This document shows positions 1-64,000 of a stretch of 64,000 nt of DNA, piece after piece. Under the pieces are notes generated by a model. That model ran no database searches, had not been told where the DNA came from, and saw nothing but the letters and a program-made list of their open reading frames with translations. Origin of the DNA: Janthinobacterium sp. J1-1 (lineage in GTDB: Bacteria > Pseudomonadota > Gammaproteobacteria > Burkholderiales > Burkholderiaceae_D); the NCBI RefSeq assembly GCF_030944405.1, contig NZ_CP132339.1:3658001-3722000 (forward strand), written 5' to 3'. The position numbers and the translations under genes are program-made. How positions within the stretch are numbered: the stretch's first letter is position 1; each line of letters opens with the position of its first letter.

Positions 1-493
1 GCTTGGCGCGGTGCATTTCCACCGTGCGCGGGCTGAGATCGATCTGGCGGGCGATCAGCTTGCTGGTCTTGCCCTCCACCAGCAGCGCGGCGATTTCACG
101 CTCGCGCGGCGTCAGCTGCGCCGTTACGGGGCGTTGTTCGCTGACATCCTCGAAGGTCCAGATGCCGGCCCCCAGCGGCTGGCCCGGCAGCATGGCGTGG
201 CCCGTCACATGGCACCAGAACAGTTCGTCATCGTTGCGGCGCATGATGCGCTCGTCCGAGTAGCGCCCTTTGGCGTTCATGATGGGAATGATGCGCTCAC
301 CGGTGCGCAGGAATTCATCGTGGGTAGGGTAGAGTACTTCGAAGGACTGGCCATCGAGCTGGGCGCGCGTGTAGCCGAACATGGCCGCCAGCGCTTCGTT
401 GCAGCTGCGCATGATGCGGTTCTCCGACATGCACATGCCGACCGGCGCGTGCAGGAAGATGCTTTCGTAGTCGACGGCGGGCGCGGCATTCAT
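1..493 (-). CDS. PAS domain - LuxR-type transcriptional regulator, C-terminus cut by window edge
   Basis: The frame stays open on the minus strand from an ATG at 491-493 to the left edge, so the C-terminal end is missing. Residues about 10-120 look like a PAS sensor domain (IFLHAPVGMCMSENRIMRSC, then FGYTRAQLDG and a GIWTFEDVSE end). They are followed by the start of a LuxR/FixJ-type helix-turn-helix (LTPREREIAALLVEGKTSK, then ARQIDLSPRTVEMHRAK). The product is probably a cytoplasmic transcription factor that senses a small ligand or redox state through PAS and binds DNA through the HTH. It has no receiver domain. No in-frame start codon lies upstream as far as about 557. It is divergent from the CoA transferase operon at 663 and might regulate it, but that is only inferred from position. 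Confidence 0.8.
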   Translation of the reverse strand, partial: MNAAPAVDYESIFLHAPVGMCMSENRIMRSCNEALAAMFGYTRAQLDGQSFEVLYPTHDEFLRTGERIIPIMNAKGRYSDERIMRRNDDELFWCHVTGHAMLPGQPLGAGIWTFEDVSEQRPVTAQLTPREREIAALLVEGKTSKLIARQIDLSPRTVEMHRAK

Positions 494-662
494 CTGACGG
501 GGATCACTCTCACAGGGGGAAGCATGGCACGGCGCCGGTAGTTCTACGGTATTGTACTTTCGACCGGCGTATTTTATGCTGAGTCGCTGCAGGCGTCACA
601 GACGCATGCCAAGATGCGGCAAAGAATTTCACAAAAAACTCAAACACACCAGAGGGACACCC

Positions 663-1364
663 ATGAACAAAGTTTATCCTGACGCCGCTGCGGCGTTGGC
701 AGGCATCGTCCAGGACGGCCAGACCATTGCCGTCGGCGGCTTCGGCCTGTGCGGCATACCCGAAGCCCTGATCGAAGCCCTGCGCGATTCCGGCGTGACC
801 GGCTTGACCGCCATTTCCAACAATGCCGGCGTCGACGGCTTCGGCCTGGGCCAGCTGCTCACCACGCGCCAGATCAAGAAGATGATCGCCTCCTACGTGG
901 GCGAAAACAAGGAATTCGCGCGCCAGTACCTGGCCGGCGAACTGGAACTGGAATTCACGCCGCAGGGTACCCTGGCGGAAAAACTGCGCGCCGGCGGCGC
1001 CGGCATCCCGGCCTTCTTCACCAAGACCGGCGTCGGCACCATCGTCGCCGACGGCAAGGAACTGCGTGAATTCGACGGCGAGCAATACGTGATGGAGCGC
1101 AGCCTGGTGGCCGATGTGTCGCTGGTGAAAGCCTACATGGCCGACCGCGCCGGCAACCTGGTGTACCGCAAGACGGCGCGCAACTTCAACCCGAACGTGG
1201 CGATGGCCGGCAAGATCACCATCGTCGAAGTGGAAAAACTGGTCGAAGTGGGCGAGATCGATCCGGACGACGTGCATACGCCGAGCATCTTCGTGCACCG
1301 CATCGTCGTCAACGCGACCCCGGAAAAACGCATCGAGCAGCGCACCGTGCGCACCGAAGCATAA
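663..1364 (+). CDS. scoA: 3-oxoacid CoA-transferase subunit A
   Basis: This 233-residue protein matches the alpha subunit of succinyl-CoA:3-ketoacid CoA transferases. It has the [13 protein letters not shown] segment near residue 20, the [15 protein letters not shown] segment, and the C-terminal region with [27 protein letters not shown]. With the B subunit it moves CoA between succinyl-CoA and acetoacetate (or a related 3-oxoacid) in ketone-body or short-chain acid degradation in the cytoplasm. The ATG at 663 is chosen because AGAGGGA sits just upstream and the family starts at this point. An upstream in-frame extension has no family sequence. The B subunit follows after 20 bases, so the two form an operon. 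Confidence 0.93.
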
Positions 1365-1384
1365 AAAAGACAACGGAGATAGAC

Positions 1385-2035
1385 ATGGCTTGGACTCGTG
1401 ATGAAATGGCGGCGCGTGCCGCGAAAGAATTGCAGGATGGTTTTTATGTGAACCTGGGCATCGGCTTGCCGACCCTGGTGGCCAATTATGTGCCTGAGAA
1501 TATCGAAGTGTTCCTGCAGTCGGAAAACGGCTTGCTGGGCATCGGCCCGTTTCCCACCGACGAGGAGGTCGATGCCGACCTGATCAACGCCGGCAAGCAG
1601 ACCGTCACGGCCTTGCCGGGCGCGGCCTACTTCAGCTCGGCCGATTCCTTCGGCATGATCCGTGGCGGCAAGATCAACCTGGCCATCCTCGGCGCCATGC
1701 AGGTGTCGGAAAAAGGCGACCTGGCGAACTGGATGATTCCAGGCAAGATGGTCAAGGGCATGGGCGGCGCGATGGACCTGGTGGCCGGCGTCAAGCGCGT
1801 GGTGGTGCTGATGGAACACGTGGCCACCGCCAAGGATGGCACGACGTCGCACAAGCTGCTGAAACAGTGCGACCTGCCGCTGACGGGCGTGGGCGTGGTC
1901 GACGTCATCATCAGCGACCTGGGCGTGATCGACGTGACGGAAAACGGCCTGAAACTGGTCGAGCTGGCGCCCGGCGTGACCAAGGAGCAAATCCAGGCCG
2001 CCACCGGTGCGGAACTGGACGTGTCGGCTGTGTAA
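1385..2035 (+). CDS. scoB: 3-oxoacid CoA-transferase subunit B
   Basis: This 216-residue protein is the beta subunit of the CoA transferase. It carries the [12 protein letters not shown] motif, whose glutamate (Glu47 here) forms the covalent CoA thioester in this family. The N-terminal [19 protein letters not shown] and later [19 protein letters not shown] segments are typical. GGAG lies 7 bases before the ATG. It is co-transcribed with the A subunit and followed by a strong hairpin terminator at 2061. Whether the in vivo acceptor is acetoacetate or another oxoacid cannot be told from sequence. Confidence 0.94.
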
Positions 2036-2060
2036 TACCCCGCTTCATGTAAAAAAATAG

Positions 2061-2091
2061 CGGCGGACAGCGATGTCCGCCGTTTGCTTTT
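2061..2091 (+). terminator. Rho-independent terminator of the scoAB operon
   Basis: A perfect 9-bp stem (CGGCGGACA / TGTCCGCCG) with a GCGA loop is followed by TTTGCTTTT. It starts 25 bases after the scoB stop codon. An A-run before the stem would also allow function in the reverse direction. Confidence 0.85.
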
Positions 2092-2127
2092 GGGCGCCCC
2101 TGGCTTGCAGTCAGCGGGGATTTGCTC

Positions 2128-2156
2128 GATAATGAGAATGCTTCTCATTTATTATC
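2128..2156 (+). promoter_or_regulatory. Fur box upstream of the ECF sigma factor gene
   Basis: The core AATGAGAATGCTTCTCATT has perfect 8-bp arms around TGC and sits inside a longer GATAAT...ATTATC inverted repeat, which closely matches the Fur consensus. It ends 26 bases before the sigma factor start codon. The predicted effect is iron-dependent repression of the sigma/anti-sigma pair. Confidence 0.88.
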
Positions 2157-2182
2157 GACTCGCCCCCAGGCAGTCCGCTCTC

Positions 2183-2713
2183 ATGCCTGCCAGCAAGCCT
2201 TTCCCAGACACCGATGTCCAGCACGGCGACGCCGTGGGGCGGCTGTATGGCGAACATCATGGCTGGCTGCTGTCGTGGCTGCGCCACAAACTCGGTTCCA
2301 GCCACCTGGCGGCCGACCTGGCGCATGACACTTTCTTGCGCGTGCTGGCGGGCCGCGCCGGCCTGACCCTGCTGCAGCCGCGCGCTTATCTGCGCACCAT
2401 CGCGCACGGCCTGGCCGTCAATCACTGGCGCCGCCTCGATATCGAACGCGCCTACCTGGACGCGCTGGCCGGCCTGCCCGAGGCCCTGGCGCCATCACCG
2501 GAAGAGCGCCTGCTGGTGCTCGAAGCGCTGCAGCAGCTCGACGCCATGCTGGCGCGCTTGCCGCACAAGGCGCGCCGCGCCTTCCTCCTGCATCAGCTCG
2601 ACGGCAACAGCTATGCCGAGATCGCCCTTGAACTGGGCGTCTCCGAACGCATGGTGCGCAAATACATGGCGCAAGCCATGTTGCAGTGCCTGTGCCTGCA
2701 GCAGGAGGCCTGA
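2183..2713 (+). CDS. fecI: FecI-like ECF RNA polymerase sigma factor
   Basis: This 176-residue protein has sigma-70 region 2 (LYGEHHGWLLSWLRHKLGSS, then AADLAHDTFLRVL) and region 4 (LDGNSYAEIALELGVSERMV). The family is the iron-starvation group that redirects RNA polymerase to a TonB receptor gene when the receptor binds its siderophore. The ATG at 2183 is preferred because the region before it is the Fur box and promoter and would not be coding. The stop overlaps the start of fecR (TGATG). Control is probably by Fur and by the FecR partner. The FecI identity rests on both domain content and the fecI-fecR-fecA gene order. Confidence 0.9.
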   Translation: MPASKPFPDTDVQHGDAVGRLYGEHHGWLLSWLRHKLGSSHLAADLAHDTFLRVLAGRAGLTLLQPRAYLRTIAHGLAVNHWRRLDIERAYLDALAGLPEALAPSPEERLLVLEALQQLDAMLARLPHKARRAFLLHQLDGNSYAEIALELGVSERMVRKYMAQAMLQCLCLQQEA

Positions 2714-3699
2714 TGCACGCCGCCACGCCCCCGCGCGACCATTACATCATCCTGCAACAGGCGGCCGAATGGTTTGCCCTGCTCGAGTCCAGCGAGGCGG
2801 GCGAGGCCGAGCGCGCCAAATGGCAGCGCTGGCTGGACGCCGATCCGCGCAATGCCGACACCTGGCGCCAGGTGCAGGCGATCAGCGGGCAGTTTCGCGG
2901 CCTGCCGCCGCTGTCGGCGCATGGCGCCCGCGCCGCGCTTGCCGGCAGTCCGGCACAGGGCCGGCGCGCCTTTGCCGCCATGCTGGTCGCGGCCGTGGGC
3001 GGCCTGGCGCTGTGGTGGCGCGACGATGAGCAGCCGGGCGGCGTACTGGCAGGCACCGGCAGCCATGCCAGCGGCATCGGCCAGCTACGCCGGCTGCGCT
3101 TGCCTGACGGCGGCGAGTTGCAGCTCGATACGGATACCGTGGTCGACATCGATTACGGCGCCAGCGCGCGCCGCATCGTGCTGCGCCAGGGGCGCATCGA
3201 GCTCAGCACCGCCGCCGATACCGTGCAGCCGGCGCGCCCGTTGCTGGTGCGCACGGCGCAGGGCAGCCTGCGCGCGCTGGGCACGCGTTTCGAGGTGCGG
3301 CAAGCCGCCGGGCGCACCTGGCTGGCCGTGCAGCAGGGCGCGGTGGAAATCACGCCGCGCCATGGCCGGCCCGTCGTGATACCGGCCGGCCAGTTGACCC
3401 AATTTGACGCCAACCGGGTTGCCGCGCCGGCAGCCGAGGGCGTGGCGGCGCCGGCCTGGACGCGCCGCATGCTGCTGGCCGATAACATGCGCCTGGCGGA
3501 CTTCGTGCAGGAATTGGCGCGCTACCGGCACGGCCACCTGGGCTGCGATCCGCAAGTGGCTGGCTTGCGGCTGGTGGGCGCTTATCCGCTCGATGACCAG
3601 GACGCCATCCTGGCCATGCTCGAAGCGAGCCTGCCGGTGCGCGTGCAGCGCACGATGCCGTGGTGGGTGACGATTGCGGCCCGCGACGCGCCGCCCTGA
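2713..3699 (+). CDS. fecR: FecR-family anti-sigma factor / signal transducer
   Basis: The 328-residue protein has an N-terminal cytoplasmic DUF4880-like segment with conserved tryptophans (AAEWFALLESSE, then KWQRWLDADPRNADTWRQV). One membrane segment spans about residues 86-101. The periplasmic FecR domain contains LRLPDGGELQLDTDTVVDI, VLRQGRIELS and LRALGTRFEVR. In this family the periplasmic part reads the TonB receptor's signalling domain and the cytoplasmic tail controls the sigma factor. GGAGG at 2704-2708 precedes the ATG, which overlaps the sigma factor stop, implying translational coupling. Confidence 0.92.
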   Translation: MHAATPPRDHYIILQQAAEWFALLESSEAGEAERAKWQRWLDADPRNADTWRQVQAISGQFRGLPPLSAHGARAALAGSPAQGRRAFAAMLVAAVGGLALWWRDDEQPGGVLAGTGSHASGIGQLRRLRLPDGGELQLDTDTVVDIDYGASARRIVLRQGRIELSTAADTVQPARPLLVRTAQGSLRALGTRFEVRQAAGRTWLAVQQGAVEITPRHGRPVVIPAGQLTQFDANRVAAPAAEGVAAPAWTRRMLLADNMRLADFVQELARYRHGHLGCDPQVAGLRLVGAYPLDDQDAILAMLEASLPVRVQRTMPWWVTIAARDAPP

Positions 3700-3780
3700 A
3701 AATATTTTTGCAAAGGGAGTTCCGCTTTTCAGCGCTCGATTGGCAAACAGGAGAAAGCTGATCTCAACTGAAAGGACCCC

Positions 3781-6123
3781 ATGTCATCCCGTATCGCTCC
3801 ACGCCGCCAATTGGCCCTGACCATCCATCTTGCCCTGCTGGCGCTGCCAGCCGTTGCCGTGCAACCGTCTGCCACCTTGCAGGTGGCCGATGCTGGCCTT
3901 GTGCGCCAGTACAACTTGCCCGCCGGCCCACTGAGCACCGTCCTGAGCCGTTTTGCCGGCGAGGCGGGGATCGCCTTGTCGGCCAATGCCAGCCTGACCG
4001 ACGGCAAGCACGCGCCGGCATTGAGCGGCAGCCATACGCCGGCGCAAGGCTTGCAGCTGCTGCTGGCCGGCAGCGGCCTGGAAGCGATGCTGCGCGCGCC
4101 GGGCAGTTATGTATTGCGCGTCCAGGCCGCACCATCGCGCGAGCAGGCCATGGCGGTCATCACCGTGGTCGGCAACTGGCTGGCCCGGCCCGATGCGCAC
4201 TCCAGCTTTGAACATGGCGGCGCGCGCGACGTGGTGGGGCGCGACCAGATCGTGCGCCTGGGCGCGACCGATGCGCGTGACGTGCTCAACTGCATACCAG
4301 GCGTCTCGGCGCCCGCCAACAATGGCACCGGCAGCCACGACATGGCCTTGAATTTCGGCGTGCGCGGCCTCAATCCGCGCCTGGCGGCCCGCTCGACCGT
4401 CCTGATGGACCGCATCCCGGTGCCGTTCGCGCCCTATGGCCAGCCGCAGCTGTCGTTCGCGCCGGTTTCGATGGGCAATATGGATGCGGTCGACGTGGTG
4501 CGCGGCGGCGGCGCCGTGCGCTATGGTCCGCAAAACGTGGGCGGCATCGTCAACTTCGTCACGCGCGCGATTCCGGAAACAGCCGGCGCCGAGGTCAGCG
4601 TGCAGGCCGAGCAAAGCCCCTCGTCGTCCAGCGACAGCATCAAGACCCACACCAGCGCGATGCTCGGGGGTACTTTGGACAACGGCCTGGGCGGCGCGAT
4701 TTTGTACAGCGGCGTGCGCGGCAGCGACTGGCGCGAACACAGCGACACCAAAATCGACGACCTGATCCTGAAGGGACGCTACCGGATCGATGGCGCCAGC
4801 AGCGTCACCGCCATGCTGCAGCGCTATGACGGCGAAGCCGAGATGCCGGGCGGCTTGACGACGGCCGCCTTCGCGCGCGACCCGTATCAATCAACGCGCC
4901 CGTACGACAATTTCTGGGGCCGCCGCAACCTGGCCAGCCTGAGCTACGAATACAAGCCCGACCGCCAACGCCAGTTCACGATGCAGGCGTTCTATACGGA
5001 TACCTTGCGCAGCGGCTACCTGGACCAGGGCCGCAACCTGACCCTGTCGCCGCGCAATTACACGGTGCGCGGCGTGGAAACGCGCTACGCGCAAGCGTTT
5101 CGCGCGGGCCAGGTGCGCCATGAAATCGGCGTCGGCCACCGCTTTGTCGACGAGTCCAGCCACGAACTGCGTTACTGGCGCCTGAAGACGGGCGGCGTTC
5201 TGCCGACCGAAAGCAGCCCGGTTGACCGCGACACCTCGGGCAGCACGCGCGCCCATGCGCTGTTCATCGACGACCGTATCGATATCGGCAACTGGACCGT
5301 CACGCCGGGCCTGCGCAACGAGCGCATCCGGTCGTACCAGGAAAACAACCTGACGGCCAAGCGCGATGGCGGCAACTACAATGTGCTGTTGCCGGCGCTG
5401 AGCGCCATCTATCACGTCAATGACGCCTGGAATCTGTATGCCAGCGGCGACAGTTCATTTGGCACGGTGCAGTACAGCAAAATGGCCAATGCCGTGAGCA
5501 GTGGCGGCGCCGAGCCGGAAAAGGCCCGCTCATGGGAAGTGGGCACGCGCTACCAGCAAGGCGGCCTGCGTGTTGACGCCAATCTGTTCCTGATCCGTTT
5601 CAGCAACCAGTACGAAAGCAACCAGCAGAACAATAGCGTGTATGCGCGCGGCAAGACACGTCACCGCGGCCTGGAAAGCAGCGTGCAGTACGAGCTGGGC
5701 GGCGGCGTGAATGTCTACGCCAGCTATGCCCTGGTCGACGCCGCCATCAAGGAAGACGGCCCCAACTTCGGCAAGCAGGTGCCGTTCTCGCCGCGCCACA
5801 AGGGGACGGCAGGCATCGGCTACCAGGCCGGCAAGTGGAGCGCCAGCGTCGACGGCATGTTCGAAGGCGGGCAATACGCGGACAGCGCCAATACCGTGAC
5901 GGAAAACGCGGCCGGCAACAATGGCCGCATCCCCGGCTATGGCGTGTGGGCCGCGCGCGGCAGCGTCGACATCGCCAGCCTGCCGGCCGCGTTTCGCCTG
6001 AGCCTGGGCGTGAAAAACCTGTTCGACCAGCGCTACTACACGCGCTCGTTCGACGATAACAACCTCGGCAAATACGTGGCCCAGCCGCGTACGGTATATG
6101 TGCAGCTGAGCAGCCGTTTCTGA
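3781..6123 (+). CDS. fecA: FecA-like TonB-dependent siderophore receptor with N-terminal signalling domain
   Basis: This 780-residue outer-membrane receptor has a signal peptide (about residues 1-26) and a secretin/TonB short N-terminal (STN) signalling domain at about 40-105 (YNLPAGPLSTVLSRFAGEAG). A plug domain (RDVLNCIPGVSAP, then VDVVRGGGAVRYGPQNVGG) and a 22-strand-type barrel ending in an aromatic residue (QLSSRF) follow. The STN domain and the adjacent fecIR pair show that it both imports a ferric complex and signals to FecR. AAAGGA lies just before the ATG. The ligand is unknown: ferric citrate is only one possibility, and the FecA name reflects family and context. Confidence 0.92.
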   Translation: MSSRIAPRRQLALTIHLALLALPAVAVQPSATLQVADAGLVRQYNLPAGPLSTVLSRFAGEAGIALSANASLTDGKHAPALSGSHTPAQGLQLLLAGSGLEAMLRAPGSYVLRVQAAPSREQAMAVITVVGNWLARPDAHSSFEHGGARDVVGRDQIVRLGATDARDVLNCIPGVSAPANNGTGSHDMALNFGVRGLNPRLAARSTVLMDRIPVPFAPYGQPQLSFAPVSMGNMDAVDVVRGGGAVRYGPQNVGGIVNFVTRAIPETAGAEVSVQAEQSPSSSSDSIKTHTSAMLGGTLDNGLGGAILYSGVRGSDWREHSDTKIDDLILKGRYRIDGASSVTAMLQRYDGEAEMPGGLTTAAFARDPYQSTRPYDNFWGRRNLASLSYEYKPDRQRQFTMQAFYTDTLRSGYLDQGRNLTLSPRNYTVRGVETRYAQAFRAGQVRHEIGVGHRFVDESSHELRYWRLKTGGVLPTESSPVDRDTSGSTRAHALFIDDRIDIGNWTVTPGLRNERIRSYQENNLTAKRDGGNYNVLLPALSAIYHVNDAWNLYASGDSSFGTVQYSKMANAVSSGGAEPEKARSWEVGTRYQQGGLRVDANLFLIRFSNQYESNQQNNSVYARGKTRHRGLESSVQYELGGGVNVYASYALVDAAIKEDGPNFGKQVPFSPRHKGTAGIGYQAGKWSASVDGMFEGGQYADSANTVTENAAGNNGRIPGYGVWAARGSVDIASLPAAFRLSLGVKNLFDQRYYTRSFDDNNLGKYVAQPRTVYVQLSSRF

Positions 6124-6131
6124 TGTCGTGC

Positions 6132-6165
6132 AAGCTGCCCGGTCGATCAGCGGATCGGGTAGCTT
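6132..6165 (+). terminator. Hairpin after fecA, possible terminator
   Basis: AAGCT-CCCG and CGGG-AGCTT arms (separated by a G/T wobble) enclose an inner GATC...GATC pairing. There is no U-tract after the hairpin, so termination is uncertain. Confidence 0.35.
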
Positions 6166-6172
6166 GATGAAA

Positions 6173-6187
6173 ATCTCAATTTGAGAT
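6173..6187 (+). promoter_or_regulatory. Palindromic operator upstream of higBA
   Basis: ATCTCAATTTGAGAT is a palindrome with perfect 7-bp arms around a central T. It lies 36 bases before the toxin start. HigA-family antitoxins autoregulate through such sites, so this is the likely operator. Confidence 0.6.
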
Positions 6188-6223
6188 ATTCTGGAATCAT
6201 CAAGACACTTGAGTGGTTCCGCG

Positions 6224-6505
6224 ATGCGCGTCGTTACCAACAAGGCACTGGTGGATTTTTCTGAAAGTCATCCCTTGGCGTCGGAGCCGCTGCAGGTATG
6301 GCGAAAAATTATCGAGTCCAGGACATTTGCTGGTTTTGCTGATCTGAAGTCTGCATGCAATGCGACCGATCGGGTTGGCAATTACTATGTTTTTGATATT
6401 GGTGGAAATAAGTACCGGATCATCGCGGCGATTCACTTCAATCGCCAGATGCTGTTTATCCGGCACGTCCTGACACACAAGGAGTATGACGCATGGAAGC
6501 GCTGA
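6224..6505 (+). CDS. higB: HigB-type toxin, mRNA interferase
   Basis: This protein of about 93 residues belongs to the HigB branch of the RelE superfamily: SEPLQVWRKIIESRTFAGFA, then NYYVFDIGGNKYRIIAAIHF and MLFIRHVLTHKEYD. The C-terminal KYRI, IRHVLTH and EYD residues are typical of this ribosome-dependent RNase family. The ATG at 6224 is chosen because family members start with a short strand followed by the VDF(S/A)E-type helix. The gene overlaps higA by 13 bases with the toxin first, which is the usual higBA order. Base use is less GC-rich than in its neighbours, consistent with horizontal gain. Confidence 0.87.
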   Translation: MRVVTNKALVDFSESHPLASEPLQVWRKIIESRTFAGFADLKSACNATDRVGNYYVFDIGGNKYRIIAAIHFNRQMLFIRHVLTHKEYDAWKR

Positions 6506-6918
6506 TGGATCGCGAGAAAGTCGCGGCAATTACCGAGCATTATCGCGCCCTGTCGGCCCTGGTGCCGCTGCACGCGATTCAGGATGAGTCCGCTTACAAG
6601 CAGGCGGTGCGGGTATTGAATGGCTTGCTCGATGCCGGTGCCGCAGATGAACACCATCCGCTTGCCGCCTTGGCGCATCATCTGGGCGGGCTGATCGGCG
6701 ACTATGATGATGCCAATTTTCAGCCGCAACCAGTGCCCCCTGCCGCAACCTTGCGGCTGTTGATGGCGCAACATGGATTGACGCAATCGGACATGCAGGA
6801 GATCGGCACGCAAGGCGTGGTATCCGAACTGCTCAGTGGCAAGCGAGAAATGAATGTCCGGCAAATCAAGGCGCTGGCCAAGCGCTTCCATGTTCCAGCG
6901 AGTGTGTTTCTCGCATAA
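6493..6918 (+). CDS. higA: HigA-type antitoxin, HTH transcriptional repressor
   Basis: This 141-residue protein has an N-terminal helical part and a C-terminal XRE-like helix-turn-helix (LRLLMAQHGLTQSDMQEIG, then VVSELLSGKREMNVRQIKAL and AKRFHVPASVFLA). This is the long HigA form that partners HigB. It should neutralise HigB and repress the operon through the palindrome at 6173-6187. Its start lies inside the end of higB, so translation is probably coupled. Confidence 0.88.
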   Translation: MEALMDREKVAAITEHYRALSALVPLHAIQDESAYKQAVRVLNGLLDAGAADEHHPLAALAHHLGGLIGDYDDANFQPQPVPPAATLRLLMAQHGLTQSDMQEIGTQGVVSELLSGKREMNVRQIKALAKRFHVPASVFLA

Positions 6919-6941
6919 AGGCTGGCTTTGCAGTATCCAGT

Positions 6942-7361
6942 TCAGCGATTGTGTGCCTTGCCGCGCAGTCCATCCAGGCTGAACGCGCCGCCACCCGCCG
7001 CCGCGAAATACAGGAAGATAAAACTGTACAGCACCGCCAGTTCGCCGCCGTTCAGGATCGGCAGGAAGCCTTGCGGCGCATGCGCCATGAAATAGGCGGC
7101 CGCCATCTGGCCCGACAAAATGAAGGCGACCGGGCGGGTGAACAGGCCCAGCAGCAGCAGAGCGCCGCCCACCAGTTCCAGGATGCCGGCCACCCCCATC
7201 AGCGAGAACACCTGCAGGCCATCGAACATGGCCACGTGCGGCGCGCCGAACAGCTTAGCCGTGCCGTGCTGCAGATACAGGAATCCCGCGATGATGCGCA
7301 GGATGCCCAGCAGGCGTGGGGTCCAAGTGGCGAGGAGGGCGGGCGAGGGGAAGGTGGACAT
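6942..7361 (-). CDS. DoxX-family inner-membrane protein
   Basis: This roughly 139-residue protein has four membrane segments and the family signature LRIIAGFLYLQHGTAKLFG, followed by GILELVGGALLLLGLFTRP. DoxX/DoxD-like proteins are small inner-membrane proteins, in some bacteria linked to oxidative-stress or quinone/thiol redox functions. The exact role here is unknown. The ATG at 7361 is preferred over one 12 bases upstream because GGAG sits 7 bases before it. It is a single gene pointing towards higA. An inverted repeat at 7446-7477 lies in its upstream region. Confidence 0.85.
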   Translation of the reverse strand: MSTFPSPALLATWTPRLLGILRIIAGFLYLQHGTAKLFGAPHVAMFDGLQVFSLMGVAGILELVGGALLLLGLFTRPVAFILSGQMAAAYFMAHAPQGFLPILNGGELAVLYSFIFLYFAAAGGGAFSLDGLRGKAHNR

Positions 7362-7445
7362 GGCGTACTCCATTCAAGGGTGAAATGAATCGGTGTCATG
7401 CTGCAATCCTGTGTGGATGATTATGCATGGGTTTGCCGACGAATG

Positions 7446-7477
7446 GATCAACTTTAAATGTTTTTGATACGTTGATC
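7446..7477 (-). promoter_or_regulatory. Inverted repeat upstream of the DoxX gene
   Basis: GATCAAC (7446-7452) and GTTGATC (7471-7477) are perfect inverted copies separated by 18 AT-rich bases, about 85 bases upstream of the DoxX start. It may be a binding site for an unknown regulator. The rest of the 7362-7540 gap shows nothing further. Confidence 0.35.
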
Positions 7478-7540
7478 ATCCAGCAAAAAATTGATGCATC
7501 GTTTCCTGTGAATTGATATTCGTCAAATGTTGCGGCCATA

Positions 7541-7576
7541 AAAAAAGCCCCGCGGAGCGATCCGCGGGGCTTTTTT
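7541..7576. terminator. Bidirectional terminator after dctA
   Basis: An A6 run, a 10-bp perfect GC-rich stem (GCCCCGCGGA / TCCGCGGGGC) with a GCGA loop, and a T6 run form a symmetrical terminator. It lies 14 bases past the dctA stop on the minus strand. Confidence 0.92.
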
Positions 7577-7589
7577 GACAGGTGAAGGA

Positions 7590-8891
7590 TTACTTCACGA
7601 TACTGACTGCCGGTGTGATGAGCGTGTCATCGGCCGGGTGGGTCGGATTGGCCAGCTCGCTGTGCAGCTTGTCCATGTCCAGTTCTTTTTCCCATTTCGA
7701 CACGACGATGGTCGCCACGCCGTTGCCGACGAAGTTGGTCAGCGCACGGCATTCGCTCATGAAGCGGTCGATGCCCAGGATCAGCGCCATGCCGGCCACT
7801 GGAATCGTCGGCACCACGGCCAGGGTGGCGGCCAGGGTGATGAAGCCGGCGCCGGTGATGCCGGACGCGCCTTTCGAGGTCAGCATCGCCACGCCCAGGA
7901 TGGTGAGCTCTTGCCAGATCGTCAGCTCGGTGTTGGTGGCTTGTGCCACGAACAGGGCGGCCATGGTCATGTAGATGTTGGTGCCGTCCAGGTTGAACGA
8001 GTAGCCGGTAGGAACCACCAGGCCCACCACTGGCTTGGAGCAGCCCAGGCGTTCGAGTTTCTTCATCAGCGCCGGCAGGGCCGATTCCGACGAGCTGGTG
8101 CCCAGCACGATCAGCAGCTCTTCCTTGATGTACAACAGGAAGCGGCCAATCGAGAAGCCCGTGTATTTGGCGATCAGGCCCAGTACCACGAAGACGAACA
8201 GGAAGCAGGTCAGGTAGAACGAGCCCATCAGTTTAGCCAGCGGGATCAGCGAAGCCAGGCCGTATTTGCCGATGGTGAAAGCCATCGCGCCGAACGCGCC
8301 GATCGGAGCGACTTTCATGATGATGTTGACCATGCCGAAGATGGCATGCGACAGTTCGTCGATCAGCTTGGTGACCGGACGGCCGCGCTCGCCCAGCAGC
8401 GACAGCGAGAAGCCGAACAGGATGGCGATCAGCAGCACTTGCAGGATGTCGCCCTTGGCGAACGCATCAACGAAGGTCTTCGGGATGATGTTCATCACGA
8501 AGTCGGTCGTCGTCATGCCCTGGGCATGCGTGTATTGCTCGATCGACTTGGCGTCGAGGTGGGCCGGATCGGCGTTGAAGCCGGCGCCCGGTTTGAGCAC
8601 ATTGGCAACGACCAGGCCGATGGCCAGGGCGAAAGTGGAGACGACTTCGAAGTAGATCAGGGCCTTGCCGCCGACGCGGCCGATTTTCTTGACGTCCTGC
8701 ATGCCGGCGATGCCGGATACCACGGTACAGAAGATCACCGGGGCGATGATCATTTTAATGAGTTTGATGAAGCCATCGCCGAGCGGCTTCATGTCGACGG
8801 CGTTCGATGGATAGAACACCCCCAGCAGCACGCCCGCCACGATGGCGAACAGCACCTGTACGTACAGGATTTTATAGAATGGTTTTTTCAC
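7590..8891 (-). CDS. dctA: C4-dicarboxylate:cation symporter DctA
   Basis: This 433-residue inner-membrane transporter belongs to the dicarboxylate/amino acid:cation symporter family. Signatures include the serine-rich hairpin motif [20 protein letters not shown] and the substrate-binding segment [20 protein letters not shown]. It imports succinate, fumarate and malate with protons or sodium. The start is a GTG at 8889-8891 with GGAG 7 bases upstream (AGGAGACTTTCC), and the N-terminus [16 protein letters not shown] matches the family. It is a single gene, with a strong terminator downstream. No DctBD regulators are in the window. Confidence 0.95.
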
Positions 8892-9160
8892 GGAAAGTCT
8901 CCTCTTGCGGGTTGATGGATGCGATCATCCGCGCATTGGATCGCCCGCTCAATTGTGGATAACCGCAGATATGCACATTTTGTATATCGGGTATTTAACA
9001 ATGGGAAAGCCGCACCGGGCATGCTGCGCCGCAGCAAATCAGCCGTGCGCTTGGAGCATTGCCCGTGCTGCGCTACACTTCGCCAGAGGCTTGCGCGCGG
9101 CACCCGTCACCTGGTACGGCGCGCTGCTGTTTTCCCATCGACTCCACCACCGGAATTAGC

Positions 9161-10042
9161 ATGATCGAAGCCCGTATCCAGTCCGTCCAGTGCATTTCCC
9201 CGGCCGGCTTGCACAGCATGTCCTATAAAGAGTGGGGTGCGCCCGACAATCCCAATGTGCTGGTGTGCGCTCACGGCGTCACGCGCGTGGCCGACGACTT
9301 CGACAGCCTGGCGCAAGCCATGGCCAGCGACTACCGCGTGATCTGTCCCGACGTGGTCGGCCGCGGACGTTCCGGCTGGCTGGCCAACCCCGAGTTCTAC
9401 CGCGTGCCGCAGTATGTGAGCGACATGGTGACCCTGCTGGCGCGCGTGCTGGACTATGGCGAGCGCCAGACGGTGGACTGGTTCGGCACCTCGATGGGTG
9501 GCCTGATCGGCCTGGGCCTGGCGTCCTTGCCGCACAGCCCGGTCAGCAAGCTGATCCTCAACGATATCGGCCCGACCCTGGCGCCGGAAGCCCTGCAGCG
9601 CATCGGCGACTATATCGGCCAGGATCTGCGCTTCGATACCTTCGACCAGGGCGCTGCCTTTGTGCGCGCCGTGTCGGCCAGTTTCGGCCCGCACACGGAG
9701 GCGCAATGGCACAAGCTGGCGCTGGACGTGTTGCGCCAGGACAAGGACGGTTACTGGCGCCGCCATTACGATATGGGCCTGGCGCTGCCGTTCCGTTCGG
9801 CCACGCCGGAATCGGCCGCGCGCGACGAAGCCATGCTGTGGGCCGCCTACGATGCCGTGCGCTGCCCGACCCTTCTGGTGCGCGGCGCCGAATCGGACCT
9901 GCTGACGCACGACACGGCGCAAGCCATGTTGCAGCGTGGTCCGAAGGCCCAGCTGGTGGAAATTGCCGGCGTCGGCCATGCGCCGACCTTTATCCATGAA
10001 GATCAGATCGCCATTGCGCGCCAGTTCCTGCTGAACAAGTAA
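9161..10042 (+). CDS. Alpha/beta hydrolase
   Basis: This 293-residue alpha/beta-hydrolase fold protein has the nucleophile elbow WFGTSMGGLIG (Ser111), an oxyanion-region CAHGVTR, an acidic residue in VRGAESDLLTHD and the catalytic histidine in GVGHAPTF. The substrate is unknown; such proteins are esterases or lyases of small esters. The ATG at 9161 begins a normal family N-terminus, and the frame upstream of it has no family sequence. A RidA-like gene follows after 50 bases in the same direction and then relA, so the three may be co-transcribed. The 269-base gap upstream (8892-9160) must hold the divergent dctA promoter; I see no clear regulatory motif in it. Confidence 0.85.
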   Translation: MIEARIQSVQCISPAGLHSMSYKEWGAPDNPNVLVCAHGVTRVADDFDSLAQAMASDYRVICPDVVGRGRSGWLANPEFYRVPQYVSDMVTLLARVLDYGERQTVDWFGTSMGGLIGLGLASLPHSPVSKLILNDIGPTLAPEALQRIGDYIGQDLRFDTFDQGAAFVRAVSASFGPHTEAQWHKLALDVLRQDKDGYWRRHYDMGLALPFRSATPESAARDEAMLWAAYDAVRCPTLLVRGAESDLLTHDTAQAMLQRGPKAQLVEIAGVGHAPTFIHEDQIAIARQFLLNK

Positions 10043-10092
10043 AAGTTTTACCGAATTTGTCATACGATTTTGAAACAAACAGAAAGAAAAGC

Positions 10093-10443
10093 ATGGAAAT
10101 TACCCGCTTGCACGTAGGCAAACGCCTGTCCGAAGTCGCCATCCACAATGGCACCATTTACCTGGCTGGCCAGATCGCCGAAGACACCACCCAGGACATC
10201 GTCGGCCAGACCCGCGAAGTGCTGGGCCATGTCGACCGCCTCCTGATGGAAGCGGGCAGCGACAAGACCTGCATCCTGTCGTGCCAGATCTATATCGCCG
10301 ACATGCAGCACTTTGCCGGCATGAACGAAGTGTGGGACGACTGGGTCGCCTCGGGCCACACGCCGCCGCGCGCCACCGTCGAAGCCAAACTGGCCAATCC
10401 GGCCGTGTTGGTGGAAATCGTCATCATCGCTGCAGAACGCTAA
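10093..10443 (+). CDS. RidA / YjgF-family protein
   Basis: This 116-residue protein belongs to the RidA (YjgF/YER057c/UK114) family. It has the trimer-forming fold with DTTQDIVGQTREVLGHVDRL and the conserved PPRATVEAKLANPAVLVEI segment near the end. Canonical RidA hydrolyses reactive enamine/imine intermediates such as 2-aminoacrylate. The active-site arginine of the family is represented by PPRATVEAKLA. It lies 7 bases before relA. The exact subfamily (RidA versus Rid2-7) was not resolved. Confidence 0.87.
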   Translation: MEITRLHVGKRLSEVAIHNGTIYLAGQIAEDTTQDIVGQTREVLGHVDRLLMEAGSDKTCILSCQIYIADMQHFAGMNEVWDDWVASGHTPPRATVEAKLANPAVLVEIVIIAAER

Positions 10444-10450
10444 GGTCACC

Positions 10451-12706
10451 ATGGTTTCCACTTCGGCCCCGAATAGCGCCACCACGGAACAACTGGTCGA
10501 GGGCCTGAGTGCGCCGGACAGCGCGCGCGTGCTCGATGCGCTGGCCTATGCGACCGAAGCGTATGGCGACAAGCTGACCTTTGCCGGCCGCCCGGCGCTC
10601 GACTTCGCCATCGGCGTGGCCACCACCCTCGCGTTCCTGCGCAGCGATGCGGAAACCCGGATTGCCGGTCTGATGTTCGAGCTGACCCTGCTCGAACCCG
10701 ATACGGCGGCCGATATCGAACCGCGCTTCGGCAAGCAGGTGTGCGACCTGGCCACCGGCGTGCGCCAGCTGATACGCCTGCGCGCGCTGACCCAGACCTC
10801 GCATGCGGGCGGCGCCGGTGGGCGCGGCAAGAATGCGGCCCAGCAAGCCGTGGCGCAAGTGGAAACCCTGCGCAAGATGCTGCTGGCGATGGCGTCGGAC
10901 ATGCGCGTGGTGCTGGTGCGCCTGGCGTCGTGCGTGACCACCCTGCGTTATTTTGCGGAATTGAAGTTGTTCAATGACATGACGCGCGAATACGGCCGGG
11001 AAACCCTGGACCTGTACGCACCGCTGGCCAACCGGCTCGGCATCTGGCAGCTGAAGTGGGAACTGGAGGATTTGTCGTTCCGCTTCATCGAACCGGACGC
11101 CTACAAGCGCATCGCCAAGATGCTGGAAGAAAAGCGCATGATGCGCGAGGGTTTTGTTTCCTCGGCGATCTTGCGCCTGCAGACGGAACTGGCCTCGGCC
11201 GGCATCCAGGCCGAAGTGTTCGGCCGCCCGAAACATATCTACAGCATCTGGAACAAGATGCGCGGCAAGGAGCTGGACTTCACGGCGCTGTACGATGTGC
11301 GCGCGTTCCGCGTGATCGTCGCTGATGTGAAGACCTGCTACACGGTGCTGGGCGTGGTGCACAATATCTGGACCCCGATCCCGAAGGAATTCGACGACTA
11401 TATCTCGCGCCCGAAACCGAACGGCTACCAGTCGCTGCACACGGTGGTGATGGCCGACGACAGCCGGCCGCTGGAAGTGCAAATCCGCACCAATGAAATG
11501 CACAGCTTTGCCGAATACGGCGTGGCGGCGCACTGGCGCTACAAGGAAGAGGGCGGCTCGAACTTTGCCGGTCAAAAATACGACGAAAAGATCGCCTGGC
11601 TGCGCCAGTTGCTGGCGTGGAAGAGCGATGTGGCCGACGCCGTCGTCGGCCAGGAGGAAATCCAGCGTGAATGGGTGGAAAAGCTCAAGTCCGCCACCCT
11701 GGACGACCGCATCTTCGTCATGACGCCGCAGGCGCGCGTGCTGGAGCTGCCGGTCGGCGCCACCCCGGTCGACTTTGCCTACCACCTGCACAGCGATGTG
11801 GGCCACCGTTGCCGCGGCGCCAAGGTCGACGGCGTGATGGTGCCGCTGAACACCCAGCTGAAAAACGGCCAGACCTGCGAAATCATCACCGCCAAGGGCG
11901 CGCCGGGCACGGCCGGGCCGTCGCGCGACTGGCTCAGCGCTGGCTACGCCGTCAGCACCCGCACGCGCTCGAAAATCCGCGCCTGGTTCCATGCGATCGA
12001 CATGCAGGAAACCCTGGGCCATGGCCGCGCGCTGGTGGAAAAATCCTTGCAGCGCGAAGGCAAGACCGCCGTCAACCTCGAAGCGCTGGCGCACAAGCTG
12101 GGGTTTGGCAAGGTCGATGAACTGTTCCTGTCGGTCGGCAAGGATGAATTCAGCCTGCGCCACGTGGAGCAGGCGCTGCACGACAATGGCGAAGTGGCGG
12201 AACCGGAAGACGCCGTGCTGGTCGGCAAAAGCCGCGCCTCCAGCGTGGAGCAGGGCGCCAAGTCCGGCGTGCTGGTGGTCGGCACGGAAGGCCTGATGAC
12301 GGTGCTGGCCAAATGCTGCAAGCCGGCGCCGCCGGACAGCATCGTCGGTTTTGTCACGCGCGGCAAGGGCGTCTCGATCCACCGCGCCACCTGCAAGAAT
12401 TTCGAGGAAATGCGCGCCAAGGCGCCCGAACGCGTGATTTTCACGGAGTGGGGCAGCACCGGCGGACACGATACGGTGTATCCGGTCGACATCTTCATCC
12501 TCGCCGGCGACCGCCAGGGCCTGCTGCGCGATATCTCCGAGATCTTCTCGCGTGAAAAAATCAACGTCATCGGCGTCAACACGCAAAGCGCCAAGGGCCA
12601 GGCCCGCATGACCTTTACGGCCGAGATCAGCTCGACGGCGCAGTTGCTGAAAGCCTTGAATGTGATCAAGGACGTCAGCGGCGTGCTGGAAGCGCGGCGC
12701 AGCTGA
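10451..12706 (+). CDS. relA: RelA, GTP pyrophosphokinase, (p)ppGpp synthetase
   Basis: The 751-residue protein has the order expected for long RelA/SpoT enzymes. The N-terminal region corresponds to the HD hydrolase but has LMFELTLLEPDTAAD where the HDTVEDT motif should be, so hydrolase activity is probably lost. The synthetase domain contains GRPKHIYSIWNKMRGKELDF and RPKPNGYQSLHTVV. EFDD at residues 313-316 is the acidic EXDD form that marks monofunctional RelA. A TGS domain (FVMTPQARVLELPVGATPVD) and a C-terminal ACT domain (ILAGDRQGLLRDISEIFS) follow. It makes pppGpp/ppGpp on stalled ribosomes. The ATG follows AAGG in the ridA-relA junction. Confidence 0.95.
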   Translation: MVSTSAPNSATTEQLVEGLSAPDSARVLDALAYATEAYGDKLTFAGRPALDFAIGVATTLAFLRSDAETRIAGLMFELTLLEPDTAADIEPRFGKQVCDLATGVRQLIRLRALTQTSHAGGAGGRGKNAAQQAVAQVETLRKMLLAMASDMRVVLVRLASCVTTLRYFAELKLFNDMTREYGRETLDLYAPLANRLGIWQLKWELEDLSFRFIEPDAYKRIAKMLEEKRMMREGFVSSAILRLQTELASAGIQAEVFGRPKHIYSIWNKMRGKELDFTALYDVRAFRVIVADVKTCYTVLGVVHNIWTPIPKEFDDYISRPKPNGYQSLHTVVMADDSRPLEVQIRTNEMHSFAEYGVAAHWRYKEEGGSNFAGQKYDEKIAWLRQLLAWKSDVADAVVGQEEIQREWVEKLKSATLDDRIFVMTPQARVLELPVGATPVDFAYHLHSDVGHRCRGAKVDGVMVPLNTQLKNGQTCEIITAKGAPGTAGPSRDWLSAGYAVSTRTRSKIRAWFHAIDMQETLGHGRALVEKSLQREGKTAVNLEALAHKLGFGKVDELFLSVGKDEFSLRHVEQALHDNGEVAEPEDAVLVGKSRASSVEQGAKSGVLVVGTEGLMTVLAKCCKPAPPDSIVGFVTRGKGVSIHRATCKNFEEMRAKAPERVIFTEWGSTGGHDTVYPVDIFILAGDRQGLLRDISEIFSREKINVIGVNTQSAKGQARMTFTAEISSTAQLLKALNVIKDVSGVLEARRS

Positions 12707-12827
12707 TGCTTGCCTGCAAAGGCCCGGGCCGGCCGCATGGCGACGGGCGCTGACCGCCTTCGCTGTGCCCCGTGGCGCCCCGCCGCGCGGTCTGTTGTCA
12801 TTATTTTCCATCCGGATAAGATGGCAA

Positions 12828-12856
12828 TTGACTTAAGTTCTTGATGGCAATACACT
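12828..12856 (+). promoter_or_regulatory. Predicted sigma-70 promoter of the exoprotein gene
   Basis: TTGACT at 12828-12833, a 17-base spacer and TACACT at 12851-12856 form a good -35/-10 pair. Transcription would start near 12863 and leave an untranslated leader of about 145 bases. TGCAAA and TTTGCA form an inverted repeat at 12856-12875 over the predicted start. The remainder of the 300-base gap 12707-13006 shows no gene and no clear relA terminator. Confidence 0.55.
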
Positions 12857-13006
12857 GCAAATTGAACATTTTGCAATTTATTTTGCCGCGGCATGCAGTT
12901 TCGCCACGTTTATGTTGTCCATTGCGCGATCAGGCATGCGCCAGGTGTTTCTCGCGTACCGCAGATTGCACCCGGAAATACCACCCTCTCCCTATCGTCG
13001 GACATC

Positions 13007-14839
13007 ATGAATCGCATCTACCGCTCCATCTGGAACCAGGCCACCGGCGCCTACGCAGCTGTTTCCGAAAACGTCAAATCGGCCGGCAAGCGCTCGATGC
13101 CCGGCAGCGCCGGCGGCGGCGCGCATTTTGCCCTGACCAGCATGGCGGCGGCGCTGATGCTGGGCTATGGCAGTCTTGCGCTGGCGGGGCCCACCGGTGG
13201 CACGGTGGTGGCGGGCCAGGCGAACATCACCGGCGCGCCCGGTTCGACGGTGATCAAGCAGGGCAGCCAGAACGCGGTCATCAACTGGGCCAACTTCAAT
13301 ATCAACAAGGGCGAGTCGGTGCAGTTCGTGCAGCCGAACAGCAATGCGGTGGCGCTGAACCGCGTGCTGGGCAGTGACGGCACCACCATCCTGGGCAATC
13401 TGTCGGCCAACGGCAAGGTGTTTGTCGTCAATCCGAACGGCATCCTGTTCGGTAAAGAAGCCTCCGTGAATACGGCCGGCCTGGTGGCCTCCACGCTCGA
13501 TATCAATAACGCCGACTTCATGTCGGGTAACTATAAATTTTCCGGCAACGGCACCGGCAAGGTACTGAACCAGGGGTCGATCAGCGCGCCGGGCGGCTAT
13601 GTCGCCTTGCTGGGCGCGAATGTGTCGAACGAAGGCACGATCAACGCCCGCCTCGGTTCGGTGGCGCTGGCGGCGGGCCGCGCCATCACGCTGGATGTGG
13701 CCGGCGACGGCTTGCTGAACGTGGCGGTGGACCAGGGTGCGGTGGGCGCGCTGGTGCAAAATGGCGGCCTGATCCAGGCCGATGGCGGCAGCGTGCTGCT
13801 GACCGCCCAGGCCGCCGGCGACCTGCTGAAAACCGTGGTCAACAATACCGGCGTGATCGAAGCGCACACCATCGATACGCGCAGCGGCACCATCAAGCTG
13901 CTGGGCGACATGCAGACCGGCACCGTCAACGCCGGCGGCATCCTGGACGCCAGCGCGCCGACCGGCGGCAATGGCGGCTTTGTCGACACCTCGGCCGCGC
14001 ACGTGAAAATGGGCGATGGCTTGAACGTCACGACCACCGCACCGCATGGCCTGACGGGGACCTGGCTGATCGATCCGACCGATTTCACGGTGGCGGCCAC
14101 CGGCGGTGACAAGACCGGCGCGTTCTATACCGATCAGCTGAAAAACACCAGCATCGAGATCCAGACGGTGGCCACTGGCACGGGCCAGGGCAATATCAAT
14201 ATCAACGACACGATTTCCTGGTCGGCCAACAAGCTGACCCTGACGGCGCACAACGATATCAATATCAATGCACCGCTGCACGGTTCGGGCACGGCCAGCC
14301 TGGCGCTGCAGTATGGCCAGGCCAACGCCGTATCCGGCAACACGAGCAAATACAACGTCAAGGCCGAGATCGACCTGCCGGCGGGACAAAATTTCAGCGC
14401 CAAGCTGGGCAGCGATGGCGTGCTGACCAGTTACACGGTGATCAACAGCCTGGGCGCGGCCGGCAGCATCAGCGGTACCGATTTGCAGGGCCTGACAGGT
14501 GCGCTGAATGGCAACTTCGTGCTGGGCGCCAATATCGATGCCAGCGGCACGTCGAACACGTCGGTCTGGGGCGCCAACGGTTTCACGCCAATCGGCACCA
14601 GCGGCGTGCAATTCAGCGGCCAGTTCGACGGTCTGGGCCATGTCATTACCGGCCTGGCCAGCGGCACCACCACCGGCAACAGCACGGTCGGCCTGTTCGG
14701 TGTCACCAGCACCGCAGCAAGCGTGCGCAATATCGGGATGGTCGGGGTCGCGATCACGGGCAATGCGCCGAACGGTACCTACGGTACGGTGGCGGGCTGG
14801 TCGGCATCAATAACGGCAGCATCGATAATGCGTATGTGA
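13007..14839 (+). CDS. TpsA-type exoprotein, N-terminal part with ESPR signal and TPS haemagglutination domain
   Basis: The ATG at 13007 opens an extended signal peptide region (MNRIYRSIWNQATGAYAAVS) followed by a hydrophobic core ending near LALAGPTGG (about residue 64). Then comes the TPS/haemagglutination-activity domain, with GSQNAVINWANFNINKGESV, LNRVLGSDGTTILGNLSANG and the hallmark VNPNGILFG. This domain directs two-partner secretion through an outer-membrane TpsB protein; none is encoded in the window. Later residues hold the first GLUG motif. The frame is lost near 14789-14798, where one G or C appears missing in GTGGCGGGCTGG (expected V-G-G-L-V-G). After that point 13-14 residues are out of register before the TGA ending at 14839. 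Confidence 0.88.
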   Translation: MNRIYRSIWNQATGAYAAVSENVKSAGKRSMPGSAGGGAHFALTSMAAALMLGYGSLALAGPTGGTVVAGQANITGAPGSTVIKQGSQNAVINWANFNINKGESVQFVQPNSNAVALNRVLGSDGTTILGNLSANGKVFVVNPNGILFGKEASVNTAGLVASTLDINNADFMSGNYKFSGNGTGKVLNQGSISAPGGYVALLGANVSNEGTINARLGSVALAAGRAITLDVAGDGLLNVAVDQGAVGALVQNGGLIQADGGSVLLTAQAAGDLLKTVVNNTGVIEAHTIDTRSGTIKLLGDMQTGTVNAGGILDASAPTGGNGGFVDTSAAHVKMGDGLNVTTTAPHGLTGTWLIDPTDFTVAATGGDKTGAFYTDQLKNTSIEIQTVATGTGQGNININDTISWSANKLTLTAHNDININAPLHGSGTASLALQYGQANAVSGNTSKYNVKAEIDLPAGQNFSAKLGSDGVLTSYTVINSLGAAGSISGTDLQGLTGALNGNFVLGANIDASGTSNTSVWGANGFTPIGTSGVQFSGQFDGLGHVITGLASGTTTGNSTVGLFGVTSTAASVRNIGMVGVAITGNAPNGTYGTVAGWSASITAASIMRM

Positions 14840-17367
14840 CCGGTTCGCTCAGCAGCCCGGCCAACGTGGTAATGGGCGGCCTGGTCGGGAAAAACGGCGG
14901 CATCATCAGCAACAGCTACAACAGCGCGACGGTGACCGCGCCGGGCACGAGCGCCTTTATCGGTGGACTGGTCAGCCAAAACTTCGCTAACAGCAAGATC
15001 ATCAGCAGCTATAACAGCGGCGCGGTGACCTCGACTCTCAATAGTGCCGGCGGCCTGGCCAACTACAACCTGGGCAGCATCACCGACAGTTTTAACCTCG
15101 GCGCGGTGACCGCCAAAATCGGCGCCGGCGGCATTACCGCCAACAACCGCAGCAAGGCCACCATCAGCAACAGCTACAGCACCGGCGCCATCACGGCCAA
15201 CGGGCAAGCCGGCGGCCTGGTCGGCTACAACTTTTCGACGGCGCAGATCAACAACAGCTACGCCACCGGAACCGTGACCAATCCCGGCATCGCCGTCTCA
15301 GGCGGCATCGCCACCGGTGGGCTGGTCGGCGACAACCGTGGAGCCATTGCCAACAGTTATGCCACCGGCGCGGTGAACGGCAACCTTGCGGTGGGCGGCG
15401 TGGTGGGCACGATGTCCATGGCGGGCACGTTGACGAATGTCTATTCGTCCGGCGCCGTGGCCTTGGTCAACGGCGGCATGGGTACGGTGGGCGGCGTGGT
15501 CGGCACCATGAGCGGAACCAGTTCGGTCAACAGCGGGTATTTCAATGCGACGCTGAACCCGGCGCAGATGACGGGCGTCGGCTTGAACAACAGCAGCAAC
15601 AGCCAACCCATCACCTCGGTCATCGGCCTGAGCTCGGCGCAAATGCAAGTGGCCTCGAATTTCGCCAACTTCGCTTTCACGACCGACACTGGCGTGGCGG
15701 GCAACAACTGGGTGATGGTCAATACCGACGGTACGCTCAATGGCGCAGGCAACGCGACCGGCGCCACCGGGTCGATGCTGGCGTCCGAATACAGCACCGA
15801 TATCCGCTCGTCGCACCAGTTGCAACTGATGGCGATGAATCTGGCCGGCAACTACACGCTGAAGCAGGATATCAACGCCGCCAGCACCGGCACCACTGGC
15901 GATGTGTGGAATGGCGCCACCTTTGTTCCGCTCGGCGCCAGCACGGCGACGCCGTTCACCGGCACCCTGAACGGTGCCGGTCATGTCATTTCCGGCCTGG
16001 TGATCAACCGTCCCGGCACGAATGTCGCCGGCCTGTTCGGCGCCACATCGGGCACCGCGATTGTGCGCGATATCGGCCTCGAAGGCGGCAGCATCACCGG
16101 CAAGGATGCCACCGGCGCCCTGGTCGGCAGCAACCTGGGTCTCGTCAGCGGCAGCTACAGCACCGCCAGCGTGACAGGCGGCAGCCAGGTCGGCGGCCTG
16201 GTCGGCTTGAACGGCATCGAAGGTGGCACGCCTGGCATCGTCACCAACAGCTACGCCAGCGGCGCCGTCACCGGCACCGGCGTCATCGGCGGCCTGGTCG
16301 GCGAGAATAGCGGCACGCTGACCAACAACTATGCCAGCGGCACCGTCACCGGCGGCAGCTCGGCGGGCGGCCTGGCCGGCAGCAATAGCAGCACCGCCAC
16401 CGTCACTGGCAATTTCTGGGATAGCACGACCAGCGGCCAGTTGAACAGCGCGACCGGCGCCGGCTTGAGCACCGCGCAAATGAAATTGCTGTCCACCTAT
16501 AGCGGCGCGGCATGGGACCTGGCCGGCGCGTGGATCGTCTATGACAGCTATACCTACCCCTTGCTGCGCGCCTTCATGACGCCGTTGCAGGTGACGTTTG
16601 CCGCCAACGCCAGCAAGACCTATGACGGTACCAATGTCTGGACGGCGCCGGGCGTCAGCAGTTCGAACGCCTACGGCTATGCGGCGCTGCAGGGCACACT
16701 GAACTATGGCGCGGCGGGCAATGCCGTCAACGCCGGCACCTATGCCATCACGGCCAGCGGCCTGTATTCGGGCCAGCGCGGGTATGCGATCACTGCGAAC
16801 AGCACGACCTTGACCATCGACAAGCGGGCCTTGACCTTGACCGGCCTGGCCGGGGTCAGCAAGCAATACGATGGCTTGACCTCGGTCACGTTGACGGGCG
16901 GTACCTTGCTCGGTCTGGTCGGCAGCGAAGTGGTGACCGTCGGCGCGTCGAGCGGCAGCTACGCCAATGCGAACGCCGGCAGCGGCAAGGCGATCACGGT
17001 GGTGCCAGGCACGCTGGGCGACGGCAATGGCCTGGCCAGCAATTATTCGCTCGCCGCGCCGACCGGCGTCACGGGCGCGATCACGACCAAGCTCCTGACC
17101 TGGAGCGGCTTGACCGCGGCCAATAAAGTCTATGACGGCACCAAAGCGGCCACCATCACCGGCGGCTCCTTGAACGGCATGGTCGGCAGCGAAACGGTGA
17201 CCTGGGTCCCCAGCGGCCTGTTTTCCGACAGCAACGCCGCCAATGGCAAGACCGTCACTGTCAGCACCGTCCTGGGCGACGGCAGCAATGGCGGCCTGGC
17301 GGCCTGGCGGCCAACTACAGGATCTCCAATACGGTCGCGCCGGCCAACGTCACGAAAAAAGTGTTGA
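14836..17367 (+). CDS. Exoprotein fragment 2: GLUG motifs and first YDG repeats
   Basis: This segment continues the exoprotein in the next frame; genuine coding sequence begins near 14795 (GLVGINNGSIDNAYVTG), upstream of the ATG. It holds many GLUG-type motifs of the pattern GGLVG.N.G.I.NSY..G.V (to about 16400), a WDSTTSGQ segment, an MBG-like domain (FAANASKTYDGTNVWTAPGV) and the first two YDG repeats (KQYDGLTSVTLTGG and KVYDGTKAATITGG). The register is lost at 17298-17305, after which it reads WRPTTGSPIRS to the stop. The segment is unlikely to be translated on its own because there is no ribosome-binding site. Confidence 0.8.
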   Translation: MTGSLSSPANVVMGGLVGKNGGIISNSYNSATVTAPGTSAFIGGLVSQNFANSKIISSYNSGAVTSTLNSAGGLANYNLGSITDSFNLGAVTAKIGAGGITANNRSKATISNSYSTGAITANGQAGGLVGYNFSTAQINNSYATGTVTNPGIAVSGGIATGGLVGDNRGAIANSYATGAVNGNLAVGGVVGTMSMAGTLTNVYSSGAVALVNGGMGTVGGVVGTMSGTSSVNSGYFNATLNPAQMTGVGLNNSSNSQPITSVIGLSSAQMQVASNFANFAFTTDTGVAGNNWVMVNTDGTLNGAGNATGATGSMLASEYSTDIRSSHQLQLMAMNLAGNYTLKQDINAASTGTTGDVWNGATFVPLGASTATPFTGTLNGAGHVISGLVINRPGTNVAGLFGATSGTAIVRDIGLEGGSITGKDATGALVGSNLGLVSGSYSTASVTGGSQVGGLVGLNGIEGGTPGIVTNSYASGAVTGTGVIGGLVGENSGTLTNNYASGTVTGGSSAGGLAGSNSSTATVTGNFWDSTTSGQLNSATGAGLSTAQMKLLSTYSGAAWDLAGAWIVYDSYTYPLLRAFMTPLQVTFAANASKTYDGTNVWTAPGVSSSNAYGYAALQGTLNYGAAGNAVNAGTYAITASGLYSGQRGYAITANSTTLTIDKRALTLTGLAGVSKQYDGLTSVTLTGGTLLGLVGSEVVTVGASSGSYANANAGSGKAITVVPGTLGDGNGLASNYSLAAPTGVTGAITTKLLTWSGLTAANKVYDGTKAATITGGSLNGMVGSETVTWVPSGLFSDSNAANGKTVTVSTVLGDGSNGGLAAWRPTTGSPIRSRRPTSRKKC
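17290..17313 (+). repeat. Tandem 8-bp repeat (GGCGGCCT) causing a frameshift
   Basis: Two GGCGGCCT units are followed by GGCGGCCA. Removing one 8-base unit gives in-frame GGC GGC CTG GCG GCC AAC TAC (G-G-L-A-A-N-Y), which matches the conserved end of every neighbouring repeat (G-G-L-A-S-N-Y). Two units join frames 14836 and 17361 only if one is lost. Confidence 0.85.
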
Positions 17368-20042
17368 CGCTGACCGGCGAGACAGCCAACAACAAAGTCT
17401 ACGACGGTTTGACGGCGGCCACGTTTACCGGCGGCACCCTGAGCGGCTTCGTCGGGTCGGAAACGGTCATCCTGGACAGCTTGGCCGGCAGCTTCGGCGA
17501 CAAGAACGCCGGCAACGGCAAGCCCGTGACGATCACCGGCGGCACCTTGAGCAACGGCAACGGCGGCGGCCTGTTCGTCAATTATTCGGTCGGCAGCGTC
17601 ACGGGCCTGTCCGCCAATATCGCGCAAAAAGCGCTGACGGTCAGCGGCGTCACGGTCGGCAGCAAGGCGTATGACGGCAACACGTCGGCGACGGTGACGG
17701 GCGGCACCTTGAGCGGCATGGTCAGCGGTGAAACGCTGGGCCTGTCCGGCCAGACGGGCGAGTTCAGCGACAAGAACGCGGCCAATGGCAAGACCGTGAC
17801 GGTAAGCGGCGCCACCCTGGTCAACGGCAGCGGCCTGGCCAGCAACTACACGGTCAGCAACGCCACCGGCGCGACCGGCAATATCACGCAAAAAGCGCTG
17901 ACGATCGACGGCGTGACGGCCGCCGACAAGGTTTACGATGGCAACACTGCGGCCACCTTGAGCGGCGGCGCTTTGACCGGCATGGCCGGTTCGGAAACGC
18001 TGGGCCTGTCGAGTCTGAGCGGTGTTTTCGGCGACCAGAACGCGGGCGCAAGCAAGGCCGTGACGGTGACCGGCGGCGCCTTGAGCGACGGCGGCAACGG
18101 CGGCCTGGCCAGCAACTATACGGTCGGCGCGGTGACCGGCGTGACGGCCAGCATCACGCAAAAAGCGCTGACGTTGAGCGGCCTGAGCGCCAGCGCCAAG
18201 GCGTATGACGGCAATGCCAATGCGACGCTCTCCGGCGGCACCCTGAGCGGCATGGTCGGCGGTGAAACGGTGACCGTGTCCGGCCAGAGCGGCGCGTTCA
18301 GCGACAAGAACGCCGCCACCGGCAAGACCGTGACGGTGTCCGGCGTGACGCTGGCCGACGGCAGCGGCCTGGCCAGCAATTATTCGGTGACCGCGCCGAC
18401 CGGCTTGACGGCCGACATCACGAAAAAAGCGCTGACGATCAGTGGCATCACGGCCGCCAACCGGGCCTACACCGGCACTACCACGGTCACCCTGGGCGGT
18501 ACCGTGATTCTCGACGGCCTGGTCGGTGCGGAAGGCGTCGGCGTCGGCGGCATGGTCGGTGTCTTTGCCGACAAGAACGTCGGCACCGGCAAGGCCGTCA
18601 CCATCACCGGCGCGGTCATGACCGTCGGCAGCAACGGCGGCCAGGCCAGCAACTACACGATCAGCAATCCGACCGGCGTGACGGCCAATATCAACAAGGC
18701 CACCATCACCTCGGTCACCAACATCGTGACCAACAGCAAGGTCTACGACGGCGGCTTGAACGCCACCGTCAATGCGGCTGGCGCCACGTTCAACGGCATC
18801 AAACTCAGCGACAGCCTGACGCTGAGCGCGACGACGTCCACGTTCGCCAACAAGAACGTCGGCAATGGCAAGACGGTGTCGATCAGCGGCATCACGCTGG
18901 GCGGCACCGACGCCGGCAACTACAACCTGGCCAGCAGCACCAGCAGCAGCACCGGCAATATCACGCCGAAAGCGCTGACAGTATCGGGCCTGACGGCCGG
19001 CACGCGCGCCTACGACGGCACGGCGACGGCGACCTTGAGCGGCGGCACCTTGAACGGCGTGATCAGCGGCGAAACGCTGGTGATCAACGGCGGCAGCGCT
19101 CTGTTCGCCGACAAGAACGTCGGCGCGGCCAAGACCGTCACGGTGTCCGGCGTCGGCCTGCTGGATGGCACGGGCCTGGCCAGCAATTACTCGGTGACCA
19201 ATCCGACCGGCGTCACCGGCGACATCACGCCCAAAGCGCTGACGGTGTCGGGCATGACGGCTGGCAGCAAGGTATATGACGGCTTGCTGGCGGCGACTCT
19301 TGCCGGCGGCAGTTTGAACGGCCTGGTCAGCGGTGAAACACTGGTCTTGTCCGGCGGCAGCGGCGTGTTCGGCGACAGGAACGCCGGCGCGGCCAAGGCC
19401 GTCACCATCAGCGGCGTCGGCTTGCTGGATGGCACTGGCCTGGCAAGCAACTACTCGGTGACCAGTCCGACCGGCGTGACCGGCACGATCACGCAAAAAG
19501 CGCTGACGCTATCGGGTACGCTGTCGGCCAGCGACAAGGTCTATGACGGCTTGACTGCGGCCGCCATTTCCGGCGGCGCCGTCAGCGGCTTCGTCGGCAC
19601 CGAAACGGTCAGCCTGTCCGGCTTGTCCGGCGCGTTTGCCGACAAGAATGCCGGCAACGCCAAGGCCGTGACGGTTTCCGGCGCCACCTTGGCCGACGGC
19701 AGCAACGGCGGCCTGGCCAGCAACTATTCGGTCGGCGCCAGCGCCAGCCTGACAGCCAGCATCACGCAAAAAGCGCTGACGATCACCGGCGCGACGGCGG
19801 CCAACCGGCTCTATGACGGCACGCTCAATGCGAGCATCAGCGGCGGCGCCTTGAACGGCCTGGTCGGTTCGGAAACGGTCGGCCTGGCCACCTTGTCCGG
19901 CGCGTTCGTCGACAAGAACGTCGGCACCGCCAAGGCGGTCACCGTCAGCGGCGCGGGCTTGACGGATGGCGGCAATGGCGGCCTGGCGGCCTGGCGGCCA
20001 ACTACACGGTCGCCATGCCGAGCGGCCTGGTCGCCAACGTGA
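17361..20042 (+). CDS. Exoprotein fragment 3: ten YDG repeats
   Basis: Real coding sequence in this frame starts just after the 8-bp duplication (about 17306, NYRISNTVAPANVTKKVLTL). It encodes ten consecutive YDG repeats of about 87-90 residues. Each has K.YDG, a TL.GGTL.G.V..ET segment, FADKNAG..KAVTV and LASNYSV..PTG...I..KALT. One unit has YTG instead of YDG (near 18470), and one is of the variant VNAAGATFNGI type (near 18720-18960). The register is lost again at 19985-19992. Such repeats are found in bacterial surface adhesins and filamentous haemagglutinin-like exoproteins. Confidence 0.82.
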   Translation: MLTLTGETANNKVYDGLTAATFTGGTLSGFVGSETVILDSLAGSFGDKNAGNGKPVTITGGTLSNGNGGGLFVNYSVGSVTGLSANIAQKALTVSGVTVGSKAYDGNTSATVTGGTLSGMVSGETLGLSGQTGEFSDKNAANGKTVTVSGATLVNGSGLASNYTVSNATGATGNITQKALTIDGVTAADKVYDGNTAATLSGGALTGMAGSETLGLSSLSGVFGDQNAGASKAVTVTGGALSDGGNGGLASNYTVGAVTGVTASITQKALTLSGLSASAKAYDGNANATLSGGTLSGMVGGETVTVSGQSGAFSDKNAATGKTVTVSGVTLADGSGLASNYSVTAPTGLTADITKKALTISGITAANRAYTGTTTVTLGGTVILDGLVGAEGVGVGGMVGVFADKNVGTGKAVTITGAVMTVGSNGGQASNYTISNPTGVTANINKATITSVTNIVTNSKVYDGGLNATVNAAGATFNGIKLSDSLTLSATTSTFANKNVGNGKTVSISGITLGGTDAGNYNLASSTSSSTGNITPKALTVSGLTAGTRAYDGTATATLSGGTLNGVISGETLVINGGSALFADKNVGAAKTVTVSGVGLLDGTGLASNYSVTNPTGVTGDITPKALTVSGMTAGSKVYDGLLAATLAGGSLNGLVSGETLVLSGGSGVFGDRNAGAAKAVTISGVGLLDGTGLASNYSVTSPTGVTGTITQKALTLSGTLSASDKVYDGLTAAAISGGAVSGFVGTETVSLSGLSGAFADKNAGNAKAVTVSGATLADGSNGGLASNYSVGASASLTASITQKALTITGATAANRLYDGTLNASISGGALNGLVGSETVGLATLSGAFVDKNVGTAKAVTVSGAGLTDGGNGGLAAWRPTTRSPCRAAWSPT
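19977..20000 (+). repeat. Second identical tandem 8-bp repeat causing a frameshift
   Basis: The same 24 bases as at 17290-17313 recur here, 2,687 bases away. Again loss of one 8-base unit restores G-G-L-A-A-N-Y and joins the upstream and downstream reading frames. Confidence 0.85.
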
Positions 20043-23000
20043 CGAAGGCGACCATCGGCAGCTTGAGCAATATCACGACGGTCGACAAAGTATACGATGC
20101 CAGCACCAAAGCGACCGTCAGCGGCGCGACGTTCAACGGCATGGTCAGCGGCGACAGCCTGTCGCTGAGCGGCAGCGCCGTGTTCGCCGACAAGAACGTC
20201 GGCACGGCCAAGGCGGCCACCATCAGCGCCCTGACGCTGGGCGGCCTGGATGCCGCCAACTACAACCTGACACCGACGACCGGCAGCGGCACCGGCAATA
20301 TCACGCCGAAAGCGATCACCGTGATTAACATGACGGCGCTCAACAAGGTCTACGATGGCAATACCAAGGCGACCTTGTCGGGCGGTTCGCTGAGCGGCCT
20401 GGTCGGCTCGGAAACCCTGGGTTTGAGCGGCTTGACAGCCAGTTTCGCCGACAAGAACGCCGGCAACACCAAGACAGTGACGGCGAGCGGTTCGGTGCTC
20501 GTCAACGGCAGCAACGGCGGCCTGGCCAGCAATTATTCGGTCACCGACCCAACCGGCTTGACGGCCAATATCACCCAAAAAGCGTTGACGGTGACGGGCA
20601 TGACGGCCGGCACCCGGGTGTATGACGGCACGACGGCGGCGACGTTGTCCGGCGGCGCCTTGTCCGGTCTGGTCAGCGGTGAAACGCTGGTGCTCAACGG
20701 CGGCAGCGGTGTGTTCGGCGACAAGAACGCTGGCGCGGCCAAGGCCGTCACGGTCAGTGGCGTCAGCCTGGGCAATGGCACCGGCCTGGCCGGCAATTAC
20801 ACGGTCGCCAATCCGACCGGCGTGACCGGCACGATCACGCAAAAAACGTTGACGGTCAGCGGTGCGACGGCGGGCAACAAGGATTACGACGGCAGCACCA
20901 AGGCCATGTTGTCGGGCGGCACGCTCGATGGCTTGATCGTCGGCGAAACCTTGACACTGGCCGGCGCGTTCGCCGACAAGAATGTCGCGTCCGACAAGTT
21001 GGTCACGGTCAGTGTCAACAACGGCAGCGGTCTGGCCGGCAACTACGCGCTCAGCAACCCGACCGGTCTGACAGCGACCATCACACCCAAAGCCGTCAGC
21101 GTCAGCGGCGCGACGGCGGGCAACAAGGTCTATGATGGCAGCATGACGGCCACGTTGTCGGGCGGCACGCTCGATGGCTTGATCGTTGGCGAAACCTTGA
21201 CGCTGGCCGGCGCGTTCGTCGACAAGAATGCCGCGTCCAGCAAAGCGGTGACGGTCAGTGTCGGCGACGGCAGCGGCCTGGCCGGCAACTACGCGCTCAG
21301 CAACCCGACCGGTCTGACAGCGACCATCGCGCCCAAAGCGTTGAGCGTGACCGGCATCACGGCCGGCAACAAAATCTACGATGGCAAGACGACTGCCAGC
21401 GTGAACACCCTTGGTGCGACGTTCGACGGCATGGTGGCCGACGACAAGCTGACAGCTTCCGCCAATGGCGTGTTTGCCGACAAGAATGCAGCGACGGATA
21501 AAACCGTCACCATCAGCGGCATCGCGCTGGGCGGTGCGGATGCGGGCAATTACAAGCTCGCCAGCACTAGCGCCACCAGCAAGGCCGATATTACGGTCAA
21601 GGCCCTGACGCTGAGCGGTTTGACGGCGGACAGTAAAACCTATGACGGCACCAAAACGGCAGCCGTCAACACCGCCGGCGCCAGGTTCGACGGCATCGTC
21701 AGCGGCGATGCACTGACGGTCGGCGCGAGCGCCGAATTCAGCGACAAGAACGCCGCGACGGGCAAAACCGTCACCCTCAGCGGCATCGCGCTGGGTGGCG
21801 CGGATGCCGGCAATTACAAGCTTGACAGCGCCAGCACCAGCGCCACCACCAAGGCCGATATTACGGCCAGGGGCCTGGCGCTGAGCGGTTTGACGGCCGA
21901 CAGCAAAACCTATGACGGCAGCAAAACGGCAGTGGTCAACACCGCTGGCGCCAGGTTCGACGGCATCGTCAGCGGCGATGCACTGACGGCCGGCGCGAGC
22001 GCCGAGTTCAGCGACAAGAACGCTGCCAGCGGCAAAACCGTCACCCTCAGCGGCATCGCGCTGGGCGGCGCGGATGCCGGCAATTACAAGCTCGACAGCG
22101 CCAGCAGCAGCGCCACCACCAAGGCCGATATAACGGCCAAGACGCTGACGCTGAGCGGTTTGACGGCCGACAGCAAAACCTATGACGGCACCAAAACGGC
22201 AGCCGTCAATACGGCTGGCGCCAGGTTCGACGGCATCGTCAGCGGCGATGCACTGACGGCCGGCGCGAACGCCGATTTCAGCGACAAGAACGCCGCGACG
22301 GGCAAAACCGTCACCATCAGCGGCATCGCGCTGGGTGGCGCGGATGCCGGCAATTACAAGCTCGACAGCGCCAGCAGCAGCGCCACCACCAAGGCCGATA
22401 TAACGGCCAAGACGCTGACGCTGAGCGGTTTGACGGCCGACAGCAAAACCTATGACGGCATCAAAACGGCAGCCGTAAATACAGCTGGTGCCAAGTTCGA
22501 CGGCATCGTCAGCGGCGATACACTGACGGCTGGCGCCAGCGCCGAGTTCAGCGACAAGAACGCTGCCAGCGGCAAAACCGTCACCATCAGCGGTATCGCG
22601 CTGGGCGGCGCGGATGCCGGCAATTACAAGCTCGACAGCACCAGCGCCACCACCAGGGCCGATATTACGGCCAGGGGCCTGGCGCTGAGCGGTTTGACGG
22701 CCGACAGCAAAACCTATGACGGCACCAAAACGGCAGCCGTCAATACGGCTGGCGCCAGGTTCGACGGCATCGTCAGCGGCGATGCACTGACGGCTGGCGC
22801 GAGCGCCGAATTCAGCGACAAGAACGCGGCGACGGGTAAAACTGTCACCATCAGCGGCATCGCGCTGGGCGGCGCGGATGCCGGCAATTACAAGCTCGAC
22901 AGCACCAGCGCCACCACCAGGGCCGATATTACGGCCAAGGTCCTGACGCTGAGCGGTTTGACGGCGGACAGCAAAACCTATGACGGCACCAAAGCGGCAG

Positions 23001-26000
23001 TGGTCAACACCGTTGGCGCCAGGTTCGACGGCATCGTCAGCGGCGATGTACTGACGGCCGGCGCGAGCGCCGAGTTCAGCGACAAGAACGCTGCCAGCGG
23101 CAAAACCGTCACCCTCAGCGGCATCGCGCTGGGTGGTACGGATGCAGGTAATTACAAGCTCGACAGCACCAGCGCCACCACCAAGGCCAATATTACAGCC
23201 AGGGTCCTGACGCTGAGCGGTTTGACGGCCGACAGCAAAACCTATGACGGCACCAAAGCGGCAGTGGTTAACACCGCTGGCGCCAAGTTCGACGGCATCG
23301 TCAGCGGCGACGCACTGACGGCCGGCGCGAGCGCCGAGTTCAGCGACAAGAACGCCGCCAGCGGCAAAACCGTCACCCTCAGCGGCATCGCGCTGGGCGG
23401 CGCGGATGCCGGCAATTACAAGCTTGACAGCGCCAGCAGCAGCGCCACCACCAAGGCCGATATTACGGCCAGGGGCCTGACGCTGAGCGGTTTGACGGCC
23501 GACAGCAAAACCTATGACGGCAGCAAAACGGCAGTGGTCAACACCGCTGGCGCCAGGTTCGACGGCATCGTCAGCGGCGATGCACTGACGGCCGGCGCGA
23601 GCGCCGAGTTCAGCGACAAGAACGCCGCGACGGGCAAAACCGTCACCATCAGCGGTATCGCGCTGGGCGGCGCGGATGCCGGCAATTACAAGCTCGACAG
23701 CACCAGCGCCAGCGCCACGGCTGATATCACGGCCAAGGCCCTGACGATCAATGGTCAGGTTGCCGGTAACAAGGTCTACGACGGCAACACGCAAGCGACG
23801 CTGTCGGGCGGAACTTTGAGCGGCCTGATCGGCTCGGAAACGCTGGGCATCGCCGGTCAAAGCGCGACGTTCAATGACAAGAACGCCGCCAGCCGCAAAA
23901 CTGTGACGGTGACCGGCACGACGCTGGTCGATGGCACGGGCTCGGCCAGCAATTATTCGGTGGACAACCCGACCGGCCTGAGCGCGTCGATCACGCAAAA
24001 AGCGCTGACGGTCACCGGCCAGCTGGCTGGCAACAAGGTCTACGATGGCAATGTGCAAGCGACGCTGTCGGGTGGCGCGTTGACGGGCCTGGTTGGCTCT
24101 GAAACGCTGGTCATTGGCGGTCAGACCGCAGTGTTCGGCGACCAGAACGCCGCCAACGGCAAGACGGTCACGGTGACGGGCACGACACTGGGCGATACAG
24201 CCAATGGCCTCGCCAGCAATTATTCTGTCAGCAATCCGACCGGATTGACGGCGTCGATCACGCAAAAAGCGTTGACGGTGACTAGTCAACTGGCCGGCAA
24301 CAAGGTCTACGACGGTAATGCGGCAGCAACATTGTCGGGCGGCACATTGAATGGCCTCATCGGCTTGGAAACGCTGGGCATCGCCGGTCAGACGGCAGTG
24401 TTCAGCGACAAGAACGCGGCCAATGGCAAGACCGTGACGGTCACCGGCACGACCCTGGTCGATACCTCCACGGGCCTGGCATCGAACTACTCGGTCAGCA
24501 ACCCGACCGGCTTGACGGCCAGCATTACGGCCAAGGCCTTGACGGTGACCGGCCAACTGGCGGGCAATAAAGTCTATGACGGCAATACCGCGGCGCAATT
24601 GTCCGGTGGCACCCTGAGTGGCCTGGTCGCTGGCGAGACCCTGGTGATCGGTGGCCAGAACGCGACGTTTGCCGACAAGAATGCCGGCACCGCCAAGGCC
24701 GTGACGGTGACGGGCACGACCCTGGTCGATACCGCCAACGGCCTGGCCAGCAACTATACGGTCAGCAACCCGACCGGCCTGACGGCCAGCATCACGGCCA
24801 AGGCCCTGACGGTGACCGGTCAACTGGCGGGCAATAAAGTCTATGACGGCAATGCGCAAGCCAGCCTGTCCGGCGGCGCATTGAGCGGCCTGGTGGCGGG
24901 CGAAACGCTGGGCTTTGGTGGTCAAAACGCCGTGTTCAGCGACAAGAACGCGGCCAATGGCAAGACGGTGACGGTCACCGGCACCACCCTGGTCGATACC
25001 GCCACCGGCCTGGCCAGCAACTATACGGTCAGCAACCCGACCGGCTTGACGGCCAGCATCACGGCCAAGGCTTTGATGGTCACGGGCCAACTGGCGGGCA
25101 ATAAAGTCTATGACGGCAATGCGCAAGCCAGCCTGTCCGGCGGCGCCTTGAGCGGGCTGGTGGCCGGTGAAACGCTGGGCTTTGGCGGCCAGAACGCCGT
25201 CTTCAGCGACAAGAACGCGGCCAATGGCAAGACCGTGACGGTGACTGGCACCACCCTGCTCGATACCGCCAACGGCCTGGCCAGCAACTATACGGTCAGC
25301 AACCCGACCGGCCTGACGGCCAGCATTACGGCCAAGGCCCTGACGGTGACGGGCCAGCTGGCCGGCAACAAGGTCTATGACGGCACGGCGCAAGCCAGCC
25401 TGTCTGGCGGCGCCTTGAGCGGCCTGGTCGCTGGTGAAACCCTGGTGATCGGTGGCCAGAACGCAACGTTTGCCGACAAGAACGCCGGCACGGCCAAGGC
25501 CGTCACGGTGACGGGCACGACCCTGGTCGACACTAGCACCGGCCTGGCCCGCAACTATACGGTCAGCAATCCGACCGGCCTGACGGCCAGCATCACGCCG
25601 AAAGCCCTGACGGTGGCCGGTCAATTGGCCACCAACAAGGTGTATGACGGCACCACGGCGGCGCCATTGTCCGGCGGCGTGCTGGCGGGCCTGGTGGCGG
25701 GCGAAAGCCTGGGCCTGGCGGGTCAGACGGCGAAGTTTGCCGACAAGAACGCGGCCACCGCCAAGGCGGTGACGGTGACCGGCACGACGCTGGTCGATAC
25801 CAGCACCGGCCTGGCCAGCAACTATACGATCAGCAATCCGACCGGCTTGACGGCCAGCATCACGCCGGCCAGCCTGCTGGTGCGCGCCACGGGAGCCGCG
25901 TCGCGCGTGTATGACACCACCACCAACGCCAGCGTGACCCTGGGCGACAACCGTATCGCCGGCGACGTGCTGACCATCAGCAACAGCGGCGCCAGCTTTG

Positions 26001-26662
26001 CCGACAAGAACGCCGGCACCAACAAGACGGTGACGGTGAACGGCATTGCGCTCGGCGGCGCGGATGCGGGCAACTATATTGTCAACACGACGGCGACCAC
26101 CACGGCCAGCATCACGCAGGCGGCGCTGGGTGTCAAAGTGGACAATGCCGAGAAAGACCAGGGCCGCGCCAACCCGGCCTTCACGGCCAGCTACACGGGC
26201 TTGCTGGGCGGCGACACACTGGCGAACGAAGTCAGCGGCAACCTGGCGTTCACCACGCCGGCGACCACCGGCTCGCCATCGGGCAGCTATGTGGTGTCGG
26301 CGGCCGGCCAGGCATCGACCAACTATGCGCTGACCTACACGCCGGGCGTGCTGACGGTCAATCCGACCGAAGCGCTGCAAAGCGCGGTGGCCAGCGTGAT
26401 CGCGGCGGTCAATGTGGCGCCATCGCAAGGCAATATGGTGCAGGCCGAGGTGGTGGCGAAAGGGGAAACCGTCACCAGCAAGGAGGACGCGGTGCAGGTG
26501 GCGGTGGAGGGCAGCCAGCCGCAGCAGCAGGGCAGCGCGCCGGTGGTGCAGACGACGGCCTCGGTGAACAGCAATGTGTTGCCGGGCTTGCGCCTGAATG
26601 TGATCGATACGGGCCTGCGGCTGCCGGTGGGCACAGGCAACAGCAGCGTCGAAAGCGAGTAA
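20015..26662 (+). CDS. Exoprotein fragment 4: about 23 YDG repeats and C-terminal MBG-like domain
   Basis: This is the longest open segment, about 2,215 residues, entirely made of YDG repeats until about 26120. Repeats at 20040-21600 are divergent. Those at 21611-23746 are eight nearly identical LTADSKTYDG units, and those at 23750-25870 are eight QLAGNKVYDG-type units. One last variant unit (RVYDTTTNASVTLGDN) is followed by an MBG-type domain (VDNAEKDQGRANPAFTASYT, ALTYTPGVLTVNPTE). The C-terminal 100 residues are glutamine- and valine-rich and end in LRLPVGTGNSSVESE. No autotransporter barrel or anchor is present, which fits release by two-partner secretion. Confidence 0.85.
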   Translation: MPSGLVANVTKATIGSLSNITTVDKVYDASTKATVSGATFNGMVSGDSLSLSGSAVFADKNVGTAKAATISALTLGGLDAANYNLTPTTGSGTGNITPKAITVINMTALNKVYDGNTKATLSGGSLSGLVGSETLGLSGLTASFADKNAGNTKTVTASGSVLVNGSNGGLASNYSVTDPTGLTANITQKALTVTGMTAGTRVYDGTTAATLSGGALSGLVSGETLVLNGGSGVFGDKNAGAAKAVTVSGVSLGNGTGLAGNYTVANPTGVTGTITQKTLTVSGATAGNKDYDGSTKAMLSGGTLDGLIVGETLTLAGAFADKNVASDKLVTVSVNNGSGLAGNYALSNPTGLTATITPKAVSVSGATAGNKVYDGSMTATLSGGTLDGLIVGETLTLAGAFVDKNAASSKAVTVSVGDGSGLAGNYALSNPTGLTATIAPKALSVTGITAGNKIYDGKTTASVNTLGATFDGMVADDKLTASANGVFADKNAATDKTVTISGIALGGADAGNYKLASTSATSKADITVKALTLSGLTADSKTYDGTKTAAVNTAGARFDGIVSGDALTVGASAEFSDKNAATGKTVTLSGIALGGADAGNYKLDSASTSATTKADITARGLALSGLTADSKTYDGSKTAVVNTAGARFDGIVSGDALTAGASAEFSDKNAASGKTVTLSGIALGGADAGNYKLDSASSSATTKADITAKTLTLSGLTADSKTYDGTKTAAVNTAGARFDGIVSGDALTAGANADFSDKNAATGKTVTISGIALGGADAGNYKLDSASSSATTKADITAKTLTLSGLTADSKTYDGIKTAAVNTAGAKFDGIVSGDTLTAGASAEFSDKNAASGKTVTISGIALGGADAGNYKLDSTSATTRADITARGLALSGLTADSKTYDGTKTAAVNTAGARFDGIVSGDALTAGASAEFSDKNAATGKTVTISGIALGGADAGNYKLDSTSATTRADITAKVLTLSGLTADSKTYDGTKAAVVNTVGARFDGIVSGDVLTAGASAEFSDKNAASGKTVTLSGIALGGTDAGNYKLDSTSATTKANITARVLTLSGLTADSKTYDGTKAAVVNTAGAKFDGIVSGDALTAGASAEFSDKNAASGKTVTLSGIALGGADAGNYKLDSASSSATTKADITARGLTLSGLTADSKTYDGSKTAVVNTAGARFDGIVSGDALTAGASAEFSDKNAATGKTVTISGIALGGADAGNYKLDSTSASATADITAKALTINGQVAGNKVYDGNTQATLSGGTLSGLIGSETLGIAGQSATFNDKNAASRKTVTVTGTTLVDGTGSASNYSVDNPTGLSASITQKALTVTGQLAGNKVYDGNVQATLSGGALTGLVGSETLVIGGQTAVFGDQNAANGKTVTVTGTTLGDTANGLASNYSVSNPTGLTASITQKALTVTSQLAGNKVYDGNAAATLSGGTLNGLIGLETLGIAGQTAVFSDKNAANGKTVTVTGTTLVDTSTGLASNYSVSNPTGLTASITAKALTVTGQLAGNKVYDGNTAAQLSGGTLSGLVAGETLVIGGQNATFADKNAGTAKAVTVTGTTLVDTANGLASNYTVSNPTGLTASITAKALTVTGQLAGNKVYDGNAQASLSGGALSGLVAGETLGFGGQNAVFSDKNAANGKTVTVTGTTLVDTATGLASNYTVSNPTGLTASITAKALMVTGQLAGNKVYDGNAQASLSGGALSGLVAGETLGFGGQNAVFSDKNAANGKTVTVTGTTLLDTANGLASNYTVSNPTGLTASITAKALTVTGQLAGNKVYDGTAQASLSGGALSGLVAGETLVIGGQNATFADKNAGTAKAVTVTGTTLVDTSTGLARNYTVSNPTGLTASITPKALTVAGQLATNKVYDGTTAAPLSGGVLAGLVAGESLGLAGQTAKFADKNAATAKAVTVTGTTLVDTSTGLASNYTISNPTGLTASITPASLLVRATGAASRVYDTTTNASVTLGDNRIAGDVLTISNSGASFADKNAGTNKTVTVNGIALGGADAGNYIVNTTATTTASITQAALGVKVDNAEKDQGRANPAFTASYTGLLGGDTLANEVSGNLAFTTPATTGSPSGSYVVSAAGQASTNYALTYTPGVLTVNPTEALQSAVASVIAAVNVAPSQGNMVQAEVVAKGETVTSKEDAVQVAVEGSQPQQQGSAPVVQTTASVNSNVLPGLRLNVIDTGLRLPVGTGNSSVESE
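21611..23746 (+). repeat. Eight near-identical YDG units of 264 or 270 bp
   Basis: Units start at 21611, 21881, 22151, 22421, 22685, 22949, 23213 and 23483. Lengths are 270, 270, 270, 264, 264, 264, 270 and 264 bases. The 6-base difference is the presence or absence of two residues in the TSASTSATT/STSATT linker. Differences between units are scattered single bases, often shared by non-adjacent units, which suggests recombination or gene conversion. Confidence 0.9.
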
Positions 26663-26725
26663 CAAGGCCGGTCAACACCGTCGCGCGGCAGGGCAGGCGT
26701 CCCAGGGCTGGCCGGGCTGCCTGCT

Positions 26726-27679
26726 TCAGGCGATCCGGTCGTGACTGTGGTCTTGCTGGTGCAGGCCCGCCATGCCGGCGGTTTCCGCCTGCAAGGTGAT
26801 ATGGTCGATGCCATGCTGGCTCAGCAGCATGGCCTTGATGGCGCGCAGCACCTGCGGCCAGTCTTGCAGTTCATTGATCTGCACGTGGCCGATCAGCGCC
26901 GGCTGGCCCGGCGACATGTCCCACACGTGCAGGTCGTGGACCGACAGCACGCCGGGAATCTGCTCGACGTCGGCGCCCACCCGCAGGTAGTCGATCTGGT
27001 GCGGCACGCCTTCCATCAGGAAGTGGTACGAGTCCTTCAACACCCCAAACGTCGATTTCAAAATCAGCAAGGAGACCAGCACCGACAGCAGCGGGTCGAT
27101 CCGCATCCAGCCAGTGAAGTAGATCACGGCGCCGGCGACGATGGCGGCCACCGAACCCAGCAAGTCGCCCATCACGTGGACCAGTGCGGCGCGCGTGTTG
27201 ACGCTGTCCTTGTCTTTCGACAGCACCCACGCCACCACCACATTGATCGCCAGGCCGATGACGGCCACTACCACCACCGTGTCGCCATGCACGGCTTCGG
27301 GGGTGGAAAAGCGCAGCACGGCTTCGTAGCAGATCCAGCCCACCACGCACAGCATGGCCAGGCCGTTGACAAAGGCGGCCAGCGCTTCGGCGCGGCCAAA
27401 GCCGAACGAGTGGCGCGGCGAAGGCGGGCGGCGGGCGATCACCTGCGCCAGCAGCGCCAGGCCCAGCGCAGCCGCATCGGTGACCATATGGCCGGCGTCG
27501 GAAATCAGGGCCAGCGAGTTGGACAGGAAACCGAACGCCACTTCGACGCCGGCAAACGATAATGTCAGGCCCAGCGCCCACGCCAGCACGCTTTGCTTGC
27601 GCCCCGTGAACGAGTGAGTGTGCTTGGCGTCGCCTTTCAGGTGGGCGTGCAGATGGGTGTGGTCGGTGGTGTCATGCAT
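26726..27679 (-). CDS. Cation diffusion facilitator (zinc/cobalt/cadmium exporter)
   Basis: This protein of about 317 residues is a CDF-family metal/proton antiporter of the inner membrane. It has a His-rich cytoplasmic N-terminus (MHDTTDHTHLHAHLKGDAKH), six predicted membrane segments and the two HxxxD metal-binding motifs (SDAGHMVTDAAAL in TM2 and HVMGDLLGS in TM5). The C-terminal cytoplasmic domain contains VHDLHVWDMSPGQPALIGHV. The likely substrate is Zn(II), with Co(II) or Cd(II) possible; ZitB/CzcD are the closest named types. The ATG at 27679 is chosen because the frame upstream runs into the terminator region and has no family sequence. Confidence 0.9.
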   Translation of the reverse strand: MHDTTDHTHLHAHLKGDAKHTHSFTGRKQSVLAWALGLTLSFAGVEVAFGFLSNSLALISDAGHMVTDAAALGLALLAQVIARRPPSPRHSFGFGRAEALAAFVNGLAMLCVVGWICYEAVLRFSTPEAVHGDTVVVVAVIGLAINVVVAWVLSKDKDSVNTRAALVHVMGDLLGSVAAIVAGAVIYFTGWMRIDPLLSVLVSLLILKSTFGVLKDSYHFLMEGVPHQIDYLRVGADVEQIPGVLSVHDLHVWDMSPGQPALIGHVQINELQDWPQVLRAIKAMLLSQHGIDHITLQAETAGMAGLHQQDHSHDRIA

Positions 27680-27751
27680 GGCGTGCTTTGTGGAATGATC
27701 TTGCTGCCAGTGTAAAGTAAAGGCCGGCGTGCCGTGGGAACGGCTGGCGTA

Positions 27752-27787
27752 AAAAAACCTGCATGGCGTGAGCAATGCAGGTTTTTT
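27752..27787. terminator. Bidirectional terminator after the azoR-pirin operon
   Basis: AAAAAACCTGCAT and ATGCAGGTTTTTT are perfect 13-base arms around a 10-base loop. It begins 15 bases past the pirin stop on the minus strand. Confidence 0.88.
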
Positions 27788-27801
27788 CAGGCAGGCGGCA
27801 A

Positions 27802-28689
27802 TTACGCAGTGGCAGCCGTCTCGCCAAACTTCCCTTCACGGAAGTCCTGTACCGCCTGGAATACCTCGGCCTGGGTATTCATCACGAAGGGACCGTACTG
27901 CGCGATCGGTTCGTTCAGCGGCTGGCCGGCGACCAGGATCACGCGGCCGCCTTCCGGCGCGGTGATGCGCACGCCGTCGCTGCCTTGTGTATTGGCGAAA
28001 ATCGCCATGCGCAGGGCCGGCACCGCCTTGCCGTCGACTTCGACCGCGCCCCTGAACGTGTACAAAAAGGCGTTATGGCCGGGCGGCAAGGGCTGCTCGA
28101 AGGTGCTGCCGGCCGGCAGGTCGATATCGAGGTACAGCGGTTCGGTGCGATCGCGCTGCACCGCGCCCGCCACGCCATGGCTGCTGCCGGCGATCACTTG
28201 CACCGCCACGCCTGCATCGGTGGTGTAGCGCGGAATCTCGCTGCTGTCAAAATCGCGGTACCAGGGCGTGCGCATCTTGTCGCTGGCGGGCAGGTTCAGC
28301 CACAACTGAAAACCTTCCATCACGCCTTCTTCCTGTTCGGGCATTTCCGAATGGATCACGCCGCTGCCGGCCGTCATCCATTGCACGCCACCCGAGCTCA
28401 GCAGGCCTTCGTGGCCGGCGCTGTCGCGATGGCGCATGCGGCCCGTGATCATGTAGGACACGGTTTCAAAGCCGCGGTGCGGGTGCTCGGGGAAGCCGGC
28501 GATATAGTCGTTCGGCTGGTCGCTGGCAAAATTGTCGAGCATCAGGAACGGATCGAGGCGGCGCTGCAATTGCTGCGTCAGCACGCGGTTGATCTTCACG
28601 CCGGCGCCATCCATGACGGCCTGGCCGGCAATGACGCGCTCGACGGTGCGTGCGGTGGTGACTGTGGTGGCGGTATTGATATCGTTCAT
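27802..28689 (-). CDS. Pirin-family protein
   Basis: This 295-residue bicupin protein has the pirin metal site: His69 and His71 in EHPHRGFETVSY, and His113 and Glu115 in GVIHSEMPEQEEG, with the same spacing as in characterised pirins. Bacterial pirins are cytoplasmic and several act as quercetin dioxygenases or regulators; the role here is not known. The ATG follows GGAGAGCATC. It lies 29 bases downstream of azoR on the same strand and is followed by a terminator, so it forms an operon with azoR. Both are probably controlled by the divergent LysR regulator. Confidence 0.92.
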   Translation of the reverse strand: MNDINTATTVTTARTVERVIAGQAVMDGAGVKINRVLTQQLQRRLDPFLMLDNFASDQPNDYIAGFPEHPHRGFETVSYMITGRMRHRDSAGHEGLLSSGGVQWMTAGSGVIHSEMPEQEEGVMEGFQLWLNLPASDKMRTPWYRDFDSSEIPRYTTDAGVAVQVIAGSSHGVAGAVQRDRTEPLYLDIDLPAGSTFEQPLPPGHNAFLYTFRGAVEVDGKAVPALRMAIFANTQGSDGVRITAPEGGRVILVAGQPLNEPIAQYGPFVMNTQAEVFQAVQDFREGKFGETAATA

Positions 28690-28718
28690 GATGCTCTCCA
28701 GTTTTCAGTATGAAACGC

Positions 28719-29318
28719 TTACACGAGGATGGCGTTGATCTCGGCGTCCGCCTGGGCTTGCGCCTTGGCCACGGCTTCCGGACCCATGCCCATGCCTTCC
28801 GAATACACGTACTGCACATCGGTCAGGCCGAGGAAACCGAACATGGTGTTCAGGTAAGGCACCTGGCTGTCGCTCGCGCCGCCACGGTGCAGGCCGCCAC
28901 GCGACAGGCCGACCAGGACTTTCTTGCCTGTCAGCAGGCCGACCGGGCCTTTTTCCGTGTATTTGAAGGTGACGTTGGCGCGGGCAATCGCGTCGAACCA
29001 GCTTTTCAGTTGCACGGTGATGCCGAAGTTGTACATCGGCGCGCCGACCACGATCACGTCGGCCGCCTGCACCTGGGCGATCAGGGCGTCGTCGAGGGCG
29101 ATGCGGGCCGCTTGTTCGGCAGTGCGCTGCTCGGCTGGCGTGAACAGTGCCTGCAGGGTCGGCTCATCCAGCACCGGATGCGGCTGGGCCGCCAGGTCGC
29201 GGCGCACCACGGCAGCTTCCGGGTTGGCGGCGACAACCTTGGCGACCAGGGCGTCGGCCAGGCGGGTGGATGCGGAACCGGTGCTGCGGGCGCTGGAATT
29301 GATTTGCAGGATGTTCAT
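28719..29318 (-). CDS. azoR: FMN-dependent NADH-azoreductase
   Basis: The 199-residue flavodoxin-fold protein matches AzoR/AcpD. It has an N-terminal phosphate-binding loop ([18 protein letters not shown]), [20 protein letters not shown] and [12 protein letters not shown]. AzoR reduces quinones and azo or nitro compounds with NADH and protects against thiol-specific stress. GGAGAAAAACAG precedes the ATG. It is the first gene of an azoR-pirin operon and is divergent from a LysR-type regulator, a common arrangement for electrophile-responsive reductases. Confidence 0.94.
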
Positions 29319-29398
29319 CTGTTTTTCTCCGTGTGAGTGAGGTGTCTTGCGATGAATGAACTATAGCAATTCCAAAATTGATGCGGAAGCCGTTAAAA

Positions 29399-29415
29399 TG
29401 GATAACATTTATCCA
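29399..29415. promoter_or_regulatory. Palindrome in the azoR-lysR divergent promoter
   Basis: TGGATAACATTTATCCA has perfect 7-base arms around CAT and lies 28 bases before the LysR start. A second short inverted repeat, CAATT-CCAA-AATTG, is at 29367-29380. Both fit the size of LysR-type binding sites, so autoregulation and azoR control are plausible. Confidence 0.55.
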
Positions 29416-29443
29416 CTGATGGAACAATCAAACAAGGAACAAG

Positions 29444-30349
29444 ATGGACATCGATCCCGGCGATCTGCTGCTGTTTGCCCGTGTGGTGGAATGCGGCAGT
29501 TTTTCGCGTGCCGCCGAGCGCGTCGACTTGCCCAAGTCGACCCTGTCGCGCCGTATTTCGCTATTGGAAGGCAAGCTGGGCGAACGCCTGCTGCAGCGGA
29601 CGACGCGCAAGCTGGTGCTGACCGAGTTTGGCGCCAGCCTGCTGGAACACGCGCGCAAGGTGGTGGAGGAAACCGAGGCGGCCGGCGCGCTGGCCCAGCA
29701 CCGCCAGGCCGGCCCCAGCGGCTTGCTGCGCATTTCGATGCCGGCCGATTTTGCCGATACCCTGATGCGGCAAGTCCTGGCCGAGTTCGTGCGCCGCTAT
29801 CCGGCGATTTCGCTGGAACTGGATCTGTCGGCGCGGCGCGTGGATTTGCTGGAGGAAAATTTTGATTTGGCGATACGCATGGGTAACCTGCCCGACGACG
29901 CCAGCCTGGCGGCGCGCCGCGTGGCCTTCAGCACCCTGGCGCTCTATGCGTCGCCGCAGTACACCAGCGTGCATGGCTTGCCCGAGCATCCCGACGATTT
30001 GTTCCGGCACGACCTACTCAGCTTGCCGCGTGCCCAGCATGGCCTGGTGCGCTGGACCCTGATACGCGGCAAGACCACCTGGGAGCGCGACTTGCCGGTG
30101 CGCCTGCTGGCCAATTCGCCGGAATTGCTGGTACGCATGGCCTGCACCGGGGTGGGCATCGCGGCCAGCACCGACCGCTTCGCCAAGGCTTATCTGCAAA
30201 CGGGGGAACTGGTGCGCGTGCTGCCGGAGTGGAGTTTTCCGCTGGTCACGGGCTGGGCCGTGTTTCCCGGCCGGCGGCTGATGCCGGCCAAGACGCGCGC
30301 GTTTCTCAACCTGATGGAGGAGATGTACCAGATGGATATGCCAGTCTAA
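29444..30349 (+). CDS. LysR-family transcriptional regulator
   Basis: This 301-residue regulator has an N-terminal winged helix-turn-helix (LLLFARVVECGSFSRAAERV, then LPKSTLSRRISLLEGKLGER and RTTRKLVLTEFG) and a periplasmic-binding-protein-like effector domain (LLRISMPADFADTLMRQVLA, DLAIRMGNLPDDASLAARRV). The CrgA/AaeR-like subgroup it resembles often controls divergent oxidoreductase genes. AAGGAAC precedes the ATG. It is divergent from azoR-pirin across 125 bases that contain two palindromes. The effector could be a quinone or other electrophile, which is inferred only from the neighbours. Confidence 0.92.
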   Translation: MDIDPGDLLLFARVVECGSFSRAAERVDLPKSTLSRRISLLEGKLGERLLQRTTRKLVLTEFGASLLEHARKVVEETEAAGALAQHRQAGPSGLLRISMPADFADTLMRQVLAEFVRRYPAISLELDLSARRVDLLEENFDLAIRMGNLPDDASLAARRVAFSTLALYASPQYTSVHGLPEHPDDLFRHDLLSLPRAQHGLVRWTLIRGKTTWERDLPVRLLANSPELLVRMACTGVGIAASTDRFAKAYLQTGELVRVLPEWSFPLVTGWAVFPGRRLMPAKTRAFLNLMEEMYQMDMPV

Positions 30350-30353
30350 AACG

Positions 30354-31202
30354 TTACTTGGGCAAATTACCCATCACTTCACCAAGCTGCACCGGTCCGG
30401 CCGGCTGCCACGCCGGGTTGAACTGCAGCGTGTCTTTCGGGAACAGCATGACGACGGTCGAGCCCAGCAGGAAGCGGCCCAGTTCCTCGCCTTTTTTCAG
30501 CACGATATTGTCGTTGGCATAGCTCCAGTCGCGCACTTGCCCCGAGCGGGGCGGGTTGACCACGCCGTGCCAAACGGTGGCCATGCTGCCGACGATGGTG
30601 GCGCCCACCAGGGTCATCACGAAGGGGCCATTGGCGGTGTCGAACACGCACACCACGCGCTCGTTGCGGGCGAACAGGCCGGGGATGCCGCGCGCGGTGG
30701 TCGGGTTCACGGAAAACAATTCGCCCGGCACATAGATCATGCGCGTCAGGCGGCCGTCGCACGGCATGTGGATGCGGTGGTAGTCGCGCGGGCTCAGGTA
30801 CAGGTTGGCGAAGCTGCCGTGCTCGAATTGCGCGGCCAGCGCGGCATCGCCACCGACCAGCGCGGTGGTGCTGAAATGATGGCCCTTGGCCTGGAAGATC
30901 TGGTCCTTGTCGATCGCGCCGAACTGGCTGATGCGGCCATCGACGGGGCAGACATAATCGGCTTGCGCGATCGGGCGCACGCCGGGGCGCAGCGCGCGGG
31001 TAAAAAAATCGTTGAAGCTGGTGTAGTGCGTGATGTCCGAGTCGAGCGCCTCATCCATGTTGACGTTGTAGCGGCCGACGAACCAGCGGATCAGCCGGGT
31101 GGTCATCGAACCGCCTTTGGCACCGGCGACCCGGCCGGCGAAATTGGTCAATGCTCCCTTGGGCAGCAGATATTGGGGCAGGACGGCGAGACGGTCGGAC
31201 AC
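30354..31202 (-). CDS. psd: Phosphatidylserine decarboxylase proenzyme
   Basis: The 282-residue protein has the conserved Psd-I features: a helical N-terminus (QYLLPKGALTNFAGRVAGAK), VCPVDGRISQFGAI, FANLYLSPRDYHRIHMPCDG, and the C-terminal LGST cleavage motif (RFLLGSTVVMLF), where self-cleavage makes the pyruvoyl cofactor. It converts phosphatidylserine to phosphatidylethanolamine at the inner membrane. A GTG at 31200-31202 with AAAGG 9 bases upstream is preferred; a TTG 30 bases upstream would add residues not usual in the family. A TATAAT on the minus strand at 31245-31250 may belong to its promoter. It is convergent with the LysR gene, with 4 bases between stops. Confidence 0.94.
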   Translation of the reverse strand: MSDRLAVLPQYLLPKGALTNFAGRVAGAKGGSMTTRLIRWFVGRYNVNMDEALDSDITHYTSFNDFFTRALRPGVRPIAQADYVCPVDGRISQFGAIDKDQIFQAKGHHFSTTALVGGDAALAAQFEHGSFANLYLSPRDYHRIHMPCDGRLTRMIYVPGELFSVNPTTARGIPGLFARNERVVCVFDTANGPFVMTLVGATIVGSMATVWHGVVNPPRSGQVRDWSYANDNIVLKKGEELGRFLLGSTVVMLFPKDTLQFNPAWQPAGPVQLGEVMGNLPK

Positions 31203-31444
31203 GATAGGAAGCCTTTGAGGGGATGGAAACAATGATGTAAACGCATTATAGCGGGGTCGCGAAGGCGGCGGCCACGTAATGCGTGCCAGTCAGCAGTTTG
31301 ACGGCGCGCGGCAGGCCCGGCCAAATTTTATTTGTTATAAACTTTATTTTCTGGAAACTGTGCCGTAGGGCAAAATTTTGTTGCAAAATGCCGCTGCCGT
31401 TTTTAGCACCCAGCCACTTCATTCAGCCACGCAGCTCATTCATC

Positions 31445-33658
31445 ATGCCATCGTCCTTGCCTCTGTTTCGCCTCACCCTGTGTACCGCCGCCGTCCTGTT
31501 TGCCTGGCATGCCCACGCCCAGCAAGCCACGCCTGACGCCAATCCCGCCGCGCCAGCCGCGCCTGCTGATTCCGCGCCTGCCGTGCAGAAGGTGGAAGTG
31601 AAGGGCAGCGGCTACGATCCGCGCCGTGACGACACGGCCAGCAAGATGGTGGTGAATAGCGAAGAAATCCTCAAATATGGCGATACCAATGTCACGGACG
31701 TGCTCAAGCGCCTGCCCGGCATTACCGTGACGGGCGCGGCCGGCCGTACCGGCGGCGAGATCCGCATGCGCGGGCTGGGCAGCGGCTATACGCAGATCCT
31801 GCTCAACGGCGAGCGCGCGCCGGCCGGTTTTTCGCTCGACACCCTGTCGCCCGACGTGATCGAACGCATCGAGATCCTGCATGCGGCCAGCGCCGAGTAC
31901 AGCACCCAGTCGATCGCCGGCACCATCAATGTGGTGCTGAAAAAGGCCGTCAAGACGGCGCAGCGCGAACTCAAGCTGGGCCTGGCGGGCAGCCGCGACA
32001 GTTTTTCGCCGACGGTCAACCTGCAATTGTCTGACCGCGACGGCAATTTTTCCTACTCGATGGCCGGCTCGCTGTTCCGCTACGACTATCACTACGACAA
32101 TCCCGCGCTGGAACTGGGCTACCTGCCCGACGGCCGGCAAAACCTGCGGCGCCGCACCACCGGCAGCGGCGACGGCCGTCCCGAAGGCATCAATCTGTCG
32201 CCGCGCCTGAACTGGACGCTGAAAAGCGGCGACACGGTCACGGCCCAATTCTTCGTCAACGCCGGCCGTGGCGAGCACCGCAATATCAGCCGCGCCGAGA
32301 CCGAACTGGGCGCGCGTCCCGATTACGATACCAATACCGGCAGCTCCAGCAATCACAACGCCATGGGCCGCGCCGACCTGACCTGGATGCACAAGCTCGA
32401 TGGCGGCGCCAGGCTGGAACTGAAACTGGGCGCGACCGGCGCGCGCAATACTTCCGACAGCCTGCAGCGCGGCTATATCGATGGCGCCGGCCTGGCGCTC
32501 GAACGCGCGGTGGGCGTCAAGGCGACCGAGAACGGGGTCAGTTCGACCGGCAAATACTCGACTCCGCTGGTGCCGGGCCACGCCCTGTCGATGGGCTGGG
32601 ACGGCGCCTATACCGAGCGCGAGGAAGAGCGCCGCCAGCGCGAGGCGCAGCTATCCGCTGGCCGGCCGCCGTTCAACAGCGACGAGGATTTCGATGCGCT
32701 GGTACGGCGGCTGGCGCTGTTTGCCCAGGATGACTGGGAGATCACGCCGCGCTGGTCGATGTATGCGGGCGTGCGCTGGGAAGGCATCGATACGCGCAGC
32801 ACGGGCGACAGTTTTGACGCCGTGCGCCAGCGCACCAGCGTCTGGAGTCCGCTGCTGCAAACGCTGTGGAAGCTGCCCGATACCAAAGGCGACCAGATCC
32901 GCCTGGCGTTGACGCGCACCTACAAGGCGCAGCCGGCGTCGAGCCTGATACCGCGCCGCAATACCTCGACCAACAACAGCCAGACCGATCCGGACCGCGA
33001 AGGCAATCCGAACCTGAAACCGGAGCTGGCGCTGGGCATCGACGCGTCCTATGAGCATTACTGGGCGCAGGGCGCGCTGCTGAGCGCCCGCGCGTCGGCG
33101 CGCCGCATCGACGGCTACACGCGCCAGGGCTTGCTGCTGATCGACGAGCGCTGGGTCTCGACGCCCGTCAACGATGGCCGCGCCAATACGCAAACGGTGG
33201 AACTGGAAGCGAAGTTTCCGCTGCGCGCCGTGCTGGCGGCCACCGTGCCGGCCATCGATGTGCGCGCCAGCATCAGCCGCAACTGGTCGCAGGTGGAGCA
33301 GGTGCCGGGGCCGGACAACCGGCTCGACCAGCAAACCCCCGTCAGCGGCAATTTCGGCCTCGACTACAAGACGGCCGACGGCATGTTGACGGCCGGTGGC
33401 AGCTTCAATTTCCGCAACGGCGGCCCGGTGCGCATCACGCAGCAGCAGAGCGCCTACAGCACGCCGCGGCGCGACCTCGATCTGTATGCCTTGTGGAAAT
33501 TCAACCCGAAAAACCAGCTGCGCCTGGCGGTATCGAACCTGCTGGCGCAGGATTTTGAAAGCAGCACGGTCTATACCGACGCGAACGGGACGATTGCCCG
33601 CAACGCGATATCGCCCAGCTCGCCACAGGCGCGCGCGACCATGGAAATGAAGTTTTAA
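31445..33658 (+). CDS. TonB-dependent outer-membrane receptor, copy 1
   Basis: This 737-residue receptor has a signal peptide (MPSSLPLFRLTLCTAAVLFA, then WHAHAQQ) and a proline/alanine-rich linker. A TonB-box-like VQKVEVKG comes before the plug domain (VTDVLKRLPGITVTGAAGR, then IERIEILHAASAEYSTQSIA and GTINVVLKK). A barrel ending in MEMKF closes it. There is no STN signalling domain. The ligand is unknown. It lies 32 bases upstream of a close paralogue, so the pair arose by tandem duplication. The ATG at 31445 is chosen for the signal peptide; the ribosome-binding site is weak. The 242-base region before it contains no other recognisable gene or Fur box. Confidence 0.9.
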   Translation: MPSSLPLFRLTLCTAAVLFAWHAHAQQATPDANPAAPAAPADSAPAVQKVEVKGSGYDPRRDDTASKMVVNSEEILKYGDTNVTDVLKRLPGITVTGAAGRTGGEIRMRGLGSGYTQILLNGERAPAGFSLDTLSPDVIERIEILHAASAEYSTQSIAGTINVVLKKAVKTAQRELKLGLAGSRDSFSPTVNLQLSDRDGNFSYSMAGSLFRYDYHYDNPALELGYLPDGRQNLRRRTTGSGDGRPEGINLSPRLNWTLKSGDTVTAQFFVNAGRGEHRNISRAETELGARPDYDTNTGSSSNHNAMGRADLTWMHKLDGGARLELKLGATGARNTSDSLQRGYIDGAGLALERAVGVKATENGVSSTGKYSTPLVPGHALSMGWDGAYTEREEERRQREAQLSAGRPPFNSDEDFDALVRRLALFAQDDWEITPRWSMYAGVRWEGIDTRSTGDSFDAVRQRTSVWSPLLQTLWKLPDTKGDQIRLALTRTYKAQPASSLIPRRNTSTNNSQTDPDREGNPNLKPELALGIDASYEHYWAQGALLSARASARRIDGYTRQGLLLIDERWVSTPVNDGRANTQTVELEAKFPLRAVLAATVPAIDVRASISRNWSQVEQVPGPDNRLDQQTPVSGNFGLDYKTADGMLTAGGSFNFRNGGPVRITQQQSAYSTPRRDLDLYALWKFNPKNQLRLAVSNLLAQDFESSTVYTDANGTIARNAISPSSPQARATMEMKF

Positions 33659-33690
33659 ACGATGTCGCCGCGCGATGTCAAACCCTGCCC

Positions 33691-35901
33691 ATGATGCCGT
33701 GCCGCCTGCTCGCCGTTCGCCTGGCTGCCGCCGTCATGGTGTTGCTTGCCTGGCAGGCCCGGGCGCAGCAACAGCCAGCTGCGCAGGAGGCGCCGGCAAA
33801 GCCGGCTGAACCAGCCCTGCAGCAGGTCGAAGTGACGGGCAGCTACGATCCGCGCCGCGACGACACGGCCAGCAAGATGGTGGTGAACAGTGAAGACATC
33901 CTCAAGTATGGCGACACCACCGTCACCGACGTGCTCAAGCGCCTGCCCGGCATCACGGTAACGGGTGCGGCCGGGCGCCAGGGCGGCGAGATTCGCATGC
34001 GCGGGCTGGGCAGCGGCTACACGCAGATATTGCTGAACGGCGAGCGCGCGCCGGCCGGTTTTTCGCTCGATACGGTGTCGCCCGACATGATCGAGCGCAT
34101 CGAGATCCTGCACGCGGCCAGCGCCGAATTCAGCACCCAGTCGATCGCCGGCACCATCAACGTGGTGCTGAAAAAAGCCGTGAAAAAGGCGCAGCGCGAC
34201 CTCAAGCTGGGCGCCGGCGGCGGGCGCGATGCGCGCTCCGGCAATGGCAGCCTGCAGTTGTCCGACAAGGACGGCATCCTGTCGTATTCGCTGGCGGCCT
34301 CGGTCTACCGCTACGACTACGATTTTGGCGGCGCCAGGGAGAGCCCGGCGCTGGACCTGGGCTACCTGCCCGATGGCGAGCAGAACTTGCTGCGCCGTAT
34401 CAGTGGCGGCGGCAATGGCCGTTCGGAAGGTATCAACCTGGCGCCCAGGCTGAACTGGAATTTTATCGGCGGCGACAGCCTGACGCTGCAATTTTTCCTC
34501 AACGCCGGCCGCAGCGAAGGTCACAACAGCTACCACACGCAAACGCTGCTGGGCGCGCGGCCCGATTACGACAGCAACGACGGCCAGACGGCGAACCGGC
34601 AGCTGTTCGCGCGCACGGATCTCAGCTGGGTACGCAAGCTCGACGGTGGCGCCAGGCTGGAACTGGGCGTGCGCGCGATGACCAGCAACAGCTCGGCTGG
34701 CAACGACACGCTCGGCCGGATCGATGGCGCGGGTCTTGCGCTGGACCGCAGCGTGCGCGTAACGGCGTCCTACGATACCGTGTCGTCCAGCGGCAAATAT
34801 TCGGCGCCCTGGATGCCGGGCCATGCGCTGTCCATGGGCTGGGATGGCACGCTCAGCCGGCGCGAGGAAGCGCGCCGGCAGCACGAGGAGGCCTTGGCCG
34901 GCGCCAGTCCTGTGCGCGACAGCGATGAACACTACCATTCCAGCGTCGGGCTGCTGGCCCTGTACGCGCAGGATGAGTGGGACATCACGCCGCGCTGGTC
35001 GATGTATGCGGGCCTGCGCTGGGAAGGGGGCGCTACCCGCAGCGCCGGCGACAGTTTTGACGCCGTGCGCCAGCGCAACAGCGTCTGGAGCCCGTTGTTG
35101 CAGACCCTGTGGAAGCTGCCCGATACCAAGGGTGACCAGCTGCGCCTGGCCCTGACGCGCACCTACAAGTCGCCCTCGACCTCGAACCTGATACCGCGCC
35201 GCAGTATCTCGACCAACAACAGCCAGGCTGATCCTGACCGCCAGGGCAATCCCCATCTGCAACCGGAACTGGCGCTGGGCATCGACGCCTCCTATGAACA
35301 TTACTGGGCGCAAGGCGCGCTGCTGAGCGCCCGCGCGTCGGCGCGCCGCATCGACGGCTACACGCGCCAGGGGCTGCTGTTGATCGACGGGCGCTGGGTT
35401 TCCACGCCCGTCAATGACGGCCGCGCCGACACGCAGACGGTGGAGCTGGAAGTGAAGTTTCCGCTGCGCGCCGTGCTGGACGCCACCGCGCCGGCGATCG
35501 ACCTGCGCGCCAGCGTCAGCCGCAACTGGTCGCAGGTGGCGCAGGTGCCGGGGCCAGACAACCGGCTCGACCAGCAGACTCCGCTCAGCGGCAACCTCGG
35601 CATCGACTACAGGACGCCGGGCGGCCAGTTGAGCGCCGGCGGCAGCCTGGTCTTCACCGGTGGCGGCCCCGTGCGCATCACGCAGCAGCAGTATGCCTAT
35701 ACCTCGCCACGGCGCGACCTCGATGTGTATGCATTATGGAAATTCAATGCGCAGGTCCAGCTGCGCCTGGCGGTGTCGAATCTGCTGGCGCAGGAGTATG
35801 AAAGCAATGCGATCTACCGCGATGCGAGCGGCAGCACGATACGTGCCGGTATCTCGGACACCGCGCCGCAGGCGCGCGCCACCATGGAAATGAAGTTCTG
35901 A
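33691..35901 (+). CDS. TonB-dependent outer-membrane receptor, copy 2
   Basis: This 736-residue receptor has a signal peptide (MMPCRLLAVRLAAAVMVLLA, then WQARAQQ). Its sequence is very close to copy 1 through the plug (SYDPRRDDTASKMVVNSEDI, LKRLPGITVTGAAGRQGGEI) and much of the barrel, with the largest differences in the middle, where extracellular loops are expected (for example the segments near 34310-34580 and 34860-34930). This pattern fits two receptors with a shared TonB interface but different ligands. The start ATGATG follows the copy 1 stop by 32 bases, so both are probably on one transcript. Confidence 0.9.
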   Translation: MMPCRLLAVRLAAAVMVLLAWQARAQQQPAAQEAPAKPAEPALQQVEVTGSYDPRRDDTASKMVVNSEDILKYGDTTVTDVLKRLPGITVTGAAGRQGGEIRMRGLGSGYTQILLNGERAPAGFSLDTVSPDMIERIEILHAASAEFSTQSIAGTINVVLKKAVKKAQRDLKLGAGGGRDARSGNGSLQLSDKDGILSYSLAASVYRYDYDFGGARESPALDLGYLPDGEQNLLRRISGGGNGRSEGINLAPRLNWNFIGGDSLTLQFFLNAGRSEGHNSYHTQTLLGARPDYDSNDGQTANRQLFARTDLSWVRKLDGGARLELGVRAMTSNSSAGNDTLGRIDGAGLALDRSVRVTASYDTVSSSGKYSAPWMPGHALSMGWDGTLSRREEARRQHEEALAGASPVRDSDEHYHSSVGLLALYAQDEWDITPRWSMYAGLRWEGGATRSAGDSFDAVRQRNSVWSPLLQTLWKLPDTKGDQLRLALTRTYKSPSTSNLIPRRSISTNNSQADPDRQGNPHLQPELALGIDASYEHYWAQGALLSARASARRIDGYTRQGLLLIDGRWVSTPVNDGRADTQTVELEVKFPLRAVLDATAPAIDLRASVSRNWSQVAQVPGPDNRLDQQTPLSGNLGIDYRTPGGQLSAGGSLVFTGGGPVRITQQQYAYTSPRRDLDVYALWKFNAQVQLRLAVSNLLAQEYESNAIYRDASGSTIRAGISDTAPQARATMEMKF

Positions 35902-35926
35902 CCGGGGCACCCGGCTGGCCTATAAT
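35898..35926 (+). promoter_or_regulatory. Predicted sigma-70 promoter of rhlE
   Basis: CTGACC (35898-35903), a 17-base spacer and a perfect TATAAT (35921-35926) lie just upstream of the helicase. The -35 overlaps the stop codon of the preceding receptor gene. Transcription would begin near 35933, 30 bases before the ATG. Confidence 0.7.
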
Positions 35927-35962
35927 CGCGGCTTCTTATCCGCTTTGCTGCAAGGTTCCCCC

Positions 35963-37201
35963 ATGACGTTTTCCTCCCTCGGCCTGATCGATCCCCTGGT
36001 CCACACACTCGCCGAACTCGGCTATGACAAGCCGACCCCCGTGCAGGCCAAGGCCATCCCCGTCGTACTGGCCGGGCGCGACCTGATGGCGGCCGCCCAG
36101 ACCGGCACCGGCAAGACGGCCGGCTTCGCCGTGCCGCTGCTGCAGCGCCTGGCCCTGGAAGGCGTGGTGGCGCCGCAGTGCGTGCGCGTGCTGGTGCTGG
36201 TGCCCACGCGCGAACTGGCCGAACAGGTGTATGCGAGTTTTCGCAGCTATGGCGGCAGCTTGCCGCTGCGCAGTTTTGTCGCCTATGGCGGCGTGGCGAT
36301 CGAACCGCAAATCAGCAAACTGCGCAAGGGACTCGACGTGCTGGTGGCGACGCCGGGCCGCCTGCTCGACCTGCAGTCACAGGGCGCGATCAAGTTCGAG
36401 CAGGTGCAGACGCTGGTACTGGACGAGGCCGACCGCATGCTCGATCTCGGTTTCGAGCGCGAACTCGACCTGCTGCTGATGACGATGCCGAAACAACGCC
36501 AGACCCTGCTGTTTTCGGCCACCTTCTCGGACGCGATCCGCGCCATGGCAAAAACCATGCTCAAGGACCCGGTGTCGGTGGAAGTGAGTCCGCGCAACAG
36601 CACCGTGAAAGCCGTGAAACAGTCGGTGATCGTGTGCGACAAGAAGCGCAAGCCCGAACTGTTCCTGCACTTGCTGAAGAAGAAACGCTGGGGCCAGGTG
36701 CTGGTGTTCGTGAAAACCCGCAAGGGTGTCGAGGTGCTGGTGAAAACCTTGCTGGAGCAGGGCGTGAGCGCCGATTCGATCCATGGCGACAAGACCCAGT
36801 CGAACCGCCTGCGCGCGCTGGCCCGTTTCAAGGCGCGCGAAGTGCAGGTGCTGGTGGCGACCGACGTGGCGGCGCGCGGCCTCGATATCGAGCAACTGCC
36901 GCAGGTCGTCAATTTCGATTTGCCGACCGTGGCCGAGGATTATATCCACCGTATCGGCCGCACCGGCCGCGCCGGCGCCAGCGGCGAGGCGATTTCGCTG
37001 GTCTGCGCCGACGAAGTGGAATTGCTGTCGGCGGTCGAAGCGCTGACGCGGCAGACCCTGAAACGCAGCGAGGAGCCGGGCTTCGAGGCCGAGCACCGGG
37101 TGCCGGGCACGGCCGCCGGCGGCGCGATCCAGAAAAAGCCGGTCAAGGTGCTGGCGCCGAAAGCGGCCGAACGCGCGGCCAAGCGCCGTTTTTACAAATA
37201 G
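35963..37201 (+). CDS. rhlE: DEAD-box ATP-dependent RNA helicase, RhlE type
   Basis: The 412-residue helicase has all the core motifs: the Q motif (FSSLGLIDPLVHTLAELGYD, then KPTPVQAKAIP), AAQTGTGKTAGF, PTRELAEQV, VLDEADRMLDLGF, LFSATF, VATDVAARGLDIEQLP and HRIGRTGRAG. A basic C-terminal tail (PVKVLAPKAAERAAKRRFYK) follows. RhlE-type helicases unwind structured RNA in ribosome assembly and RNA decay in the cytoplasm. The ATG at 35963 starts the usual MTFSSLGL N-terminus. It has its own predicted promoter. Confidence 0.93.
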   Translation: MTFSSLGLIDPLVHTLAELGYDKPTPVQAKAIPVVLAGRDLMAAAQTGTGKTAGFAVPLLQRLALEGVVAPQCVRVLVLVPTRELAEQVYASFRSYGGSLPLRSFVAYGGVAIEPQISKLRKGLDVLVATPGRLLDLQSQGAIKFEQVQTLVLDEADRMLDLGFERELDLLLMTMPKQRQTLLFSATFSDAIRAMAKTMLKDPVSVEVSPRNSTVKAVKQSVIVCDKKRKPELFLHLLKKKRWGQVLVFVKTRKGVEVLVKTLLEQGVSADSIHGDKTQSNRLRALARFKAREVQVLVATDVAARGLDIEQLPQVVNFDLPTVAEDYIHRIGRTGRAGASGEAISLVCADEVELLSAVEALTRQTLKRSEEPGFEAEHRVPGTAAGGAIQKKPVKVLAPKAAERAAKRRFYK

Positions 37202-37255
37202 CCTGATCGGACGAGTTGTGCTGCACGCCCGGCGCATTCGTGCCATCATGCGGGC

Positions 37256-37873
37256 ATGACCTCGATACCCTTGTTTCCGCTCAATACGGTGCTGTATCCC
37301 GATGGCTATTTGCCGCTGCAGATCTTCGAGGTGCGCTACCTGGACATGATACGCAAATGCATCACCGGCGAGCAGCCGTTTGGCGTGGTGCAATTGCTCG
37401 ACGGCACAGAGGTACGCAAGCCCGGCCAGGATGAAACCCTGGCCCAGGTCGGCACCCTGGCAAAAGTGGTCGACTGGGCCGCGCCCTTGTCGGGCCTGCT
37501 GCAAATCAAATGCATGGGCACCCGGCGTTTTCAGATTGGTTCCAGCGAACAGCTGAAAAACGGCTTGTGGGTGGCGGAAGTGGACTTGCTGCCGCCAGAT
37601 TTGGCGGTGCCGATCCCGCCTGAACAGCAAAACGTGGCCGACGCCCTGGGCGCCTTGATCCGTACCTTGCAAGAACAAAAAATCCCGCTCGACCAGATGC
37701 CGATCCAGCCGCCATACCGGCTCGATGAATGCGGCTGGGTCGCCAACCGCTGGTGCGAGCTGCTGTCGCTGACGCCGGTGCAGAAGCAATTGCTGCTGAG
37801 CCAGGAAAATCCCGTACTGCGGCTGGAGCTGATCCAGGATAACTTATCCGAAAATGGCTTGCTGGAAGACTAA
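37256..37873 (+). CDS. LON-peptidase substrate-binding (N-terminal) domain protein
   Basis: This 205-residue protein consists of a stand-alone Lon N-terminal domain: IPLFPLNTVLYPDGYLPLQI, FEVRYLDMIRKC, then PFGVVQLLDG and LLQIKCMGTRRFQI. It lacks the AAA and protease domains of Lon. Such proteins are widespread in proteobacteria, and their function is not established; binding of unfolded or degradable proteins is a reasonable guess. It lies 54 bases after rhlE in the same direction and may be co-transcribed. Confidence 0.9.
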   Translation: MTSIPLFPLNTVLYPDGYLPLQIFEVRYLDMIRKCITGEQPFGVVQLLDGTEVRKPGQDETLAQVGTLAKVVDWAAPLSGLLQIKCMGTRRFQIGSSEQLKNGLWVAEVDLLPPDLAVPIPPEQQNVADALGALIRTLQEQKIPLDQMPIQPPYRLDECGWVANRWCELLSLTPVQKQLLLSQENPVLRLELIQDNLSENGLLED

Positions 37874-37900
37874 ATTCGGCAGGCTGCACCTGGATCAAGA

Positions 37901-37928
37901 TTCTGTTGTGCAATTGCAATTTCTGTTG
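37901..37928 (+). promoter_or_regulatory. Direct repeat flanking a palindrome upstream of the KfrA-like gene
   Basis: TTCTGTTG occurs at 37901-37908 and again at 37921-37928, exactly 20 bases apart (two helical turns). The perfect palindrome TGCAATTGCA (37909-37918) lies between. It is 92 bases upstream of the KfrA-like start and may be its autoregulatory site, as KfrA proteins bind their own promoters. Confidence 0.5.
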
Positions 37929-38020
37929 AGAAATACTTTACGCTATGCCGCCGCTGGAATAATATGATGCCCCTGAGCAATGCGGCTTTTCCGCCGCAGG
38001 CAACGTAGACGAGAACAATC

Positions 38021-38764
38021 ATGGCAAAAGCAAGCGCGGAACAGATCAATGCGGCGATGGACGCGATGGCGGCCGAGGGCCTGCCCATCACGGTGCGCGC
38101 GCTGCGCGAAAAACTGGGCAGCGGCGCCTGCCTGGGCACCATCAGCAAGCTGCTGCAACGGCGCAAGGCAGGCGCGCAGCGCCAGATCGCCGCCGCGGCC
38201 GAACTGTCGCCCGTGCTGCGCCAGGCCATACTCGATTTTGTAGGACAGGAACTGAGCGCCAGCAACAGCGCGCATGAAGCCGAGATGAATGACAATCAAC
38301 AGGAATTGATGGACCTGGCCAGCGAGAACGAGCGCCAGCAAGAGCTGCTCGAATTGCAGGCCACCGAGCTGGACACCTTGCGCGCCGAACTCGAGCGCGA
38401 GCGCCAGGTCGCCAACCAGGCCCGCACCGACCTGGCCAAGGCCCAGCTGCGGCTGGAAGGCCTGCCGCGCCTGGAAGAGGCGGCCGAGCAGGCGCGCATG
38501 GACCTGGCCAAGGCGCAATTCAAGCTCGAAGGCATACCGCGCCTGGAAGCGGCGGCCGAAACGGCGCGCGCCGACCTGATCCAGGCCCAGCTGAAACTGG
38601 AAACCCTGACCCGCGTGGAAACCGAACTGGCCACCGCGCGCCTGGAACTGGAAGCCGAACGCGAGGAACTGGGCGAAACGCGCGCCGAGCTGGACGAAGA
38701 GCGCACCTTGCGAATCAAGGCCCAGCAATTTATAGTCGACCCGATCTTCAAAACCCCCGTCTGA
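38021..38764 (+). CDS. KfrA-like DNA-binding coiled-coil protein
   Basis: The 247-residue protein has an N-terminal helix-turn-helix of the KfrA type (residues about 5-50: QINAAMDAMAAEGLPITVRA, then GSGACLGTISKLLQRRKAG). A long heptad-rich coiled coil runs from about 75 to 235. Residues 134-229 are four tandem 24-residue repeats beginning AR-x-(D/E)-L. KfrA is known mainly from plasmids, where it binds DNA and forms filaments that aid partition. Here it sits among chromosomal housekeeping genes with no plasmid genes nearby. Its role could be transcriptional or structural (nucleoid). The ATG at 38021 starts the MAKAS N-terminus. Confidence 0.85.
   Translation: MAKASAEQINAAMDAMAAEGLPITVRALREKLGSGACLGTISKLLQRRKAGAQRQIAAAAELSPVLRQAILDFVGQELSASNSAHEAEMNDNQQELMDLASENERQQELLELQATELDTLRAELERERQVANQARTDLAKAQLRLEGLPRLEEAAEQARMDLAKAQFKLEGIPRLEAAAETARADLIQAQLKLETLTRVETELATARLELEAEREELGETRAELDEERTLRIKAQQFIVDPIFKTPV
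38420..38707 (+). repeat. Four tandem 72-bp repeats within the KfrA-like gene
   Basis: The encoded 24-residue units occupy residues 134-157, 158-181, 182-205 and 206-229. The first three share DLAKAQ(L/F)(R/K)LEG(L/I)PRLE or close variants; the fourth is more diverged. Confidence 0.8.
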
Positions 38765-38766
38765 AG

Positions 38767-38900
38767 GACACCTGACCAAACCTACTGCGCGTCGGTATAG
38801 GCAGCCTGCGATGCTCACCGGCTCGGCGCCCCCGTACTAAAGTACGGTTGCGCTTCTTAGCCGCCTCTCCCTTCCGCTCGCTACGGTTTTGTCAGGTGTC
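38767..38900. repeat. 134-bp inverted-repeat element between convergent genes, MITE- or structured-RNA-like
   Basis: GACACCTGACCAAACC (38767-38782) and GGTTTTGTCAGGTGTC (38885-38900) are inverted copies with one mismatch in 16. Inside is a second perfect hairpin, CCGTACT-AA-AGTACGG (38832-38847). The element starts 3 bases after the KfrA-like stop and ends 13 bases before the DUF1294 stop. It has no reading frame. It could be a non-autonomous mobile repeat, a bidirectional terminator or a structured RNA. Confidence 0.65.
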
Positions 38901-38913
38901 GAGGCGCCTGTTG

Positions 38914-39270
38914 TTATCCATTTATCTGAGCGTACTGTAGCGTTATCCACACAAATCCCGCCGTATTTACCACCACGGTAATCCAGAACACGATTTGAAA
39001 CGAGCGCTTGGCGGTCTTGTGGCGCAGCCATTGCTGGGCCAGCAGGGCGCCCGGCCAGCCGCACAGCAAGCCCAGCAGCCAGAGGGTTTTTTCCGGCGTG
39101 CGCCAGGCTTGGGCGCGCGCGGCGCGCTTGTCGATCGCGTAGACGGCAAAGCAGGTAATGCTCATCACGCCGTACACGGCCGCCACCAGCAGCGGCAGCT
39201 GATATAGCACGGTGGCGGCAAGATACAGCAAAACGAACGCGGCAAGGACTAGATAGGGCATGGGCGGCAT
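38914..39270 (-). CDS. DUF1294 membrane protein
   Basis: The roughly 118-residue protein has three to four membrane segments and the DUF1294 signature: CFAVYAIDKRAARAQAWRTP, EKTLWLLGLLCGWPGALLAQ, then QWLRHKTAKRSFQIVFW. In many bacteria this domain is fused to a cold-shock domain; here it is alone. Its function is unknown. The start at 39270 (MPPMPYLVL) is chosen over an upstream GTG that would add non-conserved residues; a second ATG lies 9 bases further in. It is convergent with the KfrA-like gene across the 134-bp element. Confidence 0.85.
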   Translation of the reverse strand: MPPMPYLVLAAFVLLYLAATVLYQLPLLVAAVYGVMSITCFAVYAIDKRAARAQAWRTPEKTLWLLGLLCGWPGALLAQQWLRHKTAKRSFQIVFWITVVVNTAGFVWITLQYAQING

Positions 39271-39396
39271 CGAAGCGAAGTGAGCCGCATTGTAACCGCT
39301 GGCCCGCGCGCTTACCTGTGTTAGCGAACGCACGGAATCGGCCCCGGCGTCCTTTCACAATCAAGGTCAGATGAATCTCCCGAGAGGAAAACAGCT

Positions 39397-40386
39397 GTGC
39401 AATCGCTGATCGTCATGGGGGCCTCCGTCGGCGGCATGGAAGCCTTGTCCACCATTTTTGCCGCCTTGCCGGCCGATTTTCCCGCCGCCATCCTGGTCGT
39501 CACCCATGTCGGTGCGCGCAAGAGCCTGCTGCCCGAGCTGCTGGCGAAAACCTCGGCCCTGCCGGTGCGCTATGCGCAAGACCGCGAACCGATACGCCCG
39601 GGCCGCATCCTGCTGGCGCCGCCCGACCTGCACATGCTGGTGGCCATCACGGCCGGCCAGGCCATGGTCGAGCTGACCCGCGGCCCGCGCGAAAACCATA
39701 CGCGCCCCGCCATCGATCCGCTGTTCCGTTCGGCCGCCGCTGCGTTCGGTCCGCACGTGGTGGGGGTGATCCTCAGCGGCTACCTGGACGACGGCACGGC
39801 CGGCCTGCAGGCGATCAAGGCCTGCGGCGGCACGGTGCTGGTGCAGGACCCGGAAGAAGCGGTGGCGCCGTCGATGCCGCAAAGCGCGATGCGCAACGTG
39901 GTGGTGGACAGCCGCTTGCCGGTGGCCGACATGGCGCCGGTGCTGCTGGCGCTGGCCAGGGGCGCGCCGGCGCCAGCGCAGCCTGGCGCGCCGCCGCAAC
40001 CGCCCGGCTGGATCGCCGTCGAAAACCGTTTCGCCAGGGGAGTAGGCAATATGGAACAGCTGCAAAAAATCGCCACGCCGTCGACCTTCACCTGTCCGGA
40101 ATGCCAGGGTACCTTGTGGGAACTGACCGACCAGCAGCCGCAGCGCTTCCGCTGCCATACGGGCCACAGCTTTACGGCGCCGATCCTGGGCGAGCTGCAA
40201 CACGAAAAAGCCGAGGACGCCATCTGGGCCGCCGTGCGCGCGCTGCAGGAAAAGGAGCAGCTGTTTGCCAGCCTGGCCGCCAAGGCCACCGCCTGGCTGC
40301 ATCCGGCTACCGCCAGCGAATACACGCAAAAGGCGCGCCAGGCCAGGGAGCAGGCCGATCTGTTGAAGCGGGTATTGCTATCCTGA
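39397..40386 (+). CDS. CheB-type methylesterase without receiver domain, with C-terminal zinc-ribbon-like motif
   Basis: This 329-residue protein has the CheB catalytic domain with Ser10 in MGASVGGMEA, His37 in VVTHVGARK and Asp132 in LSGYLDDGTAGL, so the triad is intact. The regulatory receiver domain of standard CheB is absent. The C-terminal part has two Cys pairs of zinc-ribbon type (TCPECQGTLWE and FRCHTGHSF) followed by a helical segment. CheB removes methyl groups from chemoreceptors; stand-alone forms without a receiver may act outside classic chemotaxis. No cheR is adjacent. The start is a GTG at 39397 with GAGAGGAAA upstream. Confidence 0.88.
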   Translation: MQSLIVMGASVGGMEALSTIFAALPADFPAAILVVTHVGARKSLLPELLAKTSALPVRYAQDREPIRPGRILLAPPDLHMLVAITAGQAMVELTRGPRENHTRPAIDPLFRSAAAAFGPHVVGVILSGYLDDGTAGLQAIKACGGTVLVQDPEEAVAPSMPQSAMRNVVVDSRLPVADMAPVLLALARGAPAPAQPGAPPQPPGWIAVENRFARGVGNMEQLQKIATPSTFTCPECQGTLWELTDQQPQRFRCHTGHSFTAPILGELQHEKAEDAIWAAVRALQEKEQLFASLAAKATAWLHPATASEYTQKARQAREQADLLKRVLLS

Positions 40387-40407
40387 CCGGACTGCCGCCA
40401 GCCAGGT

Positions 40408-40866
40408 TCAATGCAGCTTGATCTTGACCGCCATGTCGCCGTCTTCCACCGTGATGGCCGCATCGGCAAACTTGGGCGGGCCGAAGCGGCTGGCCGCGTC
40501 GCGGCTGAAGCCATAGTCTTCCTTGGGGATGCCGATCATGTTGCGGTCCAGTTCGGCGTTGCCGTTTTCATCGTGGTAGGCCAGCACGGCCCAGGTGCCG
40601 GCCGGCACGTTGGCCACCTTCAGCACGGTGTCGCCCGCTTGCGCCGGCGCCGACGCCGTATGCACGCATTGTTTCAGGAAATGCTCCTGGTCGCAGACGG
40701 CGACGCGGATCTGCCCCTTGGCGTTGCTGATATTGGTCACGTGGACCTCGATGGTGGCGGCCAGCGCCGCGCCGGTGGCCAGCATGGTGGCGCACAGCAG
40801 GGCCGCGGCGGCCAGGGTGGAGGCGATCGTGCGGTGTGCGGGCGCCGCTATGGTAGGCTTGCTCAT
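40408..40866 (-). CDS. DUF2141 periplasmic/secreted protein
   Basis: The 152-residue protein has a signal peptide ending at AALAATIEV (about residue 36) and a DUF2141 domain: VHVTNISNAKGQIRVAVCDQ, VANVPAGTWAVLAYHDENGN and ELDRNMIGIPKEDYGFSRDA. The fold is predicted to be a beta-sandwich and no activity is established. Its start is only 26 bases from the divergent crtZ start, so the promoters of the two genes must overlap. Similar DUF2141 genes are seen near carotenoid genes in other bacteria, so an association with the pigmented membrane is possible but unproven. Confidence 0.85.
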   Translation of the reverse strand: MSKPTIAAPAHRTIASTLAAAALLCATMLATGAALAATIEVHVTNISNAKGQIRVAVCDQEHFLKQCVHTASAPAQAGDTVLKVANVPAGTWAVLAYHDENGNAELDRNMIGIPKEDYGFSRDAASRFGPPKFADAAITVEDGDMAVKIKLH

Positions 40867-40892
40867 CTTCTTGTCACTCCTGTAAAAAACAA

Positions 40893-41414
40893 ATGTTAAT
40901 CAATGCATTGATCGTGTTGGCCACCGTGGTGTTCATGGAGCTGTTCTCGATTGTGGCGCATAAATATGTGATGCATGGTTTTGGCTGGGGCTGGCACCGC
41001 TCCCACCATGAACCGCGCACCGGCTGGTTTGAAAAAAACGATTTGTACGCCGTGGTGTTCGCCGGCATCGCCATCGTGCTGATTTATCTCGGTACCGAAG
41101 GGCGCCATCCGCTCGAATGGATAGGCGCCGGCATGACCGCTTACGGCATGCTGTACTTTATTGCCCACGATGGCCTGGTGCACCAGCGCTGGCCGTTTCA
41201 CTATGTGCCCAGGCGCGGCTACCTGAAGCGCTTGTACCAGGCGCACCGCATGCACCACGCCGTGCATGGCAAGGATGGCGCCGTGTCGTTCGGCTTCCTG
41301 TATGCGCCGCCCGTCACGCATCTCAAACAGCAGTTGCAGGCGCTGCATGGCGGCCCGCTGCGTGAATCGGCCGCTGCCACAGAGCCGCAGGACGGGCCGA
41401 CGCCGTCTTCCTGA
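40893..41414 (+). CDS. crtZ: Beta-carotene 3-hydroxylase
   Basis: The 173-residue membrane di-iron hydroxylase has all histidine clusters of CrtZ: HKYVMH near residue 23, HRSHH near residue 35, HDGLVHQRW and HRMHH. It adds hydroxyl groups at C3 and C3' of beta-carotene to give beta-cryptoxanthin and zeaxanthin. It is convergent with crtB and overlaps its end by 92 bases, as in Pantoea clusters. It is divergent from the DUF2141 gene with only 26 bases between starts. The ribosome-binding site is weak. Confidence 0.95.
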   Translation: MLINALIVLATVVFMELFSIVAHKYVMHGFGWGWHRSHHEPRTGWFEKNDLYAVVFAGIAIVLIYLGTEGRHPLEWIGAGMTAYGMLYFIAHDGLVHQRWPFHYVPRRGYLKRLYQAHRMHHAVHGKDGAVSFGFLYAPPVTHLKQQLQALHGGPLRESAAATEPQDGPTPSS

Positions 41415-42291
41415 AACGCGACGCCAGCGCATCCACGCCGCCGCGGCACAGCAGCCACAGCTTGGTGGCGCGCGAGGTGCCCACCCGTTCATCCCAGGCC
41501 CGCGCGCCGCGCGCTTTCACTTCGATGCCGATCTGCCGATACACGCGGTGCGCGGTGGCGATCGCCCACGCCGAGCGCAGGGGCAGGGCGGCCAGGCCAA
41601 CGGTCGCCGACGCATAATACGGTTCCGCCTGCTCGACCAGGCGCGCCGCCAGCCTGGCCAGCGCCGCGCGGTGCCGGGGCAACGCCAGTTCTTCCTGGGG
41701 AATGCCGGCCTCGCGCAGCCATTGCGCCGGCAGGTAGCAGCGGCCGATTTGCGCATCGTCGACGATATCGCGCGCGATATTGGTCAGCTGGAAAGCAATG
41801 CCCAGATCGCAGGCGCGGTCCAGCACCGCCGGCTCTTTCGCGCCCATAATGGTGGCCATCATCAGGCCCACCACGCCGGCCACGTGATAGCTGTAGCGCA
41901 GGGTGTCGTCCAGCGTTTCATAGCGCGCTTCCCGCACGTCCATCGCAAACCCTGCCAGGTGGTCGAACGCATGTTGCGGCGCGATCGCGCAGCGCAGCGC
42001 CACTTCCTGGAAGGCGGCAAAGGCCGGCTCCTGCATGGGTTCGCCCGCATACGCCTGGCGCGTCTGCGCTTCCAGCCGCGCCAGGGCAGCGGCGGCGGCG
42101 CCGGCATCCTGTGCCACCGCCGTAAAACCCAGTTCCTGGCCATCGACCACATCGTCGCAATGGCGGCACCAGGCATACAGCATCAGCACGCTGCGCCGCA
42201 CCTCGGGCGCAAACAGGCGTGCCGCCGCGGCAAAGCTTTTCGAGCCGACGGCGATGGTGTGGGTGGCGTGTTCCAGCAAGGCTACGCTCAT
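41323..42291 (-). CDS. crtB: Phytoene synthase
   Basis: This 322-residue enzyme has the two Asp-rich motifs of phytoene synthases: DDVVD at residues 46-50 (CRHCDDVVDG) and DIVDD in QLTNIARDIVDDAQIGRCYL. It condenses two geranylgeranyl diphosphates into 15-cis-phytoene. Its ATG overlaps the crtI stop (ATGA, 42288-42291), so translation is coupled. It is the last gene of the crtEXYIB operon, and its 3' end overlaps crtZ on the other strand. Confidence 0.95.
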   Translation of the reverse strand: MSVALLEHATHTIAVGSKSFAAAARLFAPEVRRSVLMLYAWCRHCDDVVDGQELGFTAVAQDAGAAAAALARLEAQTRQAYAGEPMQEPAFAAFQEVALRCAIAPQHAFDHLAGFAMDVREARYETLDDTLRYSYHVAGVVGLMMATIMGAKEPAVLDRACDLGIAFQLTNIARDIVDDAQIGRCYLPAQWLREAGIPQEELALPRHRAALARLAARLVEQAEPYYASATVGLAALPLRSAWAIATAHRVYRQIGIEVKARGARAWDERVGTSRATKLWLLCRGGVDALASRFRKTASARPAALWQRPIHAAGRHAAPATAV

Positions 42292-43778
42292 CGTGCGACG
42301 TCCTCCAGCATCAGGCCGGCCGTGGCCTTGGCCGAACCGATCACGCCCGGCACGCCGGCGCCGGGATGGGTGCCGGCGCCCACCAGGTACAGGTTGGCGA
42401 CGTCGCGGTCGCGATTGTGCGGCCGGAACCAGGCGCTTTGCGTGAGGATCGGTTCGAGCGAAAAGGCCGACCCCACATGGGCGTTGAGTTCATCGCGGAA
42501 GTCATGCGGCGTGAAAATGCGGCTGGTCACCAGCTGGCTGCGCAGGCCGGGCATATAGCGTTCTTCAAGATAGTCGAAGATGCGCTCGCGATAGCGCGGC
42601 CCTTCGACCGCCCAGTCGATGTCGGCATTGCCCAGGTGCGGCACGGGCGCCAGCACATAGTGGCTGCCGCAGCCCGGTGGCGCCAGCGACGGGTCAGTGA
42701 CGCAGGGCGCATGCAGGTACAGCGAAAAATCGTCGGCCAGGTGCTGGCCCTTGAAAATGTCCTTGATCAGCCCTTCGTAGCGCGGGCCGAAGCAGACCGT
42801 GTGGTGGCGCAGCTGTTCATGGTGATGATCGAGACCGAAATACAGCACGAACAGCGAATTGGAAAAGCGTTTCTTGCGCAAGGACGCGGCTTCCGCCACG
42901 CCGCGCGGGTGGTGGCCCAGCAGCGAGCCATAGGTATGGACCACGTCGGCGTTCGAGGCCACCATCTGCGCGGGAAACACGCGCCCGTCGTCGAGCCGCA
43001 CGCCGGTGGCGCGGTTGCCGCTGGTGTCGATGCGCGCGACAGAGGCGTTCAATTCGATGCGCCCGCCCAAGTCCTCGAACAGGCGCACCAGGGCCAGGAT
43101 CAGCGCACCCGTGCCGCCGCGCGGAAACCACACGCCCCAGCGCCGCTCGAGCGCGTGGATCAGGGTGTAGATAGCCGAGGTGGCGAACGGATTGCCGCCC
43201 ACCAGCAGCGAGTGGAACGAGAACGCCTGGCGCAGGTGGTCGTCCTCGATAAAGCGCGACACCATGCTGTAGACGCTGCGCCAGGCTTGCAGCCGCGCCA
43301 GCTGCGGGCCGGCGGCAATCATGTCGCGGAATGACAGAAACGGCACCGCGCCCAGCTTCAGGTAGCCTTCTTCGAACACGGCTTTCGAGTACGCCAGGAA
43401 GCGCTGGTAGCCGGCCACGTCGTTCGGATTGCGTGCGTGGATTTGCCGGTCCAGTGATTCCTGGTCGTTGACGTAGTCGAACTGGTGGCCGTCTTCCCAG
43501 CACAGGCGGTAGAACGGCGCCACCGGCAGCATCTCGATATAGTCCGACATTTTTTTTCCGGCCAGCGTGAACAGTTCTTCGATCGCGCTCGGATCGGTAA
43601 TCACGGTGGGGCCGGCGTCGAACACGAAGCCCTGGTCTTCATACACATAGGCGCGCCCGCCCGGCTTGTCGCGCTTTTCCAGCAAGGTTGTTTGCATGCC
43701 GGCCGCCTGCAGCCGGATCGCCAGCGCCAGGCCGCCAAAGCCGGCGCCCACGACCACCGCTTGTTTTGCATTGTTCAT
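42288..43778 (-). CDS. crtI: Phytoene desaturase
   Basis: The 496-residue FAD enzyme has an N-terminal dinucleotide-binding motif (VVVGAGFGGLALAIRLQAAG, residues 9-28) and the C-terminal bacterial desaturase signature (NLYLVGAGTHPGAGVPGVIG). The bacterial CrtI type converts phytoene to lycopene in four steps. It has AGGAAACCTGA just before the ATG and overlaps crtY and crtB by 4 bases each (ATGA). Confidence 0.95.
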   Translation of the reverse strand: MNNAKQAVVVGAGFGGLALAIRLQAAGMQTTLLEKRDKPGGRAYVYEDQGFVFDAGPTVITDPSAIEELFTLAGKKMSDYIEMLPVAPFYRLCWEDGHQFDYVNDQESLDRQIHARNPNDVAGYQRFLAYSKAVFEEGYLKLGAVPFLSFRDMIAAGPQLARLQAWRSVYSMVSRFIEDDHLRQAFSFHSLLVGGNPFATSAIYTLIHALERRWGVWFPRGGTGALILALVRLFEDLGGRIELNASVARIDTSGNRATGVRLDDGRVFPAQMVASNADVVHTYGSLLGHHPRGVAEAASLRKKRFSNSLFVLYFGLDHHHEQLRHHTVCFGPRYEGLIKDIFKGQHLADDFSLYLHAPCVTDPSLAPPGCGSHYVLAPVPHLGNADIDWAVEGPRYRERIFDYLEERYMPGLRSQLVTSRIFTPHDFRDELNAHVGSAFSLEPILTQSAWFRPHNRDRDVANLYLVGAGTHPGAGVPGVIGSAKATAGLMLEDVAR

Positions 43779-44956
43779 TCAGGTTTCCTGATTTGATGAG
43801 GGTGGAATTTGAGTGCGGCCTTGATCGCTTGCCCGACCGGCACCGGCGGCTTGCCCGATACCAGGCGCGCCTGGTCGGCAAGGGTCAGCCTGCCCGCATA
43901 AAAGCGCGCGATCAGCGGCGCCGGCAAATGATAGAAGCGCCGCATCACGCGCCAGCGGTGGTCCGCCTCGCCGGCCAGGAACAGCATGCGGTTGAGCAGG
44001 CGGAAAAAGCGCTGGCCGCGCCATTCCTGCAAGGCATCGGCACGGATGGCGGCGAACAGCGATGCGGCGTCGAAGGTGGCCAGGGCGGCGATGCGCTCGG
44101 CCAGGCGCACCGCATGCGGCAGCGAATAGCCGGTGGTCGGGTGGAACAGGCCGGCGCGCAGTCCGGAACAGGGCTGGCCCCGCAGGTCGCTCCAGAAGCT
44201 GTCGACATCGCCGGCCAGCACGATCGGCAGCGAGCCGTGTTCTTCGCGCAGCACTTGGGCGATGCGCCAGCCGCGCGCGGCGGCATAGGCCTTGACATTG
44301 GCGCGCAGGCGCTGCGGCTCCCAGGCGCTGGTGTCGACATAATGCGTGTCTTCGATCAGCACGCGGTCCGGGCCGAACGGCAGCACGTAGACGAAGCGGT
44401 AGCCGCCTTGCTGCTCCACGCTGGCGTCCATGATGATGGGCGCGGTCAAGCCGTGCGGCGCGGCCAGCCGCACGTCCTGGCCAAGAAAGGTCTGGTAGCC
44501 GAGCGCCAGGTGGCGGCTGGGCCGCATGCCGCGCCCGTCGATCACGGCGCGCGCCTGCAGTACTTCACCATCGGCCAGGCGCACGCTGGTGGGCGTGAGC
44601 TCCTGTATCGGCGTGTCCAGGCGCAGGCAATCGCCCAGCGCTTGCCCGATCACGCGCGCAAAATCCAGCGACGCGATGCTGGCATAGCCGCTTTCCAGCG
44701 TGCGCGCATGCTGCGGGAAGATGACCTCGTAACGGGGCCAGCGTGTCGATACCACTGGCGCGAGCCAGCGATGCTGGTCAGCGCTGAGGTCGCCGTCATG
44801 GAAGGACCAGGTGTGATTGCCGCCCAGCTGCGCGTCGCGCTCGATCAGCAGGATGCGCAGCTCGGGGCGCTGGGTGCGCAGGCGCCAGGCGATCAGGCCA
44901 TTGGCCAGGCCGCCGCCGATCAGGATCAGGTCATGATGAGGCTGGCCCTTATGCAA
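43775..44956 (-). CDS. crtY: Lycopene beta-cyclase
   Basis: This 393-residue flavoprotein matches the CrtY type of lycopene cyclase: DLILIGGGLANGLIAWRL, the GGNHTWSFHD segment near residue 45, FVYVLPFGPDRVLIEDTHYV in the middle, and FHPTTGYSLPHAVRLAERIA. It forms both beta-rings of beta-carotene. The start is a TTG at 44954-44956 with GGAG upstream; no ATG precedes the cofactor-binding motif in this frame. It overlaps crtX by 8 bases and crtI by 4. Confidence 0.94.
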   Translation of the reverse strand: MHKGQPHHDLILIGGGLANGLIAWRLRTQRPELRILLIERDAQLGGNHTWSFHDGDLSADQHRWLAPVVSTRWPRYEVIFPQHARTLESGYASIASLDFARVIGQALGDCLRLDTPIQELTPTSVRLADGEVLQARAVIDGRGMRPSRHLALGYQTFLGQDVRLAAPHGLTAPIIMDASVEQQGGYRFVYVLPFGPDRVLIEDTHYVDTSAWEPQRLRANVKAYAAARGWRIAQVLREEHGSLPIVLAGDVDSFWSDLRGQPCSGLRAGLFHPTTGYSLPHAVRLAERIAALATFDAASLFAAIRADALQEWRGQRFFRLLNRMLFLAGEADHRWRVMRRFYHLPAPLIARFYAGRLTLADQARLVSGKPPVPVGQAIKAALKFHPHQIRKPE

Positions 44957-46259
44957 ACCGCGCTCCGTTGGCCAGGGCCGGTTTGAGCGATGCCTCGATC
45001 AGGGCGGCCGCGCGCGCGGTGCCGCCGGCCTCGCGAATTGATGCGGCGAGACCTGCACCATGGTGCACGAATTCGGGCTCGTCGAGCAGCCGGCGCAATT
45101 GCGCCGCCAGCTTGCCCGGACCGGCCCAGCGGGCGGACGCGCGCAGGCCAACGCCCGCATGTGCGATCCGCGCCGCCACGCCCGGCTGGTCAAACGCAAT
45201 CGGCAGGGCCAGTATCGGCGTGCCGGCGGCAATCGCATCCATGGCGGTGTTCAGGCCCGCGTGCGACACCACCGCATCGGCGCGCGCCAGCACCGCCTGC
45301 TGATCGGCAAAGGCACACACCCAGGTCGCTCCTGCTTCCTTCAGCGCTTCGGCCTGGCGCGCATCGAGGCCGCCACAGTGGGCAATCAGCAGTTGCGCGT
45401 CGAGCCGGCGGCAGGCCTGGGCGATGCGCCGGAACAGCGCAAAGCGCTCGCCCTGCAGCGTGCCCAGCGAGGCAAACACAAAGGGCCGCTCGCGGCTGAC
45501 CTGCGCCAGGTCGGGCGCGCCGCTGGTGTCGCGGCCAAGGCCGGGACTGGAACCAAATGGCGCGCGCAGCGGCCCGACATGGTGAAAGTGGGGCGGCAGT
45601 TGAAGGCGCGGAAAATCGAAGCCGGCGACAGTCTGGCTCAGTTGCAGCAAGGGCGACAGGCAATCGTGCAGGCCGTCGCGCGGTGACAGCCCCAGTTGCC
45701 GCGCGCCGGCGGCGATGGCTTGCCGGTGCGGCGTCATCAGCCAGTCGTACACTTTGCTGCTGCCTTCGCACAGGCGCAGGCTGCGCTCGTCCTGGCCGGC
45801 GGCGAACGGCATCACCGGCAGCGGCATGCCCGGTTCGCGGTTGACGGGCAGGGCGCAGGCGACCGATACAAACGGCAGGCCCAGCGCTTCGGCCGCCATG
45901 CCGCCGGCCGCTTCCATCTGATCGGCCAGCACGCAGTCGATCCGCTCTTGCCGCAGCGCGCCCGGCAGCTCGCGGCACAGCATGCCGGTCGTCTGTGCCA
46001 TGTCGCGTATCACGCGGCGCAGCCCCATGATGCTGCCGGGATTGGCGGCCAGCTTGAGCGAGGCCGGCAGCGAGCCGGCCGGGTAGATTTCCTGGCCGAG
46101 TGCATGTAAGCCGATGCGGCGCTCTTTCAACAAGGCGCCGGCGTCCGGCCGGTGCAAAAATGTGATGCGGTGGCCGCGTTCCAGCAGGGCCACGGACAGG
46201 GCCTCCATCGCGCTGACATGGCTGTAGAACGCGGGTGTCACTACGCCAAAATGCGCCAT
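44949..46259 (-). CDS. crtX: Zeaxanthin glucosyltransferase
   Basis: This 436-residue protein is a GT1/UGT-family glycosyltransferase with the C-terminal nucleotide-sugar motif VSHAGLNTAMDAIAAGTPIL, ALPIAFDQPGVAARI. The N-terminal AHFGVVTPAFYSHVSAMEAL and the context fit CrtX. It transfers glucose from UDP-glucose to the hydroxyl groups of zeaxanthin. A GAAGGAACA sequence precedes the ATG. It lies between crtE and crtY, the same place as in Pantoea. There is no idi gene in this cluster. Confidence 0.93.
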   Translation of the reverse strand: MAHFGVVTPAFYSHVSAMEALSVALLERGHRITFLHRPDAGALLKERRIGLHALGQEIYPAGSLPASLKLAANPGSIMGLRRVIRDMAQTTGMLCRELPGALRQERIDCVLADQMEAAGGMAAEALGLPFVSVACALPVNREPGMPLPVMPFAAGQDERSLRLCEGSSKVYDWLMTPHRQAIAAGARQLGLSPRDGLHDCLSPLLQLSQTVAGFDFPRLQLPPHFHHVGPLRAPFGSSPGLGRDTSGAPDLAQVSRERPFVFASLGTLQGERFALFRRIAQACRRLDAQLLIAHCGGLDARQAEALKEAGATWVCAFADQQAVLARADAVVSHAGLNTAMDAIAAGTPILALPIAFDQPGVAARIAHAGVGLRASARWAGPGKLAAQLRRLLDEPEFVHHGAGLAASIREAGGTARAAALIEASLKPALANGARFA

Positions 46260-46280
46260 GCGGTGTGTTCCTTCAGGAGG

Positions 46281-47273
46281 TCAATAACCGAGCGAGGCCG
46301 TGCTGGCCGCGTGGGCCGCCTTGCGCGGTTCGCACGGTGCGCTGGCGGCCGACAGGCTGTCGGCAAAAAAGCTGCCCAGCAAGCGGCGCGTGCCTTGCTG
46401 CGCGCCGACCGCGTCATCGAGGTGGCGCTCGGCTTCGTGCAGATGATGGCGCAGGCGCCGCTGCGCTTCCTCCACGCCCAGCGTGGTCAGCAAAGTGGCC
46501 TTGCCCGCATCGAGCCCCACGTCCTTGCCGGTGATGGCGCTGTCGTTGCCGGGCAGGTCTTTCAGGTCGTCGCGGATCTGGAACGCCTGGCCGGCGGCAA
46601 AGGCGAATGCGCGCAGCGATTGCGCCACGCGCGCGTCGGCATGCGCGATGATGGCGGCCATGTCGACCGTGGCGCCCAGCAGCGCGCCGGTTTTCAATTC
46701 GTTGGTCAGCGCGATATCGTCGACGCTGCGCGCCGCGCCGCCATGCAGATCCTGGAACTGGCCCTTCGCCAGGCCCTGCGTGCCGACCGCCTCGGCCAGT
46801 GCGCCGACCAGGCTGGTTCGCACCAGCGGCGCCAGCGCCTCGGCCCTGGAAAGAATCCGGAACGCGCGGCTCAGCAGCGCGATCGAGGCGAGGATGGCGA
46901 CGTCCTGGCCGAAGGTGACGTGGATGGCCGGCGCGCCGCGGCGCAGCCTGGCGTCGTCCATGCAGGGCATGTCGTCCAGCACCAGCGAGGAGGCATGCAC
47001 CAGTTCCACCGCGCAGGCCACGTCGACCAGCGCCGGCGAGGCGCAGCCCAGGTCGCGCGCGATCACCATCAGCAGCAGGGGCCGCATGCGCTTGCCCGAG
47101 CCCAAGGTGGCGGCACGCATCGACATCGACAGCAGGTCGGCGCCGTCGCTGTTGTCACTTAGCAGCTGTTGTATCCGCTCTTCAAAACTGCGCTTCATGG
47201 CGTCGAGTTCGTTTGTCGCCGGCTCCCGGAGGGAGTCGCTGGCAACGCTGCCCCGCCGTCGTTCTGTCGTCAT
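46281..47273 (-). CDS. crtE: Geranylgeranyl diphosphate synthase
   Basis: This 330-residue prenyl synthase has the first Asp-rich motif DDMPCMDD in ELVHASSLVLDDMPCMDDAR and the second motif DDLKD in QIRDDLKDLPGNDSA. It makes GGPP from FPP and IPP. The ATG at 47273 is chosen because GGAGGA lies 8 bases upstream; a longer reading frame continues upstream without family sequence. It is the first gene of crtEXYIB, so the operon promoter should be in 47274-47481. That 208-base gap shows no obvious consensus promoter or operator. Confidence 0.95.
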   Translation of the reverse strand: MTTERRRGSVASDSLREPATNELDAMKRSFEERIQQLLSDNSDGADLLSMSMRAATLGSGKRMRPLLLMVIARDLGCASPALVDVACAVELVHASSLVLDDMPCMDDARLRRGAPAIHVTFGQDVAILASIALLSRAFRILSRAEALAPLVRTSLVGALAEAVGTQGLAKGQFQDLHGGAARSVDDIALTNELKTGALLGATVDMAAIIAHADARVAQSLRAFAFAAGQAFQIRDDLKDLPGNDSAITGKDVGLDAGKATLLTTLGVEEAQRRLRHHLHEAERHLDDAVGAQQGTRRLLGSFFADSLSAASAPCEPRKAAHAASTASLGY

Positions 47274-47481
47274 GCGCAAATTCCTCCGATAGTGGGTTCG
47301 TGCCAGCTGATGAATCAATGATGAGTGTACCGGAATTAGCATGAACGCCGGCGTTCTCCTACGATCCTTGCAAAGCATTTTGTGCGCTGCCGAACATAAA
47401 GCAGCCGTAACGAAGGCAAATGCAGGGTGCGACCGTTTTTGTCAGTCATAACCGAAGACGGGAATGGCGCCTTGCGCCAGG

Positions 47482-48750
47482 TCAGGCAGTAGGGTGATGG
47501 TGCTTCGTTTGGGCGCGATATATTCCCACGCGCCCCGAGCACGCGTACGCCACCAGGCAGGCCAGCGCCGCGTACACGCCGATGCCGGGACCGAACAACT
47601 CCATCGCCATCACGGTCGAGGCCAGCGGCGTATTGGCGGCGCCGGCGAATACCGCCACGAAACCGACCGCCGCCAGCAATGCGAACGGCTGTTGCAGCAG
47701 CGGCGCCAGCGCGTTGCCGAGGGTGGCGCCGATAAAGAACAATGGCGTCACTTCACCGCCCTTGAAGCCGGAACCGAGCGAGACGATGGTAAACGCCATC
47801 TTGGCCAGGAAGTCATGGGCCGGCAGCGGCTGTTGCAGCGCGTCGACGATGGTGGGGATGCCCAGGCCGATATAGTGGTCGGTGCCCAGCAGCCAGACCG
47901 CCAGCGCCACCACCACGCCGCCCGCGAATGGGCGCAGCGGCGCATAGGCAATCGCGCGTTTCATGGCGCCCGCCAATGCATGGGTGGCGCCGGCAAATAC
48001 CCGGGCCGTCAGGCCGAACAGCACGCCGGCGATCGCCATCGCGCCCAGGAGCGGGATGGTTACTGCGGGTATCAATGGCGCGGCGTAGTGGGTATGGTGC
48101 ACGCCCAGCAGGCCACCCCACAGCAGTTCGACCTGGTCGGCCAGCAGGGCGGCGCCCAGGCAGGGCAGCAGGGCGCGGTAAAAGGTCAGCGGCAAGCGGC
48201 CCAGGGCCAGCACTTCCAGGGCGAACACGGCGCCGGCCAGCGGGGTGCCGAACACCGAGGCAAAGCCGGCGCTGATGCCGGCCATCAGCACCATGCGCCG
48301 GTCGGCCTCGTCAAGGCGGAACCAGCGCGTCAGCTGGTCGGCCAGCGCACCGCCCATCTGCACGGCCGTGCCTTCACGGCCAACCGAGGCGCCGAACAGG
48401 TGCGACACCACCGTGGCGCCCAGCACCAGCGGCGCCATGCGCAGCGGGATCGGTTTGCCAGGCGTCTTGATTTCCGTGATCACCAGGTTGACGCCACCTT
48501 CGACGGCGCTGCCGTAGCGCAGGTAGAGCCAGCCGGTGGCAAAGCCGGCCGCCGGCAGCAGCCAGATCAGCCAGGAATGCGCGTTGCGGGTGCCGGTGGC
48601 CCAGTCGAGTGCGAACAGGAACCAGGCCGAGGCGGTGCCGGCCAGCACCGCGACCAGCGCGGCCAGCAGCAGCCACCGGGCCTGCTGGCGCAGCCTAGCC
48701 ACGCAGCCCAAGCTCGTCCACCAGCGCCTGGCCGATGGCGCGCTGTTCAT
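47482..48750 (-). CDS. eriC: CLC-F type fluoride/proton antiporter
   Basis: This 422-residue CLC-family membrane protein has the features of the fluoride-specific CLC-F clade. GGVNLVITEI replaces the chloride-selective GSGIP region, SVGREGTAVQMGG replaces GREGP, and GSGFKGGEVTPLFFIGATLG is present. It should expel fluoride from the cytoplasm. The ATG at 48750 lies inside the end of the PLP-decarboxylase gene (56-base overlap). A GTG at 48700-48702 overlapping that gene's stop is an alternative start, and neither has a strong ribosome-binding site. No fluoride riboswitch can precede it because the upstream DNA is coding. Confidence 0.85.
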   Translation of the reverse strand: MNSAPSARRWWTSLGCVARLRQQARWLLLAALVAVLAGTASAWFLFALDWATGTRNAHSWLIWLLPAAGFATGWLYLRYGSAVEGGVNLVITEIKTPGKPIPLRMAPLVLGATVVSHLFGASVGREGTAVQMGGALADQLTRWFRLDEADRRMVLMAGISAGFASVFGTPLAGAVFALEVLALGRLPLTFYRALLPCLGAALLADQVELLWGGLLGVHHTHYAAPLIPAVTIPLLGAMAIAGVLFGLTARVFAGATHALAGAMKRAIAYAPLRPFAGGVVVALAVWLLGTDHYIGLGIPTIVDALQQPLPAHDFLAKMAFTIVSLGSGFKGGEVTPLFFIGATLGNALAPLLQQPFALLAAVGFVAVFAGAANTPLASTVMAMELFGPGIGVYAALACLVAYACSGRVGIYRAQTKHHHPTA

Positions 48751-50290
48751 CGAGGATGGCGCGCAAATGATGCGGCCGCGTTTTCACATTGCTCATCACC
48801 ACGCGCAGCACATTGGTGGGGCCGGGGTAGCGCGTCGATTCGAGCACGGTGCGCGACACAAAACTGCGGCCTTCGGCCTTCTGCCGGTTCTGCAGCCTGG
48901 CGTTGAGGGAATTGAGCTGCTGGTTCAACGCCAGGGCGGCGTCGATGTCGCCGTTGGTCAATAGCAACTCCATGCGCTGGCGCAGCTGCATGGGCACATA
49001 GCGGTAGGTGAGGATAAAGGTGTCGGAACGGGTGATCAGTTCGAAATCCTGCTGGTCCGTCAGCAGGTCCTGGAATTGCTGGCTGAGGGTGGCGGCCTGT
49101 TGCAGCAAAGTCGTATAGCCGGACACGCCCAATACCTTGAACGAAGCCCACAGTTTCAGCGCGTCGAAGCGGCGCGAGCCTTCCAGCGAGGTCTGGCCCA
49201 GGTCGCCGGAATTGTCGCGCAAGATGTAATTGGCATTGTGCTTCAGCAGGTTCAGGCTGGCGCTGCGCTTGAACAGCACCATGCTTTGCGCCATCGGCAC
49301 CCACAGCAGTTTATGGCCGTCGATCACCACCGAGTCGGCCAGTTCAATCCCCGCATACAGCGGACGGAACTGTTCTGCCACCAGCAGGGCGCCGCCCCAG
49401 GCCGCGTCCACATGGAACCAGATCGCTTCGCGCGCGGCAATCGCGGCCATGGCGGCCAGCGGGTCGATGGCGCCCGTCTCCGTCGTGCCGGCAATGCCGA
49501 TCATGGCGACGATCCTGATCTTGCGCGCTTTCAGGTCCGCAATGGTTGTTTCCAGCTGTTTGATGTCGATGCGGTTGTCGCGGTCGACCGGCACCAGGTG
49601 CAGGGCCGTTTCGCCCAGGCCCAGGGTGGCCAGTGCTTTCTTGACGGAATAATGGCTGCGCGCCGAGCCGATCACGGCCAGGCCGGCATGGCCGGACTCC
49701 TGCATCGTCGCGAACAGGCCGCGCTTCCTCGTGCCCGGCAACTGGTGTTCCAGCGCCACGGCCAGCGCCGTCAGGTTGCCCAAGGTGCCGCCGTTGACGA
49801 CATTGCCCAGCGCGCCACTGGTGGCCGCCATCGCGTCGCGATACACCGCGTCTTCCTGCTGGTAGACCTGGCGGTGCAGCCAGCCCAGCAGCTGCTTTTC
49901 GATCAGGGTCGACACATAGGCCGTCTCGATCTTCACCTGGTTCTGGTTCAGCGCGGCCGTAAACGCTTCGGCCAGCACGCTGACCCAGGGCAGGGCCTGC
50001 GTCATGTGGCCGATATAGCGCGGGTGGTTCAACTGGGCCGTGTTGGCCAGCACGGTGCTGTCCAGCTCCTGCAGGAAGGCGGCCACCGGCATGCCGTGCG
50101 CGGGCGGCCGGGTGTCGGACAATTGCGTCAGCAACTGCTCGAACGGCACGTGCGGATACGGCACCTCGCGCGCGCCTTCCAGCCAGCCGCCCAGCATGGC
50201 CAGCGCCTGTTGCAAGGGCTTTGGTGCCTGCCGCAGCGCATCGATGGAAAAATGCTGCGACAGCAGCAGGTCGATAGGGGTGTCGCTCAT
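48695..50290 (-). CDS. panP: PLP-dependent group II decarboxylase, probably aspartate 1-decarboxylase PanP type
   Basis: This 531-residue enzyme belongs to the group II PLP decarboxylases. It has the GGTLGNLTALAVALEH cofactor region, FHVDAAWGGALL, and the PLP-lysine motif VIDGHKLLWVPM. The N-terminal LNHPRYIGHMTQALPWVSVL and overall length resemble PanP enzymes, which make beta-alanine from aspartate for pantothenate in bacteria lacking PanD. Glutamate, diaminobutyrate or aromatic amino acid decarboxylase function cannot be excluded from sequence. It is 4 bases after trpS and overlaps the fluoride antiporter. Confidence 0.75.
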   Translation of the reverse strand: MSDTPIDLLLSQHFSIDALRQAPKPLQQALAMLGGWLEGAREVPYPHVPFEQLLTQLSDTRPPAHGMPVAAFLQELDSTVLANTAQLNHPRYIGHMTQALPWVSVLAEAFTAALNQNQVKIETAYVSTLIEKQLLGWLHRQVYQQEDAVYRDAMAATSGALGNVVNGGTLGNLTALAVALEHQLPGTRKRGLFATMQESGHAGLAVIGSARSHYSVKKALATLGLGETALHLVPVDRDNRIDIKQLETTIADLKARKIRIVAMIGIAGTTETGAIDPLAAMAAIAAREAIWFHVDAAWGGALLVAEQFRPLYAGIELADSVVIDGHKLLWVPMAQSMVLFKRSASLNLLKHNANYILRDNSGDLGQTSLEGSRRFDALKLWASFKVLGVSGYTTLLQQAATLSQQFQDLLTDQQDFELITRSDTFILTYRYVPMQLRQRMELLLTNGDIDAALALNQQLNSLNARLQNRQKAEGRSFVSRTVLESTRYPGPTNVLRVVMSNVKTRPHHLRAILDEQRAIGQALVDELGLRG

Positions 50291-50294
50291 TGCA

Positions 50295-51368
50295 TCAGAA
50301 GTAGTTCAAACCCAGCGCCGACTTGACCTCATCGGCCGTGCGGGCCGCCACTTCGCGCGCGCGGAAGGTGCCTTCTTTCAGCATCTGGATGACTTGTCCC
50401 TTGTCCTTGGCGAACTCTTCGCGGCGGGCACGGATCGGCGCCAGCATTTCCTGCAGCACCACTTCCAGGCGTTTCTTGACGATGCTGTCGCCCAGGCCGC
50501 CGCGTACATAATGGGCTTTCATTTCTTCCAGTGCCGCTTTGTCCTGGTCGAAGGCGTCCAGGTAGATGAATGCCACATTGCCTTCCAGGTGGCCGGGGTC
50601 GGCCACGCGCAGGTGCAGCGGGTCGGTATAGACTTTTTTCACGGCGGCCGTGATTTCTTCCGGCGTGGCGCCCAGGTTGATGGTGTTGCCCAGCGATTTG
50701 CTCATCTTGGCCTTGCCGTCGATGCCGGGCAGGCGGCCGATTTCCGGTACCAGCGCCTTGCATTCCATCAGCACTTCGCGGTTGTACATGCGGTTGAAGC
50801 GGCGCACGATTTCATTGGTCTGCTCGATCATCGGGATCTGGTCTTCGCCGACCGGCACCACGCCGGCCTTGAAGGCCGTGATATCGGCCGCCTGGCTGGC
50901 CGGGTAGGTGAGGAAGCCGGCCGGAATATCGCGCTCGAAGCCGCGCAGGCGGATTTCTTCCTTGACGGTGGGATTGCGTTCCAGGCGCGCCACGGTGACG
51001 ATGTTCAGGTAATAGAACGTCAGTTCGGCCAGTTCCGGGATCTGCGACTGGATAAAGACGGTGGTCTTGCTCGGGTCGATGCCGACGGCCAGGTAGTCGA
51101 GCGCCACTTCCACCACGTTGCGGTGGACCTTGTCGATATCGTCCATATTGTCGGTCAGCGCCTGAGCGTCGGCCAGCATGATGAACTGCTTGAAATCATT
51201 CTGGTAAGTCACGCGGTTGCGCAGGCTGCCCACGTAGTGGCCCAGGTGCAGCGGACCGGTCGGGCGGTCGCCCGTCAGGATCACCGATTGCGAAGCGATG
51301 GCGGCGGCCGACAGCGGCGCGGCGGCTTCTTGATTGTCGGGAGTATCGGGGGTGTTCGGCAAGCTCAT
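50295..51368 (-). CDS. trpS: Tryptophanyl-tRNA synthetase
   Basis: The 357-residue class I synthetase has the HIGH motif as [10 protein letters not shown] and the KMSKS motif in [19 protein letters not shown]. Tryptophan-binding segments include [11 protein letters not shown] and [20 protein letters not shown]. It charges tRNA-Trp. The ATG at 51368 follows AAAGGAAACTTG; a TTG directly before it is unlikely. It heads an apparent trpS-panP-eriC operon. Its upstream gap (51369-51656) holds a palindrome at 51548-51565. Confidence 0.95.
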
Positions 51369-51547
51369 CAAGTTTCCTTTCGAGCCGCCTTGTCGGGATG
51401 ATCCAGGGTTTGCCTGTTACGCCACCGAGCGAGGCGGCGTTGATCATAAATCACATCACTATGCAGTGGCCGCGCGGAGTGAGCGGGACCACCAATTCGT
51501 GCAGGCGTGTTGTGACTGGATAAAATTCATGGCGGTATGGTTGCAGT

Positions 51548-51565
51548 TTGACAGCGGTCTGTCAA
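51548..51565. promoter_or_regulatory. Palindrome between trpS and the CocE-type hydrolase
   Basis: TTGACAGCGGTCTGTCAA has perfect 7-base arms around CGGT. It is 92 bases before the hydrolase start. It could be a repressor site; its arms also contain TTGACA in both directions, but no -10 at proper distance was seen. The rest of the 285-base gap is unremarkable. Confidence 0.4.
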
Positions 51566-51656
51566 GCTGCCCGGCAATTTATCTGCCGTAAGCGTTTTGT
51601 GTTACAGGTATTATTGCTTGTTGGCTATTTTGCCTATATCTTGAAATGGAGTCGCC

Positions 51657-53615
51657 ATGCGCCTTGCACCACCCGTCCGGCTTGCCGGCCTTGCCCTCGC
51701 CACCAGCATGCTGGCGCTACCTGCGGCCGTGCTGGCGCAAACGCCGCCGATGACGCCCGATATCGGCAGCAAGCTGGTGATGCCGGATATAAACGACTAC
51801 GTCAAGCGGGTGGTGATGATCCCCATGCGCGACGGCGTCAAGCTGTACACGGTGATCGTGGTGCCGAAAGATGCCAAGCGCGCGCCGATCATGCTCACGC
51901 GCACGCCCTACAACGCGGCGCGCCGCGCCCAGCGCGCCACCAGCGCCAGCATGCTGGCAACCCTGCCGCAGGGCGACGATACCCTGGTCGAGAACGGCTA
52001 TATCCGCGTGTTCCAGGACGTGCGCGGCAAGCATGGCTCCGAAGGCGATTATGTGATGACGCGCCCGGTGCGCGGTCCGCTGAACAAGACGAAAGTCGAC
52101 AATGTGACCGACGCCTGGGACACCATCGACTGGCTGTCGAAAAACATTCCCGAATCGAACGGCAAGGTCGGCATGCTCGGTTCTTCGTACGAGGGCCATA
52201 CCGTGCTGATGGCGCTGGTCGACCCGCACCCGGCGCTGAAAGTGGCGATCCCGATGAGCGCCATGGTCGACGGCTGGCGCGGCGACGACTGGTTTCACAA
52301 CGGCGCCTTCCGCATGCCCAGCTTGTCCTACCTGGCCTGGCAGACCAGCGTGCGCGGCAGCGCCGAGTCGCCGGTGCTGGGCGTGTATGACGATTACGAG
52401 GCCTATCTGCGCATCGGCTCGGCCGGCGATTTTGCCAAAAAGTTCGGCATCGACAAGCTGACTTATACCAAAAAACTGTTCGAACACCCGGCCTACGACA
52501 GTTACTGGCAGGAGCAGGCGCTCGACAAGATCCTGGCCAAACGGCCCTTGATCGTGCCGACCATGCACGTGGTGGGCCAGTGGGACCAGGAAGATATCTA
52601 CGGCGCCTACGCCACGTATGCGGCGATGGAGGGAAAAGACAAGCTCAACAACCTGAACTACCTGGCCGTCGGCCCATGGCGCCACAGCGGCGTCAACTAT
52701 GAAGGTTCCAGCCTGGGCGCCTTGAAATTCGACGGCGACACGGCGCGCCAGTTCCGCGAAAAGGTGATGCAGCCCTTCCTCAATCAATACCTGAAGGACG
52801 ATGCGCCGCAGGCGAACACGGCGCCCGTGGTGTCCTACCAGAGCGGCAGCAATCAATGGCAGCGGCTGCAGCGCTGGCCCCTGGCCTGCGATACCTGCGA
52901 CACCAAACTGACCCCGATTTACCTGCAGGATGGCAACAAACTGGGCTTTGATGCGCCGGCCGGCGCGCCCGAGGCCAGCGGCGCCTTCGACGAATACGTG
53001 GCCGACCCGGCCAAGCCGGTGCCGTTCGTGGCGCGCCCCGTGCGCCTGAACGATGGCGACGTGTGGAAGCCATGGCTGGTCAGCGACCAGCGCGGCTATG
53101 CCGACCGCACCGACGTGCTCAGCTATGTGTCGGCACCGTTGAAGGAGGCCGTGCGCATCGCCGGTGCGCCGATGGTCAATCTGTTTGCCAGCACCAGCGG
53201 CAGCGACAGTGACTGGGTGGTCAAATTGATCGATGTCTACCCGGACGAAGTGCCGTCGCAGCCGGCCATGGGCGGCTACCAGCTGGGCGTGGCGATGGAT
53301 ATCTTCCGCGGCCGCTACCGCGACAGCCTGGAACACCCGACCGCGATACCGTCAGGCAAGGTCGAGCGCTACCGCTTCGCGCTGCCGAACGCCAACCACG
53401 TGTTCCTGCCCGGCCACCGCATCGCCGTGCAGATCCAGTCGAGCTGGTTCCCGCTGTACGACCGCAATCCGCAGACCTTTGTGCCGAATATCTTCCTGGC
53501 GCAGCCCGGGGACTACAAAAAGGCGACCCAGCGTGTGTATCACGCGTTTGGCAGCGGCAGCGCGGTCGAGCTGCCGATCATTCCCGCGGAAGAGGCGGCG
53601 CGGGTGGCGCGCTAG
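51657..53615 (+). CDS. CocE/NonD-family secreted hydrolase
   Basis: This 652-residue protein has a signal peptide (MRLAPPVRLAGLALATSMLA, then LPAAVLAQTP) and the Xaa-Pro dipeptidyl-peptidase / CocE fold. The nucleophile motif is MLGSSYEGHT (Ser177). Other features are MRDGVKLYTVIVVP, RTPYNA and VRGKHGSEGDYV, followed by a C-terminal jelly-roll domain (FALPNANHVFLPGHRIAVQI). These enzymes are periplasmic or secreted acyl hydrolases such as alpha-amino-acid ester hydrolases, glutaryl-7-ACA acylases or peptidases. GGAG lies 6 bases before the ATG. It is a single gene; the substrate is unknown. Confidence 0.9.
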   Translation: MRLAPPVRLAGLALATSMLALPAAVLAQTPPMTPDIGSKLVMPDINDYVKRVVMIPMRDGVKLYTVIVVPKDAKRAPIMLTRTPYNAARRAQRATSASMLATLPQGDDTLVENGYIRVFQDVRGKHGSEGDYVMTRPVRGPLNKTKVDNVTDAWDTIDWLSKNIPESNGKVGMLGSSYEGHTVLMALVDPHPALKVAIPMSAMVDGWRGDDWFHNGAFRMPSLSYLAWQTSVRGSAESPVLGVYDDYEAYLRIGSAGDFAKKFGIDKLTYTKKLFEHPAYDSYWQEQALDKILAKRPLIVPTMHVVGQWDQEDIYGAYATYAAMEGKDKLNNLNYLAVGPWRHSGVNYEGSSLGALKFDGDTARQFREKVMQPFLNQYLKDDAPQANTAPVVSYQSGSNQWQRLQRWPLACDTCDTKLTPIYLQDGNKLGFDAPAGAPEASGAFDEYVADPAKPVPFVARPVRLNDGDVWKPWLVSDQRGYADRTDVLSYVSAPLKEAVRIAGAPMVNLFASTSGSDSDWVVKLIDVYPDEVPSQPAMGGYQLGVAMDIFRGRYRDSLEHPTAIPSGKVERYRFALPNANHVFLPGHRIAVQIQSSWFPLYDRNPQTFVPNIFLAQPGDYKKATQRVYHAFGSGSAVELPIIPAEEAARVAR

Positions 53616-53647
53616 CAGCAGGCAGAAGCAGGCGCCCGCAAGGGCGC

Positions 53648-54490
53648 CTAGCGCGGCCGTATGCTGGACGACAGCAGCTCGGCGCGGTGGCTGCGCTGGA
53701 AGCTTTCCATGATGGCGCCCGAGCGGGCGGCTTTTTCCAGCAGTTCGCGCAGCACCGCCTGGTCGTTCGCATTGAGCGATTTGCGCGAAATATAGGCGCC
53801 GGAGAGGCCCCACGGCAGTTCCGGCAGCGCTTCCAGGCGCAGGCGGTCGGCCAGGCCCAGCACACGCGCATCGTTTTGTACCGCGCCCGACAAAATGGTG
53901 GGATTCATGATGGTGGCGTCGATAAAGCCGCTTTGCATCAGGCGCGCAATCGACAGGGCGTCGACTTCGTAGAACAGCCGGCCCTGGCTGCTCAGTTCCT
54001 TGGCCAGCGCCTGGTAGGGGTGGCCATAGTCGTAGCCGCGCACCAGCGCCACGCGCAGTTCGCGCCTTTCGATCAGTTCCTGCATGCTGTTGACCGGTTC
54101 GCGCGCGCCTTGCAGGGAAATCAGCAGCGGGCGGTTGCCCAGCAGGGGAATGAACAGGCCATGCTGGTCGCGCCGCGGCGTGCTGCTTGCCGGAATCAGG
54201 ATGTCGGCCTTGCCGGTTTCATACAAGGCTTCCAGGCGGGCGCGCGGCACCACGCTGAAGACGAAATTGCAGCCCATCTTGGCGCCCAGGCTGCGCAGTA
54301 TCTCCGGGTAGATGCCGCTGACCGTGACGCCGCTGCCGACCACGCTGGCGCCGATCTGCGACACGGGGACATGGATGTCGCGCGAGCAATTGGCCCATGC
54401 CGCCAGGGGCAAGGCCAGCGCAGGCAATGCCAGCGACAATGCGGCCGCGGTACGGCGCCAGGCGCTGCAATTAAAGTCAGTCATACCCAT
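53648..54490 (-). CDS. Periplasmic substrate-binding protein, SBP family 3 type
   Basis: The 280-residue protein has a signal peptide (LSLALPALALPLAAWA) followed by a type 2 periplasmic-binding fold: TVSGIYPEILRSLGAKMGCN, ADILIPASSTPRRDQHGLFI and MQSGFIDATIMNPTILSGAV. No ABC permease or ATPase is adjacent, so it is either an orphan binding protein or a stand-alone sensor-like protein. The ligand may be an amino acid or related solute. Two starts are possible, 54490 and 54484; AAGG upstream favours the latter slightly. Confidence 0.82.
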   Translation of the reverse strand: MGMTDFNCSAWRRTAAALSLALPALALPLAAWANCSRDIHVPVSQIGASVVGSGVTVSGIYPEILRSLGAKMGCNFVFSVVPRARLEALYETGKADILIPASSTPRRDQHGLFIPLLGNRPLLISLQGAREPVNSMQELIERRELRVALVRGYDYGHPYQALAKELSSQGRLFYEVDALSIARLMQSGFIDATIMNPTILSGAVQNDARVLGLADRLRLEALPELPWGLSGAYISRKSLNANDQAVLRELLEKAARSGAIMESFQRSHRAELLSSSIRPR

Positions 54491-54615
54491 CCTTGCTTGC
54501 CATCGGCTAGCGCTCCGGTAAGGCGCGGCCCATGTTGCGGTTTATCTGCGATCTCGTATTTTATTGTAACGCATTTTCGTCTCTATATTGCCCTATGGCA
54601 ATGTTGTGCGGCGGT

Positions 54616-55890
54616 CTATTTTGTGGCGGACACCACCAACCCTGTGTCACCTTGCGTCTTGAAGTAACGCCAGGCCACGATCATGCCCAGGGTCTGCATG
54701 ATGGCGCAGACAAAAAAGGTGCTGCCGATGCGCCAGTCATTGGCCGGCAAATGGCTGACTTCGCCGAGAATAATGCTGCCCAGCAGCGGCATGATGATGA
54801 TGCCCAGGCTGCTGATCGACTGCAATGACCCCATCAGTTCACCCTGTTCGCCGGCCGCCGACCCTTTCGAGATAATGCCCTGCAGGGCGGGGCCGGCCGC
54901 AAAGGCCAGCAGGTTGCACAGGATCAGCGCATACATCATCCAGCCTTCGGTGGCCAGGCCATACAGCAGATAGGTGATGGCGCCCGAGGCCATGCCCAGC
55001 AGCGACAGGCGTACTTCGCCGAGGCGCTTGATCAGGATGCCCAGCAGGCCGGCCTGCACCACCGCCGCGCACAGGCCCACGCAAAACAGCGCGATGCCGT
55101 TCTGGCGCGGCGTCCAGTCGAAGCGGAAGTGCGTGTACAGCACCCAGGTGGTGTTGAGCATCATTTGCGCAAACGTCATCAGGCCGAAGGCCAGCACCAG
55201 GCCGCGAATCTCCACCCGCCGCGCCAGCTTGACCAGGGCCGCGAACGGGTTGATGCGGGCCAGGGTGAACGGCGCGCGCGGGCCAGGCGCCAGCGACTCC
55301 GGCACGAAAAAATAGCCATACACAAAATTGGCCGCCGACAGGCCGGCCGCCACAAAGAAGGGCAGGTGCAGGTTGATATCGCCCAGCAAGCCACCGAGCA
55401 TGGGGCCGCAGATAAAGCCCAGGCCGAAGGCGGCGCCGATCTTGCCGAAGCTTTTGGCGCGGTTGTCCGGCGTGGAAATATCGGAGGCGTAGGCCGAAGC
55501 GACCGACATGCTGGCCGACGACACGCCGCCGATAATGCGGCCGATAAACAGGCAGGCCAGGTTGGGCGCCCAGCCGGTGGCCAGGAAATTGACGCACATG
55601 CCGGCCATGGAATACAGCAGCACGGGGCGGCGCCCGACGCGGTCGCTGATGGCGCCCAGCATGGGCATGAAGATAAATTGCAGCAAGCCGAACACGGCCG
55701 CCATGATGCCGTACCACATGGCTTGCTGGTCCTTGCCATCGACAAAGTCGCCGATCAGGATAGGCAGCACCGGCACCACCAGGCCGATGCCCAGCATGTC
55801 GATAAAGACGCAGACCAGGATGAAATTGAGATTGCCGGCGCGCGCTGGCGCAGCGGGTGGGGAAGAGTCGGGCGTGGCGTTGTCGGTCAT
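54616..55890 (-). CDS. MFS drug exporter of the TetA (DHA1) type
   Basis: This 424-residue, 12-segment major facilitator has the motif A sequence GAISDRVGRRPVLL between TM2 and TM3 and the TetA/TCR-type N-terminus (FILVCVFIDMLGIGLVVPVL, PILIGDFVD). The family exports tetracyclines or other amphipathic drugs in exchange for protons. Chromosomal TetA-like proteins without a TetR neighbour often do not confer tetracycline resistance, and no tetR-like gene is adjacent here. The substrate is therefore unknown. The 125-base gap before the binding-protein gene shows no clear terminator. Confidence 0.87.
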   Translation of the reverse strand: MTDNATPDSSPPAAPARAGNLNFILVCVFIDMLGIGLVVPVLPILIGDFVDGKDQQAMWYGIMAAVFGLLQFIFMPMLGAISDRVGRRPVLLYSMAGMCVNFLATGWAPNLACLFIGRIIGGVSSASMSVASAYASDISTPDNRAKSFGKIGAAFGLGFICGPMLGGLLGDINLHLPFFVAAGLSAANFVYGYFFVPESLAPGPRAPFTLARINPFAALVKLARRVEIRGLVLAFGLMTFAQMMLNTTWVLYTHFRFDWTPRQNGIALFCVGLCAAVVQAGLLGILIKRLGEVRLSLLGMASGAITYLLYGLATEGWMMYALILCNLLAFAAGPALQGIISKGSAAGEQGELMGSLQSISSLGIIIMPLLGSIILGEVSHLPANDWRIGSTFFVCAIMQTLGMIVAWRYFKTQGDTGLVVSATK

Positions 55891-56044
55891 GCAAGCTTTC
55901 GGCGCGCACCGCGCGGCAGTACGGCCGCGAGGCTGGAATGGTTGGCGTGGCGCCGGCGCCGGAACGCTGCAGCGCGCTGGCTGGACCTTGTATTATAGAC
56001 AGCGCGCGCCGCGCTGGCTATCGCACGCTTGCCGCTCCCTTGCA

Positions 56045-56704
56045 TCAGGCGCCAGCCGCGCCAGCGCCCCATTCCTCGGCAAAGGTGGCGCGGAAGTCGA
56101 GCAGGATCTGCAGCCGTTGCCCTGCCAGCGCGCGGCCGGCCGGCGTCTGCATCTTGCCGGGCAGCTTGTCGAGCTTGGTGACGATATGGTCCAGCGAATA
56201 CGCCTTGTCGTCGAGCGGGCGGTGCAGTGCCAGCGGATCGCTGCCATGGGCCAGCGCGCTGTCCATGCGGGCCGCCGTATAAAACATGCGCGCCAGGCCC
56301 ACCGCGCCCAGCGCGTCAATCCGGTCGGCGTCCTGCACGATCTGCGCTTCGATGGTGGTGGGCGCCAGGTTGGCGGAAAAACTGTGGGTTTCGATCGCGT
56401 GGGCGACGGCCGGCAATTTGTCTTCTGAAAAACCGAGTTCGGCCAACTGGCGGCAAGCCAGCGCGGCCGCCTGGCGCGAGGCAAGGTGGCGTTCGGCATG
56501 GTTTTTCGGCAGGTTGACCAGGTCGTGCAGATAGCAGGCCGCCATCACCACCAGGGCATCTGCCTGCGGGTAATCCTGCAGCAGGATGGACGCGTTGCGC
56601 CAGACGCGGTGCAGATGGTTGATATCGTGGGCGCTGTCGTCGCCGAGGCCGGCGGACGCCAGCGCCAGCAGGCGCGGCTGCCATTGTGTAAGCAAAACTT
56701 GCAT
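56045..56704 (-). CDS. HD-domain phosphohydrolase
   Basis: This 219-residue protein has the HD metal-binding pattern: HDINHLHRVWRNA (His), then VMAACYLHDLVNLPKNHAER (His-Asp) and an aspartate in IVQDADRIDALGAVGLARMF. This matches the YedJ/uncharacterised HD hydrolase group. The substrate could be a nucleotide, but no experiment-based assignment is possible from sequence. The ATG at 56704 starts the MQVLLTQWQPRL N-terminus. It is a single gene divergent from cheW. Confidence 0.85.
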   Translation of the reverse strand: MQVLLTQWQPRLLALASAGLGDDSAHDINHLHRVWRNASILLQDYPQADALVVMAACYLHDLVNLPKNHAERHLASRQAAALACRQLAELGFSEDKLPAVAHAIETHSFSANLAPTTIEAQIVQDADRIDALGAVGLARMFYTAARMDSALAHGSDPLALHRPLDDKAYSLDHIVTKLDKLPGKMQTPAGRALAGQRLQILLDFRATFAEEWGAGAAGA

Positions 56705-56915
56705 GTTGAGAATGTCGTGAAAAGCAAAGCCGCCAGTGTGGCATAAAACACGGGCCGCAGTCGTCCCGCGCCGCCCGCTGTTCTTTTTTAGTGCAATGAA
56801 AATTTACATGCGGTAACATTGCTGAATTGCAATTCCAGTGCATTATTTAGTAATTTTCACGCAGAGTGCGCCAGGCCCGTGGGCCGGCGCATTTTCTGCT
56901 TATCAAAGGAATACC

Positions 56916-57407
56916 ATGAACACCACCACCAGCGAGTCCGGCGCCACCGTCGCCAAGGCCGCCGAGTATCTGGCCTTTACCCTTGGCCAGGAAGAGTACG
57001 GCATCGATATCCAGAAAGTCAGCGAAATCCGCAGCTATGAAACGCCGACCCGCATCGCCAACGCCCCCGAATTCGTCAAGGGTGTCGTCAATCTGCGCGG
57101 CATCATCGTGCCGATCGTCGACATGCGCATCAAGTTCAACCTGGGCACGCCCAGCTATGACCAGTTTACCGTCGTTATCATCCTCAATATCGGCAACCGC
57201 GTGGTCGGCATGGTGGTCGACCGCGTCTCCGACGTGACGACCTTGTTGCCGGAACAGATCAAGCCGGCGCCGGACATGGGCCGCTCGATCAATACCGAAT
57301 ACGTGATCGGTCTGGGCACCATCGACGAGCGCATGCTGATCCTGGTCGATATCGACCAACTGATGTCGAGCGCCGACATGGGCCTGATCGAAAAACTGGC
57401 GGCCTGA
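56916..57407 (+). CDS. cheW: Chemotaxis coupling protein CheW
   Basis: This 163-residue protein has the CheW SH3-like fold with YLAFTLGQEEYGIDIQKVSE, GVVNLRGIIVPIVDMRIKF and VGMVVDRVSDVTTLLPEQIK. It links chemoreceptors to the CheA kinase. AAAGGA is 5 bases before the ATG. Two chemoreceptor genes follow, after a strong terminator, so this is an accessory cheW-mcp-mcp group. No cheA, cheY or cheR is present in the window. Confidence 0.95.
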   Translation: MNTTTSESGATVAKAAEYLAFTLGQEEYGIDIQKVSEIRSYETPTRIANAPEFVKGVVNLRGIIVPIVDMRIKFNLGTPSYDQFTVVIILNIGNRVVGMVVDRVSDVTTLLPEQIKPAPDMGRSINTEYVIGLGTIDERMLILVDIDQLMSSADMGLIEKLAA

Positions 57408-57456
57408 TCCCTTAGCCGCGATACCATCTCAGCCCCGCAGTTTGCCGTGGGGTGAC

Positions 57457-57494
57457 AGGCGCACGGTTTGCTTACAAACCGTGCGCCTCTTTTC
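57457..57494 (+). terminator. Rho-independent terminator after cheW
   Basis: AGGCGCACGGTTTG and CAAACCGTGCGCCT form a perfect 14-bp stem with a CTTA loop, followed by CTTTTC. It separates cheW from the first chemoreceptor. Confidence 0.9.
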
Positions 57495-57589
57495 ATGATT
57501 ACGCCCGATTCCTCCAGCAGCCAGCCAGCACGCCTTGTGCAGTGCCGCGAGCCTGTTGCGCAGTCCGGCTCAGCTCCCAAGGATTTTCC

Positions 57590-59209
57590 ATGAACTTATT
57601 CAGAAACATCGGCATCGGTACCCGCCTGGGCGCCGGTTTTGCCATCATCCTGCTGTTTTCCATGCTCATTACCGGCATCAGCGTCTGGCGCCTGCACGAC
57701 GTGGCGGCCGACACGCGCGCCATGATGGAGCAGCCGCTGGCCAAGGAGCGCCATATTTCGGACTGGTACAGCCGCATCGACAGCGCCGTGCGCCGCACCA
57801 TCGCGATTGCCCGCAGTTCGGACACGTCACTGAGCGCATATTTTGCCGAGGAATCGAAAGTCTCGTCGGCCAGCTCGGCCGAGCTGCAAAAGAAAATCGA
57901 GGCGCTGATAGCCCAGCCCGAGGAAAAAGCCATGTTCGCCGCCTTGCTCGAGCAGCGCAAGGTCTACCTGGGCTCGCGCGACCAGGTCTACAAGCTGAAG
58001 GGCGAAGGCCAGGCCGAGGCCGCCAACGAGGTGTTTGAAAAAACCTTTGTGCCGGCCGCCGCCACCTACCAGCAGATGGTGTTCGACCTGCTGGAACACC
58101 AGCGCGCCGCCATCGACGCCACCGCGCGCGATATCGATGCGGTGGCCGTCACCAGCCGCAACTTGCTGCTGGGCCTGGCCGCGATGGCGCTGGTGTTCGG
58201 CGTGCTGTGCGCCTGGCTGCTGACGATCGGCATCGTCCACCCGCTGCGCACGGCCGTGGGCGTGGCGCGCCGCGTGGCCGATGGCGACCTGACGGCGCAG
58301 ATCGACGCCAGCGCCAAAGATGAAACCGGGCAATTGCTGCTGGCGCTGAAAGACATGAACGCCAGCCTGTTGACCATCGTGGCCGAAGTGCGCGGCGGCA
58401 CCGACAGCATCGCCACCTCGTCGACGCAGATCGCAGCCGGCAACCAGGATTTGTCGAGCCGCACCGAGCAGCAGGCCGGTTCGCTGGAAGAAACCGCCTC
58501 GTCGATGGAAGAGCTGACCTCGACCGTGAAACAGAACGCCGACAACGCGCGCCAGGCCAACCAGTTGGCAGCCTCGGCCTCGCAAGTGGCCGTCAAGGGC
58601 GGCGAAGTGGTGGCGCAGGTGGTCGGCACCATGGAATCGATCAATGCCTCGTCGAACAAGATTGTCGACATTATCGCCGTGATCGACGGCATCGCCTTCC
58701 AGACGAATATCCTGGCCCTCAACGCGGCCGTGGAAGCGGCGCGCGCGGGCGAGCAGGGCAGGGGTTTTGCGGTAGTCGCCTCCGAAGTGCGCAACCTGGC
58801 GCAGCGGTCCAGCCAGGCGGCGAAGGAAATCAAGACCCTGATCGGCGCCTCTGTCGAGCAGGTCAATGCGGGCAGCATGCTGGTCGCCCAGGCCGGCTCG
58901 ACCATGAACGACATCGTGGCCAGCGTGCAGCGCGTGAGCGACATCATCAGTGAAATCACGGCCGCCAGCAGCGAGCAGAGCGTGGGCATCGACGAGATCA
59001 ACCGCGCCATCGGCCAGATGGATGCCGTCACGCAGCAGAATGCGGCATTGGTGGAAGAAGCGGCCGCGGCCGCGGAATCGATGCAGGACCAGGCGCACAA
59101 GCTGGCGCAGATCGTCAGCGTCTTCAAGCTCGACCACCAGGCGGCCGCACGCAAGCCGGCAGCCAGGCCGCAAGCGGCGCCGGCCCTGCGCCTGGGCCGC
59201 ACGCGCTAG
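57590..59209 (+). CDS. Methyl-accepting chemotaxis protein, copy 1
   Basis: The 539-residue receptor has a first membrane segment (about 10-30, [20 protein letters not shown]), a periplasmic four-helix-bundle ligand domain (about 31-188) and a second membrane segment ([20 protein letters not shown]). HAMP follows, then the cytoplasmic signalling domain with the conserved hairpin tip ([40 protein letters not shown]). It signals through CheW/CheA. The C-terminus (ALRLGRTR) lacks the NWETF-type CheR/CheB tether. The ATG at 57590 follows AAGGA. Ligand unknown. Confidence 0.94.
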
Positions 59210-59345
59210 ATTTTCCCCGGCGGTGCGCGTCCATGCGTGCCGCCTGCAACACCTTCCCCTTTCCAGCTTGCTCTCTTCTTGTTTTTCTTTTACCGTGCTG
59301 CTCTGACGCAATTTGCGTTCAAATAGCTTCTGCCAGGGTAATCAT

Positions 59346-60896
59346 ATGAATTTATTAAGAGACGTCAGCATCGGTGTACGCCTGGGCCTGGGTTTTGCCG
59401 GCATTTTGTTGTTTTCCATGCTGATCACCGGCATCAGCGTCTGGCGCCTGCACAATGTTGCGCAGGATACGCGTGACATGATGGAGCAGCCGCTGGCCAA
59501 GGAACGCTATATTTCCGACTGGTACAGCAAGATCGACAGCGGCATCCGCCGTACCACGGCGATTGCGCGCAGCAGCGACACCTCGCTGGGACCCTATTTT
59601 GCGGAGGAAGCTAAAGCGTCCTCGGCCGCGTCAAGCGAGTTGCAGAAAAAAATCGAGGCCTTGCTGTCGGCCGACGAAGAAAAAGAAATCTTCAAACAGG
59701 TCAGCGAGATGCGCAAGGTCTACCTCAGTTCGCGCGACCAGATCAACAAGCTGAAAGCGGCAGGCCAGCTCGACGAGGCAAAGGCGGTATTTGAAACTAC
59801 CTTCGTGCCCGGCTCGGCCAAATACCAGAAACATGTGCTCGACCTGCTGTTGCACCAGCGCGCCAGCATCGATGCCACCGCACGCAATATCGACGCGATG
59901 GCCGTCACCAGCCGCAACCTGCTGCTGGGCCTGGCCGCGCTGGCGCTGGCCTTTGGCGCCGTCTGCGCCTGGCTGCTGACGATCAGCATCGTCCATCCGC
60001 TGCGCACGGCCGTGGGCGTGGCGCGCCGCGTGGCCGATGGCGACCTGACGGCGCGGATCGACGCCAGCGCCAAAGATGAAACCGGGCAATTGCTGCTGGC
60101 GCTGAAAGACATGAACGCCAGCCTGTTGACCATCGTGGCCGAAGTGCGGGGCGGCACCGACAGCATCGCCACCTCGTCGACGCAGATCGCGGCCGGCAAC
60201 CAGGACTTGTCGAGCCGCACCGAGCAGCAGGCCGGTTCGCTGGAAGAAACGGCCTCGTCGATGGAAGAGCTGACCTCGACCGTGAAACAGAACGCCGACA
60301 ATGCGCGCCAGGCCAATCAACTGGCGGCTTCGGCCGCGCAAGTGGCGCTCAAGGGCGGCGAGGTGGTGGCGCAGGTGGTCGGCACCATGGACTCGATCAA
60401 TTCGTCCTCGAACAAGATCGTCGACATTATCGCCGTGATCGACGGCATCGCCTTCCAGACCAATATCCTGGCGCTCAACGCCGCGGTGGAAGCGGCCCGT
60501 GCGGGCGAGCAGGGCAGGGGTTTTGCAGTGGTCGCCTCCGAAGTGCGCAACCTGGCGCAGCGCTCCGCATCCGCAGCGAAAGAAATCAAGACCCTGATCG
60601 GCGCGTCCGTCGAGCAGGTCAATGCGGGCAGCATGCTGGTCGCCCAGGCCGGCTCGACCATGAACGATATCGTGGCCAGCGTGCAGCGCGTAAGCGATAT
60701 CATTACCGAAATCACGGCCGCCAGCAGCGAGCAGAGCGTGGGCATTGACGAGATCAACCGCGCCATCGGCCAGATGGATGCCGTCACGCAGCAGAACGCG
60801 GCGCTGGTGGAAGAAGCGGCCGCGGCGGCCGAATCGATGCAGAACCAGGCGCACAAGCTTGCCGAGGTGGTCAGTGTGTTCAAGCTCGCAGCGTAG
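59346..60896 (+). CDS. Methyl-accepting chemotaxis protein, copy 2
   Basis: This 516-residue receptor has the same layout as copy 1. From the second membrane segment onward the two are nearly identical in DNA and protein, while the periplasmic ligand domains differ (for example [18 protein letters not shown] residues replace those of copy 1). It ends 23 residues earlier, in VSVFKLAA, and its TAG stop is the first part of a REP sequence. The different sensing domains joined to a shared signalling domain suggest duplication with gene conversion. Ligand unknown. Confidence 0.94.
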
Positions 60897-60988
60897 GTCG
60901 GATTAGCGCTTCGCGCGTAATCCGACACCACCCGTGACGCCAACAATATTGTCGGATTACGCGGCGTTCCGCCGCTAATCCGACCTAC
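60893..60988. repeat. Inverted pair of GTAG-type REP palindromes (BIME-like)
   Basis: REP 1 starts with GTAG (60893) and folds GTCGGATTA...TAATCCGAC over 60897-60926. REP 2 is the inverse (60951-60988), ending in CTAATCCGACCTAC. The outer arms GTAGGTCGGATTAGCG and CGCTAATCCGACCTAC match perfectly over 16 bases. A 5' GTAG tetranucleotide is the mark of REPs moved by RAYT transposases; no RAYT gene is in the window. The stops of the chemoreceptor (60894-60896) and of ribonuclease HI (60975-60977) both lie inside it. Confidence 0.85.
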
Positions 60989-61460
60989 TCGTCGCGGCGG
61001 TAATCGCCATCTGCGACAGCCGGTCCGCCTCGCCATTGCGGTGACGCGGCACCCAGCGCAGCGACACGTCGGGCAATTGTTCCATCAGCGCCAGCACGGT
61101 CGCGCGCTCCGTTGCCAGTCCTTTGACAACGGCAGTGCCCAGCACATCATGGATCACCACCTGGCTGTCGCCATGCAGCAGCAGTTGTGCCGGCTTGACC
61201 TTGACGGCCGCCCGCAGCAAGGCGGTCAGGGCCGCATATTCGGCGTCGCTGCTGTCGCCGTCGCCGGCCGGCTCGCTGATTTCGATGCGTTCGCCATCGG
61301 GCCCCAGCAACAGGGCGCCGATGCCGAGACGGCCCGGGTTCGGGTGGGCCGAGCCGTCGAACCAGCCGCGCCAGGCCAGCGGCCCGCCATCGTCCTGGCG
61401 CTTGGCTGCATGCTGTTCACGCCGCAGCTGCGCCTTGCGCGCGGAAGCTGCCGACACCAT
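60975..61460 (-). CDS. Ribonuclease HI family protein
   Basis: This 161-residue protein has the RNase H carboxylate set: Asp35 (GWFDGSAHPNPG), Glu74 (DAEYAALTALL), Asp98 (LLHGDSQVVIHD) and Asp146 (RNGEADRLSQMA). It also has RWVPRHRN before the last aspartate. RNase HI cuts RNA in RNA-DNA hybrids. The basic N-terminal 25 residues are extra compared with E. coli RnhA, and this is the RnhA-like subgroup found alongside a separate rnhA. The last four residues (R-S-D-stop) are coded by REP DNA. Its start overlaps the stop of the upstream membrane protein by one base (TAATG). Confidence 0.88.
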   Translation of the reverse strand: MVSAASARKAQLRREQHAAKRQDDGGPLAWRGWFDGSAHPNPGRLGIGALLLGPDGERIEISEPAGDGDSSDAEYAALTALLRAAVKVKPAQLLLHGDSQVVIHDVLGTAVVKGLATERATVLALMEQLPDVSLRWVPRHRNGEADRLSQMAITAATSRSD

Positions 61461-61798
61461 TACCTGATGAACAGCAGGTCGACCAGCGCCGCGATCCAGC
61501 AGGCGACCAGCACGCCGACGGCCACTTGCATGCCGGGGCCGTCGTTGGCGGACAGGGCCGCCACTTTTTCCGTGATCAGCTGCACGTCGAGCGGCAGCGC
61601 GCCGCTGTTGATCTGGTCCATGATCTGCCCCGTGCGCTGCATGATGTTGTTGATCACCAGCAGCAGGGCGATCAATGACGGCACGATGAACAGCGCGCCG
61701 CGCGCCTTGCGGCCCAGCAGCAGATGTCCGGTGCCGGGAAAGACCAGGGTCGACAGCAAAATGGCCTTGGGCCGTCTGGAAGAGAGTGTGCCGCTCAT
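61460..61798 (-). CDS. Small membrane protein of unknown function
   Basis: This roughly 112-residue protein has two or three membrane segments: FPGTGHLLLGRKARGALFIV, PSLIALLLVINNI, and VAVGVLVACWIAALVDLLFI at the C-terminus. I do not recognise a family; the N-terminal glycine/basic pattern resembles TM2-like or DUF6677-type proteins. The ATG at 61798 is chosen because GAAGG sits upstream; a GTG 30 bases earlier would add non-hydrophobic residues. It is coupled to the ribonuclease HI gene by a one-base overlap and lies 36 bases downstream of mgtA. Confidence 0.7.
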   Translation of the reverse strand: MSGTLSSRRPKAILLSTLVFPGTGHLLLGRKARGALFIVPSLIALLLVINNIMQRTGQIMDQINSGALPLDVQLITEKVAALSANDGPGMQVAVGVLVACWIAALVDLLFIR

Positions 61799-61834
61799 GC
61801 GCGCCTTCACGGTGGTTACAAGCGGCACATCATA

Positions 61835-64000
61835 CTATTGCCAGCCGAATTTGCGCAGATAAACGCGTTTCATCAATGTCGTCAGTACCGTGTAGGCGAC
61901 CAGGATGGCCAGCAGCCACGGAAAATAGGCCAGTGGCAGTGCTTGCAGCTTGAAGTAGCTGGCCAGCGGTCCCATCGGCAGGAACACGCCCACCGCCATG
62001 ATGGCCGTGGTGGCCACCAGCAGCGGCACCGAGGCGATGCTGTCGATAAAGGGCAGCTTCGGCGTGCGGATCAGGTGCACGATCAGGGTCTGCGTCAACA
62101 GGCCCACGACGAACCAGCCCGACTGGAACAGCGTCTGCTGGGCCGGCGTATTGGCGCCGAATACATGCCACATCAACACAAAGGTGCTGATGTCGAAGAT
62201 CGAGCTCAAGGGGCCGAAGAACACCATGAAGCGGCCGATGTCGCGCGGGTTCCAGCTCAGTGGCTGCTGGATCAGTTCGGCATCGACGTTGTCAAAAGGG
62301 ATAGCAATCTGCGACACGTCGTACAGCAGGTTCTGCACCAGCAGATGCAGCGGCAACATCGGCAGGAAGGGCAGAAAGGCGCTGGCCACCAGCACGGAAA
62401 ACACATTGCCGAAGTTCGAGCTGGCCGTCATGCGGATATATTTCAGCATATTGCTGAAGGTACGCCGGCCTTCCAGCACGCCTTCCTCCAGCACCATCAG
62501 GCTTTTTTCCAGCAGGATGATGTCGGCCGCTTCCTTGGCGATATCGACGGCCGAATCGACCGAGATGCCGATATCGGCCGCGCGCAGGGCCGGCGCGTCG
62601 TTGATGCCGTCGCCCATGAAACCGACGATATGGCCGTTGCCGCGCAGCGCACGCACCAGGCGCTCCTTGTGCAGCGGGCTGAGCTTGGCAAACACGGTAT
62701 GGCTTTCGGCCGCCTGCGCCACTTGCGCATCGTCCATGTCGTCCAGTTCCGGCCCCTGCAGCACGCCGCGCACGGCCAGGCCCACTTCTCGGCAGATCTT
62801 CGCCGTCACCAGGTGGTTGTCGCCAGTCAGCACTTTCACCGTCACGCCGTGTTCCTTGAGCGCGCGCAGGGCCGGCGCCGTCGATTCCTTCGGCGGGTCG
62901 AGAAAGGCCACATAGCCGATCAGGGTCAGTGCCGTTTCATCGGCCACGCCATACACGGTTTTGTGCGGCGGCACTTCCTTGACGCCGACGGCCACCACGC
63001 GCAAGCCTTCGGCGTTCAGGCCGTGGGTGGTGGCCAGCACACGGTCGAGAAGATGGGTGTCGAGCGGTACGTCGACGCCGTCCAGGCGCAGATGGCTGCA
63101 GGCGGCCAGCATTTCCTCGACCGCGCCCTTGCAGATCAGCTCGTGGTGATCATTGCGTTCGGAGACCACCACCGACATGCGGCGGCGCACGAAATCGAAC
63201 GGGATCTCGTCGACTTTTACATAGTCGCGCGCCAGCTGCATTTCCGTCTGCAGCTGCACATGGTCGAGCACGGCGCGGTCGAGCAGGTTTTTCAGGCCGG
63301 TCTGGTAGTGGCTGTTCAGGTAGGCAAAGCGCAGCACCTCGTCGGACGGCTGGCCGAACACATCGGTATGGCGTTCCAGCACAATCTTGTCCTGCGTCAG
63401 GGTGCCCGTCTTGTCGGTGCACAGCACGTCCATGGCGCCGAAGTTCTGGATCGCATCCAGGCGTTTGACCACCACCTTCTTTTTCGCCAGTTTCACGGCG
63501 CCCTTGGCCAGGGTGCTGGTGACGATCATCGGCAGCATTTCCGGCGTCAGGCCCACCGCCACGGAGAGGGCGAACAGAAAGGCTTCCATCCAGTCGCCCT
63601 TGGTCCAGCCATTGATCAGGAACACCAGCGGCGCCATCACCAGCGCAAAGCGGATCAGCAGCCAGCTGACGCTGTTGACGCCCGCTTCAAACGCGGTCGG
63701 CGTGCGTTCGGTGGCCGTGACGCGGGTGGCGATCGCGCCGAAATAGGTGCGGTTGCCGGTGGCCAGCACCAGCGCCGTGGCGGCGCCCGAGATCACATTG
63801 GTGCCCATGAACAGCAGGTTGGCCAGGTCCATCGGATTCTTGCCATTGCCATCGGCGAGTTCGGCCATTTTTTCCACCGGCAAGGATTCGCCCGTCATCG
63901 CCGACTGGCTGACAAACAGGTCCTTGGCGCTGAGCAGGCGGCAGTCGGCGGGAATCATGTCGCCTGCCGACAGCACGATGATGTCGCCCTGCACCAGGGC
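61835..64000 (-). CDS. mgtA: Magnesium-translocating P-type ATPase, N-terminus outside window
   Basis: The 721 visible residues cover most of a P3-type ATPase of the MgtA/MgtB group. The actuator motif is VSQSAMTGESLPVEK, the phosphorylation motif is CTDKTGTLTQDK (Asp), and GDGINDAPALRAADIGISVD lies in the hinge. It also has ALSVAVGLTPEMLPMIVTST in a transmembrane segment and the C-terminal membrane helices, ending LPLAYFPWLLAILVAYTVLT. It brings Mg2+ into the cytoplasm. The 5' end, with any Mg-responsive leader, lies beyond 64000. The visible frame stays open to the right edge, so the start is not in the window. Confidence 0.94.
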   Translation of the reverse strand, partial: ALVQGDIIVLSAGDMIPADCRLLSAKDLFVSQSAMTGESLPVEKMAELADGNGKNPMDLANLLFMGTNVISGAATALVLATGNRTYFGAIATRVTATERTPTAFEAGVNSVSWLLIRFALVMAPLVFLINGWTKGDWMEAFLFALSVAVGLTPEMLPMIVTSTLAKGAVKLAKKKVVVKRLDAIQNFGAMDVLCTDKTGTLTQDKIVLERHTDVFGQPSDEVLRFAYLNSHYQTGLKNLLDRAVLDHVQLQTEMQLARDYVKVDEIPFDFVRRRMSVVVSERNDHHELICKGAVEEMLAACSHLRLDGVDVPLDTHLLDRVLATTHGLNAEGLRVVAVGVKEVPPHKTVYGVADETALTLIGYVAFLDPPKESTAPALRALKEHGVTVKVLTGDNHLVTAKICREVGLAVRGVLQGPELDDMDDAQVAQAAESHTVFAKLSPLHKERLVRALRGNGHIVGFMGDGINDAPALRAADIGISVDSAVDIAKEAADIILLEKSLMVLEEGVLEGRRTFSNMLKYIRMTASSNFGNVFSVLVASAFLPFLPMLPLHLLVQNLLYDVSQIAIPFDNVDAELIQQPLSWNPRDIGRFMVFFGPLSSIFDISTFVLMWHVFGANTPAQQTLFQSGWFVVGLLTQTLIVHLIRTPKLPFIDSIASVPLLVATTAIMAVGVFLPMGPLASYFKLQALPLAYFPWLLAILVAYTVLTTLMKRVYLRKFGWQ

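What the first reader, a model, noticed from the sequence alone, without database searches (positions are those of the whole stretch)
17290..20000. Two identical 8-bp tandem repeats break and could switch a giant exoprotein gene
At 17290-17313 and 19977-20000 the same 24 bases (GGCGGCCT twice, then GGCGGCCA) interrupt the reading frame. Deleting one 8-base unit at each site restores the conserved end of a YDG repeat. No in-frame copy of this repeat variant is visible elsewhere in the gene, where the equivalent stretch is GGCCTGGCCAGC. Tandem octamers are classic slipped-strand sites, so the locus may phase-vary. Two extra units plus one lost base sum to +15, returning to the original frame. 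The alternative is a recurrent assembly error at a GC-rich repeat.
Basis: partly seen in the sequence, partly recalled or inferred. Interest (0 to 1): 0.75.

Follow-up and report, generated by a model that had tools for sequence, protein, structure and literature searches.

The report
Broken duplicate adhesin-like gene, shared frameshifts
A very large surface-protein gene in a Janthinobacterium-like bacterium is thrown out of frame by the same 8-base stutter at two places, and because other sequence records show the same breaks it looks like an inherited dead copy rather than an on/off switch or a sequencing mistake.

Summary
Two identical perfect arrays of three TGGCGGCC units (17289-17312, 19976-19999) break the frame of a ~13.7 kb exoprotein gene; a third, unrelated frame change lies near 14.8 kb. 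Among 40 genus genomes (this one included) the three-unit array occurs only here. Two-unit versions sit in frame at seven YDG sites in five genes, two sites in an intact paralog in the same genome. Assembly error is unlikely: the out-of-frame tail of site 1 recurs in three non-identical database proteins and that of site 2 in one. No near-identical unbroken allele appeared among 120 listed long relatives. The gene lies beside a relA/spoT-type gene; neither of the genome's two ShlB transporter genes is in the window, and one adjoins the intact paralog. Best reading: an orphan duplicate exoprotein gene, inactivated by two octamer duplications plus a third lesion, the broken state being shared by more than one lineage. 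An on/off switch is not supported: three lesions, three units per array, no unit-number variation seen.

The parts
12893..14839 (+). First open piece of the broken exoprotein gene; the likely true start is MNRIY at 13007. ESPR signal peptide and TPS secretion domain
14780..14836 (.). Third frame change, not at an octamer; stretch given only approximately
14836..17367 (+). Second open piece: GLUG motif and the first YDG domains; ends 18 codons after array 1
17289..17312 (+). Array 1: TGGCGGCC x3
17361..20042 (+). Third open piece: 10 YDG stretches; ends 14 codons after array 2
19976..19999 (+). Array 2: TGGCGGCC x3
20015..26662 (+). Fourth open piece: 23 YDG stretches and a C-terminal MBG_2 domain
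10451..12706 (+). RelA/SpoT-type gene directly upstream; marks the orphan location

Best explanation
The locus is an orphan duplicate of a two-partner-secretion (TpsA-type) YDG-repeat exoprotein gene that has become a pseudogene. Where a YDG unit ends in the codons for NGGLAANY, one codon choice already contains two 8-base units. Replication slippage (or a very short exchange between repeats) added a third unit at two such places; each extra unit shifts the frame and translation then stops 14-18 codons past the array. A third, unrelated frame change nearer the start also breaks the gene. The broken state is shared by more than one lineage. Shown here: arrays, frames, genus-wide distribution, recurrence of the out-of-frame tails in other records, orphan position, intact paralog beside a transporter gene. 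Inferred: slippage as the mutational step, loss of function, relaxed selection on this copy.
For: Arrays and frames. Three-unit array in 1 of 40 genus genomes, only at these two sites; two-unit form in frame at 7 YDG sites in five genes. Site 2 tail in P0004, 886 of 892 residues identical; site 1 tail in P0124, P0125 and P0126; in no other of 364 proteins held. No long relative closer than 83.8, 66.8, 72.3 and 68.3% to the four pieces. Orphan setting: two ShlB genes in the genome, one directly upstream of the intact paralog, none in the window; relA-linked copy otherwise seen only in G009, empty site in G023 and G003.
Against: There is no nonsense codon in about 4,500 codons apart from the three frame changes; this fits a recent loss (0.5 expected at 0.2% divergence, 1.2 at 0.5%) but also a gene still under some constraint. 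The sharing rests on a handful of cluster representatives read as proteins, not DNA; P0125 and P0126 are mosaic, and P0124 has a stretch identical to the paralog, so chimeric assembly is possible for these. Expression is unknown.
Confidence: 0.8

Rival explanations
1. Phase variation: unit number at the two arrays changes reversibly and switches the exoprotein on and off.
For: Perfect tandem octamers inside a surface-protein frame; a change of one unit shifts the frame. Precedents seen as passages: an intragenic heptamer array with a frameshift in hmw1a, a TPS adhesin gene (PMC2651432), and the short TTTA array of icaC, with 4 to 6 units in variant isolates (PMC4117637).
Against: Two arrays plus a third lesion would all have to change. 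Only three units each; for a 1-6 copy octamer the H. influenzae authors remark that limited variation and short length are not what a classical locus would show (PMC2651432, passage cut off). The same state in all readable near-identical alleles. The known hmw arrays have 12 or more units.
Confidence: 0.1
2. Recurrent sequencing or assembly error at a GC-rich repeat (87.5% G+C).
For: Both breaks have the identical sequence; the three-unit form is found in this genome only among 40.
Against: The same tails occur in other records that differ from the window in residues. Two-unit sites in the paralog of the same assembly are in frame, and so are those in four other genomes. A 24-base array is short enough for one read to span.
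Confidence: 0.04
3. Recoding: ribosomes slip by -1 on A AAA AAG at 17355-17361, just before the stop of the second piece, and rejoin the third piece.
For: The heptamer is in register and followed by one sense codon and the stop; -1 slippage leads into the frame of the third piece. That this heptamer type supports -1 frameshifting (as in dnaX) is recalled, not searched.
Against: Only two AAAAAAG occur in the gene, at 17355 and 18423, so none follows array 2. RNA downstream folds no better than shuffles (z -0.18). The A-run comes from ordinary Lys-Lys codons of the repeat.
Confidence: 0.02

Closest known systems
TpsA exoproteins of two-partner secretion (FHA/HMW1-like) with YDG and GLUG repeats
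   Same: ESPR and TPS domains, GLUG motif, 35 YDG stretches, MBG_2 domain; 82% N-terminal identity to an intact paralog in the same genome
   Different: Split into four open pieces; no ShlB transporter gene in the window
Phase-variable hmw1A/hmw2A adhesin genes of Haemophilus influenzae (PMC2651432, passages seen)
   Same: Short tandem repeats of 7-9 bases at a TPS adhesin gene; one case inside the reading frame with a frameshift
   Different: Those arrays have 12 or more units and vary between strains; here three units, no variation seen, two arrays and a further lesion
icaC slipped-strand switch of Staphylococcus aureus (PMC4117637, passages seen)
   Same: A short repeat array inside a gene shifts the frame
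   Different: icaC is reversible in culture and varied in 9 of 103 genomes; nothing of the kind could be shown here
Ordinary frameshifted pseudogene of a duplicated gene
   Same: Several frame lesions, shared with other alleles, intact paralog elsewhere in the genome
   Different: Two of the three lesions are the identical octamer expansion in different repeat units

Membership tests
TpsA exoprotein (two-partner secretion) | ESPR / TPS secretion domain at the N-terminus | tested here: met
   PF05860 129.1 bits and PF13018 56.2 bits, both over the curated cut-off
TpsA exoprotein (two-partner secretion) | TpsB (ShlB-type) partner gene alongside | tested here: not met
   Two ShlB matches in the genome, at 2.796 and 5.744 Mb, none in the window at 3.658-3.722 Mb. 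TpsA genes without an adjacent partner are known (recalled), so this counts against an own transport unit, not against the family
Simple-sequence-repeat phase-variable gene | Unit change shifts the frame | tested here: met
   Frames 1, 0 and 2 on the two sides of the arrays
Simple-sequence-repeat phase-variable gene | Unit number varies between alleles of the gene | tested here: inconclusive
   Three units implied in all readable near-identical alleles: P0004 at site 2; P0124, P0125, P0126 at site 1. Few alleles, protein level only
Simple-sequence-repeat phase-variable gene | One change is enough to turn the gene on or off | tested here: not met
   Two arrays and a third frame change
Simple-sequence-repeat phase-variable gene | Reversible within a culture | not testable with these tools
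   No reads or colonies available
Pseudogene | Reading frame interrupted relative to related intact genes | tested here: met
   Three frame changes; the paralog is open over 4,742 codons
Pseudogene | Lesions shared with other alleles | tested here: met
   Tails of sites 1 and 2 in P0124/P0125/P0126 and P0004
Pseudogene | No functional product | not testable with these tools
   No expression or protein data

The most novel reading that the evidence does not exclude
The orphan copy is a locked-off reservoir that exchanges repeat tracts with the intact, transporter-linked paralog (its last 3.46 kb is 88% identical to the paralog, with exact runs up to 275 bases, against 72% over 13006-20905), and one codon choice at the NGGLAANY ends of YDG repeats makes paired octamers a built-in hot spot for repeated frame loss in these giant genes.
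Probability: 0.07. Interest if true: 0.5.

Novelty: new member of a known kind. Interest (0 to 1): 0.22.

Why it matters
It shows the same frame-breaking octamer expansion arising (or being copied) twice in one giant repeat gene, seeded by the codons of the repeat itself, and shows that finding the same odd break in other records is a quick way to tell real lesions from assembly errors. For work on Janthinobacterium exoproteins it suggests that the relA-linked copy is probably dead and that the transporter-linked paralog is the copy to study.

Tried and rejected
Long gene conversion between the two break sites: the repeat units around them are 66.7% identical, which ranks third and second among all units of the gene; identity is complete only over a short block around the array. 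A long tract is rejected, a very short one is not.

Codon context as sole cause: both arrays follow AAT, giving perfect 8-base units, but 4 of the 7 in-frame two-unit YDG sites also follow AAT without expansion.

Recoding at break 1: no supporting structure and no counterpart at break 2.

An unbroken allele: the intact paralog served as query; 122 proteins passed, 120 were listed, and only the 1278 candidates sharing most words were scored, so an allele outside these could have been missed. The two earlier protein searches listed the best 120 of 1791 and of 3095.

Ortholog in G009 (by the shared contig length of 3,492,051 bases, Janthinobacterium sp. PC23-8): its contig ends inside the gene before the break sites, so it does not help.

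Literature: three searches. Janthinobacterium with filamentous hemagglutinin gave 2 papers, seen as listing and abstract starts only. PMC2651432 and PMC4117637 were seen as passages. I make no claim that this locus is unpublished.

One search was translated out of the gene's frame and not used. The script failed; one search gave only the loci in plus orientation; one search gave all 27.

Full report
What is there. The window lies in a 6.95 Mb genome in two contigs. At 13007-26662 on the plus strand lies a two-partner-secretion exoprotein gene: ESPR signal peptide, TPS domain, GLUG motif, 35 matched YDG stretches and a C-terminal MBG_2 domain. It is split into four open pieces.

The observation. 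The 24-mer occurs exactly twice, at the stated coordinates. As an array it is three perfect units of TGGCGGCC. Perfect 3x8 arrays were absent from 400 kb of control sequence of the same chromosome, against 9 arrays of at least 16 bases. The open frame changes at each array and once more near 14.8 kb, running 2, 1, 0, 2, with no stop in the open frame of any segment. Reader and sequence agree, including the return to the first frame.

What relatives show. The three-unit array occurs in 1 of 40 genus genomes, this one, and only at these two places. The two-unit 17-mer occurs at 27 places in 19 of 40 genomes: 2 are inside the window arrays; 7 are in-frame NGGLAANY ends of YDG repeats in five genes (own paralog 2, G033 2, G005, G012 and G024 1 each); 18 lie in a different, conserved gene context, SGGLAAKDIRR. 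Of the aligned relatives that cross the sites, 12 of 12 at site 1 and 14 of 15 at site 2 differ from the window by a length that is not a multiple of three, most often exactly 8 bases shorter; 8 and 5 of 20 loci did not reach across, and the one exception has an extra 1-base gap further on. The window gene therefore departs from an in-frame family norm.

Not a one-off error. A search with piece three found P0004, 886 of 892 residues identical, with the same out-of-frame tail after site 2 and a start shortly after site 1. A search with piece two found P0124 (98.8% identical), P0125 (84.3%) and P0126 (75.1%), all ending in the same tail after site 1; P0124 and P0125 start at the same codon after the third frame change as the window's own piece. 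Among the 364 proteins then held, the tail occurs only in these four and in the window's own two pieces. The clusters stand for 6, 7, 1 and 2 member sequences, and some of the members may be the window's own; only representatives could be read, so I do not claim that all members share the tail. P0125 and P0126 are mosaic, and residues 321-360 of P0124 are identical to the paralog of this genome, so chimeric assembly is possible for these. P0004, with scattered differences, is the cleanest independent witness, directly for site 2 and by its start position for site 1.

No working allele seen. With the intact paralog as query, 120 long relatives were listed. The best identities of held proteins to the four window pieces, the records above aside, were 83.8, 66.8, 72.3 and 68.3%, so no near-identical unbroken allele was seen in these capped lists.

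Setting. Two ShlB (TpsB) genes were found in the genome. One lies directly upstream of the intact paralog at 5.744 Mb, the other beside another exoprotein match at 2.796 Mb. The window copy has none and sits just downstream of a RelA/SpoT-type gene. In the listed (capped) hits of 40 genomes, the exoprotein start lies next to relA only here and in G009, whose contig ends inside the gene; the other end of the G009 locus is on another contig. In G023 and G003 the relA end and the downstream flank lie about 130 and 100 bases apart, an empty site; in G011 and G031 they are 3.2 and 8.4 kb apart with unidentified sequence between. The window copy is thus an orphan at a lineage-restricted place. Its last 3.46 kb is 87.9% identical to the paralog against 71.9% over 13006-20905, with exact runs up to 275 bases, a sign of past exchange or of stronger conservation of the end.

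How it most likely works. Two neighbouring octamers are inherent in one codon choice for NGGLAAN. Slippage added a unit at two such places, after which translation stops 18 and 14 codons past the arrays. With the third lesion the full product cannot be made, and one switch could not reopen the gene. Shown: arrays, frames, distribution, recurrence, orphan setting. Inferred: slippage, loss of function, relaxed selection. The absence of nonsense codons fits a recent loss: 747 of 40,680 possible single substitutions would make a stop, so about 0.5, 1.2 and 2.5 stops are expected at 0.2, 0.5 and 1% divergence. It does not prove decay.

Known comparisons. Repeats of 7-9 bases at TPS adhesin genes are proposed to mediate phase variation in H. 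influenzae, including an intragenic heptamer array with a frameshift in hmw1a; those arrays have 12 or more units (PMC2651432, passages). Short arrays can switch, as the TTTA array of icaC shows (PMC4117637, passages). The present locus shares the kind of sequence but fails one tested feature, a single site whose change is enough, and leaves another, unit variation between alleles, unseen in the few alleles read.

Verdict. A real, shared, twice-repeated octamer expansion in a duplicate gene that is probably dead. It is a modest curiosity; the switch is unlikely but testable with reads.

Noticed in passing
window 14780-14836: A third frame change, not at an octamer, separates the secretion-domain piece from the rest of the gene.
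   Followed up: partly
window 17355-17361: An in-register A AAA AAG heptamer lies one sense codon before the stop that follows array 1; -1 slippage there would lead into the next piece, but array 2 has no counterpart.
   Followed up: yes
window 23199-26662: The 3' end is 88% identical to the paralog, with exact runs up to 275 bases, against 72% over 13006-20905: possible exchange between the copies.
   Followed up: partly
window 12706-26760: The gene fills a site that is empty in G023 and G003 (relA about 100-130 bases from the downstream flank); G011 and G031 carry 3.2 and 8.4 kb of unidentified sequence there.
   Followed up: partly
proteins P0124, P0125, P0126: Stretches of these alleles match the paralog better than the window copy, or neither, while the last part up to the site 1 tail is identical: allele mosaicism or metagenome chimerism.
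   Followed up: partly
L003, L117-L119, L121-L124, L126-L136: The same two-unit 16-mer sits in an unrelated conserved gene (SGGLAAKDIRR context) at 18 places in the genus, none of them expanded to three units.
   Followed up: no
window 20015-26662: Pfam matches to DUF4431, N-glycanase_C and MBDa have no stretch that passes on its own and are probably repeat-composition artefacts.
   Followed up: no
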